Below, piece by piece: positions 1 through 62,456 of a stretch of 62,456 nucleotides of DNA. The DNA comes from Ligilactobacillus agilis DSM 20509. GTDB lineage: Bacteria; Bacillota; Bacilli; Lactobacillales; Lactobacillaceae. The stretch lies in NCBI RefSeq assembly GCF_001436215.1, contig NZ_AYYP01000072.1:138700-201155 (forward strand). Direction: 5' to 3'. Below the pieces are notes generated by a model, which saw nothing but the letters and a program-made list of their open reading frames with translations, ran no database searches and was not told where the DNA came from. How positions within the stretch are numbered: position 1 is the first letter of the stretch; the number at the start of each line of letters is the position of its first letter. The position numbers and the translations under genes were made by a program.

Positions 1-372
1 GCCTCACTTGGTTTATACAGTGTGGCTTCCCAAGTCGCTTCCCTTGCAACTTCTGGCAAGTCAACTGCCTTTGCAGCTTCATTTGCTGGGACAACTGCTT
101 TAGGTAAGTTAGATGCTGCTATCAAGAAAGTTTCTGACCAACGTGCTCAATTAGGTGCTGCTCAAAACGGTTTATCTCATACGGTAAACAGCTTGGAAGC
201 AACAACTACTAACTTATCAGCCGCTAACTCACGGATTAAAGACGTTGACATGGCACAAGAAATGACTAGCTACACAAGTTCAAACATCTTGTTGCAAGCT
301 GCAACATCAATGCTTTCACAAGCAAACTCAATGCCACAATCAGTATTGACATTGTTACAAAACATCGGCTAA
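1..372 (+). CDS. Flagellin, C-terminal part (5' end outside window)
   Basis: This is the C-terminal end of a flagellin, the filament subunit exported by the flagellar type III apparatus. The frame is open from base 1, so the GTG at 22 is internal and the real start lies upstream of the window. From about residue 30 onward the protein is nearly identical to the end of the complete flagellin at 607-1494, including the conserved [19 protein letters not shown] stretch of the terminal D1/D0 helix. The few differences are in the upstream variable part. It is followed by its own terminator and then a second flagellin with its own promoter, so the two are separately transcribed paralogues. Identity as flagellin is certain; whether the gene is intact cannot be judged. 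Confidence 0.93.
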
Positions 373-395
373 TTATTAGCTTAAAACTTATCGAG

Positions 396-426
396 AGGCT
401 TAACTCAAAACGGTTAAGCCTTTTTT
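396..426 (+). terminator. Rho-independent terminator after flagellin 1
   Basis: A 9-bp stem (AGGCTTAAC pairing with GTTAAGCCT) is followed directly by a T run, 24 bases after the flagellin stop. Confidence 0.85.
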
Positions 427-516
427 AATAATAGTGGAAAATTTGTTTTTGTCGTGCTTTGTTTCACTAGGAAACTGGACTATTTAAAAATCTCAAAAAT
501 AATTAAAAAAAGGGCT

Positions 517-543
517 TTAAGATTTTTCTTTTCAACCGATATA
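517..543 (+). promoter_or_regulatory. Sigma-D (FliA-type) promoter of flagellin 2
   Basis: TTAA at 517-520, a 15-base spacer, then CCGATATA at 536-543. This matches the known flagellar sigma factor pattern (TAAA, 14-16 bases, CCGATAT) of Bacillus hag promoters. No good vegetative promoter competes, so flagellin 2 is probably a late-class flagellar gene. Confidence 0.75.
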
Positions 544-606
544 TATACATGTAAGGAGTTAAGACTTCTAGCTAACAACAAACAAACTCATTAGGAGGCA
601 ATTATT

Positions 607-1494
607 ATGCGGATTAACACAAATACTGCTGCAATGAATACTTACACAAAGTACTCAGCAGCCGCTAATGCCAAGGCAAGCGCCTTAGAAAAATTATCAT
701 CTGGTTCACGGATTAACACAGCTGCAGACGATGCTGCTGGTTTAGCAATCTCAAACAAGATGACTGCTCAAATCAGTGGGATGAAGCAAGCACGCTCAAA
801 CGCTCAAGATGGGATTTCCCTTCTTCAAACAGCAGAAGGTGCGCTTGAAGAAACTCAAAAGATGTTAAACCGGATGCGTGACCTTTCCCTTCAAGCATCA
901 AACGGAACATTACAATCAGAAGACCGTCAAGAAATCGCTTTGGAAATGAATACCTTAGCTTCTAACATTGACGCTATTAGCAAGAACACTAAGTTCAACG
1001 GCTTAGGTCTCTTTGGAAAAGATGGTGCAGCTTCAGGTACAGCTGCTACAACTACTAGTTTCCAATTCCAAGTAGGGGCTAACTCAGGTGAAACAACTTC
1101 AGTTACAATCCAATCAATGGATTCAACCTCACTTGGTCTTGCTACTTTAGTAAAACAAGTTGGTTCATTGGCTAAGGGTACTCAAGCTTCATTCGCAGCT
1201 TCATTTGCTGGGACAACTGCACTTGGTGACTTAGATAAAGCTATCAAGGCTGTTTCAGACCAACGCGCTCAATTAGGTGCTGCTCAAAACGGTTTATCCC
1301 ATACAGTTAACAGCTTGGAAGCAACAACTACTAACTTGTCAGCCGCTAACTCACGGATTAAAGACGTTGACATGGCGCAAGAAATGACTAGCTACACAAG
1401 TTCAAACATCTTGTTACAAGCTGCAACATCAATGCTTTCACAAGCAAACTCAATGCCACAATCAGTATTGACATTGTTACAAAACATCGGCTAA
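607..1494 (+). CDS. fliC: Flagellin
   Basis: Complete 295-residue flagellin, the structural subunit of the flagellar filament. The N-terminal D0/D1 helix is typical (MRINTNTAAMNTY, then ALEKLSSGSRINTAADDAAG) and the C-terminal helix ends [12 protein letters not shown]. The short, Ser/Thr/Ala-rich middle (residues about 135-200) means it has little or no D2/D3 outer domain; such residues are possible O-glycosylation sites. Start chosen because AGGAGG lies at 593-598, eight bases before ATG. A sigma-D promoter precedes it and a strong terminator follows. The C-terminal third is almost identical to flagellin 1, showing recent duplication or gene conversion. The two glycosyltransferases directly downstream suggest that the filament is glycosylated. 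Confidence 0.96.
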   Translation: MRINTNTAAMNTYTKYSAAANAKASALEKLSSGSRINTAADDAAGLAISNKMTAQISGMKQARSNAQDGISLLQTAEGALEETQKMLNRMRDLSLQASNGTLQSEDRQEIALEMNTLASNIDAISKNTKFNGLGLFGKDGAASGTAATTTSFQFQVGANSGETTSVTIQSMDSTSLGLATLVKQVGSLAKGTQASFAASFAGTTALGDLDKAIKAVSDQRAQLGAAQNGLSHTVNSLEATTTNLSAANSRIKDVDMAQEMTSYTSSNILLQAATSMLSQANSMPQSVLTLLQNIG

Positions 1495-1544
1495 TTAAAA
1501 GGCTAACTTGTCCTTTGGGGCATAATGACTTGTTAATTACAACT

Positions 1545-1575
1545 AGGGACAGGGAATTTTTCCTGTCCCTTTTTA
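1545..1575 (+). terminator. Rho-independent terminator after flagellin 2
   Basis: AGGGACAGG pairs with CCTGTCCCT, followed by five Ts. Confidence 0.88.
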
Positions 1576-1605
1576 TATCAAAGTTTAATGAAAGGAACAG
1601 AGTTC

Positions 1606-3570
1606 ATGGAAACAGACTTACTGGCGGTATCGGCTTGTATCATTACTAGAAACGAGGCGGAAAAGTTGAGGCGCTGTTTAGCTTGTCTAAGCAAGTTGGT
1701 GGCTGATATTGTTGTGATAGACACGGGCTCGCAAGATGAAACGGCAGCCGTGGTGGCTGGAGTTGAAGTCGCCCGCTATTTTTATTATGAATGGCCGGAT
1801 GATTTTTCCCTGGCGCGAAATTACGCCCTAAAGCAGGCTAAGTATGATCAAATCCTAGTGATTGATAGCGATGAGTGGTTTGCGAGCGCTAAGCTTGAAC
1901 AAGTTAGGACTCAAATTGCGGATTTCTTTGCCAAGGCAGATTTGAGGACGGCGGTGGGCTCCTTTGTCCGGCTTAATCAGACCGAAAGTGGTTGGCAAGC
2001 TAGCCAATACTTGGTGACCCGGCTTTTTTCTAAAAAGTACTTCCGCTACCAAGGTAAGCTGCATGAACGACCAATGCCTTTGGCAGGAGAAAAGAAGCGT
2101 AAGGAAGTTAAGCTTGAACTGGAGCTCTTGCACGATGGTTACCTTAAGCCAGAAGTGTTTGAGCAAAAGGCTAAAAGAAACTTGCTTCTCTTGTTAAAAG
2201 AGCAGGGCTTACCGGCTGAAGCGGCTAAAAATCCTTACGTCTTATACCAGGTGGCTCAAACTTACCGCCAAACCGGGCGTAAGCAGATGGCCTTAGTCTA
2301 TTTTCGCTGGTGGCTGTTGGCGGAAACTAACGTCGGCCAAAGCTATTTTCAAGCCGGCTTGGCAACTTACTTGGAGTTACTTTTAGAGTGCGAACAAGTT
2401 GAGTTTGCTTCCCAGTTACTGACGGCCTTTGGCGATTTGCAACTGGACGCCGATAATTCCTACTTGGCCGGGGTAATTTATAGTCAGGTGCATGACTTTG
2501 ACAAAGCGGTTGCCCACTACCGACAAGCGCTGGCCTTAGGTAATGCTAAGCAAGCGGACCGCTCCGGGCAACTAGGCCAGTTGATGTTGGCTAACGCCTT
2601 GGAGTTAAGTGGTAAACCTAACGAGGCGGTGGTGCATTACTTTGCGGCCAGGTTAAACGGCCTAAGTGACCTCAAGCGCCTAAAGGAACGGCAGTTTGTG
2701 GCCGACTACTACTTGGCTTTGGATTTAGGGCAAAGTCACCTTAAGTTGGGCTTGTTTGATGAGGAAGGAAACTTAGTTGCTTCTCGAATCGAAGCGGTAC
2801 AACTTAAAAATTACCAGCAAGTTGAAGCCACCGTAATGACCATCATTGCTAATTACCAGTTTCTTATCAGCGGAGTTGGCATTGCCCTGTTTGGCCGGGT
2901 TAATACGCAAAAAGGCACGATTGGCTTGGTAACGCCACTAGGCTATGAACAGCCCTTAGTTGAGCGTTTAGAAGCTAAATTTAACTTACCAGTAGTGGTA
3001 ATTAATGATGCCAAGGCCGCGTTGTTAGCCGAGCAGACTATGGGGAGCCTAAAAGCAGTCTCTGATGGGGCCTTAGTTACCTTAGGGACTAGTATTGGGG
3101 GCGGAGTTATTTTGGCTAACCGCATCCACGAAGGCCGCCACCAGCTAGCCGGAGAGTTTTCCTACCTGGTACAAAATAAGCGCTTCTTATCCGAGTCCGC
3201 TTCGGCTGTCAAATTAATGACCGCTTTGCGGGATTTGCTAGGGGCAGCTAAGGAGATGACGGACCACCAGGTCTTTTTGGCCGCCCTAGAAAATCCCCTG
3301 GCTAAGGAACTGATTCAGACTTATAGTTATAACTTAGCCACCGTCTTGGTCAACCTGCAGGTCAGCTTTGACTTAGAACGGATTGCCATCGGGGGTGGCT
3401 TAGGCCAGGAAGAAAAGTTAATCACACTACTTAACCAGTCCTTCCTGGAAATTATGGGCAGCTTGCCAAACAATCCACTTTACCGGCCTGAATTAGTAGC
3501 TGCTAAGCTGGGTAATCAGGCTGGTTTGTATGGGGCTTATCAACTACTAACAGAGAGGATGAAACGATGA
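1606..3570 (+). CDS. GT2 glycosyltransferase - TPR - ROK-like fusion protein
   Basis: A 654-residue protein with three parts. Residues about 1-240 are a family 2 glycosyltransferase (SACIITRNE start, VIDTGSQDET, then DSDEW as the metal/nucleotide-binding acidic motif). Residues about 240-360 look like TPR helices. Residues about 365-650 resemble a ROK-family sugar kinase/repressor fold (LALDLGQSHLKLG phosphate-1 motif, VVINDAKAALLAEQ with the catalytic-type Asp, VTLGTSIGGGVI). The Cys-rich zinc motif usual in ROK kinases is absent. The ATG at 1588 has no ribosome binding site, whereas AAAGGA at 1590-1595 serves the ATG at 1606, so the latter was chosen. It overlaps the next glycosyltransferase by 4 bp. 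Placement right after flagellin suggests flagellin O-glycosylation; the ROK part could bind or phosphorylate the sugar, which is inference. Confidence 0.85.
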   Translation: METDLLAVSACIITRNEAEKLRRCLACLSKLVADIVVIDTGSQDETAAVVAGVEVARYFYYEWPDDFSLARNYALKQAKYDQILVIDSDEWFASAKLEQVRTQIADFFAKADLRTAVGSFVRLNQTESGWQASQYLVTRLFSKKYFRYQGKLHERPMPLAGEKKRKEVKLELELLHDGYLKPEVFEQKAKRNLLLLLKEQGLPAEAAKNPYVLYQVAQTYRQTGRKQMALVYFRWWLLAETNVGQSYFQAGLATYLELLLECEQVEFASQLLTAFGDLQLDADNSYLAGVIYSQVHDFDKAVAHYRQALALGNAKQADRSGQLGQLMLANALELSGKPNEAVVHYFAARLNGLSDLKRLKERQFVADYYLALDLGQSHLKLGLFDEEGNLVASRIEAVQLKNYQQVEATVMTIIANYQFLISGVGIALFGRVNTQKGTIGLVTPLGYEQPLVERLEAKFNLPVVVINDAKAALLAEQTMGSLKAVSDGALVTLGTSIGGGVILANRIHEGRHQLAGEFSYLVQNKRFLSESASAVKLMTALRDLLGAAKEMTDHQVFLAALENPLAKELIQTYSYNLATVLVNLQVSFDLERIAIGGGLGQEEKLITLLNQSFLEIMGSLPNNPLYRPELVAAKLGNQAGLYGAYQLLTERMKR

Positions 3571-4622
3571 GGGTATCAGTTTGTGTTATTACTAAGGATG
3601 AAAGTAAAAAATTAGCTCGGTGTTTAGAGTCCCTTAAAAGCTTGCAGGGGCTTGTGGCAGAAGTCTTGGTCTTAGATACCGGCTCTAGCGATGACAGCAT
3701 TCAGGTAGCAGAAAGGTTCGGGGCGAAGGTCTACCAACAGGCGTGGCGAGGCGACTTTGCCTGGGCGAGAAATTACCTGGCCAGCCAGGCTAAGTGCGAC
3801 CTGGTCTTATTTTTGGATACCGATGAGTGGGTGGCCGGGGTAGACATTCCCGCTTTAGAAGCGCTCTTGGGCCAGGTCGATTTGCGGCAAACGGTCGGGC
3901 GAATCGTGCGCCTAAATCTAAATCAGACCAGTCAGACCCAGTCGTTAGAACCTAGGTTATACTTAAAAAGTTACTTTAACTTTGAAAGGAAAATCCACGA
4001 ACAAGTCAACAGGCAGGATGGGGGTCCTGTCTACTACCAAGATATTCCCTTGGTTATCAAGCACGATGGTTATGCCAGCCAGGAGTTGTTGTTAGCTAAG
4101 GCCCAACGGAATTTAGACTTACTCTTAACGGAATTGGCCAAGCATCCCCAGGATTCCTACCTGCTTTTCCAGATAGGTAAGTCCTACTACAGCCAAAAGA
4201 ATTTGGAGCTAGCCCAAAAGTATTTTGAAGCTAGTTTAAAGTTAAAACCAGCTTATAGTTTAGGTTATGTTTTTAACTGTTTAGAATGTTTGGTTTTAAT
4301 CTTACTAGCCACTGAGCAGGTAAGTGCAGCGCAGCGGTGGCTGGCTACTTACCCAGAATACGAACATGACGGCGATTACATTTATTTACAGGCCCTAAGT
4401 TTTTTTGTAGAAAAAAACTATGATTTTGCTAAGAAATACTTTAATTTAGCCCTTAAACAGCCGATAGTAAAAGTAGCGGGTCGAAATAATTTTTTAGCTC
4501 ACTATTACCTAGGGTTGGTTTACAAAGAGGAAGGCGCCCTGGGGTTAGCTAAGCAGCATTTAAGCTTAGCTGCAGATAAATTTTCACCTGCAAAAGAGGA
4601 ATTGTTGCAATTATTGCAATAG
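3567..4622 (+). CDS. Glycosyltransferase family 2 with TPR repeats
   Basis: 351 residues. The N-terminal ~230 residues are a GT2 domain closely similar in plan to that of the upstream gene (VSVCVITKDE, VLDTGSSDDS, FLDTDEW), and the remaining ~120 residues form helical TPR-like repeats (LLFQIGKSYYSQKNLELAQK). No ROK part is present. It starts at an ATGA overlap with the preceding stop, so the two are translationally coupled. The pair follows two flagellin genes, a position typical of flagellin-modifying transferases; the acceptor is inferred, not shown. It probably acts in the cytoplasm on flagellin before export. Confidence 0.85.
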   Translation: MRVSVCVITKDESKKLARCLESLKSLQGLVAEVLVLDTGSSDDSIQVAERFGAKVYQQAWRGDFAWARNYLASQAKCDLVLFLDTDEWVAGVDIPALEALLGQVDLRQTVGRIVRLNLNQTSQTQSLEPRLYLKSYFNFERKIHEQVNRQDGGPVYYQDIPLVIKHDGYASQELLLAKAQRNLDLLLTELAKHPQDSYLLFQIGKSYYSQKNLELAQKYFEASLKLKPAYSLGYVFNCLECLVLILLATEQVSAAQRWLATYPEYEHDGDYIYLQALSFFVEKNYDFAKKYFNLALKQPIVKVAGRNNFLAHYYLGLVYKEEGALGLAKQHLSLAADKFSPAKEELLQLLQ

Positions 4623-4633
4623 GAGGAATTATT

Positions 4634-5185
4634 GTGGCACACAAAGGATATCGGTATACGCTTGATGAAAAGCTCCGTTATATTAAGTTGGTCAAAAAGG
4701 GTGCCACTACCATTGCAGTTGAAAAAGAATATGGAGTTGACCACCATAATCTTAACCGGTGGTTAGAGCGCTATGACGAACACGGAGTGGATGGGCTCTT
4801 ACCCCGGCCTGTAAAGAGGTATTCGACTGAGTTTAAAATGTTAGTGGTAAAAAAACATCTGGAGGGCGCTTCGCTAGGCCAACTCCGCCAAGATTATGAT
4901 ATTTCCAATGAAGGGGTAATCCAGCGGTGGGTTAACCTTTATTCGGACGGTAAGCGCTTAAAAAACAAGGGGAATAAGAAGGCCAAGGGCAAGCAATCGC
5001 GTAAGACGACTTTAGCCGAACGCTTAGAGATTGTTAACTGGACGATTGATAACCATTATAACTATAATTTGGCGGTGGAGCACTTTAACGTTTCTTACAC
5101 CCAGGTTTACTCTTGGGTCCGGAAGTTTAGCGACGGGGGCAAGACCGCCTTGGTTGATCGGCGTGGTAAGCGTAAGAATGGCTAG
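4634..5185 (+). CDS. Multi-HTH protein resembling an IS3-type transposase OrfA
   Basis: 183 residues holding three helix-turn-helix segments of the kind found in IS3/IS150 OrfA and related transposase N-termini: residues about 8-50 (YTLDEKLRYIKLVKKGATTI), 60-105 and 123-170 (RLEIVNWTIDNHYNYNLAVE). Very basic linker (KNKGNKKAKGKQSRK). The start is GTG with AGGAGG eight or nine bases upstream, and the gap to the glycosyltransferase is only 11 bp. No OrfB integrase follows; instead a terminator does. No terminal inverted repeats were seen. It may be a stranded OrfA or a protein recruited as DNA-binding regulator of the flagellin-glycosylation genes; the clean operon-like spacing favours the latter slightly. 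Confidence 0.65.
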   Translation: MAHKGYRYTLDEKLRYIKLVKKGATTIAVEKEYGVDHHNLNRWLERYDEHGVDGLLPRPVKRYSTEFKMLVVKKHLEGASLGQLRQDYDISNEGVIQRWVNLYSDGKRLKNKGNKKAKGKQSRKTTLAERLEIVNWTIDNHYNYNLAVEHFNVSYTQVYSWVRKFSDGGKTALVDRRGKRKNG

Positions 5186-5198
5186 CCAAACTAAAAGA

Positions 5199-5235
5199 AA
5201 AAAAGATGTCAGTGTGATAGCTGGCATCTTTTTTA
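5199..5235. terminator. Terminator
   Basis: AAAAAAGATGTCA pairs imperfectly with CTGGCATCTTTTTT; it ends the flagellin-modification operon. Confidence 0.8.
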
Positions 5236-5270
5236 GTTAAGGAAAGAGGCTGGGAGAAGTCTAAAATTTA

Positions 5271-5319
5271 AAAACCGTTAGAAATCACATTACTAAAATG
5301 TTAATTTCTAGCGGCTTTT
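5271..5319. terminator. Bidirectional terminator
   Basis: ACCGTTAGAAAT and ATTTCTAGCGGC form a stem (with G-U pairs) flanked by A and T runs, directly after the stop of the minus-strand penicillin-binding protein. Confidence 0.75.
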
Positions 5320-5322
5320 AAT

Positions 5323-7284
5323 TTATTTAGGGGCGTAATAGGTTTGGTTATTAGCCTTAATGGTCTTGACGCTAGCTGGCTTAGTCCACTGCTTATTAAC
5401 CTGACCTTGGGCAAGGTAGGTCATAATATCTTGGTAGAACTTTTGGGCAATCTTGCTGTCAGCTTCTGAAAGGTAGTGACCTGATTCGTAAGGCTTATCA
5501 TAACCGGTCCACACTGAGATGGAGTAGTTTCTGCTATAACCATTGAACCAGGAATCCATTAAAGCATTATCGGGGAAGCTGGCTGGTTTTAAGTCGCTAG
5601 GGTAAGCGTTAGTCCCGGTTTTACCAGCTTGGTATAAACCATAGACGGCCGCATCATGGCCAGTTCCGCTTGGAGAGCTAATGACCTGTTCGAGCATCTT
5701 GGTTACAATATAAGCAGTAGAAGCTTTCATAACCCGCTTAGGCTTAGTCTTAAAGCTCTTAGTTTGGCCATTAGGTAATTCGATGCTGGTGATGTAGCTT
5801 GGTTGGTAGTAATAACCACCGTTAGCAAAGCAAGCGTAGGCAGCGGCATTTTGGAGGCTAGAAGATGGCAGGCCAATTCCGTTTTGCAATTCGAGCTTGT
5901 GCTTGTAAGTAAAGCCTAACTGCTCAATAAAGCTTTGGGCCCGCTTCATACCTACCGCCTGCAAGGCCCGGATGGCAGGGACGTTTCGGGATTGGACCAG
6001 GGCTTCTTGCATGGTCATCTTCCCGAGGTAAGTACCGTCAAAGTCGTGAAGAACCTTATTGGTGTCTGGGTAGACGAACTTGCTGTCGTCTAGTTCGTGC
6101 TGGCTAGACCAACCTAAGTATTCGATGGCAGGTGCGTAATCTAACAGGGGTTTGGCGGTGGAAGCGTTAGACCTGGTGGCTTGAACGGCCCGGTTCAAGC
6201 CAAAGGTTAGCTCGCCTTGCTTTCTGCCCCCAATCATGGCCACAACCGCCCCGGATTTAGGGTTGATGACGCTAGCCGCTACTTGCATTTGGTCGTTAGG
6301 ATATTTTAGCTGGTCGGAGTTAGCTAGCTGGTAGAGCCGGTGTTGGGCAGCGGTGTCGAGGTTGGTGTAGACCTTTAAAGCCTTTTCGTAAGGATCATAG
6401 CCCTTAGCCCGTAAGTCGGCCACGACCTCTTTGAGGTAGGCATCTGCCCACAGGGCGTGTTTATGACTAGTTTGGTTTCTTTGGCTGTCATAAGCTAATA
6501 AGCCGGCAGTGATTGGCGTTGCCACCGCTTTTTGGTAGGCACTGTTAGAAATCTTGTTAGTTTGTAACATGGCCTTTAAGACCTGATTTCTTCTTTGGGT
6601 CGCTAAGGTTTGGTTAGCGTACGGGTTATAAGAAGAAGGGGCATTAGGAATTCCGGCTAACAGGGCGGTCTGAGCCAGGCTCAAGTCCTTGAGTGGCTTG
6701 CCATAGTAATACTTAGCCGCCGTTTGCATCCCATAAATTCCATTACCCATGAAGACCTTGTTGGCATAGAGGGCGAGGATTTCTTTTTTAGAGTAAATCC
6801 GGTCTAACTCAACTGCTAGCCAAGCTTCTTGAATTTTTCGTTCCAAAGTCTGGTCGGATTTCTTGGTTGAAAAATAGGAAAGCTTGATTAACTGCTGGTC
6901 TAAAGTACTACCACCTTGGAGGCTATTATCGCTTGCTTTAAAGTTAGCTAGGGCCGCGCCCAAAATTCTGATAACATCGAGGCCATGGTGGTTGTAAAAG
7001 CGGCGGTCCTCAATTGAGGTAATCGCCGCACTAGTTTGACTTGGTAGCTGGTTAGGCTTGATGACTTCGCGGTCGTCTACCCCTAAGGAGAGGAGCTTTT
7101 TACCTTGACTATCATAAATGGTAGAAGATGCGGTGCTGGTAACGTAAGCGCTGGTCAGTTTCGGTGCCTTTAAAATATAGTAACCACATAAACTTATCCC
7201 GCAGATAAGCAGTAGTAAGCAGATGACTGCCAGGCTATACCCAACTTTTTTTAAAAGTGAGGTCGGTGTGTGTTCTTTTGTCAT
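5323..7284 (-). CDS. Bifunctional class A penicillin-binding protein (GT51 + transpeptidase)
   Basis: 653-residue membrane-anchored peptidoglycan synthase. One N-terminal transmembrane helix (residues about 16-40, VGYSLAVICLLLLICGISL) anchors it. The GT51 glycosyltransferase shows EDRRFYNHHG with the catalytic Glu, GGSTLDQQLIK, and the KKEILALYANKVFMGNGIYG block. The transpeptidase has SxxK as STAK, SxN as SRN, and KTG as AGKTGTN, so both activities look intact. The frame extends to 7305 with a TTG, but the ATG at 7284 has AAGGGG about nine bases upstream and begins MTKEHT, so it was chosen. It stands alone, convergent with the flagellin cluster and divergent from lspA. Confidence 0.95.
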   Translation of the reverse strand: MTKEHTPTSLLKKVGYSLAVICLLLLICGISLCGYYILKAPKLTSAYVTSTASSTIYDSQGKKLLSLGVDDREVIKPNQLPSQTSAAITSIEDRRFYNHHGLDVIRILGAALANFKASDNSLQGGSTLDQQLIKLSYFSTKKSDQTLERKIQEAWLAVELDRIYSKKEILALYANKVFMGNGIYGMQTAAKYYYGKPLKDLSLAQTALLAGIPNAPSSYNPYANQTLATQRRNQVLKAMLQTNKISNSAYQKAVATPITAGLLAYDSQRNQTSHKHALWADAYLKEVVADLRAKGYDPYEKALKVYTNLDTAAQHRLYQLANSDQLKYPNDQMQVAASVINPKSGAVVAMIGGRKQGELTFGLNRAVQATRSNASTAKPLLDYAPAIEYLGWSSQHELDDSKFVYPDTNKVLHDFDGTYLGKMTMQEALVQSRNVPAIRALQAVGMKRAQSFIEQLGFTYKHKLELQNGIGLPSSSLQNAAAYACFANGGYYYQPSYITSIELPNGQTKSFKTKPKRVMKASTAYIVTKMLEQVISSPSGTGHDAAVYGLYQAGKTGTNAYPSDLKPASFPDNALMDSWFNGYSRNYSISVWTGYDKPYESGHYLSEADSKIAQKFYQDIMTYLAQGQVNKQWTKPASVKTIKANNQTYYAPK

Positions 7285-7349
7285 AACTTTACCCCTTTGA
7301 AACAACTTTTTCAGTTATTACTTTAGCATAAGATGGAGATTTAGGGAAA

Positions 7350-7378
7350 TTGCTATTTAAGGCTTAACACGGTATAAT
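7350..7378 (+). promoter_or_regulatory. Vegetative promoter for lspA-rluD
   Basis: TTGCTA (7350-7355), 17-base spacer, TATAAT (7373-7378). Confidence 0.75.
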
Positions 7379-7414
7379 TATAACTTAAGAATAATTTAAA
7401 AAAGGGGCATTGCT

Positions 7415-7864
7415 ATGCCGATTTATATTTGTTTAAGTCTAGCCGTGGTCCTCTTAGATCAGTTGATTAAGTATTTTGTCGCCACGACTTTACCACTAAA
7501 TACTAGCCAACCAGTGATTTCTGGTTTGGTCTCGATTGCCCACATTAGAAATTATGGGGCGGCCTGGAGCATGCTAATCGGGCAACGGTGGTTTTTCATC
7601 ATCATTTCACTGGTGGCTGTGGCGGTAATTGGTTACTACCTAAAGAAAAAGTGGACTAAATGGGGGTATGGCTTAGGGCTAGCCCTCTTATTAGGAGGAA
7701 CTTTAGGTAACTTTATCGATCGCCTGCGTTTGGGTTACGTTGTCGATATGATTCAGCTAGACTTCATAAACTTTCCAATTTTTAACGTCGCTGACTGTGC
7801 CTTGACTTTAGGGGTAATAGTCTTAATTTTGACGATGATAAAGGATGAACAACTCAATGATTGA
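7415..7864 (+). CDS. lspA: Lipoprotein signal peptidase (signal peptidase II)
   Basis: 149-residue, four-helix membrane aspartyl protease that removes signal peptides from prolipoproteins after diacylglyceryl modification. Both catalytic Asp motifs are visible: GNFIDRLRLGYVVDMI and FNVADCALTLG. The length is usual for the family. AAAAAGGGG precedes the ATG, and a good vegetative promoter lies 36 bp upstream. It overlaps the following pseudouridine synthase start, an arrangement common in lactobacilli. Confidence 0.95.
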   Translation: MPIYICLSLAVVLLDQLIKYFVATTLPLNTSQPVISGLVSIAHIRNYGAAWSMLIGQRWFFIIISLVAVAVIGYYLKKKWTKWGYGLGLALLLGGTLGNFIDRLRLGYVVDMIQLDFINFPIFNVADCALTLGVIVLILTMIKDEQLND

Positions 7865-8762
7865 AGCAGTAGTAGAAAACGAAAGCGGGCGCTTAGATAA
7901 GGTGGCCAGCCAGCTTTTTGGCAACTTTTCTCGCTCGCAGCTTAAGGAACTCTTGGCAAGTGGTAACTTGTTGGTTAACGGCCAGCAAAAAAAGCCTAAG
8001 TATCAGGTTAAGCCAGGAGATAAGCTAACCTTAGTGGAACCCGAGGTTAAGCAGTTAGATTTAGTAGCTGAAAAGATGGATTTGGACATTGTTTACGAAG
8101 ACGATGATGTCTTGGTGGTTAACAAGCCCCAGGGGATGGTAGTTCACCCTTCGCCGGGCCATGAAAGCCACACTTTAGTGAACGCCTTATTGTACCACTG
8201 CCCACTTTCGACCATTAACGGTACCTTTAGGCCGGGGATTGTCCACCGAATTGATAAGGATACCTCTGGCTTATTGATGGTCGCAAAAAACGACTTGGCT
8301 CACCAGTCACTGGCAGCCCAGCTAAAAAATAAGACCAACACCCGGGAGTACTTGGCCTTGGTTCACGGTAACATCAAGGAAGCTGAGGGCACGATTGATG
8401 CGCCACTAGGTCGTTCGCCTAAAGACCGTAAAAAACAGGCCGTAGTCGCGGATGGCCGCCCGGCAATTACCCACTTTAAGGTTTTAGACCGCTTTGGTGA
8501 TTACACCCTAGTGGCCTGTCGGCTTGAAACAGGACGCACCCACCAGATTCGGGTGCACATGAAATATATTGGCCACCCCTTGGCAGGTGATCCGCTCTAT
8601 GGACCTAAAAAGACCTTGCCAGGAGCCGGGCAGTATTTACACGCAGCCAAGTTAGGCTTCAAGCACCCGGTTACGGGAGAAGAGCTCTTATTTGAAGCGC
8701 CGCTACCGCCTTATTTTGCAGAAATGCTAAAAAAACTTGACAAGCGCCGTAAAATAAATTAA
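7857..8762 (+). CDS. rluD: RluD-family 23S rRNA pseudouridine synthase
   Basis: 301 residues. An N-terminal S4 RNA-binding domain (LDKVASQLFGNFSRSQLKEL) is followed by the pseudouridine synthase domain with the catalytic Asp in GIVHRIDKDTSGLLMVAK and the RTHQIRVHMKYIGHPLAGDP block. It converts specific uridines of 23S rRNA to pseudouridine; the exact sites are not deducible from sequence. The ATG at 7845 sits inside the AAAGGATG ribosome binding site, so the ATG at 7857, which overlaps the lspA stop as ATGATTGA, is the likelier start. The pyr promoter lies within its last codons. Confidence 0.92.
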   Translation: MIEAVVENESGRLDKVASQLFGNFSRSQLKELLASGNLLVNGQQKKPKYQVKPGDKLTLVEPEVKQLDLVAEKMDLDIVYEDDDVLVVNKPQGMVVHPSPGHESHTLVNALLYHCPLSTINGTFRPGIVHRIDKDTSGLLMVAKNDLAHQSLAAQLKNKTNTREYLALVHGNIKEAEGTIDAPLGRSPKDRKKQAVVADGRPAITHFKVLDRFGDYTLVACRLETGRTHQIRVHMKYIGHPLAGDPLYGPKKTLPGAGQYLHAAKLGFKHPVTGEELLFEAPLPPYFAEMLKKLDKRRKIN

Positions 8763-8765
8763 CAT
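8737..8765 (+). promoter_or_regulatory. Promoter of the pyr operon
   Basis: A consensus TTGACA (8737-8742), 17-base spacer, then TAACAT (8760-8765). It lies in the tail of the upstream pseudouridine synthase gene and would start a leader of about 165 bases that contains the PyrR attenuator. Confidence 0.75.
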
Positions 8766-8797
8766 GAGTACAACAAAAGAAGTAATCCTTTAAAATT

Positions 8798-8905
8798 AGT
8801 CCCGTGAGGCTAAGAAGGCAGAGTCTTATATGAGTACGGAAATACAAGGCATACGTCTAGGCACCTTAGTCACACACTGATATTGTTGGCTAAGGTGCTT
8901 TTTTT
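8798..8905 (+). promoter_or_regulatory. PyrR-dependent transcription attenuator 1
   Basis: AGTCCCGTGAGGCT at 8798-8811 fits the PyrR-binding anti-antiterminator loop of Bacillus and lactobacilli (core CC-G-GAGGCT). It is followed by a strong intrinsic terminator, GCACCTTAG pairing with CTAAGGTGC and seven Ts (8861-8905). With UMP bound, PyrR holds the binding loop and allows the terminator; when UMP is low an antiterminator forms and pyrR onward is transcribed. Confidence 0.88.
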
Positions 8906-8907
8906 AA

Positions 8908-9474
<567 letters not shown>

Positions 9475-9488
9475 CTAACCGTTTAATT

Positions 9489-9580
9489 GACTCCAGAGAG
9501 AGCAAAAGGGTTACTACCTTAACTACGTTAGGGTAATTTTGTGCAAACCTGGGTCAAAAGTAATTGATCTAGGTTTTTTT
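9489..9580 (+). promoter_or_regulatory. PyrR-dependent transcription attenuator 2
   Basis: GACTCCAGAGAGAGC at 9489-9503 is a second PyrR-binding loop, very like the Bacillus sequence, followed by terminator stem AACCTGGGTCA / TGATCTAGGTT with seven Ts (9546-9580). It sits between pyrR and pyrP and controls the permease and the whole biosynthetic set. Confidence 0.88.
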
Positions 9581-9611
9581 ATTAAGCAAATGAAGGGAAG
9601 AATTAGTTTTT

Positions 9612-10901
9612 ATGACCAAGAATAATACAGAATTTAGAAACGACGAGGCAATCTTGGATGTGCAAGATAAGCCGAGCTTCCAACACTGGTTGGTTTTATC
9701 CATCCAACACTTATTTACCATGTTCGGGTCAACCGTTTTGGTGCCCTTACTAATCGGTTTAAATCCAAGCATCGCCTTATTTAGTTCAGGTTGCGGGACC
9801 TTAGTTTATATCCTTTGTACCAAGGCCAAGATTCCAGCTTACCTAGGTTCAAGCTTTGCCTTTATCGCCACCATGCAATTATTAATGAAAGATTATGGCT
9901 ACCCAGCCGTTGGTCAAGGGGCAATCGCAGCCGGTTTGGTTTACGTAATCGTCGCCTTAGTTATCTCAAAGTTTGGCTCAAATTGGGTTGATAAGATTCT
10001 CCCCCCAGTGGTAGTCGGGCCGATCGTAATTGTGATTGGTTTGTCACTTGCTACTACAGCCGCTAACGACGCCATGCTTCACAACTCCAACTATGATTTG
10101 AAGTACTTCGCGGTGGCCCTCTTTACCTTGGCGGTCACCATCATCTTCAACATGTTCTTGGGTGGGTTCGCTAGCATGATTCCGGTCCTTTTAGGGATTA
10201 TCTGCGGCTACATCCTAGCCGTCCTAGTCGGCATTGTCGATTTTTCAAGCGTCGCGCAAGCTAAGTGGTTCTCACTTCCAGCCTTTGACGTGCTCGGGGT
10301 TAACTACCACTTCAAATGGTACCCAGCCGCCATCATTACCATGGCGCCCATCGCCTTCGTGACCATGACCGAGCACATGGGACACGTGATGGTTTTAAAC
10401 AAATTGACTAAGCGGAACTTCTTTAAGAAACCAGGTTTACACAGAACCTTGCTAGGGGACGGGCTTTCCAGCGTCTTGGCCGGGTTTGTCGGGGGTCCGC
10501 CAACTACATCTTACGGTGAAAACATCGGGGTGTTAGCCATGACCAAGGTTCACTCAGTTTGGGTCTTAGGTGGGGCAGCCTTGTTTGCAATCATCTTCAG
10601 TTTTGTCGGCAAGATTTCCGCCTTGATTCAATCAATCCCAACCCCAGTTATCGGGGGAATCTCCTTCCTTTTATTTGGGATGATTGCTTCTAACGGGATG
10701 CGCATCTTAGTTGATAATAAGGTTAACTTCGAATTAAAGCGCAACTTAGTTATCACCTCAGTGATCTTAGTTGTCGGAATTGGTGGAACTTACCTCAAGT
10801 TAGGCGATTTCCAATTAACCAGCATTGCTTTATCAACCTTATTTGGAATCATCTTAAACTTAGTCTTACCACAACAAGCAGTTAGTGAACGCAAAAATTA
10901 A
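9612..10901 (+). CDS. pyrP: Uracil permease (NCS2 family)
   Basis: 429-residue membrane carrier with about 12-14 hydrophobic segments, starting near residue 30. Typical NCS2 features are the LFTMFGSTVLVPLLIGLNPS opening, AITEH-like motif seen as MTEHMGHV, and LLGDGLSSVLAGFVGGPPTT. It imports uracil by proton symport. The position between PyrR attenuator 2 and pyrB matches the Bacillus pyrR-pyrP-pyrB order and supports uracil rather than xanthine as substrate. Spacing to pyrB is 12 bp, with no third attenuator. Confidence 0.94.
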   Translation: MTKNNTEFRNDEAILDVQDKPSFQHWLVLSIQHLFTMFGSTVLVPLLIGLNPSIALFSSGCGTLVYILCTKAKIPAYLGSSFAFIATMQLLMKDYGYPAVGQGAIAAGLVYVIVALVISKFGSNWVDKILPPVVVGPIVIVIGLSLATTAANDAMLHNSNYDLKYFAVALFTLAVTIIFNMFLGGFASMIPVLLGIICGYILAVLVGIVDFSSVAQAKWFSLPAFDVLGVNYHFKWYPAAIITMAPIAFVTMTEHMGHVMVLNKLTKRNFFKKPGLHRTLLGDGLSSVLAGFVGGPPTTSYGENIGVLAMTKVHSVWVLGGAALFAIIFSFVGKISALIQSIPTPVIGGISFLLFGMIASNGMRILVDNKVNFELKRNLVITSVILVVGIGGTYLKLGDFQLTSIALSTLFGIILNLVLPQQAVSERKN

Positions 10902-10913
10902 GGAGCGATAATC

Positions 10914-11852
10914 GTGGTCAGTTTAAAACATTTTGTTAGTGTTGAAAACCTAGGCGAAACGGAGGTAATGGCTCTCCTAAAGCGGGCGCAGGAATTTAAA
11001 GCCGGCAAGCAACTTGAGTTAAGTCAGCCGGTCTATGCGGTCAACATGTTTTTTGAAAATTCAACCCGGACCCACACTAGCTTTGAAATGGCAGAAAGTA
11101 AGCTAGGACTTAAGGAGTTGGCCTTTAACCCGGCCCAATCCTCAGTCAATAAGGGGGAAAGTTTATACGATACCCTCTTAACGATGGATGCTTTGGGGGT
11201 GGATTTAGCAGTAATCAGGCACTCAAAGGATAATTACTACCAGGAACTAATCGACCTTAAGGCAGACCAATACTTAAATCTCGGTATAATTAACGCTGGG
11301 GATGGCAGTGGCCAACACCCCTCCCAAAGCTTACTCGATATGCTGACGATTTACGAAGAATTTGGACACTTTGCTGGCCTAAAGGTAGCCATCATCGGCG
11401 ACATTACTAATTCGCGGGTGGCTAAGAGCAACATGCAACTTTTGACCAGGTTAGGGGCAAAAGTGTACTTCTCGGGGCCGAAGTATTGGTATAGCCATGA
11501 ATTTGATAGCTACGGCCAGTATCTAGATGTTGACGAACTTTTACCCCGTATGGATGTCGTGATGTTGTTGCGGGTCCAACACGAACGCCACGCTGGTGAT
11601 CAAAATGAAGCCGGCTTTTCCGCGGCTGCTTACCACGAAAAATACGGACTTAACCAAGCGCGCTACGCCAAGTTGAAACCACAGGCAATTATCATGCACC
11701 CCGGTCCGATTAACCGGGACGTTGAGTGGGCCAGCGAACTGGTCGAAGCGGACAAATCTCGCTTTTACCAGCAGATGCAAAACGGGGTCTTTATCCGGAT
11801 GGCAATGATTGAAGCGGTAATGCGCGGCAGAAAGTTAGGGGGGCTTAACTAA
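10914..11852 (+). CDS. pyrB: Aspartate carbamoyltransferase catalytic subunit
   Basis: 312 residues; joins carbamoyl phosphate and aspartate to carbamoyl aspartate. The carbamoyl-phosphate motif [12 protein letters not shown], the second-subunit loop ([11 protein letters not shown]) and [10 protein letters not shown] are all present. GTG start with AAGGAG upstream. No regulatory pyrI subunit is nearby, as expected in Firmicutes, where control is by PyrR attenuation. The stop overlaps the pyrC start (TAATG). Confidence 0.97.
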
Positions 11853-13135
11853 TGAAGACTTTATTACAAAACGGCTTAGTTTACCATGACGGCCAACTTA
11901 CTAACCAAGATGTATTAATTGAAGGAGATAAGATAGTAGCTTTGGGCCAAAATTTAGGTCAACTAGCACCCGACGCCAAGGTGCTTGACGTCAGTGGCAA
12001 GTTGGTGAGCCCGGGCTTAGTCGATGTGCACGTCCACTACCGGGAACCGGGCTTTACCCACAAGGAAACGATTAAAACCGGTTCGGCTGCGGCAGCTCAC
12101 GGAGGCTACACAACAGTTTGTGCGATGCCAAACCTAAATCCGGTCCCTGATCAACCTGAGTTACTAAGCCAGTTAGTTGAAAAGAACCAAGCTGACGGCA
12201 AGGTGCATATTAACCAATACAGTGCCATTACCAAGGGTTTGAAAAGCGAAGAGTTAGTCGACTTTAAGGCGATGAAAGAAGCCGGGGCATTTGCCTTTAG
12301 TAACGACGGGTGCGGGGTACAAACCGCTGGCGTGATGTACCAAGCGATGAAGCAAGCGGCTGCATTAGACATGGCAATTGTTGCCCACGTTGAAGATAAC
12401 TCCCTCCTTTTCGGTGGGGTAATGCACGCCGGCAAGCGGGCCGAAGAATTAGGCTTACCAGGTATCTTAGGCATCAGCGAGTCATCACAAATTGCCCGTG
12501 ACTTGCTGCTAGCCAAGGAAACAGGAGTCCATTACCATGTTTGCCACGTTTCTACCAAGGAAAGCGTAGAGTTAGTTCGCTTGGCTAAGGCGCACGGAAT
12601 TAACGTGACCTGTGAAGTAGCTCCCCACCACTTACTATTAGCCGACGAAGATATTCCTGCCAACGACGGTTACTACAAGATGAATCCCCCATTGCGGGCT
12701 AAGGAAGACCAGGCGGCGTTAGTGGCCGGCCTATTAGACGGGACGATTGACATGATTGCTACTGACCATGCCCCTCACAGCATTAACGAAAAGACCGGTG
12801 ACATGAAGCAAGCGGCCTTTGGAATTACCGGTAGCGAAACAGCCTTTGCCTTACTTTACACCAAGTTTGTCAAGCCAGGCATCTTCAAGCTCGAACAACT
12901 ATTAGATTGGATGAGCCTAAAGCCTGCGCAAGCCTTTAAGCTAGCAGCCGGCAGCCTACTACCAGGGAGCTTGGCTGACATCGCCGTGTTTCAATTAGAC
13001 CAGGCATCAGAAATTAAGGAAAGTGATTACCTCTCAATGGGGGTTAACACTCCGTTTACAGGTCAAACAGTTTATGCCAACACTTATTTAACCTTAGTGG
13101 CAGGGCAAGTTGCTTATCAAAGGGAGGCTAGATAA
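11852..13135 (+). CDS. pyrC: Dihydroorotase
   Basis: 427 residues, class I type dihydroorotase. Closes carbamoyl aspartate to dihydroorotate. Metal ligands are visible in [10 protein letters not shown] near residue 60, later His residues ([16 protein letters not shown]) and the ATDHAPH motif near residue 304. It overlaps the pyrB stop and lies 2 bp from carA, so translation is coupled. Confidence 0.97.
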
Positions 13136-13137
13136 AA

Positions 13138-14226
13138 ATGGAACGTTATTTAATTTTAGACGACGGGACGGTCTTTAAGGGCGAAGGCTTTGGTGCCAAG
13201 AATACTACCACCGGGGAAGTAGTTTTTACTACCGGGATGACCGGTTACCAAGAAGCGGTCACGGATCAATCTTACGCCAACCAAATTTTAGTATTTACTA
13301 ACCCCTTGATTGGTAACTACGGGGTTAACCTAGATGACTATGAATCCTTAGAACCTGACTGTAAGGGGGTTATTTGTCGCGAGGTGGCGCGGGTTTCGAC
13401 TAACTGGCGCAAGCAAGACAGTTTCCCCCATTTCTTAGAGCAAATGAACATCCCCGGCATCAGTGGGATTGATACGCGGGCCTTAACTAAGAAGTTACGC
13501 GAACACGGGACCATGAAGGGCAGCATCATTGATGCGACCGATAACTTAGAACATGCCTTTGACCAACTGCATGCGACCGTTTTATCTGACCGCCTAGTTG
13601 CCCAGGTTTCAACCACTAAGCCTTACCCTAATCCAGGCAATAAGCACAACATCGTGCTCGTGGACTACGGCAGCAAGCACAGTATCTTACGCGAATTAGC
13701 GGCCCGGGATTGCAACACCATCGTGCTGCCATATACAGCCACGGCCGAAGATATTTTGCGCTTAAAGCCAGACGGCGTGTTACTTTCAAACGGCCCGGGG
13801 GACCCAGAGGTTATGAAGGACGCCGTTGAAATGATTAAGGAAGTCGAAAAGCACCTGCCAGTCTTTGGGATTTGCTTAGGGCACCAATTATTAGCCCTAG
13901 CTAACGGGGCCAAGACCTTTAAGATGAAGTTTGGTCACCGGGGCTTTAACCACCCGGTAAGAGAAATTGCCACCGGCCGGATTACCTTTACCTCCCAAAA
14001 CCATGGCTACGCGGTCGATCCTGCCTCAATTGACAATACCCAATTGATTGTGACCCACAAAGAAATCAACGACGGGACGGTGGAAGGAATTAGACACAAG
14101 TATTACCCTGCCTTTTCCGTTCAATTCCACCCAGACGCAGCACCAGGCCCATCCGATGCGGTTGATATTTTCGATGACTTTATGCACATGATTGACATTA
14201 AGAAAGGGGAAAAGACGAATGCCTAA
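13138..14226 (+). CDS. carA: Carbamoyl-phosphate synthase small (glutaminase) chain
   Basis: 362 residues. N-terminal CPSase small-chain domain ([20 protein letters not shown]) and C-terminal class I glutamine amidotransferase with catalytic Cys in [12 protein letters not shown] and the His/Glu pair region [11 protein letters not shown]. It releases ammonia from glutamine for the large chain. It starts 2 bp after pyrC and overlaps carB by 8 bp. In a pyr operon with PyrR control this is the pyrimidine-dedicated copy (pyrAA). Confidence 0.97.
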
Positions 14227-17200
14227 GCGGACAGATATTCATAAGATTATGGTGATTGGCTCAGGTCCAATCATTATCGGCCAAGCGGCTGAATTTGATT
14301 ATTCAGGAACGCAAGCTTGTATGGCCTTACGTGAAGAAGGCTATGAAGTAGTCTTGGTTAACTCTAACCCCGCTACCATCATGACCGATACCGAAATTGC
14401 AGACCGGGTTTACATTGAACCACTAACAGTCGAATCAGTTTCTAGAATCATGCGCCAAGAATTTCCGGACGCACTCTTACCAACCTTAGGGGGCCAGATT
14501 GGTTTAAACCTCGCGATTGCCCTTGCTAAGACCGGGATTTTAGACGAGTTAGGCATTCAGTTACTAGGAACGAAGCTTGCTGCTATTGATCAAGCCGAAG
14601 ACCGGGAAAAGTTCAAGCAACTGATGCAAGACTTAAACGAACCAGTTCCTCCTTCTAAAACGGTGGGCACGGTGGCTGAAGCCCTTGAGTTCGCTAAGGA
14701 ATGCGGCTACCCCGTAATCGTGCGGCCTGCCTTTACCATGGGGGGCACCGGTGGTGGTTTGTGCGACAACGAAGCCCAGTTAAAAGAAATTGTGGCTAAC
14801 GGTTTAGACCTATCCCCAGCTACCCAATGTTTGATTGAAAAATCAATTGCTGGTTTCAAAGAAATCGAATACGAAGTAATGCGGGATAGCGCCAACAACG
14901 CGATGGTTGTTTGTTCGATGGAAAACTTCGACCCAGTTGGGATTCACACCGGGGATTCAATCGTGTTGGCTCCGACCCAAACCTTATCAGACCGGGAATA
15001 CCAAATGTTGCGCGACTGTTCGCTAAAATTAATCCGGGCCCTAAAGATTGAAGGGGGCTGTAACGTTCAGCTAGCCTTAGACCCTAATAGTTTTGACTAC
15101 TATGTCATCGAAGTTAACCCCCGGGTTTCCCGTTCGTCTGCCTTAGCTTCCAAGGCAACTGGTTATCCCATCGCCAAGATGGCGGCTAAGATTGCGGTGG
15201 GCTTGACGCTAGATGAAATCATCAACCCGGTTACAGGTACAACTTACGCCGAATTTGAACCAGCCTTAGACTACGTGGTGGCTAAGATTCCACGCTGGCC
15301 ATTCGATAAGTTTGCCAAGGCTAACCGGAGATTAGGGACCCAAATGAAGGCGACCGGTGAAGTCATGGCTATCGGGCGTAACGCCGAAGAAGCCATCCAA
15401 AAGGCCGTCCGCTCCCTAGAAATCGACGAAAAGGACCTCTTAGCCGACTACGTTCGCGCTGCCAGCGATGACACTTTGGAAGAAAAGATTGTGCACGCTC
15501 AAGACGACCGAATCTTTTACCTAACCGAAGCCTTTAGACGGGGCTACTCCTTGGAGGAAATTCATGAGTTAACTAAGATTAACCTTTACTTCCTAGATAT
15601 CTTGAAGCACATTACCGAACTAGAAGTTGAGATTTGCAAGCACCCTCATGATGCCCGGACCCTCAAGCAAGCTAAGCGTTACGGCTTTAGCGACTACACC
15701 ATCGCTAAGTTGTGGAATGTTAGCCCAGCAGAAGTCCGGGCCTTCAGAAAGGCTAAGCAAATTCTGCCAGTTTACAAGATGGTTGATACTTGTGCGGCTG
15801 AGTTTGAATCCCACACCCCTTACTTCTACAGTTCCTATGACCAGGAAAATGAAAGCCAAGTCAGCGACCGTAAATCGGTGATCGTAATCGGTTCTGGCCC
15901 AATCAGAATTGGTCAGGGGGTCGAATTTGACTACGCTACCGTGCACAGTGTTAAGGCCCTCCAAAAATTAGGCTACGAAGCAATCGTTATTAACTCTAAC
16001 CCAGAAACGGTCTCAACCGACTTCTCTGTTTCAGACAAGCTCTACTTTGAACCCCTTACCTTAGAAGATGTCCTAAACGTTATCGACTTAGAACAGCCTG
16101 AAGGGGTAATCGTTCAATTTGGGGGGCAAACGGCCATCAATTTGGCTGAAGGCTTAGAGCAAAATGGGGTCAAAGTCTTAGGGACAACCGTTGAGGACTT
16201 AGACCGGGCCGAAGACCGCGAGTTGTTTGACCAAGTAATCAATGAACTTGGTTTGAAGCAACCAATTGGTAAGACCGCAACGACTCACGAAGACGTTTTG
16301 AAGTCCGCCCAAGAAATTGGTTACCCAGTCTTAGTGCGGCCAAGTTATGTTTTAGGTGGCCGGGCAATGGAAATCGTCTATAACGAAACCGAGTTAGAAG
16401 AATACTTGGCCCAAAATGCTCCGGCTGAAATTGAACACCCAATCTTGGTCGACGCTTACCTGGAAGGACTAGAAGGCGAAGTGGATGCCATCTGCGATGG
16501 TAAGGACGTCTTGTTACCAGGGATTATGGAACACATTGAACACGCCGGGGTTCACTCCGGGGATTCGATGGCGGTTTACCCACCACAAAGCTTTAGCCAG
16601 GCGGTTAAAGATCAAATCGTAGACGCAACTAAGAAGTTAGCGGTGGCCTTGAAGTGTGTCGGGATTATGAACATCCAATTTATCATCCACAAGGGCGAAG
16701 CTTACGTCTTAGAAGTTAACCCACGTGCTAGTCGAACCGTACCATTTTTAAGTAAGATTACTGGGGTGGAGATGGCGCAAGTTGCAACCCGGGTCATTTT
16801 AGGTCAAAGCTTGCAGGAACAAGGCTTTGAAAGCGGACTTTACCCTGAAAGCGACACAATTCACGTCAAAGCCCCTGTCTTCTCCTTTAGCAAGTTAGCC
16901 GACGTTGACAGCTTCTTAGGCCCTGAAATGAAGTCGACTGGGGAAGTAATGGGTAGTGATCACACCTTTGAAAAGGCCCTTTACAAAGCCTTTAGTGGGG
17001 CGAAGATGACCTTGCCAGATAACGGGACCATCCTACTTACAATCGAAGACCAAGATAAAGATGAAGTCTTGCCACTAGCCAAGCGCTTTAGTAAGATTGG
17101 CTACCGGATCTTGGCAACCAGCGGGACCGCAAGCTTCTTGCGCGAAAAGGGCTTGCACGTCCTAACCGTAAGCAAGATTGACCAAGCAGATGCAGACCAC

Positions 17201-17404
17201 GAAGGTATTTTAGAAGTACTGATGGCCGGCAAAGTCGATTTAGTAATCAACACCATGGGCCATGACCAAGAAGTTGCTTCCGACGGCTTTGTCATTAGAC
17301 AGACTGCTATCGAACACAACGTGCCGTTAGTAACATCGCTTAACACGGCCGATGCCTTGCTTAAGGCCTTAGAAAACCGTTCATTTGCAACAGATGCACT
17401 TTAA
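14219..17404 (+). CDS. carB: Carbamoyl-phosphate synthase large chain
   Basis: 1061 residues with the usual two homologous ATP-grasp halves: first half starting [20 protein letters not shown], second at about residue 550 ([20 protein letters not shown]), and a C-terminal MGS-like allosteric domain (last ~130 residues). Makes carbamoyl phosphate from bicarbonate, ammonia and two ATP. The frame opens at 14192, but ATG 14219 overlapping the carA stop and preceded by AAGGGGAAAAG is the family-typical start. Intact length. This is pyrAB in Bacillus naming. Confidence 0.97.
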
Positions 17405-19057
<1,653 letters not shown>

Positions 19058-19058
<1 letters not shown>

Positions 19059-19681
19059 TGGAGACAATTGCAAAGGATTTACTAGACATTAAGGCGGTTA
19101 AACTCTCTCCGCAAGCTCCGTTTACTTGGGCTAGTGGCATCAAGAGTCCCATTTATTGTGATAACCGCTTAACCATCAGCTATCCAGCCATCAGAAAGGC
19201 GATTGCTAAAGGGATTGCGGCCTTGATTAAGGAAAAGTGGCCGCAAGCAGAAGTGATTGCGGGGACGGCGACCGCTGGCATTCCCCACGCTGCTTGGATT
19301 GCAGCCGAGTTAGACCTACCTATGGTTTACGTCCGCTCTAAGCCTAAGGACCATGGGCGCGGCAAGCAAATTGAAGGGGTCTTACCTGCGGGCGCTAAGA
19401 CCATTTTGATTGACGATTTAATCTCAACTGGTGGCAGCGTCTTAAAGGCGGTAGCGGCAGCCCGCAACGAAGGTGCCGATGTAATCGGGGTTGCAGGTAT
19501 CTTTAGTTACCAATTGGCAGCAGTCACAGAAAACTTTGCCAAGGAAAAATTAGAATTTGTAACCTTAACCAATTACGGTGAACTATTAGACGCAGCCATT
19601 AAGGCCGACTATGTTTCAGCTGATCAACGTAGCGTCTTAGAACAATGGCGGCAAGATCCAGCTCACTGGACCGGTGCCTAA
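19058..19681 (+). CDS. pyrE: Orotate phosphoribosyltransferase
   Basis: 207 residues; converts orotate and PRPP to OMP. The PRPP motif ILIDDLISTGGSVLKAV and the flexible loop with RSKPKDHGRGKQIEG are visible. GTG start overlapping the pyrF stop. It is the last gene of the operon, followed by a strong terminator, so the window holds a full set for UMP synthesis apart from PyrK. Confidence 0.97.
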
Positions 19682-19686
19682 GTAGC

Positions 19687-19716
19687 AAAAAAGAGCTCAA
19701 AAATGAGCTCTTTTTT
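19687..19716. terminator. Terminator of the pyr operon
   Basis: AAAAAAGAGCTCA and TGAGCTCTTTTTT form a perfect 13-bp stem. Confidence 0.92.
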
Positions 19717-19832
19717 AGTTTGCCTAAGTTAAAGTAAAGCTGGTAACCAGCTAAGAGTGACTAGATTAGCCAAGACTCGGATAAATTCATGCTCTAATTT
19801 TGGCTGTGGTTTAGTAATCACGCATAGCAAGT

Positions 19833-19865
19833 AAAAACTGGGCACGAACATCCTTCGTACCCAGT
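19833..19865 (-). terminator. Terminator of the PPDK regulatory protein gene
   Basis: On the minus strand ACTGGGTACGAAGG pairs with TTCGTGCCCAGT and is followed by five Ts, 14 bases after the stop. Confidence 0.8.
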
Positions 19866-19878
19866 GAGTCTAGTAAGG

Positions 19879-20721
19879 TTAAACTTGTTGATTGTCACCG
19901 ATGGCGTCGATTTTATTTTGAGCTAGACTCTCAATGATTAGCGTCGCTGTTTCCTCAATCGACTTGTGGGCAACGTTAATCTGTAAGCAGCCCAACTTGC
20001 GGTATAAGTCGGTAGCAAAGTCTAATTCAGCCTTGATGTTATCGACGCTTGAGTAGGCGGTATCGGGATTCAATCCGTATGAAATCATCCGGGCCCGGCG
20101 GATGTCATTTAAGACCTCCACGTCGTTGGTGAGTCCAAAGATGCGGTTCTTATCCACTTGATAGATTTCGTCTGGAATCTTGGTCTTAGGCACCAAAGGT
20201 AAGTTGGCTACCTTATAACCCCGGTTGGCTAAATAAAGGGACAGGGGAGTCTTAGAGGTTCTAGAAATTCCCAGTAAGACGATGTCAGCCTTGGTGAAGC
20301 CACTAGGATCCTTACCGTCATCGTAGTTAACCGCAAATTCAATCGCTTCAATGCGGTTAAAGTATTCTGTATCGGTATTATGATTGATACCCGCTTTATG
20401 AAGAGGTTCTAGTCCGGTTAAATTCGCCATGGTATTTACCAAGCCGGAAATAGCGTCGATGCAAGCCAGGTTATTTTCCTTACAAAAATCGTTGGCTAAA
20501 GCGGACAGCTCTGGTTCTACAAAGGTATGAACAATAAAGGCTTGGTTGCGCTTAGCCTTGTTCAAAATCCCTTGCAAAATTGAGCTGGTTCTGATTAGGG
20601 GGAACTTTTCTACTTGGAACTTAGCGTCAGGAAATTGGACTAAAGCCGCTTGGGCTAGGTTAAAGGCAGTCTCCCCTAAGGAATCGGAAATGATATAAAG
20701 ATTTACTTCTTTTTGGGTCAT
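19879..20721 (-). CDS. Pyruvate,phosphate dikinase regulatory protein (kinase/phosphorylase)
   Basis: 280 residues, DUF299 family. Known members are bifunctional ADP-dependent Ser/Thr kinases and pyrophosphorylases that switch pyruvate,phosphate dikinase or PEP synthase off and on. The opening YIISDSLGETAFNLAQAAL and the P-loop-like GISRTSKTPLSLYL are characteristic. No dikinase gene is in the window. GAAAGAG lies at the right distance before the ATG. Unlinked in function to the pyr genes although adjacent. Confidence 0.93.
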   Translation of the reverse strand: MTQKEVNLYIISDSLGETAFNLAQAALVQFPDAKFQVEKFPLIRTSSILQGILNKAKRNQAFIVHTFVEPELSALANDFCKENNLACIDAISGLVNTMANLTGLEPLHKAGINHNTDTEYFNRIEAIEFAVNYDDGKDPSGFTKADIVLLGISRTSKTPLSLYLANRGYKVANLPLVPKTKIPDEIYQVDKNRIFGLTNDVEVLNDIRRARMISYGLNPDTAYSSVDNIKAELDFATDLYRKLGCLQINVAHKSIEETATLIIESLAQNKIDAIGDNQQV

Positions 20722-20771
20722 GAAATCACTCTTTCTTTCTGTAATAAAGCGCTTTTACAATAATAATTATA

Positions 20772-21110
20772 CAATAGGAGTAAATAAAAGCATAGTAAGA
20801 AACGAAAAATCTAGGTTAGCGAGCAGAAAAATGATTGTAAGTCTATGCGTAAAATTTTTCTCGGTGAATAAAATACCTGCTAATGATTGAATAGCTGCTG
20901 CAACCAATACGCCGGCCAACAATTCAGAAACGGTATCAACTAAGCGGGTTGATAAGTCAGCTGTAACGTTGACTACTACTGATGAAACAGGGATTACTAG
21001 TAGTTCGATAACTAATGACAAAATTCAAACTTTGAGGCGAGTTTCATAATGAACTTAGCCACTAGTTGTTAAATTAGAGTTTTTTATTTGAAATCTTTTT
21101 CAATCTATTA
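20772..21110. other. Intergenic stretch without a convincing gene
   Basis: A minus-strand frame at 20767-21021 (84 codons, hydrophobic) has only a TTG start without ribosome binding site and no recognisable family; I could not support it as a gene. Otherwise AT-rich spacer. Confidence 0.5.
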
Positions 21111-21139
21111 TTGACGTTAAAACTATGTTTAGATATAAT
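21111..21139 (+). promoter_or_regulatory. Promoter of rpsU-yqeY
   Basis: TTGACG, 17-base spacer, TATAAT: a near-consensus vegetative promoter, as expected for a ribosomal protein gene. Confidence 0.85.
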
Positions 21140-21216
21140 AGAAAAGAACTGTTGAAGTTTGTGTACTTATACAATTTAAGACGGTTACATTTAAGCTCGG
21201 AGGGAGGGAAACAACC

Positions 21217-21402
21217 ATGTCAAAAACAGTCGTTCGTAAAAACGAATCTCTTGATGACGCTCTTCGTCGCTTCAAACGTTCCGTTTCAAAAACAGGTACT
21301 TTGCAAGAATATCGGAAACGTGAATTTTACGAGAAGCCAAGTGTAAAACGTAAGAAAAAGTCCGAAGCAGCTCGGAAGCGTAAAAACAAGCGTCGTTTCT
21401 AG
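21217..21402 (+). CDS. rpsU: 30S ribosomal protein S21
   Basis: 61 residues, very basic, of full length for Firmicutes ([18 protein letters not shown] opening and the [17 protein letters not shown] tail). Binds the 30S platform near the anti-Shine-Dalgarno region and aids initiation. Preceded by GGAGGGAGGG and a consensus promoter; yqeY follows 21 bp later, the usual Firmicutes pairing. Confidence 0.98.
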
Positions 21403-21423
21403 TTTCTAGAGGAGGCAGAAGTG

Positions 21424-21867
21424 ATGAGTCTATTAGAGTCATTACAAAAGGATATGGTCGCTGCTATGAAGGCTAAGGACAAGGCTAAGTTAAGCACTGT
21501 CCGGATGCTTAAGGCAGCGGTAACTAACGAACAAATTAACGTTGGCCATGATTTAACTTCTGATGAAGAAGTTAGCGTCTTATCTCGTGAGTTGAAGCAA
21601 CGTAAGGATTCTCTTGAAGAATTCAAGGCTGCCGGACGTGACCAAGCAGTTGCTGATTTAGAAGCAGAAATTGCGGTCGTTGAAAGTTATTTGCCAGAAC
21701 AATTGAGCGTTGATGAAGTAAAGGCCGTTGTTGAAGAAACGATTAAGGCGGTTGGAGCAACATCGAAAGCTGATTTTGGTAAAGTAATGGGCGTCTTGAT
21801 GCCTAAGCTCAAAGGTAAAGCTGACGGTAAGTTAGTTAATGCTACTGTCAAAGAATTATTGCAATAA
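21424..21867 (+). CDS. yqeY: GatB/YqeY domain protein
   Basis: 147 residues (MSLLESLQKDMVAAMKAKDK; later AVVESYLPEQLS and VMGVLMPKLKGKADG). The family shares a tRNA-binding helical domain with GatB of the tRNA amidotransferase, but its cellular role is undefined. GTG at 21421 and ATG at 21424 both follow GGAGG; the ATG with 8-base spacing gives the family-typical start MSLLE. Co-transcribed with rpsU and followed by a terminator. Confidence 0.93.
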   Translation: MSLLESLQKDMVAAMKAKDKAKLSTVRMLKAAVTNEQINVGHDLTSDEEVSVLSRELKQRKDSLEEFKAAGRDQAVADLEAEIAVVESYLPEQLSVDEVKAVVEETIKAVGATSKADFGKVMGVLMPKLKGKADGKLVNATVKELLQ

Positions 21868-21878
21868 TTTGACACGGG

Positions 21879-21905
21879 AGGTTGGAAGAAATTCCAGCCT
21901 TTTTC
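21879..21905 (+). terminator. Terminator after yqeY
   Basis: AGGTTGGAA pairs with TTCCAGCCT followed by Ts. Confidence 0.8.
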
Positions 21906-21978
21906 TTTTGCTTTTGTCACCCTTATTAATGTGTTAAAATAAGCCTATAAGTACGGTTTTTAAAGAGGAGACGTTTTT

Positions 21979-22965
21979 TTGACAGTAGAGAAACTAACGG
22001 AAAAAGAATTTCAACTAGCTAATCCTAACTTGCAACTAGGCTTGTTTGGGATTAATGATAGTAACCTCAGGCTTTTAGAAGAGGGAAACGACGTCTTAAT
22101 TAAGCCTTTCGGTGATCGCATCAAGATTGAGGGTAAGGCCGATGACGTTGCCACTGTAATTGAAATTATGCGCCAGCTTGAGGCCTTGTTAATGCAGGGA
22201 ATTCATTTAAGCGCCGCCGACATTGTTTCCGCCCAGAAGATGGCGGAGCGGGGAACCTTAGAGTATTTCCAAGACCTGTACACCGATACCTTGCTTAAGG
22301 ATAACTGGGGGCGGGCAATTCGGGTTAAGAATTATGGCCAGCGCCAATATATCCAAATGATTAAAAATAATGACTTGACCTTCGGAATTGGGCCAGCCGG
22401 AACCGGGAAAACCTATTTAGCGGTGGTGATGGCGGTGGCTGCTTTGAAGCGCCACGAAGTGGACCGCTTAATCCTAACCCGGCCTGCGGTTGAAGCCGGC
22501 GAATCACTAGGTTTTTTACCAGGAGACTTAAAGGAAAAGGTTGACCCATACTTGCGGCCCATCTATGATGCCCTCAACTCAATTTTAGGGACTGAGCATA
22601 CCGAGCGCTTGATTGAACGCGGGGTAATTGAAATTGCCCCCCTAGCTTACATGCGGGGCCGGACCTTAGACAAGGCCTTTGTAATTTTGGATGAAGCGCA
22701 AAATACCACCCGCGCTCAGATGAAGATGTTTTTAACCAGGTTAGGCTTTGGCTCAAAGATGGTCGTTAACGGCGATAAGACGCAAATCGACTTACCTAAA
22801 GGCCATAGCCAGTCAGGCTTAGTTGACGCTGAAAAGACCCTCCAAGGAATAAATCACATTGGCTTTGTTCACTTTGACGCGGCCGACGTGGTTAGACACC
22901 CCGTGGTTTCAGCAATCATTAACGCCTACGAACAGCAAAAACAAGTTGACGAAAAGAAAGGGTAA
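21979..22965 (+). CDS. phoH: PhoH-like ATPase
   Basis: 328 residues. N-terminal ~110 residues KH-like, then a PhoH P-loop ATPase with Walker A GPAGTGKTYLAV and Walker B VILDEAQNTT. The role is probably RNA metabolism, judged by its fixed linkage with the rRNA endonuclease YbeY. The start codon is TTG with AAGAGGAG eight bases upstream. First gene of a phoH-ybeY-dgkA-era-recO run, a classic Firmicutes order. Confidence 0.95.
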   Translation: MTVEKLTEKEFQLANPNLQLGLFGINDSNLRLLEEGNDVLIKPFGDRIKIEGKADDVATVIEIMRQLEALLMQGIHLSAADIVSAQKMAERGTLEYFQDLYTDTLLKDNWGRAIRVKNYGQRQYIQMIKNNDLTFGIGPAGTGKTYLAVVMAVAALKRHEVDRLILTRPAVEAGESLGFLPGDLKEKVDPYLRPIYDALNSILGTEHTERLIERGVIEIAPLAYMRGRTLDKAFVILDEAQNTTRAQMKMFLTRLGFGSKMVVNGDKTQIDLPKGHSQSGLVDAEKTLQGINHIGFVHFDAADVVRHPVVSAIINAYEQQKQVDEKKG

Positions 22966-22971
22966 GGTTAG

Positions 22972-23451
22972 ATGGATTTAGAAGTATACGATGAAACGCA
23001 AAAGGTTAGTCCAGAGATGATTCAATTGATTAAGGACGTTTTAGATTTTGCGGGTAACTACATTTCTTTACCTGCTAATACCGAAATGTCCGTAACGTTG
23101 ATGGACAACGAGCGCATTCATGAAATTAATAAGGAATACCGGGGGGTTGATAAGCCAACCGATGTGATTAGTTTTGCGATTGAAGAAGAAGATCCAGACG
23201 AATTACCAATCATCTTACCGGAAGATAGTGACTTTGAGATTCCTAAAAACATTGGGGATATTATGGTTTCTATGGATAAAGTTTACGAACAAGCCGACTA
23301 CCTAGGCCACTCACCCGAGCGTGAACTGGGCTTTTTGGTAGTCCATGGCTTCTTACACCTCAACGGCTACGACCATATGAAGGCTGAAGACGAAAAGGTA
23401 ATGTTTGGCCTCCAAAGGGAAATCCTAGACGCTTATGGCCTCAAACGGTAG
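22972..23451 (+). CDS. ybeY: YbeY endoribonuclease
   Basis: 159 residues. Zinc-binding H-x3-H-x5-H motif visible in VVHGFLHLNGYDHMK near residues 122-136, and the substrate-side RGVDKPTDVISFA. A metal-dependent RNase for rRNA maturation and ribosome quality control. Spacing from phoH is 6 bp; it overlaps dgkA by 17 bp. Confidence 0.96.
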   Translation: MDLEVYDETQKVSPEMIQLIKDVLDFAGNYISLPANTEMSVTLMDNERIHEINKEYRGVDKPTDVISFAIEEEDPDELPIILPEDSDFEIPKNIGDIMVSMDKVYEQADYLGHSPERELGFLVVHGFLHLNGYDHMKAEDEKVMFGLQREILDAYGLKR

Positions 23452-23830
23452 TCCTAATAATTGGAAAAATCGCCACTTCTATCAGGCGTTAAAGTTTGCC
23501 TTGGTCGGATTGGTGACCGCTTATCAAGAAGAACGTAACGTCCGCTTCCATACACTAGCTGTCATCTTGGTCGGGGTGTTAGGCTGGTATTTTAAGGTGA
23601 GCGGCAGCGAGTGGCTCTGGTTAGTCCTAGCGGTTTTTGCGGTTTTATCAAGTGAGATTTGGAATTCAGCCTTAGAAAATGTCGTTGATTTGACAACGGG
23701 AGGTAAGCGCGACCCGCTCGCCAAAAAAGCCAAAGATATGGCAGCGGGGGCAGTTTTACTGGCGGCTATTTTTGCCTTAATTGTCGCCGCGGTTATCTTC
23801 CTACCTAAAGTAATGATGTTATTTTATTAA
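23435..23830 (+). CDS. dgkA: Diacylglycerol kinase family protein (undecaprenol kinase type)
   Basis: 131 residues with three transmembrane helices. The signature ENVVDLTTGGKRDPLAKKAK and the EERNVRFH metal site are present. Gram-positive members prefer undecaprenol over diacylglycerol and recycle the lipid carrier for wall synthesis. Starts inside the last codons of ybeY. Confidence 0.95.
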   Translation: MASNGSPNNWKNRHFYQALKFALVGLVTAYQEERNVRFHTLAVILVGVLGWYFKVSGSEWLWLVLAVFAVLSSEIWNSALENVVDLTTGGKRDPLAKKAKDMAAGAVLLAAIFALIVAAVIFLPKVMMLFY

Positions 23831-23848
23831 TTGAGAAGGGGTTTTTTT

Positions 23849-24751
23849 GTGACAGATACATTTCACTCAGGTTTTGTTGCGATTTTAGGTCGGCCTAATG
23901 TAGGTAAGTCGACTTTTTTGAACCAAGTTATTGGTCAAAAGATTGCCATTATGAGCGACAAAGCCCAAACAACGAGAAATAAGATTCAAGGAATTTACAC
24001 TGATGACCAGGCCCAAATTGTCTTTATTGACACACCTGGGATTCATAAGCCGCATTCCCGCCTAGGAGACTTCATGGTGGAATCGGCTCTGTCAACTTTA
24101 AATGAGGTCGACGCCATTTTATTTATGGTCAACGCTACCCAAAAGCGGGGCCGGGGTGATGACTTTATTATCGAACGGTTAAAGAATGTTAAAAAGCCAA
24201 TTTATTTGGTGATTAATAAAATTGACCAAATTCACCCAGACAAGTTACTCGAAATCATGGATGATTACCGGCAAACCCTCGACTACGCAGAGGTCTTCCC
24301 AATTTCTGCTTTACAGGGGAATAATTGTCCCGAATTGGTGGCCTCTTTAATTGAGACCCTCCCGGTCGGGCCCCAATTCTATCCAGCCGACATGGTCACC
24401 GACCATCCGGAAAGATTCATTGCCGGGGAGTTGATTAGAGAAAAGGTCCTGGAGCTAACGCGTGAAGAAGTACCCCACTCTGTGGCAGTAGTAGTTGACC
24501 GCATTAGTAGGTCAGACGAAGAAAAGGTTCAAGTTCAAGCCACCATCATCGTTGAACGGAATAGCCAAAAGGGTATCATCATCGGTAAGGGTGGTAAGAT
24601 GCTCAAAAACATCGGGGTCAAGGCCCGCAAGGATATTGAACTAATGTTAGGTGACAAGGTGTACCTGGAATTATGGGTAAAGGTCATGCCTAACTGGAAG
24701 GACCGGCAAATCGACTTACGTTCACTAGGTTATAAGCAAGACGACTATTAA
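23849..24751 (+). CDS. era: GTPase Era
   Basis: 300 residues. G motifs GRPNVGKS (G1), DTPGIHKP (G3) and NKID (G4), then a C-terminal KH domain ([15 protein letters not shown]) that binds the 3' end of 16S rRNA. Essential for 30S assembly. An in-frame TTG exists at 23831, but AAGGGG eight bases before the GTG at 23849 makes MTDTFHSGF the likely start. Confidence 0.97.
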
Positions 24752-24765
24752 TTGCGGGTGATAAC

Positions 24766-25524
24766 ATGGCCTTACACCAAGGAGAAGAATTTCGGGGAAT
24801 CGTTGTTTCCCGTAAAAACTACCGTGAGCGTGACATGCTGGTGAAAATCTTGACCGACCGCTTTGGTTTTAAAACCTTCTTTGTCCGCGGGGTTGCTAAG
24901 CGGGGGTTTAGCATGGGGGCAGCTATCTTGCCCTACGCTTACGGAACTTACTTAGGTTCAATTAGCGACGAAGGCCTGTCCTTTATCACCAACCCCAAGG
25001 AAGTCGAGCAGTTTAAGCAACTCAGTCAAGATATTGAACTCAACGCTTACGCTGCTTACATTTTAGGGCTAGCGGAGCAAGCCTTTATGGGGCAATATAA
25101 CCCCAGCTGGTATCTAAATGTCTACCAGGCTTTAAGTCTGATTGACCAGGGCTTTGACCCCGCGGTAATTACCAACATTATGGAGGTCCAGTTTTTAGCC
25201 TGCTTTGGGGTGATGCCTAACTTGCGGACCTGTGTAATCTGCCAGCAAGCCGCCGGCTCCTTTGATTACTCTGAAAGTTATGGGGGGCTCTTGTGTGAAA
25301 AGCACTGGTATTTAGATCCCCACCGGCTCCACTTGGACCAGCGGACGATTTACTTTTTACGCCTTTTTTCAGCAGTTGATTTGAGTAAAATTAATTCAAT
25401 TGAATTAGAAGCCAAAACAAAGGTCAATTTGCGCAAGACCTTAGATGAAATTTATCGTCAACAAGTGGGTGTTTACGTAAAGGCTAAACGTTTCTTAGAT
25501 CAAATGGCCAAATGGCACTTATAA
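24766..25524 (+). CDS. recO: DNA repair protein RecO
   Basis: 252 residues. N-terminal OB fold (GIVVSRKNYRERDMLVKILT) and helical C-terminal region with a zinc-type cysteine set (CVICQQ and LLCEKH). Loads RecA on SSB-coated DNA with RecR in recombinational repair. Last gene of the phoH-recO run; 14 bp from era. Confidence 0.95.
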   Translation: MALHQGEEFRGIVVSRKNYRERDMLVKILTDRFGFKTFFVRGVAKRGFSMGAAILPYAYGTYLGSISDEGLSFITNPKEVEQFKQLSQDIELNAYAAYILGLAEQAFMGQYNPSWYLNVYQALSLIDQGFDPAVITNIMEVQFLACFGVMPNLRTCVICQQAAGSFDYSESYGGLLCEKHWYLDPHRLHLDQRTIYFLRLFSAVDLSKINSIELEAKTKVNLRKTLDEIYRQQVGVYVKAKRFLDQMAKWHL

Positions 25525-25601
25525 ATTGCAATTCATCTTTCTTTATCTGAATCCCTAAAAGCGGTAAAATAAGGGTGACAGATTGAGGAAGGTGATTTTT
25601 T

Positions 25602-28199
25602 ATGAATAATGAGCAATTAACTCAGGCAGTTCAAGACGCGCTTGCCCAAGCTCAAGGAATTGCCCAAGTCAGAAAGCATCAAGAGATAGACATTGCTCAT
25701 CTCTTTAAGTTTTTAATCCAACCAGGGGAGATGGCCCGTGATATTTATCATGAAGCTGGAGTAGACGTGGCTAAACTGGAAACCGAAATTGATCGCCAGT
25801 TGGATCAAATTGCGGTGGTTGAAGGTAACGTTAGCTACGGCCAAAACCTTAGCAGTAACCTGTATGCGCTACTACAGGCGGCAGAAAAACTGCGCCAAGA
25901 GTTTGGTGACGATTTCATTGCCATTGACACCTTATTGGTGGCGTTAATGACTTTGAAGTATCAACCATTGAGTCAATACTTGCAAAAGCAAGGGCTGGAT
26001 TTGGCCAAAATTAAGGCGCTAGTTTTGAAATTACGTGGGGGTGAGAAAGTGACTTCAAAGAATCAAGAGGAAGGTTACAAAGCCTTAGAAAAATATGGAG
26101 TTGATTTAGTAAAACAAGTGCGGTCTGGTAAACAAGACCCAATCATTGGCCGGGATAGTGAAATCCGGGATGTTATTCGGATCTTATCTCGTAAAACCAA
26201 GAACAATCCGGTTTTAATCGGTGAACCCGGGGTCGGGAAAACCGCGATTGTCGAAGGGTTAGCCCAACGAATCGTTAGAAAAGACGTCCCAGAAAATTTA
26301 CGGGACAAGACCATCTTTTCCTTGGACATGGGTTCACTGATTGCCGGGGCTAAGTACCGGGGTGAATTTGAAGAACGTTTGAAGGCCGTGTTAAAAGAGG
26401 TAAGTAAGAGTCAAGGTCAGATTATCCTCTTCATCGATGAAATTCATAACATCGTTGGGGCTGGCAAAACCGAAGGTAGTATGGATGCCGGCAACCTCTT
26501 AAAGCCAATGCTAGCCCGGGGCGAGTTGCACTTGATTGGGGCAACTACCCTCGATGAATACCGGCAGTATGTCGAAAAGGATAAGGCCTTAGAGCGGCGC
26601 TTCCAAAAGGTAATCGTCCAAGAACCAAGCGTGGAAGATACGATTTCCATCCTGCGGGGCTTAAAGGAACGCTACGAAATTCACCACGGGGTTAAGATTC
26701 ACGATAACGCCTTGGTGGCCGCTGCTACCTTAGCCAACCGTTATATCACCGACCGCTTCTTGCCTGATAAGGCTATCGACTTAGTCGATGAAGCCTGTGC
26801 CGAAATTAGGGTTGAAATGAACTCGGTCCCTAATGAATTGGACCAGGCTAACCGTCACTTATTGCGGCTGCAAGTCGAAGAAAGTGCCCTTAAAAAAGAA
26901 GACGACCCAGCGTCTAAAAAGCGCTTGGAGGAAATGCAGGCTGAATTAGCTCAGACCAAAGAGGAAGTCCAAAAGCTGAAGTTACGCTGGGAGACTGAAA
27001 AGAAGGATATCCAAGCAATTTCTGACAAGAAAGAAGAATTGGACAAGGCCCACCATGACCTAGAAGCCGCTACTAACGAGGCAGATTACGAAGAAGTGGC
27101 CCGCCTCCAAAATGCGGTCATCCCGGCTTTACAAAAGGAGTTACAGACTTTAGAAACTGCTAACCAGGCTGAAGGCAAGTTGGTCGAAGAATCTGTTACC
27201 CAAAACGAAATTGCCAGCGTCATTTCCCGCTTAACCGGGATTCCAGTGGCTAAGTTAGTCGAAAGCGAGCGCTCCAAGTTACTTAACTTGCCAGCAAGCC
27301 TTCACCAACGGGTGATTGGTCAAGATGAAGCGGTTGACGCGGTAGCAAACGCTGTCTTGCGGGCCCGCGCCGGCCTTCAAGACCCAAGCAAACCACTAGG
27401 TTCCTTCATGTTCCTTGGCCCAACCGGGGTAGGGAAGACCGAGTTAGCCAAGGCTTTGGCTGAAAACCTCTTTGATTCAGAAAAGCACATGGTCAGAATC
27501 GACATGAGTGAGTACATGGAGAAATACTCCGTTTCCCGCTTGGTCGGGGCTGCTCCCGGCTACGTTGGCTATGAAGAAGGGGGCCAGTTGACCGAAGCAG
27601 TGCGGCGTAATCCTTATACAATTGTCCTTTTAGACGAGGTTGAAAAGGCTCACCCAGATGTCTTCAACATCCTACTCCAAGTCTTGGATGACGGTCGCTT
27701 AACCGACAGCCAAGGCCGGACGGTTGACTTTAAGAACACCATCTTAATTATGACCTCTAACCTTGGTTCAGACATTCTCTTGGACCGGGCTAATGATGAG
27801 GCTAAGGTTGATGACCAAACCAAGCAAGCGGTCATGCAGCTGGCCCGGCAACACTTTAAGCCGGAATTTCTGAACAGAATTGATGACATTATCATGTTCA
27901 CCCCGCTAGGACTTAATGCGATTGAAGCGATTGTCGAAAAATTCATTACCCAATTGTCTAAGCGCTTGGCCAACCAAGATATTAGCCTAGAAATTAGTGA
28001 CCCAGCAAAGTTGTGGATTGCTAAGACAGGCTACGATCCAGCCTATGGGGCCCGGCCACTAGAACGGTTCATCACTAACCACGTCGAAACCCCACTAGCT
28101 AAGGAAATCATTGCCGGTAAGGTCATGCCGCACTCAAAGGTAACTATTACTTTAGGTCAAGATAATAACTTAATTTTTGCGACGGAAACAACCGAATAA
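25602..28199 (+). CDS. clpB: ATP-dependent chaperone ClpB (disaggregase)
   Basis: 865 residues, full length: N-domain, AAA+ 1 ([13 protein letters not shown]; Walker B FIDEIHN), a middle coiled-coil domain at about residues 405-530 that marks ClpB rather than ClpA/C, and AAA+ 2 ([26 protein letters not shown]). Resolves protein aggregates with DnaK. GAGGAAGG precedes the ATG. I see no CIRCE inverted repeat and no clear CtsR box in the 77-bp upstream gap, so the usual heat-shock regulation cannot be confirmed. Terminator follows. Confidence 0.97.
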
Positions 28200-28211
28200 G
28201 GATTAATATAA

Positions 28212-28256
28212 TAAGGCTCTGAGGAAGCTTATTTCTTCCTTAGAGCCTTATTTTAG
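28212..28256 (+). terminator. Terminator of clpB
   Basis: TAAGGCTCTGAGGAAG pairs with CTTCCTTAGAGCCTTA and is followed by Ts. Confidence 0.9.
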
Positions 28257-28417
28257 TATATTTAATGTGTATATTTGATTTACATTTTTGTGTTAGGTCG
28301 GTGCAACGCTAGATTTAACGTTTTTTTATTTCTATAACAGTTATAAATCAAAAGTTACTTTAACTTAAAAAATAAAAACCAAAAACAAAACAAGGAATTT
28401 TTGATTTTTGCTGTGGG

Positions 28418-28587
28418 GCATCATTTTCAAAAGATTCTAAGAAACCAACGAGTTTTTCTTAGAGTCCTTTTTAATAAAGCTTGATTCAGAAATCTTTTAT
28501 CGCAATTTATTTTTTAGGGAATCTCACATAGGAAATGAAAAAACTCCAGGTGCAAAAACGTTCACACCCAGAGTTTTGTGGAGACAC
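28418..28587. repeat. Interspersed ~170-bp repeat, copy A
   Basis: Begins GCATCATTTTCAAA and ends near GAGTTTTGTGGAGAC. It holds two hairpins: GATTCTAAGAAA against TTTCTTAGAGTC, and CTCCAGGTG against CACACCCAGAG. Related copies occur at 34359-34416 (partial), 35109-35273 and 50233-50404. No ORF inside. Arm differences between copies keep pairing through G-U, suggesting that the RNA structure matters or that it is a miniature mobile element. Confidence 0.75.
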
Positions 28588-28633
28588 AGTTGTTTTTGCT
28601 TGGTTGGCTAGTAAAAGAAAAGCGTATCTTTAA

Positions 28634-28858
28634 ATAGGAACAGAATATACAGTTGTTCGACAATCTGATGGCAGCATTCTTTATCAACCTAAAGATGGTT
28701 ATGATATTTGGGCTGATAGTAGTTTAGATAATTTTGATTATGCAACTGAGTTGCAAAGAGAGTATCTCGATTTAGGATATAATCCACGAGAGGTTAAACC
28801 GGTCGGGAGGGAAAAATTCAATGATGGAAGTTCATCAAGGCGATATTATTGTGGTTGA
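28634..28858 (+). pseudogene. MazE-like antitoxin, N-terminally truncated remnant
   Basis: An open frame (no start codon, stop TAA just upstream at 28631-28633) reads EYTVVRQSDGSILYQPKDGY and ends near YNPREVKPVGREKF. It resembles the C-terminal half of AbrB/MazE-type antitoxins: the SILYQPK strand and the toxin-binding tail LGYNPREVKPVG. The N-terminal DNA-binding swapped-hairpin half is gone; copy A of the interspersed repeat lies 46 bp upstream where it would have been. The frame runs into the start of the following toxin gene, the usual antitoxin-toxin overlap. Confidence 0.6.
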
Positions 28859-29192
28859 TGCAGAATCCCATGCCGGTCGAGAAATGGGTGGTCATAATGT
28901 GGTTGAAGGTAATATCAGACGACATTTTTTGGTAGTTAGTCGTTATGAGTACAATAGACGCTCAAATTTAGTTTGTGGTTTAGCAATAACACATAAGTAT
29001 GATGATTCACCTTTTAGGTTTCCGATTGCTGATTTTGAAAGTGGGACTAATGGGGATGCGTTATTATTGCAATTATTGACATATGATTTTGTAGCTAGAA
29101 ATGGCAAAATTATTGGTCATATTCATGATGAAGGTCAACTTAATCGTATTATTAAGCAAGTAAGTAATATTTTTTCAAAAGAAATAGGCTAG
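28821..29192 (+). CDS. MazF/PemK-like toxin (ribonuclease), antitoxin broken
   Basis: 123 residues. The beginning HQGDIIVVDAESHAGREMGG and the RRHFLVVSRYEYN strand fit the PemK/MazF fold of sequence-specific endoribonucleases, which cut mRNA when not bound by antitoxin. The segment GLAITHKYDD is in place of the usual T-S motif. GGGAGGG precedes ATGATG. It overlaps the tail of a truncated antitoxin gene, so it may now be an orphan; either the toxin is weak, or an antitoxin elsewhere (for example the intact MazE at 34483) covers it. AT-rich compared with the flanking chromosome. Terminator follows. Confidence 0.75.
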   Translation: MMEVHQGDIIVVDAESHAGREMGGHNVVEGNIRRHFLVVSRYEYNRRSNLVCGLAITHKYDDSPFRFPIADFESGTNGDALLLQLLTYDFVARNGKIIGHIHDEGQLNRIIKQVSNIFSKEIG

Positions 29193-29205
29193 TTTATAAA
29201 TTGAC

Positions 29206-29245
29206 ACAAAAGCCCTAACCATAAAAATTGGTTAGGGCTTTTGTG
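29206..29245. terminator. Bidirectional terminator
   Basis: ACAAAAGCCCTAACC pairs perfectly with GGTTAGGGCTTTTGT between the toxin gene and the convergent AraC regulator. Confidence 0.9.
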
Positions 29246-29265
29246 CATTTACTTATACTTGAATA

Positions 29266-30246
29266 CTAGTCAAAGATAGCTGAGGCTTGATTGCGGCTTT
29301 GCTTAGGACTGACGTGGTAGTAAGCTAGGTACTTCTTGTAAAAAAACGACCGGTTACTAATTCCCACCTGTTCAATAATTGTATTAACCGGCAAGTTAGT
29401 CTTGGTTAGCAGTTTGTGCGCTTGCATCAACCTTTGCTCAGTTAAGACGGCGGAAAAAGTTTGCCCAATTTCGGCTTTAAAGAGGTTACTGAGGTAGTTG
29501 CGGTTATAAGAATAGCGCTTGGCTAGCTGGGTTAGTGAGATTGTTTGGTAGTCGCTAGCGATGTCAGCCAAAAGCTGTAAGGCCAACTTTTTTTGCGCAC
29601 TTTCCTTAGGGCTAGGTTTGATACTTAAGCTTCTAATTAACTGGCTGATGAGAATGTTGAGGTAGGATTTGATAACTAGTTCGCTAAACTCAGCTTGCTC
29701 ATAATACTCAGTAATGATTTCATCTAGGAGCTGACTAGTTTTAGGATTAGCTTGGTGGGAAAAGACAATATAATCCGGTTTACTGCTAGCCTTAGCAAGT
29801 AAGAAATTAACCAGGACGTTATGTTGGCCCTTGAGTTCCTTTAAGAGGTCAACACTTAGGTTATTATTTTGAAATAAGATGTTGATTAACAAATCGTTTT
29901 CTCCTAGAGCTTGGATGGAATGAGAGGTGCCGATATCTAGAAGAATTAGGTCACCTTGATTTAAAGTAACCATTTTGCTGGCAATCACTTCCTTAGCCTG
30001 GCCTTGCAAAACGTAATTTATCTCAAAGAAAGTGTGTTTGTGGTTAGGGTAAGCCGCAAAGCGATTGTGCTTACTGAGGTAAATATCTTGATTTTTGAAA
30101 AAGTAGTTGGTTAAAGTCCGACTACTTTTTTCTTTGGAGTCAAAAGCGGCTTGGGGTAAGTCTTCGATAAAGGTTTGGTTTCTACGTTGCTGCTCCTCTA
30201 AGGGCGTAAGTGCTAGGAGCTGGTTTAAAAGTTTATTATTAAGCAT
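29266..30246 (-). CDS. AraC-family regulator, probably of rhamnose catabolism
   Basis: 326 residues: a cupin-type sensor in the first half (KHTFFEINYVLQGQAKEVI, LLDIGTSHSIQALG) and a double HTH of AraC type at the C-terminus (LTQLAKRYSYNRNYLSNLFK, then VNTIIEQVGISNRSFFYKKY). It is divergent from rhaB with a 115-bp shared control region, so it most likely activates rhaBAD in the presence of L-rhamnose, as RhaS/RhaR do. Ligand assignment is by context. Confidence 0.9.
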   Translation of the reverse strand: MLNNKLLNQLLALTPLEEQQRRNQTFIEDLPQAAFDSKEKSSRTLTNYFFKNQDIYLSKHNRFAAYPNHKHTFFEINYVLQGQAKEVIASKMVTLNQGDLILLDIGTSHSIQALGENDLLINILFQNNNLSVDLLKELKGQHNVLVNFLLAKASSKPDYIVFSHQANPKTSQLLDEIITEYYEQAEFSELVIKSYLNILISQLIRSLSIKPSPKESAQKKLALQLLADIASDYQTISLTQLAKRYSYNRNYLSNLFKAEIGQTFSAVLTEQRLMQAHKLLTKTNLPVNTIIEQVGISNRSFFYKKYLAYYHVSPKQSRNQASAIFD

Positions 30247-30302
30247 AAGTCACCTGTAAATTTGTTACTTTTTTAGTGGATATATGTCATTGTAGCACCT
30301 TT

Positions 30303-30331
30303 TTGTAGCGGTTACAATTAACTTGTAAAAT
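30303..30331 (+). promoter_or_regulatory. rhaB promoter with overlapping palindrome
   Basis: TTGTAG (30303-30308), 17-base spacer, TAAAAT (30326-30331). The -35 hexamer is part of the inverted repeat TTGTA-GCGGT-TACAA (30303-30317), which resembles a shortened catabolite response element (consensus TGTAAGCGTTTACA has one more base) or a regulator half-site pair. Confidence 0.6.
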
Positions 30332-30361
30332 GATAACGGAACTTAAAGAAGGTGTACTGAT

Positions 30362-31816
30362 GTGAATAAACACTATATTGCTGTTGATATTGGTGCTTCC
30401 AGTGGTCGCTTAATGTTGGCCAACTTGGAAAATGGAAAAATGACACTAACAGAAATTCACCGCTTCAAAAACGGCTTTAAACAGGTGGCTGGTCACGACC
30501 GCTGGGATATTGATCATCTGGGAGCTGAAATTATTGCCGGTTTAGCTAAGGTCAAACAAGCCGGCATTGACGAGGTAACCCTGGGAATTGATACCTGGGC
30601 CGTCGATTATGTCTTGGTCGATGAAGCGGGGCGTAAGTTGGCGGACCCGATTTCCTACCGGGATTGCCGGACCAAGGATGCGATTAGCGAGCTGACGGCT
30701 AAGATCTCTAAGGAAGAGATTTACCGCAAAACCGGCATTCAGTTTCAAGAGTTCAACACCCTTTACCAATTATATCGTGAAGACCAAGCCCTCTTGAAAC
30801 AGGCGGCCAAGATTATGTTGGTCCCTGATTACCTAGGCTACATACTTACTGGCAAGGCCGTTACGGAGGTGACGAACGCCTCTACCACGCAAATGCTAAA
30901 TCTACGGGCGGGCTTATTTGATAGTCAGCTGCTAAGCGAGTTGGGCTTACAAGCAGATAAGTTTGCCCCCTTAGTTGATGCGGGGACCTACCTTGGCCCC
31001 ATTAAAGCCGAGTTAAGAAGCAAATATGACTTACCGCAAGTTAGGGTTGTTACGGTTGCCAGTCACGATACGGCTAGTGCGGTGGTAGGCACGCCGGCTG
31101 TGGGTGATAACTGGGCCTTCTTATCTTCTGGAACCTGGTCGCTACTGGGCACTGAACTTAAGGTATCCGAAAATGGGCCGCAAGCTTACCAGGCAAACTA
31201 CACTAACGAGTGGGGGGCTTACGGGACCTACCGTTTCTTGAAAAACATTATGGGGATGTGGATGGTGCAATGCATTGCTAAAGAGTACCAGGGTCGTTAT
31301 TCTTTCTCACAGTTGGCGCAGCTAGCTAGCCAGGTCGAACCCTGCCAGCAATTTATCGATGTCAACGACGACCGGTTTTTGAACCCACCTAGTATGATTG
31401 AAGCTCTCCAAGCCTATTGTCATGAACATGGTCAAAAAGTCCCCCAAAGCCCGGGCGAACTGGTCATGGCCGTTTACTCTAACCTAGCCCTTTATTATGC
31501 CGACCAGCTAAGTCAGCTAGGACAAATCTTAGGGAAGCAACTGACTACCTTAAATATCGTGGGGGGAGGCTCTAACGTCGCCTTATTAAACCAGTTGACC
31601 GCCGACTTAGCCGGAATTAAAGTCATTGCCGGCCCGAGTGAGGCGACCGCAGTCGGTAATATCTTAGTTGCCATGATTACTGACGGGGAGTTAGCCGACT
31701 TGCCAGCAGCTAGGAAGTTAGTGAGGGATTCATTTGCTTTAAAGACCTATCAACCTAAACACGATTACGCCCAAGCTTTAGTTGGGTATCAACATTTCAA
31801 GGAGGAATTACGATGA
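30362..31816 (+). CDS. rhaB: L-rhamnulokinase
   Basis: 484 residues, FGGY carbohydrate kinase. The phosphate loop [16 protein letters not shown] is the RhaB-type N-terminus and [18 protein letters not shown] the C-terminal ATP-binding block. Phosphorylates L-rhamnulose to L-rhamnulose 1-phosphate. GTG start after AAGAAGGTG. Its stop overlaps the rhaA start (ATGA). Confidence 0.95.
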
Positions 31817-33081
31817 CAAATGAACAAGCAATCCACCAAGCCTATGAGTTAGCCAAAGAAAGGTACCAAGAACTGGGAGTCGACACCGAGGAAGTATTAG
31901 CTAAGTTAGCTCAACTGTCCCTTTCCATCCATTGTTGGCAAGGCGATGACGTCCACGGCTTTATCAACCCCGAAACTGATCTAAAGGACGGGTTAACGGT
32001 TTCCGGCTCTTATCCTGGCCGGGCTAAAACGCCAGCTCAGTTAACCGCCGATTTAAAGCAAGCGCTAGCCCTAATTCCTGGGCCAAAGAAAAAAGTAGCC
32101 CTGCATACCATTTACGCCGTAACTGACCGCAAAAAGGACCTGGATGAAATTGGTCCCGAAGACTTCAAGTATTGGGTCGATTGGGCTAAAGAACAAGGGG
32201 TTGGCCTCGACATGAACGGGACCTTTTTCTCCCACCAAATGGTTAAGAATAACTTCACCTTAGCCTCGCCAGATAAAGCTGTTCGCGACTTTTGGATTAA
32301 GGTTGGTAAACAGTCGCGTCAGATTGCTAATTACTTTGGGAAGGAGTTAGGAGTTCAAGCCGTTAACAACTTCTGGATTCCCGATGGCTTTAAGGATAAC
32401 CCTATTGACAAGCTCAGCCCAAGAAAACGGTTAATGGAATCCCTGGATGAAATCTTAGCCGAAGAATTACCGGAAGCAAACACGATCGAAGCGTACGAAG
32501 GCAAATTATTTGGGACGGGAATCGAGTCATATACCGTCGGCTCCCATGAATTTTATGCTAACTACGCCTTAACTAGAAACAAGCTATGGACGATTGACGC
32601 CGGGCACTTCCACCCAACGGAAGATGTCTCAGATAAGTTCTCCAGCTTCTTATTATTCGGCAAGGGCTTGCAGTTGCACGTATCCCGGCCGGTTCGCTGG
32701 GACTCAGACCACGTGGTGATTTTAGACGACGCTTTAGTCCGGATTGCCCGTTCCCTAGTAAGGGATGACTTACTAGCTAAAACCAACGTTGGCTTGGACT
32801 TCTTTGATGCCACCATTAACCGAGTAGCTGCGTGGGTAATCGGCGCCCGGGCCACACAAAAAGCCTTCTTGCAAGCAATGTTAGCCCCAATTGCCGACTT
32901 AAAGCAAGCGGAACTAGCCTTTGACTTTACCAAGCGTTTGGCCTTAACCGAAGAATTGAAGACCTACCCAGTTGGCGCCGTTTGGGATGAATTCTGCCTC
33001 CGCCATGACGTTCCGGTTGGAAGCACCTGGTTAAAAGTTATCAAAAACTATGAAGATACTGTGTTAGCTAAAAGAAATTAG
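31813..33081 (+). CDS. rhaA: L-rhamnose isomerase
   Basis: 422 residues; converts L-rhamnose to L-rhamnulose in a metal-dependent reaction. Family-typical [14 protein letters not shown] start, [10 protein letters not shown], and the metal site block [17 protein letters not shown]. Overlaps rhaB by 4 bp and precedes rhaD, the standard pathway order B-A-D. No rhamnose transporter or mutarotase (rhaM) is seen here. Confidence 0.97.
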
Positions 33082-33098
33082 GAAAGAAGAGATTGATA

Positions 33099-33917
33099 AT
33101 GACCAAATTTGCCGATTCAAAGTATGTGAAAGCTTTATGTGACATCACCTTTAGGTCCTATGACCACGGGTGGGATGAAAGAAACGGTGGTAACGTCAGT
33201 TTACGCTTAACTGCCGCAGAGTTAGCCGAATTTGATGACTTAACTGAAGTTAAGCGGACTTATGACTTAGGGTTTGACGCTAGCGAACTAGCCGGCCAGT
33301 ACTTCTTAGTAACAGGTTCCGGCCGCTACTTTAGAAATGTGATTAAGCGCCCTGAACTCGACAGTGGCTTAGTTAAGATTACGGCGGACGGCTCACAGGC
33401 TGAATTATACTGGGGCTTTGAAGACGGGGCCAAGCCAACCTCGGAATTTCCAACCCACTTGATGTCACACATTGCCCGCCTAAAAGTTGACCCTAACCAA
33501 CGGGTGGTCATGCACTGCCATCCAACTAATTTTATCGCCTTATCCTTTACCCAAGCTTTAGACGAACGCAAGCTCAGTCGGCTCTTATGGCAAATGCAGG
33601 CCGAATCCTTAGTGGTCTTTCCAGAAGGGGTCGGCATTATCCCCTACATGACCCCTGGTACCAACGAGATTGGCGCAAAGACTGCGGCTAAAATGACAGA
33701 CTACCGGGTGGTAATGTGGCCCCACCACGGCATCTTTGCAGTCGGAGCTGACCTAGACGAAACCTTTGGTTTAATCGAAACCGTTGAAAAGGCCGCCTTA
33801 ATCTACAGCCAAATTATGGCGCAAGGCGGGCAAATCAAGCAAAGAATTACGGATGACCAGCTAAAAGAATTAGCCCAGGCCTTCGGCGTTGAAGCTAACC
33901 CTAAATTCTTAGCCTAA
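33099..33917 (+). CDS. rhaD: Rhamnulose-1-phosphate aldolase
   Basis: 272 residues, class II (zinc) aldolase. Splits L-rhamnulose 1-phosphate to dihydroxyacetone phosphate and L-lactaldehyde. Zinc ligands visible in VMHCHPTNF and [19 protein letters not shown] near the N-terminus binds phosphate. The frame opens at 33093 (TTG), but ATG 33099 after GGAAAGAAGAG gives the natural start MTKFADSKY. Last gene of the operon. Confidence 0.96.
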
Positions 33918-33929
33918 AAAAATCAAATT

Positions 33930-33977
33930 AACACCATCCCCCTGCTCGTTGATAAGGTGCGGGGGATGGTGTTTGTA
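33930..33977 (+). terminator. Terminator of the rhamnose operon
   Basis: ACACCATCCCCC pairs with GGGGGATGGTGT, followed by TTTG; the loop is 18 bases. Confidence 0.85.
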
Positions 33978-34151
33978 TTCAAGCATGACTACAGTAGTTA
34001 CTAACTTTACTAAGTTTTGGAGTCATCTCTGGCTACACAGGTTAGTAAGGTTAGGAAATCGTGTGCACACTGGTAGATACATTTTTCCTAAGGTGTTTAA
34101 TTACATACTTTAGAGACTTTTATGGCATAATCTAAGTGGAGGTGCGAGTTT

Positions 34152-34322
34152 ATGGTAACTAAAAAGCAAGATCAAAGCACGGCTGATAAACAGTCGGTTC
34201 AAGTAGACGAACAGGCTCAGTTACAAGCAAACTTTTTAAAAGCAGTCGCAAAACTACCTACCGTAGTAGTTGACACTGAGGAAAAAGCACGGGCTTTCTT
34301 CGAAGATGACGGTGGCTACTGA
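34152..34322 (+). CDS. Small hypothetical protein (56 aa)
   Basis: A 57-codon frame beginning MVTKKQDQSTADKQSVQVDE and ending FFEDDGGY. GGAGGTG lies 6 bases before the ATG, and CATAAT upstream could be a -10 element. The protein is charged, without membrane segment or known motif; the C-terminal part (VVVDTEEKARAFFEDD) could form a helix. It lies just downstream of the rhamnose terminator and before repeat copy B. I do not recognise a family. Confidence 0.5.
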   Translation: MVTKKQDQSTADKQSVQVDEQAQLQANFLKAVAKLPTVVVDTEEKARAFFEDDGGY

Positions 34323-34358
34323 TAGAATGGAAAAAACGGCTCTGATTAAAACTTTGGG

Positions 34359-34416
34359 TGTATCATTTTCAAAGGATTCTAAGAAAGCAACGTGATTTTT
34401 GGGCTAAGCATCTTTG
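34359..34416. repeat. Interspersed repeat, partial copy B
   Basis: TGTATCATTTTCAAAGGATTCTAAG at the left end matches copies A, C and D; only the first hairpin part remains, degraded. Confidence 0.6.
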
Positions 34417-34482
34417 TTAAATTGAGTGATGGGTTCCGATAATTCTACAGTGTATACTAAAGATATACAAGGAGGGATTGAC

Positions 34483-34707
34483 ATGACTATTAAAGTTCGT
34501 AGAGTAGGTAATTCAGTGACGTTAACCATTCCTAAGTCGTTCAACATTTCTCCAGGTGCTAAGTTTAAGGCCGAGCTTAAGGACGATAGTTCAATTGTTT
34601 ATCGTCCGAAACATAAAAATCCCTTTGAAGGGCACTGGTTTAAGGAAGACTTGCATCAAAAAGATGTGCTGAATGATTGTGAGGTACTGGATAGTGAGTG
34701 GAGTTAG
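34483..34707 (+). CDS. mazE: MazE-type antitoxin (AbrB fold)
   Basis: 74 residues. The N-terminal half MTIKVRRVGNSVTLTIPKSF is the SpoVT-AbrB swapped-hairpin DNA-binding domain, and the acidic C-terminus (LNDCEVLDSEWS) would neutralise the toxin. AAGGAGG precedes ATG 34483; the in-frame start at 34426 has no ribosome binding site. It overlaps a MazF gene that is broken by two stops, so it may remain only as a transcriptional regulator or as a guard against related toxins such as the one at 28821. Confidence 0.85.
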   Translation: MTIKVRRVGNSVTLTIPKSFNISPGAKFKAELKDDSSIVYRPKHKNPFEGHWFKEDLHQKDVLNDCEVLDSEWS

Positions 34708-35062
34708 AACGGATTATCTTCCTCATAAAGGTGATATTGTTACCATTGATTTTAATCCCAGTTCGGGAAGTGAGATTCGTAAGCGCCGGCCCGCTTTAGT
34801 GATTAGCAATTCACAGTACTCATCTTTAACGAGATTAGCGGTAGTTTGTCTCATCACTCATGCGCCAAATAATCGTTTAAGGCAAACTGGGCTGTTCGTA
34901 GAAGTTAAGAACGATCATGTTGATGGAGTATTCAATCCATTGTAATTCTATACTTTTGACTATCAAACCCACTCAATGAGATACCTAACAAAAATTGATA
35001 ATATTGCACTAGGTTAGGTCCCACAAGTTGTGCGTGATGTGATTAATGCTAAAGAGGAGTAG
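34694..35062 (+). pseudogene. mazF: MazF toxin gene with two in-frame stop codons
   Basis: A PemK/MazF sequence (YLPHKGDIVTIDFNPSSGSE, KRRPALVISNSQYS, CLITHAP) begins at GTG 34694 and is stopped at TAA 34943-34945 after VFNPL. The same frame then continues with FYTFDYQTHSMRYLTKIDN, another stop (TAG at about 35015), and ends VPQVVRDVINAKEE. Restoring the two codons gives a normal-length MazF, so this is a recent pseudogene by point mutation. The truncated product lacks the C-terminal part of the fold and is probably inactive. Confidence 0.8.
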
Positions 35063-35108
35063 CTTAGATAAATCCATTCTGTGCTTACAAATGGACCCTA
35101 TCCATGGG

Positions 35109-35273
35109 TGCATCATTTTCAAAGGATTCTAAGAAAGCCCCGTGATTTTTCTTAGAGTTCTTTTTTAAGCTTGGCTTCAGAAGTCTGTTACCCCCATTTA
35201 TTTTTTTAGAAAATCTCTCATAAAAAATGAAAAGACTCAGGGTGCAAAACCGTTCACACCCAGAGTTTTTTTT
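35109..35273. repeat. Interspersed ~170-bp repeat, copy C
   Basis: Starts TGCATCATTTTCAAAGGATT and ends CACACCCAGAGTTTTTT. Both hairpins are conserved. Its right edge touches the stop codon of a transporter remnant, suggesting insertion there. Confidence 0.75.
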
Positions 35274-35274
35274 G

Positions 35275-35450
35275 CTATTGATTTTTGGGGATGGTTAACC
35301 TAAATAGCAGCGGGAAAATCAGCCCAACTAAAATTAAACTGGATAAGAAGGCTAACCCATAACTGTGGGTAGCGTCTAAAATTTTGCCTCAGATAAGGCC
35401 TTAAAAATTTTCGCCCGTTCTTGGTCTGCTGGTAATAGTTCAATAGTCAT
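35275..35450 (-). pseudogene. Remnants of an ArsR-type regulator start and an MFS transporter end
   Basis: On the minus strand, ATG at 35448-35450 opens MTIELLPADQERAKIFKALS, like the start of ArsR-type regulators, then breaks. At 35388-35275 a different frame reads GKILDATHSYGLAFL and ends PLLFRLTIPKNQ, like the last transmembrane helix of a major facilitator transporter. The pieces are short, so this is a deletion scar with modest confidence. Confidence 0.4.
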
Positions 35451-35524
35451 AGAACTATGGTATTTAGTGTGGGATGATTTGTTAAATGGTGGGGAGGTTA
35501 TTAGGTAATAACCCTGATGGGGAT

Positions 35525-35554
35525 TTGCGTAGGATATAAAGTATGGGGTAAAAT
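35525..35554 (+). promoter_or_regulatory. Possible promoter upstream of the cas3 mini-CRISPR
   Basis: TTGCGT (35525-35530), 18-base spacer, TAAAAT (35549-35554). It would transcribe the degenerate mini-CRISPR and perhaps cas3. Confidence 0.45.
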
Positions 35555-35635
35555 TATCTGTATAAGGTCGATGATGAAAACCAAGCCAATTTTGAGTACT
35601 TAAAATTCTAAAATGCTTTTATATAGACATTTTTT

Positions 35636-35722
35636 AGTCCCTCCCTACAAGTGAGGGCAATCCTGGGTTTTCAATTAGAATAAAAGATTAAACGCTATTC
35701 ACCACATAGGTGGGGGTGTATT
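35636..35722 (+). CRISPR. Degenerate mini-CRISPR 1 (upstream of cas3)
   Basis: Pseudo-repeat 35636-35663 matches the array repeat at 19 of 28 positions and keeps the 3' end GCAATCC; its stem CCCTAC/GTGAGGG pairs with one bulge. Pseudo-repeat 35695-35722 keeps CACCACATAGGTGGGGGT. Between them lies a 31-base pseudo-spacer (35664-35694) starting TGGGTTTTCAATTAG. Spacing equals one array unit (59 versus 61). Such solitary degenerate units inside cas operons are known as cas-regulating guides or antitoxin-like RNAs. The best nearby target I found is weak: eight bases (GGTTTTCA on the minus strand at 35582-35575) just past the possible promoter. Confidence 0.7.
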
Positions 35723-35785
35723 TAATTTCAGATAGTTCTTCGATTAGTAACATTGTTTCATATAAGGTGGAAAAGGAGGGTTATG

Positions 35786-38527
35786 ATGAATTTATCTAAT
35801 GCTGCAAAGGTCTTATGGGGTAAGAAAAAAACAGATAATGGTCAACAGCTTTGGTTACCGCTGGTAGCACATCTAATTGATACTAAAAATGTCATTAACT
35901 GGCTTTTTAACCATTGGATTTCCGATGGACAAAGAGAAGTTATTTGCGGAAATTTGTCGGAAGAAAAAGCACAACAATTAGTAAACTTTCTCGGCTATAG
36001 CCATGACCTGGGTAAGGCAACGCCAGCTTTTCAAATAAAGGAATCATATAATCAAGATAAATCGTTAGACAAAGAAGTAGTTGAAAAGCTAATAAGAAAT
36101 GGTTTTGACGGATTAGATTCCCTTGTTTTAGCTAGTGCTAAGGAGTCACCGCATAATAGGGCGGGGGAGGCATTATTAGAAGAGTTCGGTCTAAATAAGA
36201 GTGTTGGGGCAATTATTGGCGGTCACCATGGGAAGCCGGAAAATATAGCGCCGAGAAACCAAATAAGAGATTATTGTTCCAATTACCGGCAAACAACTAA
36301 TGAATCTGAAGCACAGAAACATTGGCAAAAAGTTCAAAAAGAGTTAGTAGACTATGGACTAAGGTTAATAGGGTTTACTGATTTAAAAGAGGTTCCAAAA
36401 GTTAATCAGCAACAAGCAGTTTTATTAACCGGCTTATTGATTATGGCCGATTGGATAGCATCTAGTGAGTATTTAAATGATGATATGAGTAAGCCGATGT
36501 TTCCAACAATTGACATCAACCAGTCGTTTGATGATTTAGACATGAACGCTAGGTATCGGCGAGCAATTAAAACTTGGAAAGCCCATGAAGATACTTGGGA
36601 GCCTGAACGGGTTACAGATATACCAGGTCACTATCAGAAGAGATGGGGATTTTATCCAAGACCTGTTCAAGAAAAAATATCAGAAATTATTGGAGAGGCG
36701 ACTGATCCAGGAATAGTTGTTATCGAGGCGCCGATGGGAATTGGAAAAACAGAGATTGCTTTAACAGCTGCTGAACAATTGGCATTTTATAGCGGTCGAA
36801 CAGGTCTTTATATGGGCTTACCAACACAGGCAACAAGCAACGCTATGTTTACACGTATCAAGAATTGGCTTGAAAGTGTAGGAAATGAAGAAGGTAAAAA
36901 ATTATCCATCAAGTTAATGCATGGCAAAGCTCAGTTTAATAAAGAGTATACAAATCTGATTAAGGCAGAAAACATAGCTTCCGATGGTGATAGTTCTGAA
37001 TCAGTCGTTATAAATTCTTGGTTTTCGGGGAAAAAGTCTGTGTTAGATGAGTTTACAGTTGGCACCGTTGATAACCTCTTATTAATGGGCTTGAAGCAAA
37101 AACACTTGTTTTTAAAACATCTTGGCTTTAGTAATAAAGTTGTTGTAATCGACGAAGTACACGCATATGATGCTTATATGTCTTCGTATTTGGATAAGGT
37201 ATTAGAGTGGTTGGGAGCGTATCACGTTCCAGTTGTGATTCTGTCAGCAACTTTACCTAAAAAGCGGCGCAATGAGCTATTACAGGCATATTCGCTAGGT
37301 AAATTTGGAACAAAGAAATTTGAAGCAGCAAGTAATTGGCAGGAAAATCAAACATACCCATTGATGAGTATGCTTGATAACAAGAATTTGGTGCAAGTCT
37401 CGGATTTTGAAAAACAGGAAGTCAAAGATATTGATGTTTTTAGGATGACTGACGACGAGCAAGAAGTGATTAATTTTGCCGTGTCTAAAATCGAAGATGG
37501 CGGTATAGCAGGGATAATCGTTAATACAGTTAAAAGAGCCCAGGCTTTGGTAGAGCTTGTACCAGATGGTATTCAAACGATGCTTTTGCATTCTGCATTT
37601 TTGGCACCTGATAGATCTGCATTGGAAGATGAGTTGCAAGGAAAAATCGGTAAAAGAGGTAGTCGTCCGGAAAAGCTGATAGTCATAGGGACGCAGGTGT
37701 TAGAGCAATCATTGGACATTGATTTTGATGTGATGTTCACCGATATTGCACCTATGGATTTGATTTTACAAAGGGTTGGTCGTTTACATCGCCATAATAT
37801 TGAGCGGCCTAAAAAGCTTGAAGTTCCACAGCTTTATGTTATGGGAGCGACAGAGTATGGTTCGTACAGCAGTGCCAATGAAGCCATTTACGCAAGATAC
37901 CTTTTATTAAAAACTGACCATTTTCTAAGTGATAAAATCACACTGCCGGATGACATTTCACCGCTTGTTCAAAGTGTGTATGATAAAAATACTGATTATC
38001 AAGATGATGAACTTGCAAAAGCTAGAAGCGTTTTTGATGCTGATAAGGAAAAATCCGAAGAGAAGGCCGGAAAGTTTCAAATTGAGGACCCTAAATCTAG
38101 GAGAATTATCCATGGTTGGCTTGGTATGGCTCAACTTGGTATAGATAAAGATGAAGTAAGAGCTCAAGCAACAGTTCGTGACATTAAAGAAACCATTGAG
38201 GTGATTTTACTTCAGAAAAGAAAAGATGGGTACTATTTGTTAGATGGGCGCAAAGTATCTGACTTGGAAGAAAAAAATAGGGATAAGATTATCGCTCAAC
38301 AAGTGATTAGACTGCCAGTAGTGGTCACCCCAAATATAGGTAAGTCTATTAATTATCTAGAAGGCATTACAATAGATAAGTTTAGAGCTTGGCAGCAAAG
38401 TATTTGGCTAAAAGGTGCACTAGCTTTAGTATTAGATGAACAACAAAAGACAGATTTTAACGGCTGGAATCTTTCTTACTCACCTAAGTTAGGTTTGCGT
38501 TATGAAAAGCAAGATAATGGCTGCTAA
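35786..38527 (+). CDS. cas3: Cas3 helicase-nuclease (type I-E)
   Basis: 913 residues. N-terminal HD nuclease (LPLVAHLIDT, SHDLGKATPAF, GGHHGKPENIAP) fused to a superfamily 2 helicase: Walker A APMGIGKTEIAL, DEVH box VVIDEVHAYDAYM, motif III LSATLPKK, motif VI LQRVGRLHRHN. Recruited by Cascade after target binding to nick and degrade DNA. Frame extends to 35753, but AAGGAGGG lies right before ATGATG at 35783/35786; the second ATG has the better spacing. It is separated from cas8e by 313 bp holding a second mini-CRISPR and promoters, so cas3 and the Cascade genes can be controlled separately. Confidence 0.96.
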   Translation: MNLSNAAKVLWGKKKTDNGQQLWLPLVAHLIDTKNVINWLFNHWISDGQREVICGNLSEEKAQQLVNFLGYSHDLGKATPAFQIKESYNQDKSLDKEVVEKLIRNGFDGLDSLVLASAKESPHNRAGEALLEEFGLNKSVGAIIGGHHGKPENIAPRNQIRDYCSNYRQTTNESEAQKHWQKVQKELVDYGLRLIGFTDLKEVPKVNQQQAVLLTGLLIMADWIASSEYLNDDMSKPMFPTIDINQSFDDLDMNARYRRAIKTWKAHEDTWEPERVTDIPGHYQKRWGFYPRPVQEKISEIIGEATDPGIVVIEAPMGIGKTEIALTAAEQLAFYSGRTGLYMGLPTQATSNAMFTRIKNWLESVGNEEGKKLSIKLMHGKAQFNKEYTNLIKAENIASDGDSSESVVINSWFSGKKSVLDEFTVGTVDNLLLMGLKQKHLFLKHLGFSNKVVVIDEVHAYDAYMSSYLDKVLEWLGAYHVPVVILSATLPKKRRNELLQAYSLGKFGTKKFEAASNWQENQTYPLMSMLDNKNLVQVSDFEKQEVKDIDVFRMTDDEQEVINFAVSKIEDGGIAGIIVNTVKRAQALVELVPDGIQTMLLHSAFLAPDRSALEDELQGKIGKRGSRPEKLIVIGTQVLEQSLDIDFDVMFTDIAPMDLILQRVGRLHRHNIERPKKLEVPQLYVMGATEYGSYSSANEAIYARYLLLKTDHFLSDKITLPDDISPLVQSVYDKNTDYQDDELAKARSVFDADKEKSEEKAGKFQIEDPKSRRIIHGWLGMAQLGIDKDEVRAQATVRDIKETIEVILLQKRKDGYYLLDGRKVSDLEEKNRDKIIAQQVIRLPVVVTPNIGKSINYLEGITIDKFRAWQQSIWLKGALALVLDEQQKTDFNGWNLSYSPKLGLRYEKQDNGC

Positions 38528-38558
38528 TTTTGTTAATTGTGTATGGGGCTGAGAGTGA

Positions 38559-38587
38559 TTGCGTGATTTTATCTGAAGGCTTATATA
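38559..38587 (+). promoter_or_regulatory. Promoter for mini-CRISPR 2
   Basis: TTGCGT (38559-38564), 17-base spacer, TATATA (38582-38587). Transcription would begin around 38594, just before the first pseudo-repeat at 38603. Confidence 0.6.
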
Positions 38588-38602
38588 TGTAGTTATACTA
38601 GC

Positions 38603-38690
38603 CATTTCCCCACACTGGTGGGGGTAATCCAATTTACAGTGGCAATTAAGGTGGAAACAAACATTTTCCCCACATCGGTGGGGGGCAAAA
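38603..38690 (+). CRISPR. Degenerate mini-CRISPR 2 (between cas3 and cas8e)
   Basis: Pseudo-repeat 38603-38630 differs from the array repeat at three positions (2, 4 and 15) and keeps the Cas6e hairpin CCCCAC-ACTG-GTGGGG and handle GTAATCC. Pseudo-repeat 38663-38690 keeps the hairpin CCCCAC-ATCG-GTGGGG but has a decayed 3' end. The 32-base pseudo-spacer is 38631-38662. From its second base it matches 38750-38766 in the cas8e promoter: ATTTA, AGTGG and AATTA blocks are identical, mismatches fall only at guide positions 6 and 12, then 18. A Cas6e-processed RNA from here should load Cascade and bind that promoter without full cleavage-competent pairing. Confidence 0.85.
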
Positions 38691-38695
38691 AATAC

Positions 38696-38724
38696 TTGCG
38701 CGATTTAATTCAAAGGGTTAATAT
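38696..38724 (+). promoter_or_regulatory. Possible upstream promoter of cas8e
   Basis: TTGCGC (38696-38701), 17-base spacer, TAATAT (38719-38724). Confidence 0.5.
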
Positions 38725-38728
38725 ATGT

Positions 38729-38758
38729 TTGTAACCGTTTTTAAATAATATTTATAGT
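38729..38758 (+). promoter_or_regulatory. Main candidate promoter of the Cascade-cas1-cas2 operon
   Basis: TTGTAA (38729-38734), 18-base spacer, TATAGT (38753-38758). The -10 hexamer lies inside the sequence matched by the pseudo-spacer of mini-CRISPR 2. Confidence 0.6.
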
Positions 38759-38781
38759 GGTAATTATATTTAAAAATGAGT
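38747..38781 (+). promoter_or_regulatory. Predicted Cascade autorepression site (PAM + protospacer)
   Basis: AAT at 38747-38749 is placed where a type I-E PAM belongs; the 32-base protospacer 38750-38781 matches the mini-CRISPR 2 guide at 15 of its first 17 bases. Mismatches at guide positions 6, 12 and 18 are the ones flipped out of the duplex in E. coli Cascade structures. Beyond position 18 identity is lost, so binding without Cas3 cleavage is expected. The site covers the -10 element of the cas8e promoter. Confidence 0.75.
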
Positions 38782-38840
38782 CAACACAGACATAGTTAAG
38801 TTCTAACTTTCTCACATACTGAAGAAAGGGGATGAGAGTT

Positions 38841-40532
38841 GTGATTAAACCAGATTTTAACTTGGTCACTGATCCTTGGATAAAAGTCACGGATAGTCAA
38901 AGTAATAAGGAAAAGCTAGTATCTATGGCGGACCTATTTAAAAATGCGCAGAACTATCGAGCTTTAGCTGGCGAAATGCATGCACAAGACCTTGCTATTC
39001 TAAGAGCACCTTTGCTGGCTATTTTAACAACTGTGTTTAGTCGTTTTGACGCAGCGGGTGAAGCTTATGACTGGTTAAACGTTGATGAAGAGACGTGGAC
39101 GGCATCTTTAGCAGATGATGAAGTCGATATCGATGATGTACAAGAAATCTTACTAGAAACCTGGGAAAATATCTATCAAGACGGTAAATTTCCAGATAAA
39201 GTAGTTGAATATCTTGATAAATATAAAGAAGGCTTTAATCTCTTTGGTGAAAATGCTTTTTATCAAGTTTCAAGTGATGTTTATGATCGTATGGTTCCGA
39301 CCAAAAACAAACTATCAACCGGAACGGGTAAGGTGGCTGTTAGACAGATTAACCGATTAATTTCGGAAAGCGGAAATTCACCTTCCATTTTCTCGCCAAA
39401 AACATCCTTAGCCAAGGATGAAATAACGTTGCCCGAATTTGTTCGGTGGCTGATAACCTACCAAAACTTTGCAGAAGTTGGTGGTAACGTGCCTAAGATT
39501 AAAAAGTCCGGTTCCGGGGACAGTGGCTGGCTATACAACATTGATCCAGTGATAGTTAAAGGGGAAAACCTTTTTGAAACGTTGATGTTTAATCTGGTTC
39601 TAAGACCTGAAGATGAGGATGAGATTTTACAGCACCCTTATTGGGAAGCAGATAAAATAACTTACTTTTCTAAGAGAGTTGATAACCTGCCACCAAATAA
39701 TATTGCAGAATTATATACCAATGTGGCTAAGATGATGTATATTGATTGGAAAGATGGTAAGCCAACGATTTACGTTGCTAAACTGACCAAACCAGATACA
39801 ACTAATGCCTTTATTGAGCCGATGACCACCTGGAATTATAACCAAAAAGAAGGTAGCTATTATCCAAGAGTTAAGCAAAAAGAGCGCTTAAGCAGGAGAA
39901 TGTGGCGTAACTTCGGTTTTTATATAAAGAGTTCAAACGACGGTGACCACGAACCTGGAATAGTTAGATGGATAGATAAACTGAAAGAAAACGATATCTT
40001 GCCAGAAGACATGTTGGTAAACTTAGAAACCATTAACTTTGTAAAGGCGGATACCAAAAATCAAGCTCCATACTTTGAAGTGTACGATAATATGAGCATC
40101 AATGTGGGCGTGCTGTTTGATAGAAATCAAGCAACGTTTTGGCCTAAAAAGATTGAAGATACAGTGATAATGACTCAAAAAGTTGGCGATGATTTTTGGA
40201 GATTTGCACGTAATTTAGGTGAATTAAGAGGGTTGAAGGATGCACCCCTTACAGACTTTACCAATAAACTGAGCGCAGAATTTTATGATCAGCTCAATAA
40301 ACCATTCAATAATTGGTTAGCAAGTCTACGTATTGGACAGGAGCCAGATGATAAGATTATGGAGTGGAAGCAAATTCTAAAAAAGGAAGTGGCAAAAGCT
40401 GGCAGTCGTGTCTTGCAATCAGCGACACCTAAGGATATTGTTGGTCGTAGAAATCAAGAAACCAAAGAAGTAACAAACATTTTCGTCCTATATAATCGAA
40501 TGCAATACTTTGTTAGAAAAGACCTTGAATAA
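38841..40532 (+). CDS. cas8e: Cas8e / Cse1 (CasA), Cascade large subunit
   Basis: 563 residues. Begins MIKPDFNLVTDPWIKV, the family-typical Cse1 start. Recognises the PAM and starts R-loop formation in type I-E Cascade, and recruits Cas3. The ATG at 38832 abuts the AAAGGGG ribosome binding site, so GTG 38841, nine bases after it, is the better start. First gene of the Cascade operon, under the promoter predicted to be self-repressed. Confidence 0.95.
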   Translation: MIKPDFNLVTDPWIKVTDSQSNKEKLVSMADLFKNAQNYRALAGEMHAQDLAILRAPLLAILTTVFSRFDAAGEAYDWLNVDEETWTASLADDEVDIDDVQEILLETWENIYQDGKFPDKVVEYLDKYKEGFNLFGENAFYQVSSDVYDRMVPTKNKLSTGTGKVAVRQINRLISESGNSPSIFSPKTSLAKDEITLPEFVRWLITYQNFAEVGGNVPKIKKSGSGDSGWLYNIDPVIVKGENLFETLMFNLVLRPEDEDEILQHPYWEADKITYFSKRVDNLPPNNIAELYTNVAKMMYIDWKDGKPTIYVAKLTKPDTTNAFIEPMTTWNYNQKEGSYYPRVKQKERLSRRMWRNFGFYIKSSNDGDHEPGIVRWIDKLKENDILPEDMLVNLETINFVKADTKNQAPYFEVYDNMSINVGVLFDRNQATFWPKKIEDTVIMTQKVGDDFWRFARNLGELRGLKDAPLTDFTNKLSAEFYDQLNKPFNNWLASLRIGQEPDDKIMEWKQILKKEVAKAGSRVLQSATPKDIVGRRNQETKEVTNIFVLYNRMQYFVRKDLE

Positions 40533-40553
40533 TAATTTAAGGAAGTGAAATAG

Positions 40554-41174
40554 ATGGCAAATGAAATCGCTACAACAACAGCTCGAATTATTAACAAATT
40601 GTATGGCAATGGTGAACAAGATAAAGCAGTGTTGGCTAGTTTACGCGCAGCTGATACGATTGACAGCAAGCGTGCACAAGCTGTTTGGCCAGTGATGTTT
40701 TCAGAAATGTCTGAAAAAGATATAAGTAATGACCCAACAGGCAGACCAACTTACGCTGAAACAGCAATTTATGCGGTACTACGGTGCTATGCAATTCATC
40801 AACAAGCGGTGGAAGAGAGTGTCTATGCTCAATCATTTAGTAAAGATAAAACTAAAAATCCTGAGGGAGTAACATTCTTTAATGCATTGGCTGGATTAAG
40901 AACTAACGATGAAACTAGAGTGGCGCTTGATAGAAGAGTACAAGCCCTTTTAGCAAGTAGAAATCTCGCCAACACAGTCAAGTCAATTACTCAATTAACA
41001 CGTATTTTAAAATCAAGTAATCGAGAGTTAAAGGTTGACTATGCCCAGTTAGCACAAGACTTATTTCTCTTTGAGACCAGTTTTGAAATGGCTAACAGGA
41101 TATGTCTAAAGTGGGGCCAACAATATTATTGGCAACCTTCTAAAGAAGCAAGTAACAGTGAAGATAAGAATTAG
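40554..41174 (+). CDS. cse2: Cse2 (CasB), Cascade small subunit
   Basis: 206 residues, mainly helical (VLASLRAADTIDSKRAQAVW; YAVLRCYAIHQQAVEESVYA; LTRILKSSNRELKVDYAQLA). Two copies form the belly of Cascade and stabilise the displaced strand. GGAAGTG precedes the ATG; 21 bp from cas8e and 12 bp from cas7e. Confidence 0.95.
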   Translation: MANEIATTTARIINKLYGNGEQDKAVLASLRAADTIDSKRAQAVWPVMFSEMSEKDISNDPTGRPTYAETAIYAVLRCYAIHQQAVEESVYAQSFSKDKTKNPEGVTFFNALAGLRTNDETRVALDRRVQALLASRNLANTVKSITQLTRILKSSNRELKVDYAQLAQDLFLFETSFEMANRICLKWGQQYYWQPSKEASNSEDKN

Positions 41175-41186
41175 TGAGGTAGAAAA

Positions 41187-42293
41187 ATGATTAATGACAA
41201 TTTATATGTAGAAGCTCATGTTCTCCAACCTGTACCGTCATCAAATCTTAATCGTGATGACAGTGGCTCACCCAAGACAGCTATTTACGGTGGGGTACTT
41301 CGCTCACGTGTTTCATCTCAAAGTTGGAAACGTGCTACTCGGATGGATTTCCGAGTAAACAGTGAAGGCGCTGACTGGCTTGAAAGCCACAGAACCAAGA
41401 GGGTCGCCCATGTTTTGGCTGCCAAGCTATCAGAAAAGGATCCTTCCTTAGATGAAGATATGGCATTATCCAAAGCTGTTGATGTTTTAAAAACAGCAGG
41501 GGTTAAAACTACTAAGGACAAGAAGTCAGGTGAATATTTGACAAGCGCTTTGTTTTTAATCAGTAATGGTGAATTGGAAAAATTAGCAGAATACGCTACT
41601 AATAATGAAAAGGATGATTGGGACAAGAAGGAACTTAAGCAAGTTATTAATAGAAACCAATCATTGGATTTGGCTTTATTTGGTCGGATGATGGCAGATA
41701 ACCCAGAACTTGGTGTAGATGCTTCAGCTCAGGTTGCACACGCTATTTCAACTCATGAAATTGTACCTGAATTTGATTATTATACAGCCCTTGATGATGA
41801 CCAGGCGGAAAATCAATCAGGTTCAGCTATGATTGGAACTTTAGAATACAATTCAGCAACGCTTTATCGCTACGCAAATATTAATGTTAATGAGTTGGCG
41901 CAAAACCTGGGCAGTGAATTAGCTGTTAAAGGTGTTAAACAATTTATCAAGAGTTTTATTACTTCAATGCCTACAGGTAAGCAAAACACATTTGCGAACA
42001 AGACCTTACCTCAATATGTTATGGTAACTGTTAGAAAGGATACACCTGTTAACTTAGTGTCTGCCTTCGAAGAACCGGTTAAGTCACGTAATGGATATGT
42101 AGAACCATCTATCGAGCATTTAGAAAATGAATTCAATGATTCGTTACAATTTGTTGAAGAACCATTGCTGACAGCAATTGTAACTAAGAAGCAAAATAAA
42201 ATTGATAAAAAAGTCGCCAACTTAAACGAACTTCTTGAAAAGGTATCTGAGGTATTGAGAAAAGAGGTTGCGGATGAAAGTAATAACAATTAG
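41187..42293 (+). CDS. cas7e: Cas7e (CasC), Cascade backbone subunit
   Basis: 368 residues; starts YVEAHVLQPVPSSNLNRDDS and has the typical GGVLRSRVSSQSWKRATR. Six copies wrap the crRNA guide, and the thumb of each flips one base in six, the basis of the 6-nt mismatch tolerance used in interpreting the mini-CRISPR match. It overlaps the cas5e start by 20 bp. Confidence 0.96.
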   Translation: MINDNLYVEAHVLQPVPSSNLNRDDSGSPKTAIYGGVLRSRVSSQSWKRATRMDFRVNSEGADWLESHRTKRVAHVLAAKLSEKDPSLDEDMALSKAVDVLKTAGVKTTKDKKSGEYLTSALFLISNGELEKLAEYATNNEKDDWDKKELKQVINRNQSLDLALFGRMMADNPELGVDASAQVAHAISTHEIVPEFDYYTALDDDQAENQSGSAMIGTLEYNSATLYRYANINVNELAQNLGSELAVKGVKQFIKSFITSMPTGKQNTFANKTLPQYVMVTVRKDTPVNLVSAFEEPVKSRNGYVEPSIEHLENEFNDSLQFVEEPLLTAIVTKKQNKIDKKVANLNELLEKVSEVLRKEVADESNNN

Positions 42294-42969
42294 ATTAACC
42301 GCACCATTTCAGTCTTATGGTAATCAAGCAACTTTTAATGTGCGATCGACCAACTTGTTTCCAACTAAAAGTGCGGTTGTTGGGATGGTTGCCGCTGCGC
42401 TTGGTTATCGTAGAGAGGATACCAGAATTTCTGGTTTAAATGACTTGGCTTTTGCGGTAAGAATTGACCAAGTAGGGTCAACAACAACTGATTTTCAAAT
42501 TGCGAAATATGATGCCAAGAAACCTGGAAAACTTACTTACCGAGACAATTTGCAGGATTATGTTTACGTAGTTGCCTTAGGCAGTGAAGAGATAGACTTA
42601 ATTGATGAAATCAATTTTTCATTACATCATCCCAAATTCCAATTGTTTTTAGGTCGTCGCTCTAATCCGCCGGCAGGTGTTCTTAGGACTGAAACTTTTG
42701 AAGCAACCACAACAATAGAGGTTTTAAAAGACAAATTGCCTTGGCAAGCCTCAAAGTGGTATCAGAAGAAATATAGTGCACCAAATTTTGAAGCGGAATT
42801 GTATGCAGATGCTAATCTTTTACCTGGAAATCCGAATTTTATGATGCAGGATATTGCGGAATCTTTTAATCCACGTAATCGACGCTTTAGCTATCGCAGT
42901 GTCGCAAAAGCTAGGGTGACTTTAGTTAATCCGCAATCACATGAGCATGATGCCTGGGAAGCTATGTAG
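42274..42969 (+). CDS. cas5e: Cas5e (CasD), crRNA 5' handle-binding subunit
   Basis: 231 residues. RAMP protein (MKVITIRLTAPFQSYGNQAT; LFPTKSAVVGMVAAALGY; LFLGRRSNPPAG). Caps the 5' handle of the crRNA in Cascade. The ATG at 42274 follows AAGAGG at a fair distance and gives the expected N-terminus. Overlaps cas7e; 12 bp before cas6e. Confidence 0.96.
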   Translation: MKVITIRLTAPFQSYGNQATFNVRSTNLFPTKSAVVGMVAAALGYRREDTRISGLNDLAFAVRIDQVGSTTTDFQIAKYDAKKPGKLTYRDNLQDYVYVVALGSEEIDLIDEINFSLHHPKFQLFLGRRSNPPAGVLRTETFEATTTIEVLKDKLPWQASKWYQKKYSAPNFEAELYADANLLPGNPNFMMQDIAESFNPRNRRFSYRSVAKARVTLVNPQSHEHDAWEAM

Positions 42970-42981
42970 AGGAGTGATAAT

Positions 42982-43617
42982 ATGTATTTATCTAGAGTAG
43001 AGATTGATACTCTTAATCGGCGAAAGATTAAAGATTTATATCATCTAGGTGCGTACCATAATTGGGTTGAAACGAGCTTTCCCAGTGAGATTGAAAATAG
43101 TGAGAGGTTACGGCACTTGTGGCGGATTGACCATTTGCGCGGCAAGGATTACCTGCTTGTCGTAAGTCCAGAAAAGCCAGATTTAGGTATACTAAGTAGG
43201 TATGGTGTTGACGGTACGGCTCAAACCAAAGATTATAGCCCCTTCCTAGAAAAACTAAGAGAGGGGCAGAAATTAAGATTTAAGTTGGTGGTAAATCCTG
43301 TATACCGGATGTTTGTTCCTGAAAAAAATACAGTCGGTAAACTCCGTACAGTAGCACCAAGCAAGCAAAAAGAATGGCTGTCAGAAAAGGCTAAAAAATT
43401 AGGATTTTCGCTTGAGAATAATAGTTTTGATGTTACAGGTCGCGAGTCATTAGCTTTGTACAAGAAAAATAATCGCCGTGTTAATTTAAGCAAGGCAACC
43501 TTTGAAGGTGTACTTACTGTTACAGATTTAGAAGCATTCAAAAAGACGCTTACCCGAGGCATTGGTCGCGAAAAGGCATACGGTATGGGAATGTTAACGG
43601 TAATTCCTTTTGGTTAA
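42982..43617 (+). CDS. cas6e: Cas6e (CasE), crRNA-processing endoribonuclease
   Basis: 211 residues; RAMP fold opening MYLSRVEIDT and closing with the glycine-rich loop LTRGIGREKAYGMGMLTVIP. Cuts the pre-crRNA on the 3' side of the repeat hairpin (stem CCCCAC/GTGGGG here), leaving an 8-nt handle. An N-terminal-region His in RRKIKDLYHLGAYHNWV fits the catalytic His. GAGGAGTG precedes the ATG. Confidence 0.95.
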   Translation: MYLSRVEIDTLNRRKIKDLYHLGAYHNWVETSFPSEIENSERLRHLWRIDHLRGKDYLLVVSPEKPDLGILSRYGVDGTAQTKDYSPFLEKLREGQKLRFKLVVNPVYRMFVPEKNTVGKLRTVAPSKQKEWLSEKAKKLGFSLENNSFDVTGRESLALYKKNNRRVNLSKATFEGVLTVTDLEAFKKTLTRGIGREKAYGMGMLTVIPFG

Positions 43618-43624
43618 AGATTAG

Positions 43625-45486
<1,862 letters not shown>

Positions 45487-45515
45487 AAATACCGGTTTAT
45501 CAACGTTTTTTTAGT

Positions 45516-47682
45516 CTTCTCCCCACACTAGTGGGGGTAATCCTCGTGTATTGCCACTCGATTGAGTTTTCCAAGACTTCTCCCCACACTAGTGGGGGTA
45601 ATCCTCATGGTAATGTCTTTTAATTCATCTATTTCTTCTTCTCCCCACACTAGTGGGGGTAATCCAATCTCAACTAAGGGTGGGGCAGAATTGATTGACT
45701 TCTCCCCACACTAGTGGGGGTAATCCTTATCTTCGTCCCCCGACCTGACGATGGGATGTCTTCTCCCCACACTAGTGGGGGTAATCCTCTGATGTCGCAG
45801 CTCTTGGCTAAGAATCAGACCTTCTCCCCACACTAGTGGGGGTAATCCCAAGAAAACCTATTCTAGGAGGGGTAAACATGACTTCTCCCCACACTAGTGG
45901 GGGTAATCCTACGGCTAGCGCAAAGGTATCACAGCTAAATCACTTCTCCCCACACTAGTGGGGGTAATCCTTATCACAGACGAGACACACCACTCGTTGG
46001 CTAACTTCTCCCCACACTAGTGGGGGTAATCCTCATACTTAGTCCCCCAGTTCGTAAGTGATAACCTTCTCCCCACACTAGTGGGGGTAATCCTTATCGA
46101 AAATAAAAAAGGAGCAAGCCTAGTTGCTTCTCCCCACACTAGTGGGGGTAATCCTCGCGAATACCCAGTTACACTAGAAGGACGTGAACTTCTCCCCACA
46201 CTAGTGGGGGTAATCCTTACTCATTCAGTGTCCATGATGTCATAGACCGCTTCTCCCCACACTAGTGGGGGTAATCCCTACGCCCTCAAAATCAATGCCT
46301 TCACGGAAATGCTTCTCCCCACACTAGTGGGGGTAATCCTAATTTAATTGTTGCCCGGGGTAAATCAAGTTACTTCTCCCCACACTAGTGGGGGTAATCC
46401 CTAATCGTTGCTGTTTACTCGTCAGACCAAGCACTTCTCCCCACACTAGTGGGGGTAATCCTATCCTTCCAAGTCAAGGCCATTACTTCGCCAACTTCTC
46501 CCCACACTAGTGGGGGTAATCCTAAAAGAACGACCATCCGGGAATTGCACTAATTCTTCTCCCCACACTAGTGGGGGTAATCCTTTATAACTGTGGGTGA
46601 CGTCATCGACGGAGTTCTTCTCCCCACACTAGTGGGGGTAATCCTTAAAATAACGCCAATAATAGCGACAACAACAGCTTCTCCCCACACTAGTGGGGGT
46701 AATCCTTGTTTGTCATCAACAGATTTAAAGATGAGATTCTTCTCCCCACACTAGTGGGGGTAATCCTCTTAGCCTTAACCTGGGACGACATTAACTTTGC
46801 TTCTCCCCACACTAGTGGGGGTAATCCCTGGAATCTACACAGGTATGCGGATAGGTGAAACTTCTCCCCACACTAGTGGGGGTAATCCTGAGCGTTGACG
46901 GCGCAAGCATACCTAGTGATGCTTCTCCCCACACTAGTGGGGGTAATCCTTAAAGCTAGTAAACAAGCTAGCAACAGCACAACTTCTCCCCACACTAGTG
47001 GGGGTAATCCTTGGGCGAATATGAAATTATTGAATACCAAGCTCTTCTCCCCACACTAGTGGGGGTAATCCTAAATCTGTAAGTTCAAATGTTGTCGCCG
47101 AAGGCTTCTCCCCACACTAGTGGGGGTAATCCTTATAAAGAACCAATGAATGAGCGTAAGGTTGCCTTCTCCCCACACTAGTGGGGGTAATCCTTTTTAC
47201 AGCTCGTTAATTCTGTAAACGAACTACTTCTCCCCACACTAGTGGGGGTAATCCTGAATGTGTAGCATACCAAATTTTACCCACATTCTTCTCCCCACAC
47301 TAGTGGGGGTAATCCTTACTTTGTGATTAAATCAAGCGTGCCTAATCTCTTCTCCCCACACTAGTGGGGGTAATCCTTACTAGTTCGTTCATTCCTCATC
47401 CCTCCTAAGGCTTCTCCCCACACTAGTGGGGGTAATCCTAATAAGTCAGCGTAAAATTGTGCTCACCTACACTTCTCCCCACACTAGTGGGGGTAATCCT
47501 GCTTTGTCCCCCATAATCAAAACTAGTGCCGACTTCTCCCCACACTAGTGGGGGTAATCCTCCACCTGCCTATATTTTGTGGATTTCCACTGTCTTTTCC
47601 CCACACTAGTGGGGGTAATCCTGTAGTGCTTGAGGAAATCGAGCGTTACGCCAACTTTTCCCCACACTAGTGGGGGTAATCC
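45516..47682 (+). CRISPR. Type I-E CRISPR array, 36 repeats and 35 spacers
   Basis: Repeat of 28 bp: CTTCTCCCCACACTAG followed by TGGGGGTAATCC, with hairpin CCCCAC-ACTA-GTGGGG. Starts are spaced 61 bp (33-nt spacers) except four 62-bp steps (34-nt spacers, before repeats starting 46005, 46189, 46312 and 47411). The last two repeats (47594, 47655) have T for C at position 4, marking the old, trailer end; so the leader end is at left, next to cas2, and transcription is on the plus strand. Thirty of 35 spacers begin with T, four with C, one with A, suggesting that the first base is PAM-derived. Spacer 46828-46860 reads GIYTGMRIGE in one frame, a tyrosine integrase motif. Confidence 0.98.
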
Positions 47683-47735
47683 TTACTTTTCGCAGACCTG
47701 TACCCATATGTTACCGCATAGGCTCTTTATCCCAT

Positions 47736-47768
47736 GCTTCACTATGTTTCCATAGTGTTCAGACTATC
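47736..47768 (-). other. Possible group I intron 3' fragment (P7/P9-like hairpin)
   Basis: On the minus strand GATAGTCTGAA is followed by CACTATG-GAAA-CATAGTG, a 7-bp hairpin with a GNRA tetraloop. This resembles the P7 strand and P9 hairpin of phage group I introns. The rest of the intron core was not identified, so this is a tentative remnant. Confidence 0.25.
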
Positions 47769-47791
47769 TTTTCATCCCTAAAAATGTGTAC

Positions 47792-47819
47792 AAAAAAAGC
47801 GGGCCTATTAGCTCGCTTT
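47792..47819 (-). terminator. Terminator of the small membrane protein gene
   Basis: On the minus strand AAAGCGAGC and GGCCCGCTTT form a stem followed by a T run. Confidence 0.6.
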
Positions 47820-48020
47820 CTAAAATTTCCTTGCAATACGTATTATTACAATAATCGGACTAAGTATAACAACTATCACTATAGTAAACTCAATAAACTT
47901 ATGAAGTATCTCATCTAGTAGTGAGGGGTAAAAGATTCCACCAATGAATCCTAATATCGCACCAATAATTATGCAAACCGTTGTTATTCCATCACCCTTT
48001 TTCCACTTATAAGGTTTCAT
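47820..48020 (-). CDS. Small two-helix membrane protein (66 aa)
   Basis: 66 residues with two transmembrane segments (TTVCIIIGAILGFIGGIF and FTIVIVVILSPIIVIIRIA) and basic ends. On the minus strand GGAGG stands seven bases before the ATG, so it is likely a real gene. Unknown family; placement next to a phage tape-measure fragment suggests phage origin. AT-rich. Confidence 0.6.
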   Translation of the reverse strand: MKPYKWKKGDGITTVCIIIGAILGFIGGIFYPSLLDEILHKFIEFTIVIVVILSPIIVIIRIARKF

Positions 48021-48273
48021 GGCTATTTCCTCCGTTATCTATTTAGGTACACTTACTTTAGGGAGTTTTGCCTTCGTGGGAATTTCAGCATGAATAAACT
48101 CTTATTTTTAGCCTACTTTTCCTAGTCGTTACACCTTCCTAACGTTTCCGCTAGGCTTGGCTCGGGATCAACATGTTATAATAATCAATTTACTAGCAGT
48201 ACTTTTCATGCTCATTATATCATAATTTAGCCTTCCCCGAATTAACAAAATAATTTTTCAAAGCGATTACTCG

Positions 48274-48856
48274 CTAAGCGGCCAGTTTTACCAAAGCCTT
48301 GTCTGCTTCTAAACCTGCGTTACTTAAGACACCCATCGCACTTGCTGTTTCTGCTAGAGTAAATCCCGCTTGGTGAGCTGTTGAAGATACATAGGACATC
48401 CCTACACCTAGGGATTGGAAAGAAGTAGAGGTAACATCAGCTGAATATGCTAGTGTATTGACAGCCTTCTTCGTTTGTTCTGTCATTTCTTTAGCAGATG
48501 ATAATTGCTTACCATTCTTATCAACCGTCATACCAAAGCCTTCCAAGGTTTGCGAGGCAACTTCAACTACATCCGAAAATTCATCACCTGATGCAATCGA
48601 ACCTTGCAGCTCAGTGTTCATCGCCCCTATTGCTTGTTGACTAGTATAACCACGTTTTACCAATTCTAAATATGCATCTGCAATTTCTTTTTGGGACTTC
48701 CCATACCTGAGAGAATATTTCTCACCATCGGCTTGCATTCTAGCAATCGCTCTTGTTGCCTCAGCAACACTTTCACCACCAGTTACCAAATTATTTTTGA
48801 TAACATTATACTGGCTATTTAATTCTGATGCCTTGTTGGCACCCTTTATTAGCACA
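48274..48856 (-). pseudogene. Phage tail tape measure protein fragment
   Basis: The minus-strand frame contains GANKASELNSQYNVIKNNLV, the segment YGKSQKEIADAYLELVKRGY, and SADVTSTSFQSLGVGMSYVS followed by GVLSNAGLEADKA, all typical of the N-terminal TP901-type core of siphophage tape measure proteins. Intact proteins are usually over 700 residues; here about 190 codons remain. The upstream end stops exactly at an orphan CRISPR repeat (48857-48884), and the downstream end runs into unrelated sequence at about 48285. No other structural phage genes are present. Confidence 0.8.
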
Positions 48857-48884
48857 CTTTTCCCCACACTGGTGGGGGTAATCC
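48857..48884 (+). CRISPR. Orphan CRISPR repeat 1
   Basis: 28 bp, differing from the array repeat at position 4 (T, as in the trailer-end repeats) and position 15 (G, as in mini-CRISPR 2). It is followed by T, as are most array repeats, but no second repeat follows at spacer distance. Confidence 0.85.
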
Positions 48885-48896
48885 TCGCCGTAACCC

Positions 48897-48925
48897 TTGA
48901 GGCTGTAAGGTTTATAGGGTATAAT
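48897..48925 (+). promoter_or_regulatory. Promoter of the first Xre gene
   Basis: TTGAGG, 17-base spacer, TATAAT, starting 12 bases after the orphan repeat. Confidence 0.75.
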
Positions 48926-48988
48926 AATTTTAGAAAATGAATTTTTTCTACTATTATAAATATAAGGAAAAATGGTAAGGGAAAACGA

Positions 48989-49198
48989 ATGTTTGATAGC
49001 AAAAATAGAGTTCGTGAATTACGATTAAATTACAAGATGACCCAAGATGATTTAGCAAATATTTTAAACGTTAAAAGGAATCAAGTTTCAAGGATTGAAA
49101 CAGGTCAAAGGGCTTTAACCCTAGAAAACATGTGGGTTTTAGCTGATTACTTTCATGTAAGCATTGATTATTTAGTTGGTAGGGATGATTATATATAA
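48989..49198 (+). CDS. Xre/Cro-type transcriptional regulator 1
   Basis: 69 residues, a single HTH_3 domain (RVRELRLNYKMTQDDLANIL, then VKRNQVSRIETGQRALTLEN) ending with the YFHVSIDYLVGRDDY tail common in phage and ICE regulators. TAAGGG precedes the ATG, and a consensus promoter lies about 65 bp upstream. It lies between two orphan CRISPR repeats. Paralogue of the gene at 49644. Its target is unknown. Confidence 0.88.
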   Translation: MFDSKNRVRELRLNYKMTQDDLANILNVKRNQVSRIETGQRALTLENMWVLADYFHVSIDYLVGRDDYI

Positions 49199-49229
49199 CT
49201 TATAGATAAACCATAACTATAACTTATAT

Positions 49230-49257
49230 CTTCTCCCCACAGTGGAGGGGGTAATCC
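49230..49257 (+). CRISPR. Orphan CRISPR repeat 2
   Basis: CTTCTCCCCACAGTGG followed by AGGGGGTAATCC; 28 bp, altered in the hairpin loop, followed by T. No partner at spacer distance. Confidence 0.75.
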
Positions 49258-49317
49258 TTATGGTAGTAGTTATTATGACCTTGCGCTGGTACTGGTGGTA
49301 GCTTGATTGGCAAATGA

Positions 49318-49618
49318 TATAATAATCTTATCAATGACCCAGTAGGAATGGAAATTTTACGCAGAAAAGGAATCGCACCTACTCTAAGTGTTATTACCTA
49401 CACACCAAGAAATTATTGGTATGTGGCAGAAGAAAAAAACAGAAAGAGCTTTCACATTTCTGTTATTCAATATGGCAATCCGTGGTATGAATGGGATTGC
49501 GATTCAATGTGATTCGTTAACTAGACAAGCTAAGCATACCTACTTTGTACGCAATGATACGGATAATGCACTAGCGTTAAACATTTCCGAATGGGTCGAT
49601 GATTTTGATTTAGACTAA
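49318..49618 (+). pseudogene. Frameshifted hypothetical gene
   Basis: One frame (from 49318, first ATG 49348) reads LRRKGIAPTLSVITYTPRNY and onward to EWDCDSM before a stop; another overlapping frame continues with DSLTRQAKHTYFVRNDTDNA and ends NISEWVDDFDLD. The two together make one sensible sequence with a shift near 49500. No family recognised; phage or mobile-element origin is likely from the setting. Followed by the second Xre gene. Confidence 0.4.
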
Positions 49619-49643
49619 AAAGAATTTTTGGGAGGGTTCGGGT

Positions 49644-49880
49644 ATGGGTTATGACAAAAAGAAAAATAACTTACGTAAATTACGAACAGAGCGTGGTTTA
49701 ACGCAACAGCAATTAGCAGACAGGATAGGTATGAGTCGGGTGCAAGTTGCAGACATGGAACGAGGACATAAAAGCATCACAAGCGAAATGGCATGGAAAT
49801 TAGCTGACTATTTTATGGTAAGTATTGATTATTTGCTAGGCAGAGCTGAATACAAGGAGATTAACTATGGCGAGAATTGA
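49644..49880 (+). CDS. Xre/Cro-type transcriptional regulator 2
   Basis: 78 residues, HTH_3 domain (LRKLRTERGLTQQQLADRIG; MSRVQVADMERGHKSITSEM) and the MVSIDYLLGRAEYKE tail. GGGAGGG stands before the ATG. Similar in plan to regulator 1 (WKLADYFMVSIDYLLGR versus WVLADYFHVSIDYLVGR), so probably duplicated. Remnant sequence of a transposase follows. Confidence 0.88.
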   Translation: MGYDKKKNNLRKLRTERGLTQQQLADRIGMSRVQVADMERGHKSITSEMAWKLADYFMVSIDYLLGRAEYKEINYGEN

Positions 49881-49942
49881 AACAAATTTATCTTTATTAA
49901 TTATGATACTATAAAATCACTACTTCCCGCCAAATAACAGCG

Positions 49943-50167
49943 CTTAGACCAGCAACTCTAGTCTGCAAAAATTTACTATTTGCGACAACAGTAACCGGGA
50001 CAAAAGCTAACGCAATCTGGGACAGCTTAGTCCAAACAGCTAAGTCGAATGGACTAAATGTCTATAAGTATCTCAACTACATCTTTTCGTTACTAGAACA
50101 GCAAGAAGTTGATATTGAGGATTATTCGCCATGGAATTTTAAAGTTAAAGAAAAGTGTGCAAACTAA
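49943..50167 (+). pseudogene. IS66-family transposase, C-terminal remnant
   Basis: The frame reads LRPATLVCKNLLFATTVTGT, then KANAIWDSLVQTAKSNGLNV and YKYLNYIFSLLEQQE with the closing DYSPWNFK, which follows the C-terminal pattern of IS66 TnpC (RKNWLF, AKANGL.P..YL..L, LPW). Only about 75 codons remain and no start is visible, so it is a dead fragment. Confidence 0.7.
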
Positions 50168-50212
50168 AAGGCCGTAAATTCACATTTTACCTGTGATTTT
50201 ACGGCCTTTTTT
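50167..50212. terminator. Terminator after the IS66 remnant
   Basis: AAAGGCCGTAAATTCACA and TGTGATTTTACGGCCTTT form a long stem with flanking A and T runs. Confidence 0.85.
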
Positions 50213-50232
50213 GGCTCTGCCCAAAACTTTGT

Positions 50233-50404
50233 GTGCATCATTTTCAAAGGATTCTGAGAAACAAACGAATTTTTCTTAGAGTCCTTTTTATTAAACCTTG
50301 ATGCAAAAGTCTTTTACAACAATTTGTTTTTCAGAGAATTTCTCATAGGAAATGAAAAGACTCTAGGTGCGAAAACGTTCACACCCAGAGCTTTGTGGAG
50401 ACCC
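50233..50404. repeat. Interspersed ~170-bp repeat, copy D
   Basis: Starts GTGCATCATTTTCAAAGGAT and ends CTTTGTGGAGAC. Both hairpins conserved; a further short match (CAAAGGATTCTAAGAAACC) stands at about 50452-50470. It lies upstream of the GHKL ATPase operon. Confidence 0.75.
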
Positions 50405-50603
50405 ACTTTTTTCACCAGTGATGTCGATTACTTAGAATCTAAAGCTTAGCAAAGGATTCTAAGAAACCTATACACTAGTTTTTCCAATCTTTTAAAAATA
50501 GTATTTTGGAGAAGGTTGGCTAGATTCTTCATCAAGTATATACAGGTCCTAAGGGATACAGTAAAATAACAACGTATAGAAATAATGAATGGTGAGTTGA
50601 GAA

Positions 50604-52559
50604 ATGATTAGCTTTAAAAAGCATGTGAAAAATGATAGTTCCTGGTACTTCCCAGGGGGAAAAGATTTACAAATGGAATCTGGTTCTAATGCCAGTTTAG
50701 AGATGTTTAAGGATAATCCGTTGGATTCGTTAGCCAGAGAAATTTGTCAAAATTCTTTGGATGCTGCGCTTGAGGGAAGTAGTAAGCCAGTTCGAGTAGA
50801 ATTCAAACTCTTTGAAGTTGCAGCTGAGCAGATTCCAGGCTATTTAGAATTACGCTATGAAATTATAGCTAAGGCAATGAAACAATGGCCTAACGAGCAA
50901 AAAACAATGATGATGCTCCGAAAAATGAAGAAGCTTTTACAGGATGAACGAATTAGTATTTTAAAAATTAGTGACTACAATACAACTGGCTTACGCAAAG
51001 AAAATTGGCAGTCACTGATAGAACAGGTCGGTTCGTCCGTGAAAAGCGACGATTCTTCTGCTGGTTCTTTTGGAATTGGTAAAGGGGCTCCGTTTGCCGT
51101 TAGTGATTTGCGGATGGTCTTATATAGTACGTTAGCTAATGAAGGCATCCAATCGATTGGGGTAATGAAGTTTGTATCATACGAAGATGGTGTAGGTAAT
51201 GATAAAGTAATTACGCAAGGAATTGGTTATTATGGAGAGCATGGAAGTAAGAAGCCGTTTGCTAAAAAGTTTAGTCTAGAATCCGAAGTAGCCCGTAAAG
51301 ATACCGGAACGGATATCTATATCGTTGGTTTTAATAAAGACTTGCTAGCTAATTGGACCAAGGAAATAACTTATTCCTTAGCGAATAACTTTTTATTTTC
51401 ATTTTACATGAATAAACTTGAAGTGGTTATTGATAATAGCATCTTGCTCAATTATGACACTGTTGGCAAGGTGATAGAAGAGATTCGCGCTGACAAGAAG
51501 TTACTTAAAAAATATGAATACCTTCCTGGCTATTACGATGTTTTACAGGATGAGGAACGTAAGGAATTTAAGTTAACGGGGTTTGAAGAGTATGAGATTA
51601 AGGATGGTGAAGCCACTTTATATACCTCTAATAAGGGTGATGATATTAACCGGCGGGTCTTAATGACTAGAAATGCGGGCATGAAGATTAAAGATTTAAA
51701 TCGGATTAGCTCGGTTCTTAAATTTTCTGGGATATTCTACGCTCACGGCGCTAATATTAACCGCATCCTTAAACAACTAGAAAACCCCAACCATAATGAC
51801 TGGTCAAAGGATAGAGCAGCTAAGCCTAAAGAGGCAGCAAAATTCTTAAAGGCTATGAACCGGTTCATAAAGGAGACCATTAAACAGACCTACACAGAAA
51901 AGGTTGCCGATGAAGTTGATGCTTATGGGGTGAGTGACTTTTTACCCGAGGATATTAATTCAATTAGATTAAACAAGAATGGCAGTAAAGTTAAGCATGG
52001 TGCAGTAAACGTAGAACTTGGCGAAGTCCGAAAAAAGGCGGATACCGCTGTAGTTCGAGAATATTCAAGCTCTGGTGGTGATGGTGTAACTAAAGGAGCC
52101 GTTGGCGAGGGTAACAGCTATGGGACCGCCTATGATGGCCTTGGAAATAAAGGGGGCCTAGGACTAGGAAATGACTTTGGTTATGGAAACAGACCGGGTA
52201 CCAATGGCCCAGCTGCTGGTAACGATATGTTTATCAAAAATGGTAATCGTCGTCGCAAAATCACCACGGTAAAATATCGTTGTATAGAAATTGATTATAC
52301 CAAAGGGTTGTATCGAATCTTGATAAAACCGGAGCAAGTATTAGAAAATATCAAAATTGTTGTTGATAGTGTTGGAGATTCGGGTTCTAAAGATATGGTC
52401 CAACTAAAAGAAGCTAGTTATCATACTAGCAATTTGCCAATAAAAGCATCAAGTTTATATATTGAGTCACTAAAAGCAAATCTTTGGCAAACTATTACAA
52501 TCAAGCTAAATCGCAATACGCGTTTGAAATTAGAGGTGGAAATCTATGCAAATCGTTAA
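50604..52559 (+). CDS. GHKL-type (Hsp90/MORC-like) ATPase, first gene of a three-gene operon
   Basis: 651 residues. Bergerat-fold motifs are in order: N box LAREICQNSLDAAL (residues about 46-60, Glu and Asn in place), G1 box ILKISDYNTTGL (about 118-130), G2 box SAGSFGIGKGAPFAVSDL (about 151-168), and a G3-like TGTDIYIVGF (about 235). So it should bind ATP and dimerise as a clamp. Residues about 490-545 are a Gly/Asn-rich linker (GLGNKGGLGLGNDFGYGN), followed by a C-terminal beta-rich domain. Not a DNA mismatch repair, gyrase or histidine kinase protein by arrangement. The next gene starts inside its last codons. The role is unknown; such ATPases head several phage-defence operons, and the accessory setting fits. 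Confidence 0.75.
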   Translation: MISFKKHVKNDSSWYFPGGKDLQMESGSNASLEMFKDNPLDSLAREICQNSLDAALEGSSKPVRVEFKLFEVAAEQIPGYLELRYEIIAKAMKQWPNEQKTMMMLRKMKKLLQDERISILKISDYNTTGLRKENWQSLIEQVGSSVKSDDSSAGSFGIGKGAPFAVSDLRMVLYSTLANEGIQSIGVMKFVSYEDGVGNDKVITQGIGYYGEHGSKKPFAKKFSLESEVARKDTGTDIYIVGFNKDLLANWTKEITYSLANNFLFSFYMNKLEVVIDNSILLNYDTVGKVIEEIRADKKLLKKYEYLPGYYDVLQDEERKEFKLTGFEEYEIKDGEATLYTSNKGDDINRRVLMTRNAGMKIKDLNRISSVLKFSGIFYAHGANINRILKQLENPNHNDWSKDRAAKPKEAAKFLKAMNRFIKETIKQTYTEKVADEVDAYGVSDFLPEDINSIRLNKNGSKVKHGAVNVELGEVRKKADTAVVREYSSSGGDGVTKGAVGEGNSYGTAYDGLGNKGGLGLGNDFGYGNRPGTNGPAAGNDMFIKNGNRRRKITTVKYRCIEIDYTKGLYRILIKPEQVLENIKIVVDSVGDSGSKDMVQLKEASYHTSNLPIKASSLYIESLKANLWQTITIKLNRNTRLKLEVEIYANR

Positions 52560-53409
52560 CAGTATTTATCCTTACCCCGTGCTGTCGCTTGACGATGACG
52601 ATTATATCGCGAGCTCTAGTTTTGAAGTAGAATTTTCACTTACATCAGCAACAAGTTTTAAAAATGCCAACGTTCACTGTAAATTTAAGTTGCATGACCA
52701 ATCACTAGAAGACTTAATTAAGCGGGGGTTAGCTGGTTTTTATCTGCACGTTGAAAATAGTCGGGCATCCTACCGAAAATTGTATGCCATTGAAATTGGA
52801 ACAAATACTTTTGACTTAGAGATTGATCCCAAATTGATGAGACAAAAAGTCGAACTGTCAGGCTTTTTATTGGCTAAACAAGAAATTAAGTATCATCAAA
52901 GTGAATCCATCAATAGCGAACTTTACGGAACAAACTATGTTTTTCCAACTTTAAATGTGGGGGACCCACTGGCAGTAGCTTTTACTACTAACGTAAATAT
53001 CGATGATACTGATAGCTTTAAGAGTGTAACATCCATTATTAAGGTCGCTAAGTCTAAGTCAGATTGCATGCTAGTCGATCCAGATGGTGAAATTGTATAT
53101 GTTTATCTTCCAGAAAAGCAGTATGAACAGTATGTGAAATATCAAGGGATGCAGGAAGTAATTTTAACCATGGTAATTCTTCCTGCCTTAACCCAGCTCT
53201 TAAATTACATGGTAATATTCAGAAATGGCGATATAGACGGGCAAAAGTGGTATCAGGTAATTGAAAGAAAAATTAAGAGCCTAGATTTAGATTTACAGGA
53301 TTTAATGAAGCAAAATGTTTCAGCCTTAGAATTAGCACAAAAAATCTTAGACAATCCACTGGAACGAGCTTTTATGGAGGTACAAGGGGTTATTGAAAGT
53401 GAAGATTAA
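52546..53409 (+). CDS. Hypothetical protein, second gene of the GHKL operon
   Basis: 287 residues, no recognised domain. It looks beta-rich in its first 190 residues (FEVEFSLTSATSFKNANVHC; GFYLHVENSRASYRKLYAIE) and helical at the end (SLDLDLQDLMKQNVSALELA). No signal peptide, transmembrane segment or nuclease motif seen. It starts 14 bp inside the ATPase gene and its end overlaps the third gene, so the three products are probably made in fixed ratio and form a complex. AT-rich like its neighbours. Confidence 0.7.
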   Translation: MQIVNSIYPYPVLSLDDDDYIASSSFEVEFSLTSATSFKNANVHCKFKLHDQSLEDLIKRGLAGFYLHVENSRASYRKLYAIEIGTNTFDLEIDPKLMRQKVELSGFLLAKQEIKYHQSESINSELYGTNYVFPTLNVGDPLAVAFTTNVNIDDTDSFKSVTSIIKVAKSKSDCMLVDPDGEIVYVYLPEKQYEQYVKYQGMQEVILTMVILPALTQLLNYMVIFRNGDIDGQKWYQVIERKIKSLDLDLQDLMKQNVSALELAQKILDNPLERAFMEVQGVIESED

Positions 53410-54190
53410 AACATGTGACGAAGTTTTTTTAGAAGAAGTAAAGCGAAATTTTGATATTGAGTATATTGATTTATACCGTAATTTGGACAAAGCAGGGATT
53501 CAAAAGTTATTTGCCAATGAATTTGTTTACGAAACACCTTATGAATTTGAGTATCGAGAGTTAACTGACAATTTACCTTATAATGAACTGTACATCTACA
53601 ATATTAAAGCGACATATGAACCAATGAAGTTTTTATCTCCTGTACAAGCAACAAGGGAAGAAATGTGGTTTACCATGATAAATACTGTTTATCTTGATTA
53701 TTTATTGGATTATTTGCAAACCGTAACCCAGTATAAGAACTTTGATGACAAAATTAAAAATGCCATTTTTTATAATGGTTCAAATATTAGAAATCAGCTA
53801 ATTCAAAGAATTTCCCGTTACTGGTGGATGGGTTATCGAACCTATGATGACCAAAATAAGCAAAATCCATATTGGTTGACGGAATTCTTCTTTGATAGCG
53901 ATGGTGCAGGTAAATCTATCGCTTTTTTTGCTAGTAAGTTGACCAATAATAAGGAAATTGCCCTAGGTATCATCGAGGGAATCTATTTTTCTCAAGATAA
54001 GGTTCGTAATAGAAAGGAAATATATGCAGCTGTTAATAAACACTTAAATGCGATGGGTGGCGTTAGGATTTTAGATATTATGTCGCGAGCAGAAATTAAG
54101 CACGAAACGCTTAAATACATTGACTATATCGTAGCTAATCCGGAACTTACCCCTGTTAAAGACCGTAAGCGGATTTTCAAGAAAGATTAG
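53399..54190 (+). CDS. Hypothetical protein, third gene of the GHKL operon
   Basis: 263 residues, no family that I can name. Rich in aromatic residues (EFVYETPYEFEYRELTDNLP; ISRYWWMGYRTYDDQ), mixed alpha/beta, C-terminus basic (PVKDRKRIFKKD). No transmembrane helix. A TTG at 53393 opens the frame, but GTG 53399 lies nine bases after AAGGGG and is preferred. Overlaps the second gene by 11 bp. Last gene of the operon, followed by a terminator. Could be an effector or adaptor; the sequence gives no direct clue. Confidence 0.7.
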   Translation: MKIKTCDEVFLEEVKRNFDIEYIDLYRNLDKAGIQKLFANEFVYETPYEFEYRELTDNLPYNELYIYNIKATYEPMKFLSPVQATREEMWFTMINTVYLDYLLDYLQTVTQYKNFDDKIKNAIFYNGSNIRNQLIQRISRYWWMGYRTYDDQNKQNPYWLTEFFFDSDGAGKSIAFFASKLTNNKEIALGIIEGIYFSQDKVRNRKEIYAAVNKHLNAMGGVRILDIMSRAEIKHETLKYIDYIVANPELTPVKDRKRIFKKD

Positions 54191-54287
54191 CTGGTTTGTA
54201 GAACTAGATTTATCGTAAGAGAAAATAAGCTAGTTGCTGAATAATATATTGATAGTTTTGCTTATATAAGTGTATTATTTCATAAAT

Positions 54288-54330
54288 TCCACCTGCCTAT
54301 TAAAGTGTTTTAGTAGGAAGGTGGTTTTTA
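54288..54330 (+). terminator. Terminator of the GHKL operon
   Basis: CCACCTGCCTA pairs with TAGGAAGGTGG, followed by Ts. Confidence 0.8.
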
Positions 54331-54441
54331 TTAAAATAAGATGGGGTCAGGGATGGCTCTTAATAATTGTTGGTCGGTGGGGAATTTGCTAAAATAAAGA
54401 TAAATAATTGTTCTTTTAAAAGCAGTTAGGAGGAAAAATAG

Positions 54442-54783
54442 ATGGATAGTGTAAAGTATCAACCAAGCCGGCATATTATGGATTTTCATTTGGCAGGTTT
54501 TGCTTACTGTGATGGGTTAGATGTAATTGAGGAATTAAAGTTAGGGCAAACTGTCCAATTGGTCCGGGAAGAAGGTAATCCGCATGATCCTGACGCGGTG
54601 GCTGTCCTTTACAAGGATACTAAGATTGGTTATGTTCCCGCTCAGTATAACGGTCTATTTAGCACTTTGTTGTACTATGGCCACGGCGATATTTTAGAAG
54701 CTCGGATTCAGATGGTGAACTTAGAAAGCCATCCCGAACGCCAATTCCGGGTGGTGGTTAAGGTGACGGATGCTAGAAAGTAA
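54442..54783 (+). CDS. HIRAN domain protein
   Basis: 113 residues, essentially only a HIRAN domain: MDFHLAGFAYCDGLDVIEEL, VREEGNPHDPDAVAVLY and KIGYVPAQYN are the typical elements. In HLTF-type helicases this domain binds the 3'-OH end of single-stranded DNA; small stand-alone bacterial forms occur and their role is undefined. GGAGG precedes the ATG. Monocistronic, GC richer than the GHKL operon upstream. Confidence 0.88.
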   Translation: MDSVKYQPSRHIMDFHLAGFAYCDGLDVIEELKLGQTVQLVREEGNPHDPDAVAVLYKDTKIGYVPAQYNGLFSTLLYYGHGDILEARIQMVNLESHPERQFRVVVKVTDARK

Positions 54784-54838
54784 CGTGGCGGTTAATTGGA
54801 ACAATCCAATATTTTTGCTAGAAATTTAGGAGAACCAG

Positions 54839-55465
54839 ATGAAGAAGATAACAGGGTTGTATCATGAGTATTTGCCTAATATCAGTGGAATGGCAGGCTG
54901 GTATTATGATTACGACACTAACCTTTTAGATAGCAAGTCTAAAGCAGCACCATTCGCTAAGAAGTTACTATTATTTCACGCAGAGACCCAAGAAATTTTT
55001 ACAGTGTATGAAGCAAGTGAGCAGCAGGTAATTTCTAATTTTGCGGTCCTGGAGTACTATCAAGGTAACCTTTATTTTTTAGTCTTAGAAAAAGTAACTG
55101 AGCAAATCCTAATAATGAGTTATGAATTTGTTAGTCGGCAGGTAACAGAAGTAGCTCGGATTGCGGCTGCGGGAATTAACTTTGCACGCCTAGCGTTTTA
55201 TGTTGCTCCGGTTCTTTTAGCCGTTCAAGATGATTTAAATCACCGCGTAGAGATTTATTATCCGCAACGATTGAGTTTACCACTGGCAGAGGACGAGTGT
55301 TTTGAATGTCAAGAGGGCGAAAAATTTTACTTTTCCAAATGGTTAGCTGATGAGTCACTTGCGCGCCGCAATGCTTACCTGGTGAAAGATGCGCAGGGAA
55401 AAACCATTGCAGAAGGAAGCGGCCGGATTACTCGCTTTGAAAATGGAGAATTTATGATGATTTGA
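54839..55465 (+). CDS. Hypothetical protein (208 aa)
   Basis: Soluble, beta-rich protein of 208 residues (LFHAETQEIFTVYEASEQQV; YQGNLYFLVLEKVTEQILIM), ending ITRFENGEFMMI. TTAGGAG stands six bases before the ATG. No known motif, no signal peptide. The rhythm of short beta strands recalls a propeller-like or repeat fold, but that is only an impression. Confidence 0.6.
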   Translation: MKKITGLYHEYLPNISGMAGWYYDYDTNLLDSKSKAAPFAKKLLLFHAETQEIFTVYEASEQQVISNFAVLEYYQGNLYFLVLEKVTEQILIMSYEFVSRQVTEVARIAAAGINFARLAFYVAPVLLAVQDDLNHRVEIYYPQRLSLPLAEDECFECQEGEKFYFSKWLADESLARRNAYLVKDAQGKTIAEGSGRITRFENGEFMMI

Positions 55466-55505
55466 TAGTTGCTGGCTGTACTAGCGTTTTACGTGAGGTG
55501 TTGAA

Positions 55506-56027
55506 ATGGATAACCTAGCAAGGGTTCTTGAAGATGATGAAAAGTTTATATCCCTGCTAAAGATAATTCAGTCTTTTGAGCTTAAGGATTGTTGGCTTTG
55601 TGCGGGAACTATTCGAAATTATATTTGGAATGTTCTTAGCGGAAAAGAGGGCTTTAGTGACGCTCACTTTTCAGATGTAGACGTTATTTTCTTTGATAAG
55701 AAGCTATCATATGAACAAACCCTTGCACTAGAGGCCCGGGTCAAGAGATTATACCCCGAGTACAGGTGGGAAATCAAAAATCAATATTATATGCATATCC
55801 ATAGTCCTAATACGGAGAAGTACACCAGCTCTAGGGATGCTGTTTCGAAGTTTCCAGAAAAGTGTACTGCCATAGCGGTTAGACTGAATTCCAATCATAA
55901 TTTGGAACTATACGCACCGTATGGAGTGGGGGATTTAGTCAATTTTAAAGTAACGCCTACTCCTTATTATGCTAGTGACGCAGAAAGAAGCTTAGTTTAT
56001 AACAACAGGGTTAAAAAGAAAGCGTGA
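55506..56027 (+). CDS. Nucleotidyltransferase-like protein (DUF925 type)
   Basis: 173 residues. Nucleotidyltransferase fold: CWLCAGTIRNYIWNVLSG (helix with the G-x-R element) and FSDVDVIFFDKKL with the paired acidic metal ligands D-x-D. The end DAERSLVYNNRVKKK is also family-typical. The substrate is unknown. GAGGTG stands before the ATG. Isolated gene. Confidence 0.85.
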   Translation: MDNLARVLEDDEKFISLLKIIQSFELKDCWLCAGTIRNYIWNVLSGKEGFSDAHFSDVDVIFFDKKLSYEQTLALEARVKRLYPEYRWEIKNQYYMHIHSPNTEKYTSSRDAVSKFPEKCTAIAVRLNSNHNLELYAPYGVGDLVNFKVTPTPYYASDAERSLVYNNRVKKKA

Positions 56028-56212
56028 CGTAAGTTTTGGCCGCAACTGGTTGTAGAGCTTATCTAATATTTATCTTTAGAAAAGCTAAAACTAAAATCTA
56101 GATGGTGTAAAGACCATATAAAAAGTGCTACCATTATCTTAGGTGCTAGTTAGATAAATTAGCGTCTTAAAGTAAACAACAACCTAGATTTTTAAACACT
56201 GGAGGAGTTATT

Positions 56213-56470
56213 TTGGAAGAACTACTATCAAATCCGTTAACATATACTATTGTGGGGATGGTTATTCAACATGCACTAACTCCCAAGATTAAATGGCGCT
56301 ATGGAATTGCCGTATTACCGGTTATAGTAGCTATATTTGGTATGTATTCTGCTTTAAGTCAGAGAACTTCTTTCTTAGGGCTTTTGGGCTACTTTGCCAT
56401 CGCTGTTATTTTCTTTCTCATGGCATACACATCTAGAGAGAAATTACGGCAGAAAAACAAATCCAAGTAG
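56213..56470 (+). CDS. Small membrane protein (85 aa)
   Basis: 85 residues with two or three hydrophobic segments (LTYTIVGMVIQHAL; YGIAVLPVIVAIFGMYSAL; FLGLLGYFAIAVIFFLMAY) and a basic tail. TTG start, GGAGGAG six bases upstream. No family recognised. Followed by a terminator. Confidence 0.6.
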   Translation: MEELLSNPLTYTIVGMVIQHALTPKIKWRYGIAVLPVIVAIFGMYSALSQRTSFLGLLGYFAIAVIFFLMAYTSREKLRQKNKSK

Positions 56471-56517
56471 TTGCTTACCTACTATAATTGTTAATTGTAA
56501 ATACATATCTTTACGGA

Positions 56518-56560
56518 AGAATCCTAAGAAACGATTACGGTTTGCTTAGGATTCTTTTTT
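56518..56560 (+). terminator. Terminator
   Basis: AGAATCCTAAG pairs with CTTAGGATTCT then six Ts. The stem resembles the first hairpin of the interspersed repeat. Confidence 0.85.
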
Positions 56561-56667
56561 ACCCTAAATGCTTTCGTCTCGATTTGCTTTCTCAATGGCG
56601 AAATTACTTGTAAGTTTAATGGTTGAATGGTTTAATTAATTGACCAATATAACAGAGGTGACTTGAG

Positions 56668-57027
56668 ATGGATAAAGACAAGCAGTTAGCCGCATTAAAA
56701 CAAGGCTTTGATGAGTTGGCGGACTTATTCGTAGCTCTAGGTGATGAGACCAGACAACACTTAATAATGACCCTATTTGACCTTCCTTGTAAGCAGCAAG
56801 GCGGAGCGCGGGTAGGAGAAATTACCGCCAAGACGCACCTGAGCCGGCCGGCCGTTTCGCATCATTTGAAAATTTTGCGCTTAGCTGGGGTGGTTGGGAT
56901 GCGTAAGGAAGGAACGAAGAACTATTACTACCTGGAAACAGAGGGAACCCGGTGGCAACAGTTAGCTAGCCTAAGTACCGATTTAGTTGAATTACTCAAA
57001 TACTTGAACGAAGGGAAAGTGAAATAA
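56668..57027 (+). CDS. ArsR-family transcriptional regulator
   Basis: 119 residues, winged HTH (KTHLSRPAVSHHLKILRLAG recognition helix; MRKEGTKNYYYLE wing). The CxC metal box of classical ArsR proteins is absent, so a metal sensor role is unlikely. It is followed after one base by a DJ-1-like gene and then an oxidoreductase, which it probably controls, perhaps in response to reactive aldehydes or quinones. Confidence 0.9.
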   Translation: MDKDKQLAALKQGFDELADLFVALGDETRQHLIMTLFDLPCKQQGGARVGEITAKTHLSRPAVSHHLKILRLAGVVGMRKEGTKNYYYLETEGTRWQQLASLSTDLVELLKYLNEGKVK

Positions 57028-57028
57028 A

Positions 57029-57634
57029 GTGAACAAGGTCTTAGTGATTTTAACAAACGTAGCTCAGTATGGGACCAGTGCCGAGCAAACAGGCCTTTGG
57101 TTAGCCGAGGCCACCGATTTTGTAGCCAAGGTTCAAGCAGCCGGCTTTCAGGTTGACTATGCGAGTGCTAAGGGCGGCGCAGTCCCCCTCGATCCCCGCA
57201 GCTTGAAAAAAATTTACCGCTCACAGGAAGTAGATGCTATTTATCAGTCGAATGATTTTCAAATGCGCGCTTTGCGGGTAAGTTTGCCGATTGCTAAAGT
57301 CAATCCGAAAGACTACCGGGGAATTTATTTCACAGGCGGAAACGGGGTCTTATGGGACTTTCCTAATAATGCCGACTTTGAAGCAGCGACTAGACAAATT
57401 TACCAACAAGGTGGGTATGTGATGTCAGTCTGCCACGGCTTAGTGGGACTAATCTTTCAACGGGACGCTAAGGGCCAACCACTCATAGCGGGTAAGAAAG
57501 TAACTGGTTTTACAAGCACAGAGGAAGTTTTAAGCGGTAAGTTATTCAAAGTTCCCTTTATGACAGAAAGGGCAGCCAAAAAAGCGGGAGCTCATTTTAG
57601 CCAACGGCTACCGTTTACAAGTTATGTAGTTTAA
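57029..57634 (+). CDS. DJ-1/PfpI family protein
   Basis: 201 residues. DJ-1/PfpI fold of class I amidotransferase type, with the nucleophile Cys in YVMSVCHGLVGL and GIYFTGGNGVLWDFP. Such proteins act as glyoxalase III, deglycase or chaperone-like enzymes; the activity here is undetermined. GTG start right after the ArsR stop, so translation is coupled. Confidence 0.88.
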   Translation: MNKVLVILTNVAQYGTSAEQTGLWLAEATDFVAKVQAAGFQVDYASAKGGAVPLDPRSLKKIYRSQEVDAIYQSNDFQMRALRVSLPIAKVNPKDYRGIYFTGGNGVLWDFPNNADFEAATRQIYQQGGYVMSVCHGLVGLIFQRDAKGQPLIAGKKVTGFTSTEEVLSGKLFKVPFMTERAAKKAGAHFSQRLPFTSYVV

Positions 57635-57714
57635 GACGGCCGCCTGATAACGGGCCAAAACCCAATGTCGGGTCACAAAGTGGCACAATTATTTTTAGAA
57701 AGTGTAGGTAAAAA

Positions 57715-58719
57715 ATGAAAGCAGCGTATATCACCCACTATGGTCAGAAACAATTAACCTTAGGCCAGTTACCTAAGCCTAGCATTACTCAGCCTAAGCA
57801 AGTGCTAGTTAGGGTTTTAAAGGCTAGCGTCAACCCTGTTGACTTAAAAATCCAAGCTGGTAACCTAAGGCCGTTGCTGAAATTACCCATGCCTTTGGTT
57901 CTAGGTAATGACTACGTAGGGATTGTTGAGGCAATAGGCACGGCTGTTACTAACTTTAAGGTGGGCCAAAAGGTTTTAGGCCGAATTAGCAAACAAAGTA
58001 TTGGGACCTTTTGTGACTACCTAGTCGATCGGGAAGCTAATTTGGCCTTACTTCCACCAAACTTAGATTTAAAACAGGCGGCAGCCCTACCGTTAGTCGG
58101 GTTGACAGCCTACCAAGCCCTGTTTGACAAAATGCAGGCTAAACGCGGCCAGTCAATCTTAATTCATGCCGGAGCAGGAGCTGTGGGCAGTATCTTGGTT
58201 CAACTGGCTAAAATGCAGGGGCTAACGGTTATCACTACGGCTAGCCAACGCAATCATGCTTGGTTAACTACTTTAGGGGCTGATCAAGTTATTGATTACC
58301 GCCACAGTGACTTTACCAAGGTGTGTCCGCCCGTTGACTATGTTTTTGATACCATTGGTAAAGAGACTCTGTTGCAATCCTTTGAGGTTGTCAAACCTGG
58401 CGGCAAAGTTGTGTCGGTTGCAGGCCTACCCGATGCTAAGTTTGCTAAGGCATACGGGTTAAACCTTATTTGGCAGGGCTTATTTAAGCTGGCTAGCCAT
58501 AAGATTACGCGTGCTAGCCACAAAGCACATGCAGAGTATGAATTTCTCTTTATGCGACCTGATGGCCTGCAGTTGCAACGCTTAGCTGAGCTTGTGGTTA
58601 CTGGGCGGTTGCAGATTAGGGTTGCCAAAGAATACCCCTTTGAAGAAATCCAGGCCGCCTGTGATTACGTAGCGACAGGGCATGCTGACGGCAAGGTAAT
58701 TATTAAGTTGACAGATTAA
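57715..58719 (+). CDS. Zinc-independent quinone oxidoreductase (MDR superfamily)
   Basis: 334 residues. GroES-like N-terminal domain (VLVRVLKASVNPVDLKIQAG) and Rossmann domain with LIHAGAGAVGSILVQLAK. No structural or catalytic zinc cysteines, hence NADPH:quinone reductase type. Likely reduces quinones or enones. Third gene of the ArsR-DJ-1 cluster (80 bp gap), suggesting an electrophile or redox stress unit. Followed by a strong terminator. Confidence 0.9.
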   Translation: MKAAYITHYGQKQLTLGQLPKPSITQPKQVLVRVLKASVNPVDLKIQAGNLRPLLKLPMPLVLGNDYVGIVEAIGTAVTNFKVGQKVLGRISKQSIGTFCDYLVDREANLALLPPNLDLKQAAALPLVGLTAYQALFDKMQAKRGQSILIHAGAGAVGSILVQLAKMQGLTVITTASQRNHAWLTTLGADQVIDYRHSDFTKVCPPVDYVFDTIGKETLLQSFEVVKPGGKVVSVAGLPDAKFAKAYGLNLIWQGLFKLASHKITRASHKAHAEYEFLFMRPDGLQLQRLAELVVTGRLQIRVAKEYPFEEIQAACDYVATGHADGKVIIKLTD

Positions 58720-58742
58720 GAACAAATATTTGTAGATTATCA

Positions 58743-58790
58743 CGAACGGGTGTACTATTAAGTTATTGGTACACCTGTTCGTTTTATTTT
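58743..58790 (+). terminator. Terminator after the oxidoreductase gene
   Basis: CGAACGGGTGTAC pairs with GTACACCTGTTCG then TTTTATTTT. Confidence 0.9.
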
Positions 58791-58806
58791 GTTAGGAGGA
58801 AGATTT

Positions 58807-59415
58807 ATGGTTAAGGAAAAAATTTATACTAAGACAGCGCTAAAAAGAGAATTTGGGTTGACTGATAAATGTTTGGCTTACTTGCCCCCGGCAGACAAAA
58901 TTTGGTACGGGCGCTACAAGAGCCAGCGTTACCCAGCCTGGAGTGAGTCCTTAATTCAAAATTTTTTAGCGCAAGATGAAGTGCAACTCTTGTTGGTGAT
59001 GGCAACTAAACGGCGGGCTAAGCGCCAGCAGGCGGCTCAAAAAGCAGTTGTTACCAAAACTAACGCCTTACTAGCCGAACTAGCTGACATTAAGGTTCAA
59101 GTTGAGCGTTTGCCTAAGAAAAAATTAAAGTGCTTAACCCAAGCGAGTTTAGATGACTGGTACATGTACCGGGAACTTAACTACCATAGTTACGATGAAT
59201 TTGCCTATCACGAAGCCACTGACTGGGACATCGTTAACTACATCCGCCATAACTTAACTAACTACGATGATGAACTAACTAGGCTAGCTAACCGAGTGGG
59301 CCACCAAGAAGGGTTTAAGTTAATTAGTCGCAAAATCTATGCCGAGATTTTAAAAGTCTACCCAGAGTATCGGACTACGATTGAAAAGCAGTTGCAAGAG
59401 CATTTGTCACGGTAA
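58807..59415 (+). CDS. Hypothetical protein (202 aa), possible N-terminal HTH
   Basis: 202 residues, basic, no signal or membrane segment. The start YTKTALKREFGLTDKCLAYL looks like a helix-turn-helix, followed by a basic coiled region (ATKRRAKRQQAAQKAVVTKT) and a Tyr-rich C-terminal half (LDDWYMYRELNYHSYDEFAY). The frame opens at 58789, but ATG 58807 with AGGAGGA upstream is preferred. The long hydrophilic helical middle suggests an elongated DNA- or partner-binding protein; no family named. Confidence 0.6.
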   Translation: MVKEKIYTKTALKREFGLTDKCLAYLPPADKIWYGRYKSQRYPAWSESLIQNFLAQDEVQLLLVMATKRRAKRQQAAQKAVVTKTNALLAELADIKVQVERLPKKKLKCLTQASLDDWYMYRELNYHSYDEFAYHEATDWDIVNYIRHNLTNYDDELTRLANRVGHQEGFKLISRKIYAEILKVYPEYRTTIEKQLQEHLSR

Positions 59416-59518
59416 AAAATGACTAGGTGATTTTCAGTTACTTTCTTTAATTTACTTACTTTTCGTTCTTTCATCATTTTATCTATTTTGAGGAAAGTTA
59501 AATTGCGTAATACCGGGA

Positions 59519-59582
59519 TATCAAATTTTGCGATTTGATACTTTCCTAATTAAATGCTATTATTTAAATAATTAGGAAAGTA
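59519..59582. repeat. Two overlapping inverted repeats before the recombinase gene
   Basis: IR1: TATCAAAT (59519-59526) and ATTTGATA (59533-59540) with a 6-base centre. IR2: TACTTTCCTAATTA (59539-59552) and TAATTAGGAAAGTA (59569-59582), perfect 14-bp arms with a 16-base AT-rich centre. A related half-site AGGAAAGTTA stands at 59491-59500. No T run, so not a terminator. Could be recombination core sites or operators of the recombinase gene. Confidence 0.8.
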
Positions 59583-59623
59583 CGTTTATGAGCCTTCAGA
59601 AACGTTGAAAGGACGGGGTTTTC

Positions 59624-60184
59624 GTGGTTTATAACTCACAACCACTTCGAAGTGAAGATCAAATTAATGACGTTTTATTTTACTTGCGGCGGACTCGCTA
59701 TCCCGAACGCGATACCTTTTTATTCTTGTTAGGAATTAATACCGGGTTACGCTGTTCGGACTTGCTCAATTTAAAGGTTGGAACTTTGCGTCACAGCAAG
59801 CGTCCAGAGATTGTTGAAATTAAGACTGGTAAAAAGAAGACCTTATTTTTAGATGCGATTTATCCTAAGGTTGAGCAGTATATTAAGGATAAAGCTGATG
59901 AAGATTGGGTTTTTCCTTCAAGTCAAAATCACGGGGCCAAGCCGGAAAGCGTCAATAATGTTTACAAGCTCTTTAAGCGCATTGATGCTAACTTAGGCAA
60001 TATCGGTTTTACAACTCACAGCATGCGCCGGACTTTTGGTTTGTGGTATTATCGGAAGACGCATGATATTTTATACTTAATGCGCTTATTTAACCATTCG
60101 AGTGAAGAAATTACCAAGAGGTACATTGGAATTACGGACGAAGAATTAGGTGATTCTTTGCGCGAATTTAAGATTGGTTTTTAG
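59624..60184 (+). CDS. Single-domain tyrosine recombinase
   Basis: 186 residues. Only the catalytic domain of the XerC/phage integrase family: Arg in INTGLRCSDLLNLK, Lys in IKTGKKKTLFL, HSMRR box, then HSSEEITKRYIGI with His and the nucleophilic Tyr. The N-terminal SAM-like core-binding domain is missing. GTG start; AAAGGA stands about 11 bases upstream. Short forms like this occur as DNA invertases or site-specific switches in Gram-positives. Inverted repeats of 14 bp precede it. Confidence 0.88.
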   Translation: MVYNSQPLRSEDQINDVLFYLRRTRYPERDTFLFLLGINTGLRCSDLLNLKVGTLRHSKRPEIVEIKTGKKKTLFLDAIYPKVEQYIKDKADEDWVFPSSQNHGAKPESVNNVYKLFKRIDANLGNIGFTTHSMRRTFGLWYYRKTHDILYLMRLFNHSSEEITKRYIGITDEELGDSLREFKIGF

Positions 60185-60263
60185 TGCTGAGAGGCGCGTT
60201 TTAAGGTCGAGTTCGAATTACAGCTGAATAGTTGATGGTCAGAATGCTTTAAAATCAAAATTC

Positions 60264-60320
60264 AAAAAAGGTCTCTAAGTTAGCTCAAAGATTAGTTGCT
60301 AACTTGAGATCTTTTTATTT
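60264..60320 (+). terminator. Terminator
   Basis: AAAAAAGGTCTCTAAGTTAGC pairs imperfectly with GCTAACTTGAGATCTTTTT. The rest of the 60185-60547 gap shows no gene. Confidence 0.75.
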
Positions 60321-60547
60321 AGATTCAAATTAAAGTTGTAATTGGGTGGCTGGGACAACAGAAAGTATCAAGTGAGTTGCAAAACAAAAAGTTTAGTCAC
60401 CAAAGTATTTACTGATGAAAGTTTGCAAAAAGGCATGGGGGCAAGCCGGGGCGCTTTTTTGCTTTTAATACTACTTTCGATAATGTATATTATGTAAACT
60501 AGGAAGATTAAAAAATAAGGGCAAGCCCCCTCTCTTTTTTAGCATCT

Positions 60548-60590
60548 AAAAAACCACTAATTACTAAAACTTAGCTAGTAATTAGTGGTT
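60548..60590 (-). terminator. Terminator of glyA
   Basis: AACCACTAATTACTA and TAGTAATTAGTGGTT form a perfect 15-bp stem; on the minus strand it is followed by a T run. Confidence 0.9.
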
Positions 60591-60610
60591 GTTAGCATTA
60601 ATTTAGATAA

Positions 60611-61864
60611 TTAGCGTAAGGAATCAGCTGCATAAATTGGGTGTGCATCAGTGAGTGCTTGCACTTGGTTTTTAACCGAAGCTAACACTTGGTCATCAGT
60701 TGGATTTTCAAGTACTTGGATGATTAACTCAGCAACTTTAGCACAGTCAGCTTGATCAAAGCCACGACTAGTAATTGCTGGTGTACCTAAGCGAATTCCG
60801 CTAGTCTTAAATGGACTCAAAGTTTCAAATGGAATTGAGTTTTTATTAACGGTAATATTAACTTCATCCAGTAACTTTTCAGCATCTTTACCAGTCAAGC
60901 CAAAGCCGCGAACATCGACTAGTAATAAGTGGTTATCGGAACCACCAGAAACTAACCGGGCTTTCTGGCTAGCCGCAAAAACTTGCGCCATCGCCTGGGT
61001 ATTGGCAATGATATTTTGACCATAGGTCTTGAAATCAGCAGCTAAAGCCTCGCCAAAAGCTGCAGCTTTCCCGGCGATTACGTGTTCTAGCGGACCACCT
61101 TGGGTGCCAGGAAAGACGTTGCTGTTAATTTTTTTAGCCAGTTGCTCGTCATTGGTTAAAATCATACCGCCCCGGGGGCCACGTAAGGTTTTATGGGTGG
61201 TAGTAGTCGTAATATCAGCGTATGGAATTGGGCTTGGATGCAAACCAACGGCGACTAAACCAGCAATGTGGGCCATATCAACCATTAATTTAGCCCCGAC
61301 TTGATCAGCAATGGTCCTAAACTTAGCAAAATCGATGGTCCGAGAGTATGCACTAGCACCGGCCACAATTAACTTAGGTTGGTGCTTTTCAGCTAGAGTT
61401 AAGATGGCATCATAATCTAGCATTTCCGTTTTAGGATCCACTCCGTAGCTAACAAAGTTATAGGTTTTACCACTGAAGTTAACAGGCGAACCATGGGTTA
61501 AGTGCCCCCCTGCCGCTAAATCCATTCCCATAATGGTATCCCCTGCTTCAACTAAACTGAGGTAGGCGGCTGCGTTAGCTTGAGAACCGGAGTGAGGTTG
61601 CACATTAACATACTTGGCCCCAAATAATTTTTTAGCCCGATTGATGGCCAAATTTTCTACAATATCAATGTATTGGCAGCCACCGTAATAACGCCGGCCT
61701 GGGTAACCTTCCGCGTACTTGTTAGTTAACACACTACCTTGGGCGGCTAAAACGTTTTTAGAAACAATATTTTCAGAAGCGATTAACTCAATGTTTCTAG
61801 CCTGGCGCTCTTCCTCTAATTTAATCGCATCAAATAATTCAACATCTAGGTCTTTAAAATCCAT
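60611..61864 (-). CDS. glyA: Serine hydroxymethyltransferase
   Basis: 417 residues, PLP enzyme converting serine and tetrahydrofolate to glycine and methylene-tetrahydrofolate, the main one-carbon source for thymidylate and purines. PLP lysine in [14 protein letters not shown], plus [14 protein letters not shown] and [20 protein letters not shown] precedes the ATG. Full length and intact; terminator follows. Confidence 0.98.
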
Positions 61865-61954
61865 GCTAATGCCCCCTTCTTGTCTTTAAGTTAATTTTAG
61901 CATATCGGCTTTTATCATGGTATAATTAAAAAAATTAATTGAAAGGCTATTACT

Positions 61955-62403
61955 ATGAAAATTGTAGTTTCTAGTGATAATTACTTAGACGTTAACCGGA
62001 TATCACCAGCTGAAGCCCTAGCTTTTCAAGCCCAGTATCTTAATCAAATTAAGGCGGATTACTACTTGTTTGCGGGGGATATGTTTAATGATTTTCTTAA
62101 AACTAAATCCTACCTGGAAGAATTAAATGATTTAATTACTGGCCAGGTCTTTTTTATTGCGGGTAATCACGACATGCTAAAAAATGTTACTTTTGCCCAG
62201 TTAGAAAGCCCCCCCTTTCGCCTTGCTATTTACATAATCAAGCTTATGATTTCCCCAATTCCGCTGGGCGGTTGATTGCTAACAATGGTTGGTATGACTA
62301 TAGTTTCAGTCCCCAATTAGATGTTGAAGAAGTGGGGTGCTGGAAAAAGGCCTACTGGGTGGACGCCGGTGTAAATCAACCTCTGAGTGACTTAGAGCGG
62401 GTC
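61955..62403 (+). pseudogene. Metallophosphoesterase gene, frameshifted and interrupted
   Basis: The first 86 codons read MKIVVSSDNYLDVNR, YYLFAGDMFNDFL and FFIAGNHDMLKN, the D-x-H/GD/GNHD pattern of calcineurin-like phosphoesterases (the first His replaced by Asn). A run of seven Cs (62209-62215) shifts the frame; the other frame then continues sensibly with YLHNQAYDFPNSAGRLIANN and GWYDYSFSPQLDVEEV up to about 62400, where an IS-like end begins. So the gene has lost function by slippage and probably by insertion, unless the C run is a sequencing error. Its promoter region is shared with glyA. Confidence 0.7.
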
Positions 62404-62456
62404 AACTACCCCTCACTAAAGTGAGAGGCTTGTAGTTCACGACCTTACGGTCAGTG
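62404..62456. mobile_element. Probable end of an IS200/IS605-type element (runs out of window)
   Basis: Starting within the broken phosphoesterase gene, CAACTACCCCTCAC-TAAA-GTGAG, then AGGCTTGTAG, form a hairpin of the kind found at the subterminal ends of IS605/IS200 elements carrying tnpB. No ORF can be read before the window ends, so the assignment rests on the hairpin and the interrupted gene. Confidence 0.5.

Follow-up and report, generated by a model that had tools for sequence, protein, structure and literature searches.

The window analysed here, a stretch of 62,456 nucleotides from the 2.06 Mb genome of Ligilactobacillus agilis DSM 20509, contains a type I-E locus consisting of cas3, cas8e, cas11, cas7, cas5, cas6e, cas1, cas2 and an array of 28–29-nt repeats, all on the forward strand. 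cas3 lies at 35792–38527 and ends with a stop at 38527. cas8e lies at 38841–40532, with a GTG that we judge to be the likely start, and is the first gene of the block that would stand under the promoter discussed below. The remaining genes, cse2/cas11, cas7, cas5, cas6e, cas1 and a cas2-exonuclease fusion, occupy 40554–45486, and the main CRISPR array occupies 45516–47682. We found 34 full repeat copies in this array, and 36 perfect copies when the repeat core was searched. The cas8e product matched TIGR02547 (Cse1/CasA) at 7e-14 with 51.6 bits, which does not reach the curated cut-off of 70.05, and is 44–52% identical to twelve aligned relatives. In the fused gene at 44593–45486, cas2 is joined to a DnaQ-like 3'-5' exonuclease domain. 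A short MazF/PemK-like toxin frame (PF02452; 34673–34945) lies some 0.85 kb upstream of cas3 and is overlapped from upstream by a frame without a Pfam match (34426–34707).

A mini-CRISPR lies between cas3 and cas8e

The gap of about 313 bp between cas3 and cas8e contains two repeat-like sequences and a 32-nt spacer. As the initial annotation had described, these form a degenerate two-repeat unit with one pseudo-spacer at 38603–38690 (+ strand). Pseudo-repeat 1 (38603–38630) agrees with the array repeat at 25/28 positions and pseudo-repeat 2 (38663–38690) at 18/28, and the two are 60 nt apart from start to start. The pseudo-spacer (38631–38662) is 32 nt long including its PAM-derived first base; in E. 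coli the first spacer base is counted as PAM-derived, and guide position 1 is here 38632. When folded alone, both pseudo-repeats give a Cas6e-type hairpin (−11.6 and −12.2 kcal/mol, with −11.9 kcal/mol for an array repeat copy folded likewise). However, when the 88-nt unit is folded whole, pairing between the repeats is predicted instead of separate hairpins (−30.6 kcal/mol). Going by the Cas6e rule of E. coli, the predicted 5' handle is 38624–38631 within pseudo-repeat 1, and a processed RNA would start at 38624 rather than at 38623, the position predicted initially.

A second two-repeat unit is located upstream of cas3 at 35636–35722 (+ strand), with repeats 59 nt apart that agree with the array repeat at 19/28 and 17/28 positions. 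This unit is more degenerate than the unit at 38603–38690 and its hairpins are weaker. We found no convincing target for its guide in the window, where the best sites reached 12/15 without a PAM and 10/15 with AAT/AAC, and its matches in the genome were no more numerous than those of a reversed-pattern control. This unit is probably a relic, perhaps left from an ancestral unit still present at this position in several relatives. Solitary repeats at 48862–48884 and 49235–49257, which differ from the 23-nt repeat core at 1 and 3 positions, adjoin two phage-type HTH regulators and a truncated frame for a phage tail tape-measure protein; no convincing targets for them were found within the window.

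The guide matches a site behind AAT upstream of cas8e

We found that the guide, read from 38632 onward, is identical to 38750–38766 (+ strand) at 15/17 positions, with mismatches at positions 6 and 12 and, beyond the matched stretch, at 18, 19, 20, 22 and 23. The three bases in front of the site, 38747–38749, are AAT. This reproduces in full the match first noted, which was given as 15/17 from the second spacer base with mismatches at 6, 12 and then 18 and AAT in front. As a chance test, the 150 nt at 38691–38840 were dinucleotide-shuffled 20,000 times and both strands were searched with no PAM demanded. A match of 15/17 was reached in 4/20,000 shuffles, and 15/15 with positions 6 and 12 left out in 1/20,000, the latter restriction having been picked after the match was seen. 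When the 2.06 Mb genome was scanned for AAY followed by guide positions 1–17, with N at 6 and 12, this site alone matched perfectly; a further 12 listed sites each have 3 mismatches, and one of them is the guide itself.

We searched phage records for protospacers of the main array and found no match, and the PAM was instead inferred from the first bases of the spacers. In the window array the 33 counted spacers begin with T (28), C (4) or A (1), in keeping with the T-bias to which the AAT had originally been related. Over the readable arrays of the fetched loci (1408 spacers) the first bases are T in 895, C in 481, A in 23 and G in 9. Most spacers begin with T or C, which points to AAT/AAC as the PAM. 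When the top site was taken without a PAM filter, it stood behind AAT or AAC in 17/21 units. According to the cited part of a study on Ligilactobacillus salivarius, Cascade of that species represses reporters at 5'-AAT-3' targets, and a GGC target hardly or not (PMC11288051). By analogy, the AAT at the target would be a functional PAM, in agreement with both the array first bases and the L. salivarius data.

The target overlaps a predicted cas8e promoter

A putative cas8e promoter, TTGTAA-18-TATAGT (38729–38758, + strand), agrees with the consensus at 9/12 positions, and its −10 lies inside the target. This TATAGT (38753–38758) is the −10 of the sole + strand promoter-like match in 38480–38850. 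The scan gave 2 matches in all compared with 1.4 expected, and such matches are equally common in shuffled sequence, so that the prediction, taken alone, is weak. Thus the claim that the target covers the −10 of the best cas8e promoter stands in so far as no other + strand candidate was found in 38480–38850, but the motif is no better than chance. Target and promoter-like hexamer overlap in 10 of the 24 units in the set defined below, compared with 4.5 expected. We consider the promoter the least certain link of the mechanism proposed here.

Matching guides recur in a minority of relatives

The initial annotation had suggested comparing the locus across relatives. Cas8e was found in 74/397 genomes of the family and 4/26 of the genus, the window's own being included in both counts. 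We compared 78 Lactobacillaceae type I-E loci, some of whose upstream regions end at contig ends. An upstream cas3 on the same strand was located in 74/78 loci, and in 72 of these 74 the two genes adjoin or overlap (estimated gap −24 to +7); a real gap is seen only in L089 (256) and in the window (314 by this estimate). Since cas3 directly adjoins cas8e in most relatives, repeat-like units are mostly found upstream of cas3. A unit between cas3 and cas8e is present in three loci, namely the window, L089 and Lactobacillus hamsteri (L134). In L. hamsteri, at 4760–5840 of the locus, a Fic/DOC-family gene separates cas3 from the regulatory unit. The gene stands between two copies of a stretch to which part of the first repeat of the unit belongs. 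A plasmid relative of the cas3–cas8e gap was also sought, and the one record found is similar only from within cas8e.

The guides were scored at positions 1–16 minus 6 and 12 (14 positions) against their own upstream region, behind AAT/AAC. Every hairpin-plus-handle in the upstream regions was taken as a candidate, ordinary spacers of upstream arrays included, which gave 142 candidates. We found that 15/142 candidates, in fifteen loci, match at least 12/14 positions. None of the cross-locus controls did so (0/2130 guide-to-foreign-region pairs); their maximum was 11, reached 15 times. Ordinary main-array spacers compared with their own upstream regions likewise did not reach 12 (0/1337). In 21 further loci, of which 17 zones were scanned, 5/29 candidates reached at least 13/14, with a control maximum of 12 (2/435). 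A candidate with at least 11/14 is present in 18/78 loci and 60/78 are without one, which indicates that the device is recurrent but not universal. Thus a sizeable minority of relatives have mini-CRISPR guides that match the upstream region of their own cas genes, behind AAT/AAC and with positions 6 and 12 exempt. In three of the relatives (L106, L111 and L037) the target precedes the unit by about 50 nt, and the guide would there repress its own transcription as well.

Positions 6 and 12 are exempt and guide and target diverge together

For position counts we accepted 19 units, 14 from the 78-locus set and 5 from the further loci. L073 (12/14) was dropped for the distance of its site from cas3, 685 nt upstream. 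Five units with 11 or 12/14 (L037, L078, L106, L111 and L174) are outside the position count but inside the 24-unit set. Outside both sets are L081 (11/14, site 568 nt upstream), L162 (10/14, minus strand), L094 and L096 (10/14, seed only, minus strand) and L054 (11/14, an ordinary array spacer). Among the 19 units, positions 1–5 each match in 19/19, positions 7–11 in 17–19 and positions 13–16 in 15–19, while position 6 matches in 8/19 and position 12 in 6/19, against a composition baseline of 0.333. That 6 and 12 lie at background inside the matched stretch is the telling point, because only these two positions were unused for acceptance. Position 18 matches in 10/19 and is unremarkable beside positions 17 (12) and 19 (13). 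In E. coli Cascade, flipping out occurs at every sixth position, as stated in the cited part of PMC5904413. For Haloarcula CreA, the cited part of PMC8501985 gives changes at 6 or 12 as without effect and each of positions 1–5 and 7–11 as essential.

Co-variation of pseudo-spacer and promoter site, a further comparison suggested at the outset, was followed in seven same-genus pairs from five groups (eleven units), of which the three Lentilactobacillus pairs share members and are not independent. At pairing positions within 1–13, 19/20 guide differences are mirrored in the target, and at positions 6 and 12 none are (0/8); this concordance is partly built in, because the sites were accepted for matching. 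Homologous units have thus diverged, yet guide and target have remained matched, as far as the choice of sites does not itself imply this. For example, guide and target both have G at positions 8 and 10 in the window and both have A there in L. ruminis. The L. ruminis match is weaker (12/15), with the guide mismatched at position 1 and position 7 unmatched. In this species (L122) cas3 is divergent from cas8e, and the unit is closely preceded by its target instead of being followed by it. When the gaps of the window and L. ruminis were aligned, the units aligned but the promoters did not, being on opposite sides of the unit. Our data suggest that the guide-target match has been kept in evolution, with the match in L. 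ruminis being imperfect and 60/78 loci being without a candidate of at least 11/14.

Regulatory spacers of two length classes

The regulatory spacers of the 24 units are either 21–23 nt (10 units) or 32–36 nt long (14 units), with none between; the 34-nt spacer of L089 was taken from a separate repeat placement. The shorter class consists of L041, L046, L049, L063, L068, L072, L103, L127, L134 and L184. Six more units without an accepted target have spacers of 19, 22, 22, 31, 33 and 34 nt. The two classes are about 12 nt apart, which corresponds to about two Cas7 steps of 6 nt. In the Haloarcula type I-B system, the cited part of PMC10989794 reports strong repression by 21–24-nt spacers, no priming at 20–24 nt, and no deletions by sequencing with a 24-nt spacer. 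The two spacer lengths may therefore indicate selected repression-only guides, of a length class that is effective for gene control in Haloarcula (PMC10989794, cited part).

We found no terminator-like site between cas3 and the mini-CRISPR and no clear promoter of the unit's own, and the guide may therefore be cut from the 3' end of the cas3 mRNA. This leads to a tentative idea, which we hold to be possible but rather doubtful, in which the unit has moved behind cas3 and draws its guide from the end of the cas3 mRNA, and in which one Lactobacillaceae length class is sized as if for a smaller, repression-only Cascade. If this were true, production of Cas3 would automatically yield an RNA that holds Cascade down, and one spacer class would serve a repression-only Cascade lacking two Cas7 steps.

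A model for Cascade autorepression

We propose, with a probability of about 0.86, that 38603–38690 is a creR-type mini-CRISPR whose guide, together with Cascade, represses the cas8e operon. The mini-CRISPR transcript would be cut by Cas6e to a crRNA-like RNA that assembles with Cascade. The complex would recognise AAT at 38747–38749 and pair with 38750–38766 at guide positions 1–5, 7–11 and 13–17. Cascade placed over the predicted −10 would block transcription of cas8e-cas11-cas7-cas5-cas6e-cas1-cas2. The pairing would hold Cascade but would be too short to license Cas3, and the chromosome would thus stay uncut. Once crRNAs or anti-CRISPR proteins draw Cascade off, the promoter would be freed and Cascade replenished. 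According to the cited part of PMC5904413, seed pairing is enough for Cascade binding in the E. coli type I-E system and affinity is maximal at 18 bp or less, while interference and priming need more than 18 bp. Positions 6 and 12 aside, unbroken pairing at the window target ends at position 17, short of this threshold for interference, and the earlier proposal that 17 nt of pairing would permit binding but not cleavage is consistent with these values. That Cascade would repress its own operon had also been predicted before; the matched guides of the relatives and the joint divergence of guide and target support this interpretation.

We weighed this model against other readings of the same unit. 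One is a CreTA-like addiction module, in which a small toxin RNA before cas8e is transcribed from the targeted promoter and the mini-CRISPR supplies the antitoxin guide. The anatomy of creA is identical, and according to the cited part of PMC8501985 a small RNA carrying a mini-ORF can serve as CreT. An ATG frame of 7 codons is present between target and cas8e (38776–38799), and a toxin of that size is possible. However, no ribosome-binding site is visible before this frame, and the start of cas8e lies 74 nt past the end of the target. We found no terminator-like site between the two, so transcription should run into cas8e, and we regard such a module as improbable. It is less probable still that the unit is a relic of an old array that resembles the promoter by accident or through duplication of a short segment. 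The degenerate repeats, the two solo repeats downstream and the unit upstream of cas3 without a target would suit a relic. In contrast, only 1 to 4 in 20,000 shuffles equal the match even with the PAM not demanded, and relatives with different sequences repeat the same register, PAM and exemption of 6 and 12; the comparison across relatives thus already contradicts a relic.

Finally, the guide might mark the site for priming, or the RNA of the unit might act on the cas8e mRNA; we give these other functions the smallest share. The cited part of PMC5904413 notes that priming is possible in type I-E systems at sites with an imperfect match, but also that priming in E. coli needed more than 18 bp. 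Action on the message is countered by the orientation of the guide, which has the same sense as the cas8e mRNA and so cannot pair with it. If creR-type autorepression holds, the locus offers a sharply testable case of adaptive immunity metering its own effector, probably in the same genus in which repression by Cascade at the same PAM was demonstrated (L. salivarius). The 24 candidate units would in addition be an evolutionary read-out of the guide positions that Cascade needs in nature.

Relation to known regulatory guides

Self-regulating guides have already been published as CreR, type I-E included, and the window unit appears to be a clear new case. The primary paper on CreR is said to be that of Liu et al. 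2023 in Cell Host & Microbe. Shmakov et al. 2023, in Nucleic Acids Res., reportedly described CRISPR-derived regulatory mini-arrays with two repeat-like sequences and a spacer partly complementary to cas promoters, especially that of cas8; in these features they resemble the window unit, whose spacer matches the predicted cas8e promoter. Among the papers listed by a literature search for CreR together with Lactobacillus and type I-E, none was seen to describe this locus. The initial annotation gave regulatory guides as known in principle and was not aware of a description of this locus; the phenomenon itself had been published as CreR, type I-E included, as stated in the cited part of PMC13131331. 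There CreR (cas-regulating RNA) is named for types I-B, I-E and V-A. In the cited part of PMC12737573, crRNAs compete with CreR and anti-CRISPR proteins release the repression.

CreR is a mini-CRISPR beside cas genes whose guide is partly complementary to a cas promoter, in the cited parts of PMC12737573, PMC13131331 and PMC12948488. The window unit has a degenerate-repeat mini-CRISPR at a cas operon, a PAM-proximal guide match of 15/17 to the cas promoter region, with the promoter itself being a prediction, and complementarity too short for interference by the E. coli threshold (PMC5904413, cited part). From what these sources give, CreR acts by effector-mediated autorepression, generally with no toxin. 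Autorepression is likewise predicted for the window unit, where a 7-codon frame is the sole toxin candidate before cas8e. The window unit would differ in that, placed between cas3 and cas8e, it would leave any cas3 promoter free. In most relatives with a unit the position is upstream of cas3, unlike in the window.

The window unit also shares the degenerate two-repeat anatomy and the PAM with CreA of CreTA (PMC8501985, PMC9458426, cited parts), and, as predicted, the pairing at 1–5 and 7–11 with 6 and 12 irrelevant (PMC8501985, cited part). However, CreA controls a toxin RNA, whereas the window target leads straight into cas8e as far as the gap can be read. The long-form tracrRNA (tracr-L) has a partial guide match through which Cas9 represses its own promoter without cutting. 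Both tracr-L and, by our model, the window unit autorepress through a partial match, but tracr-L belongs to type II, with a single-protein effector.
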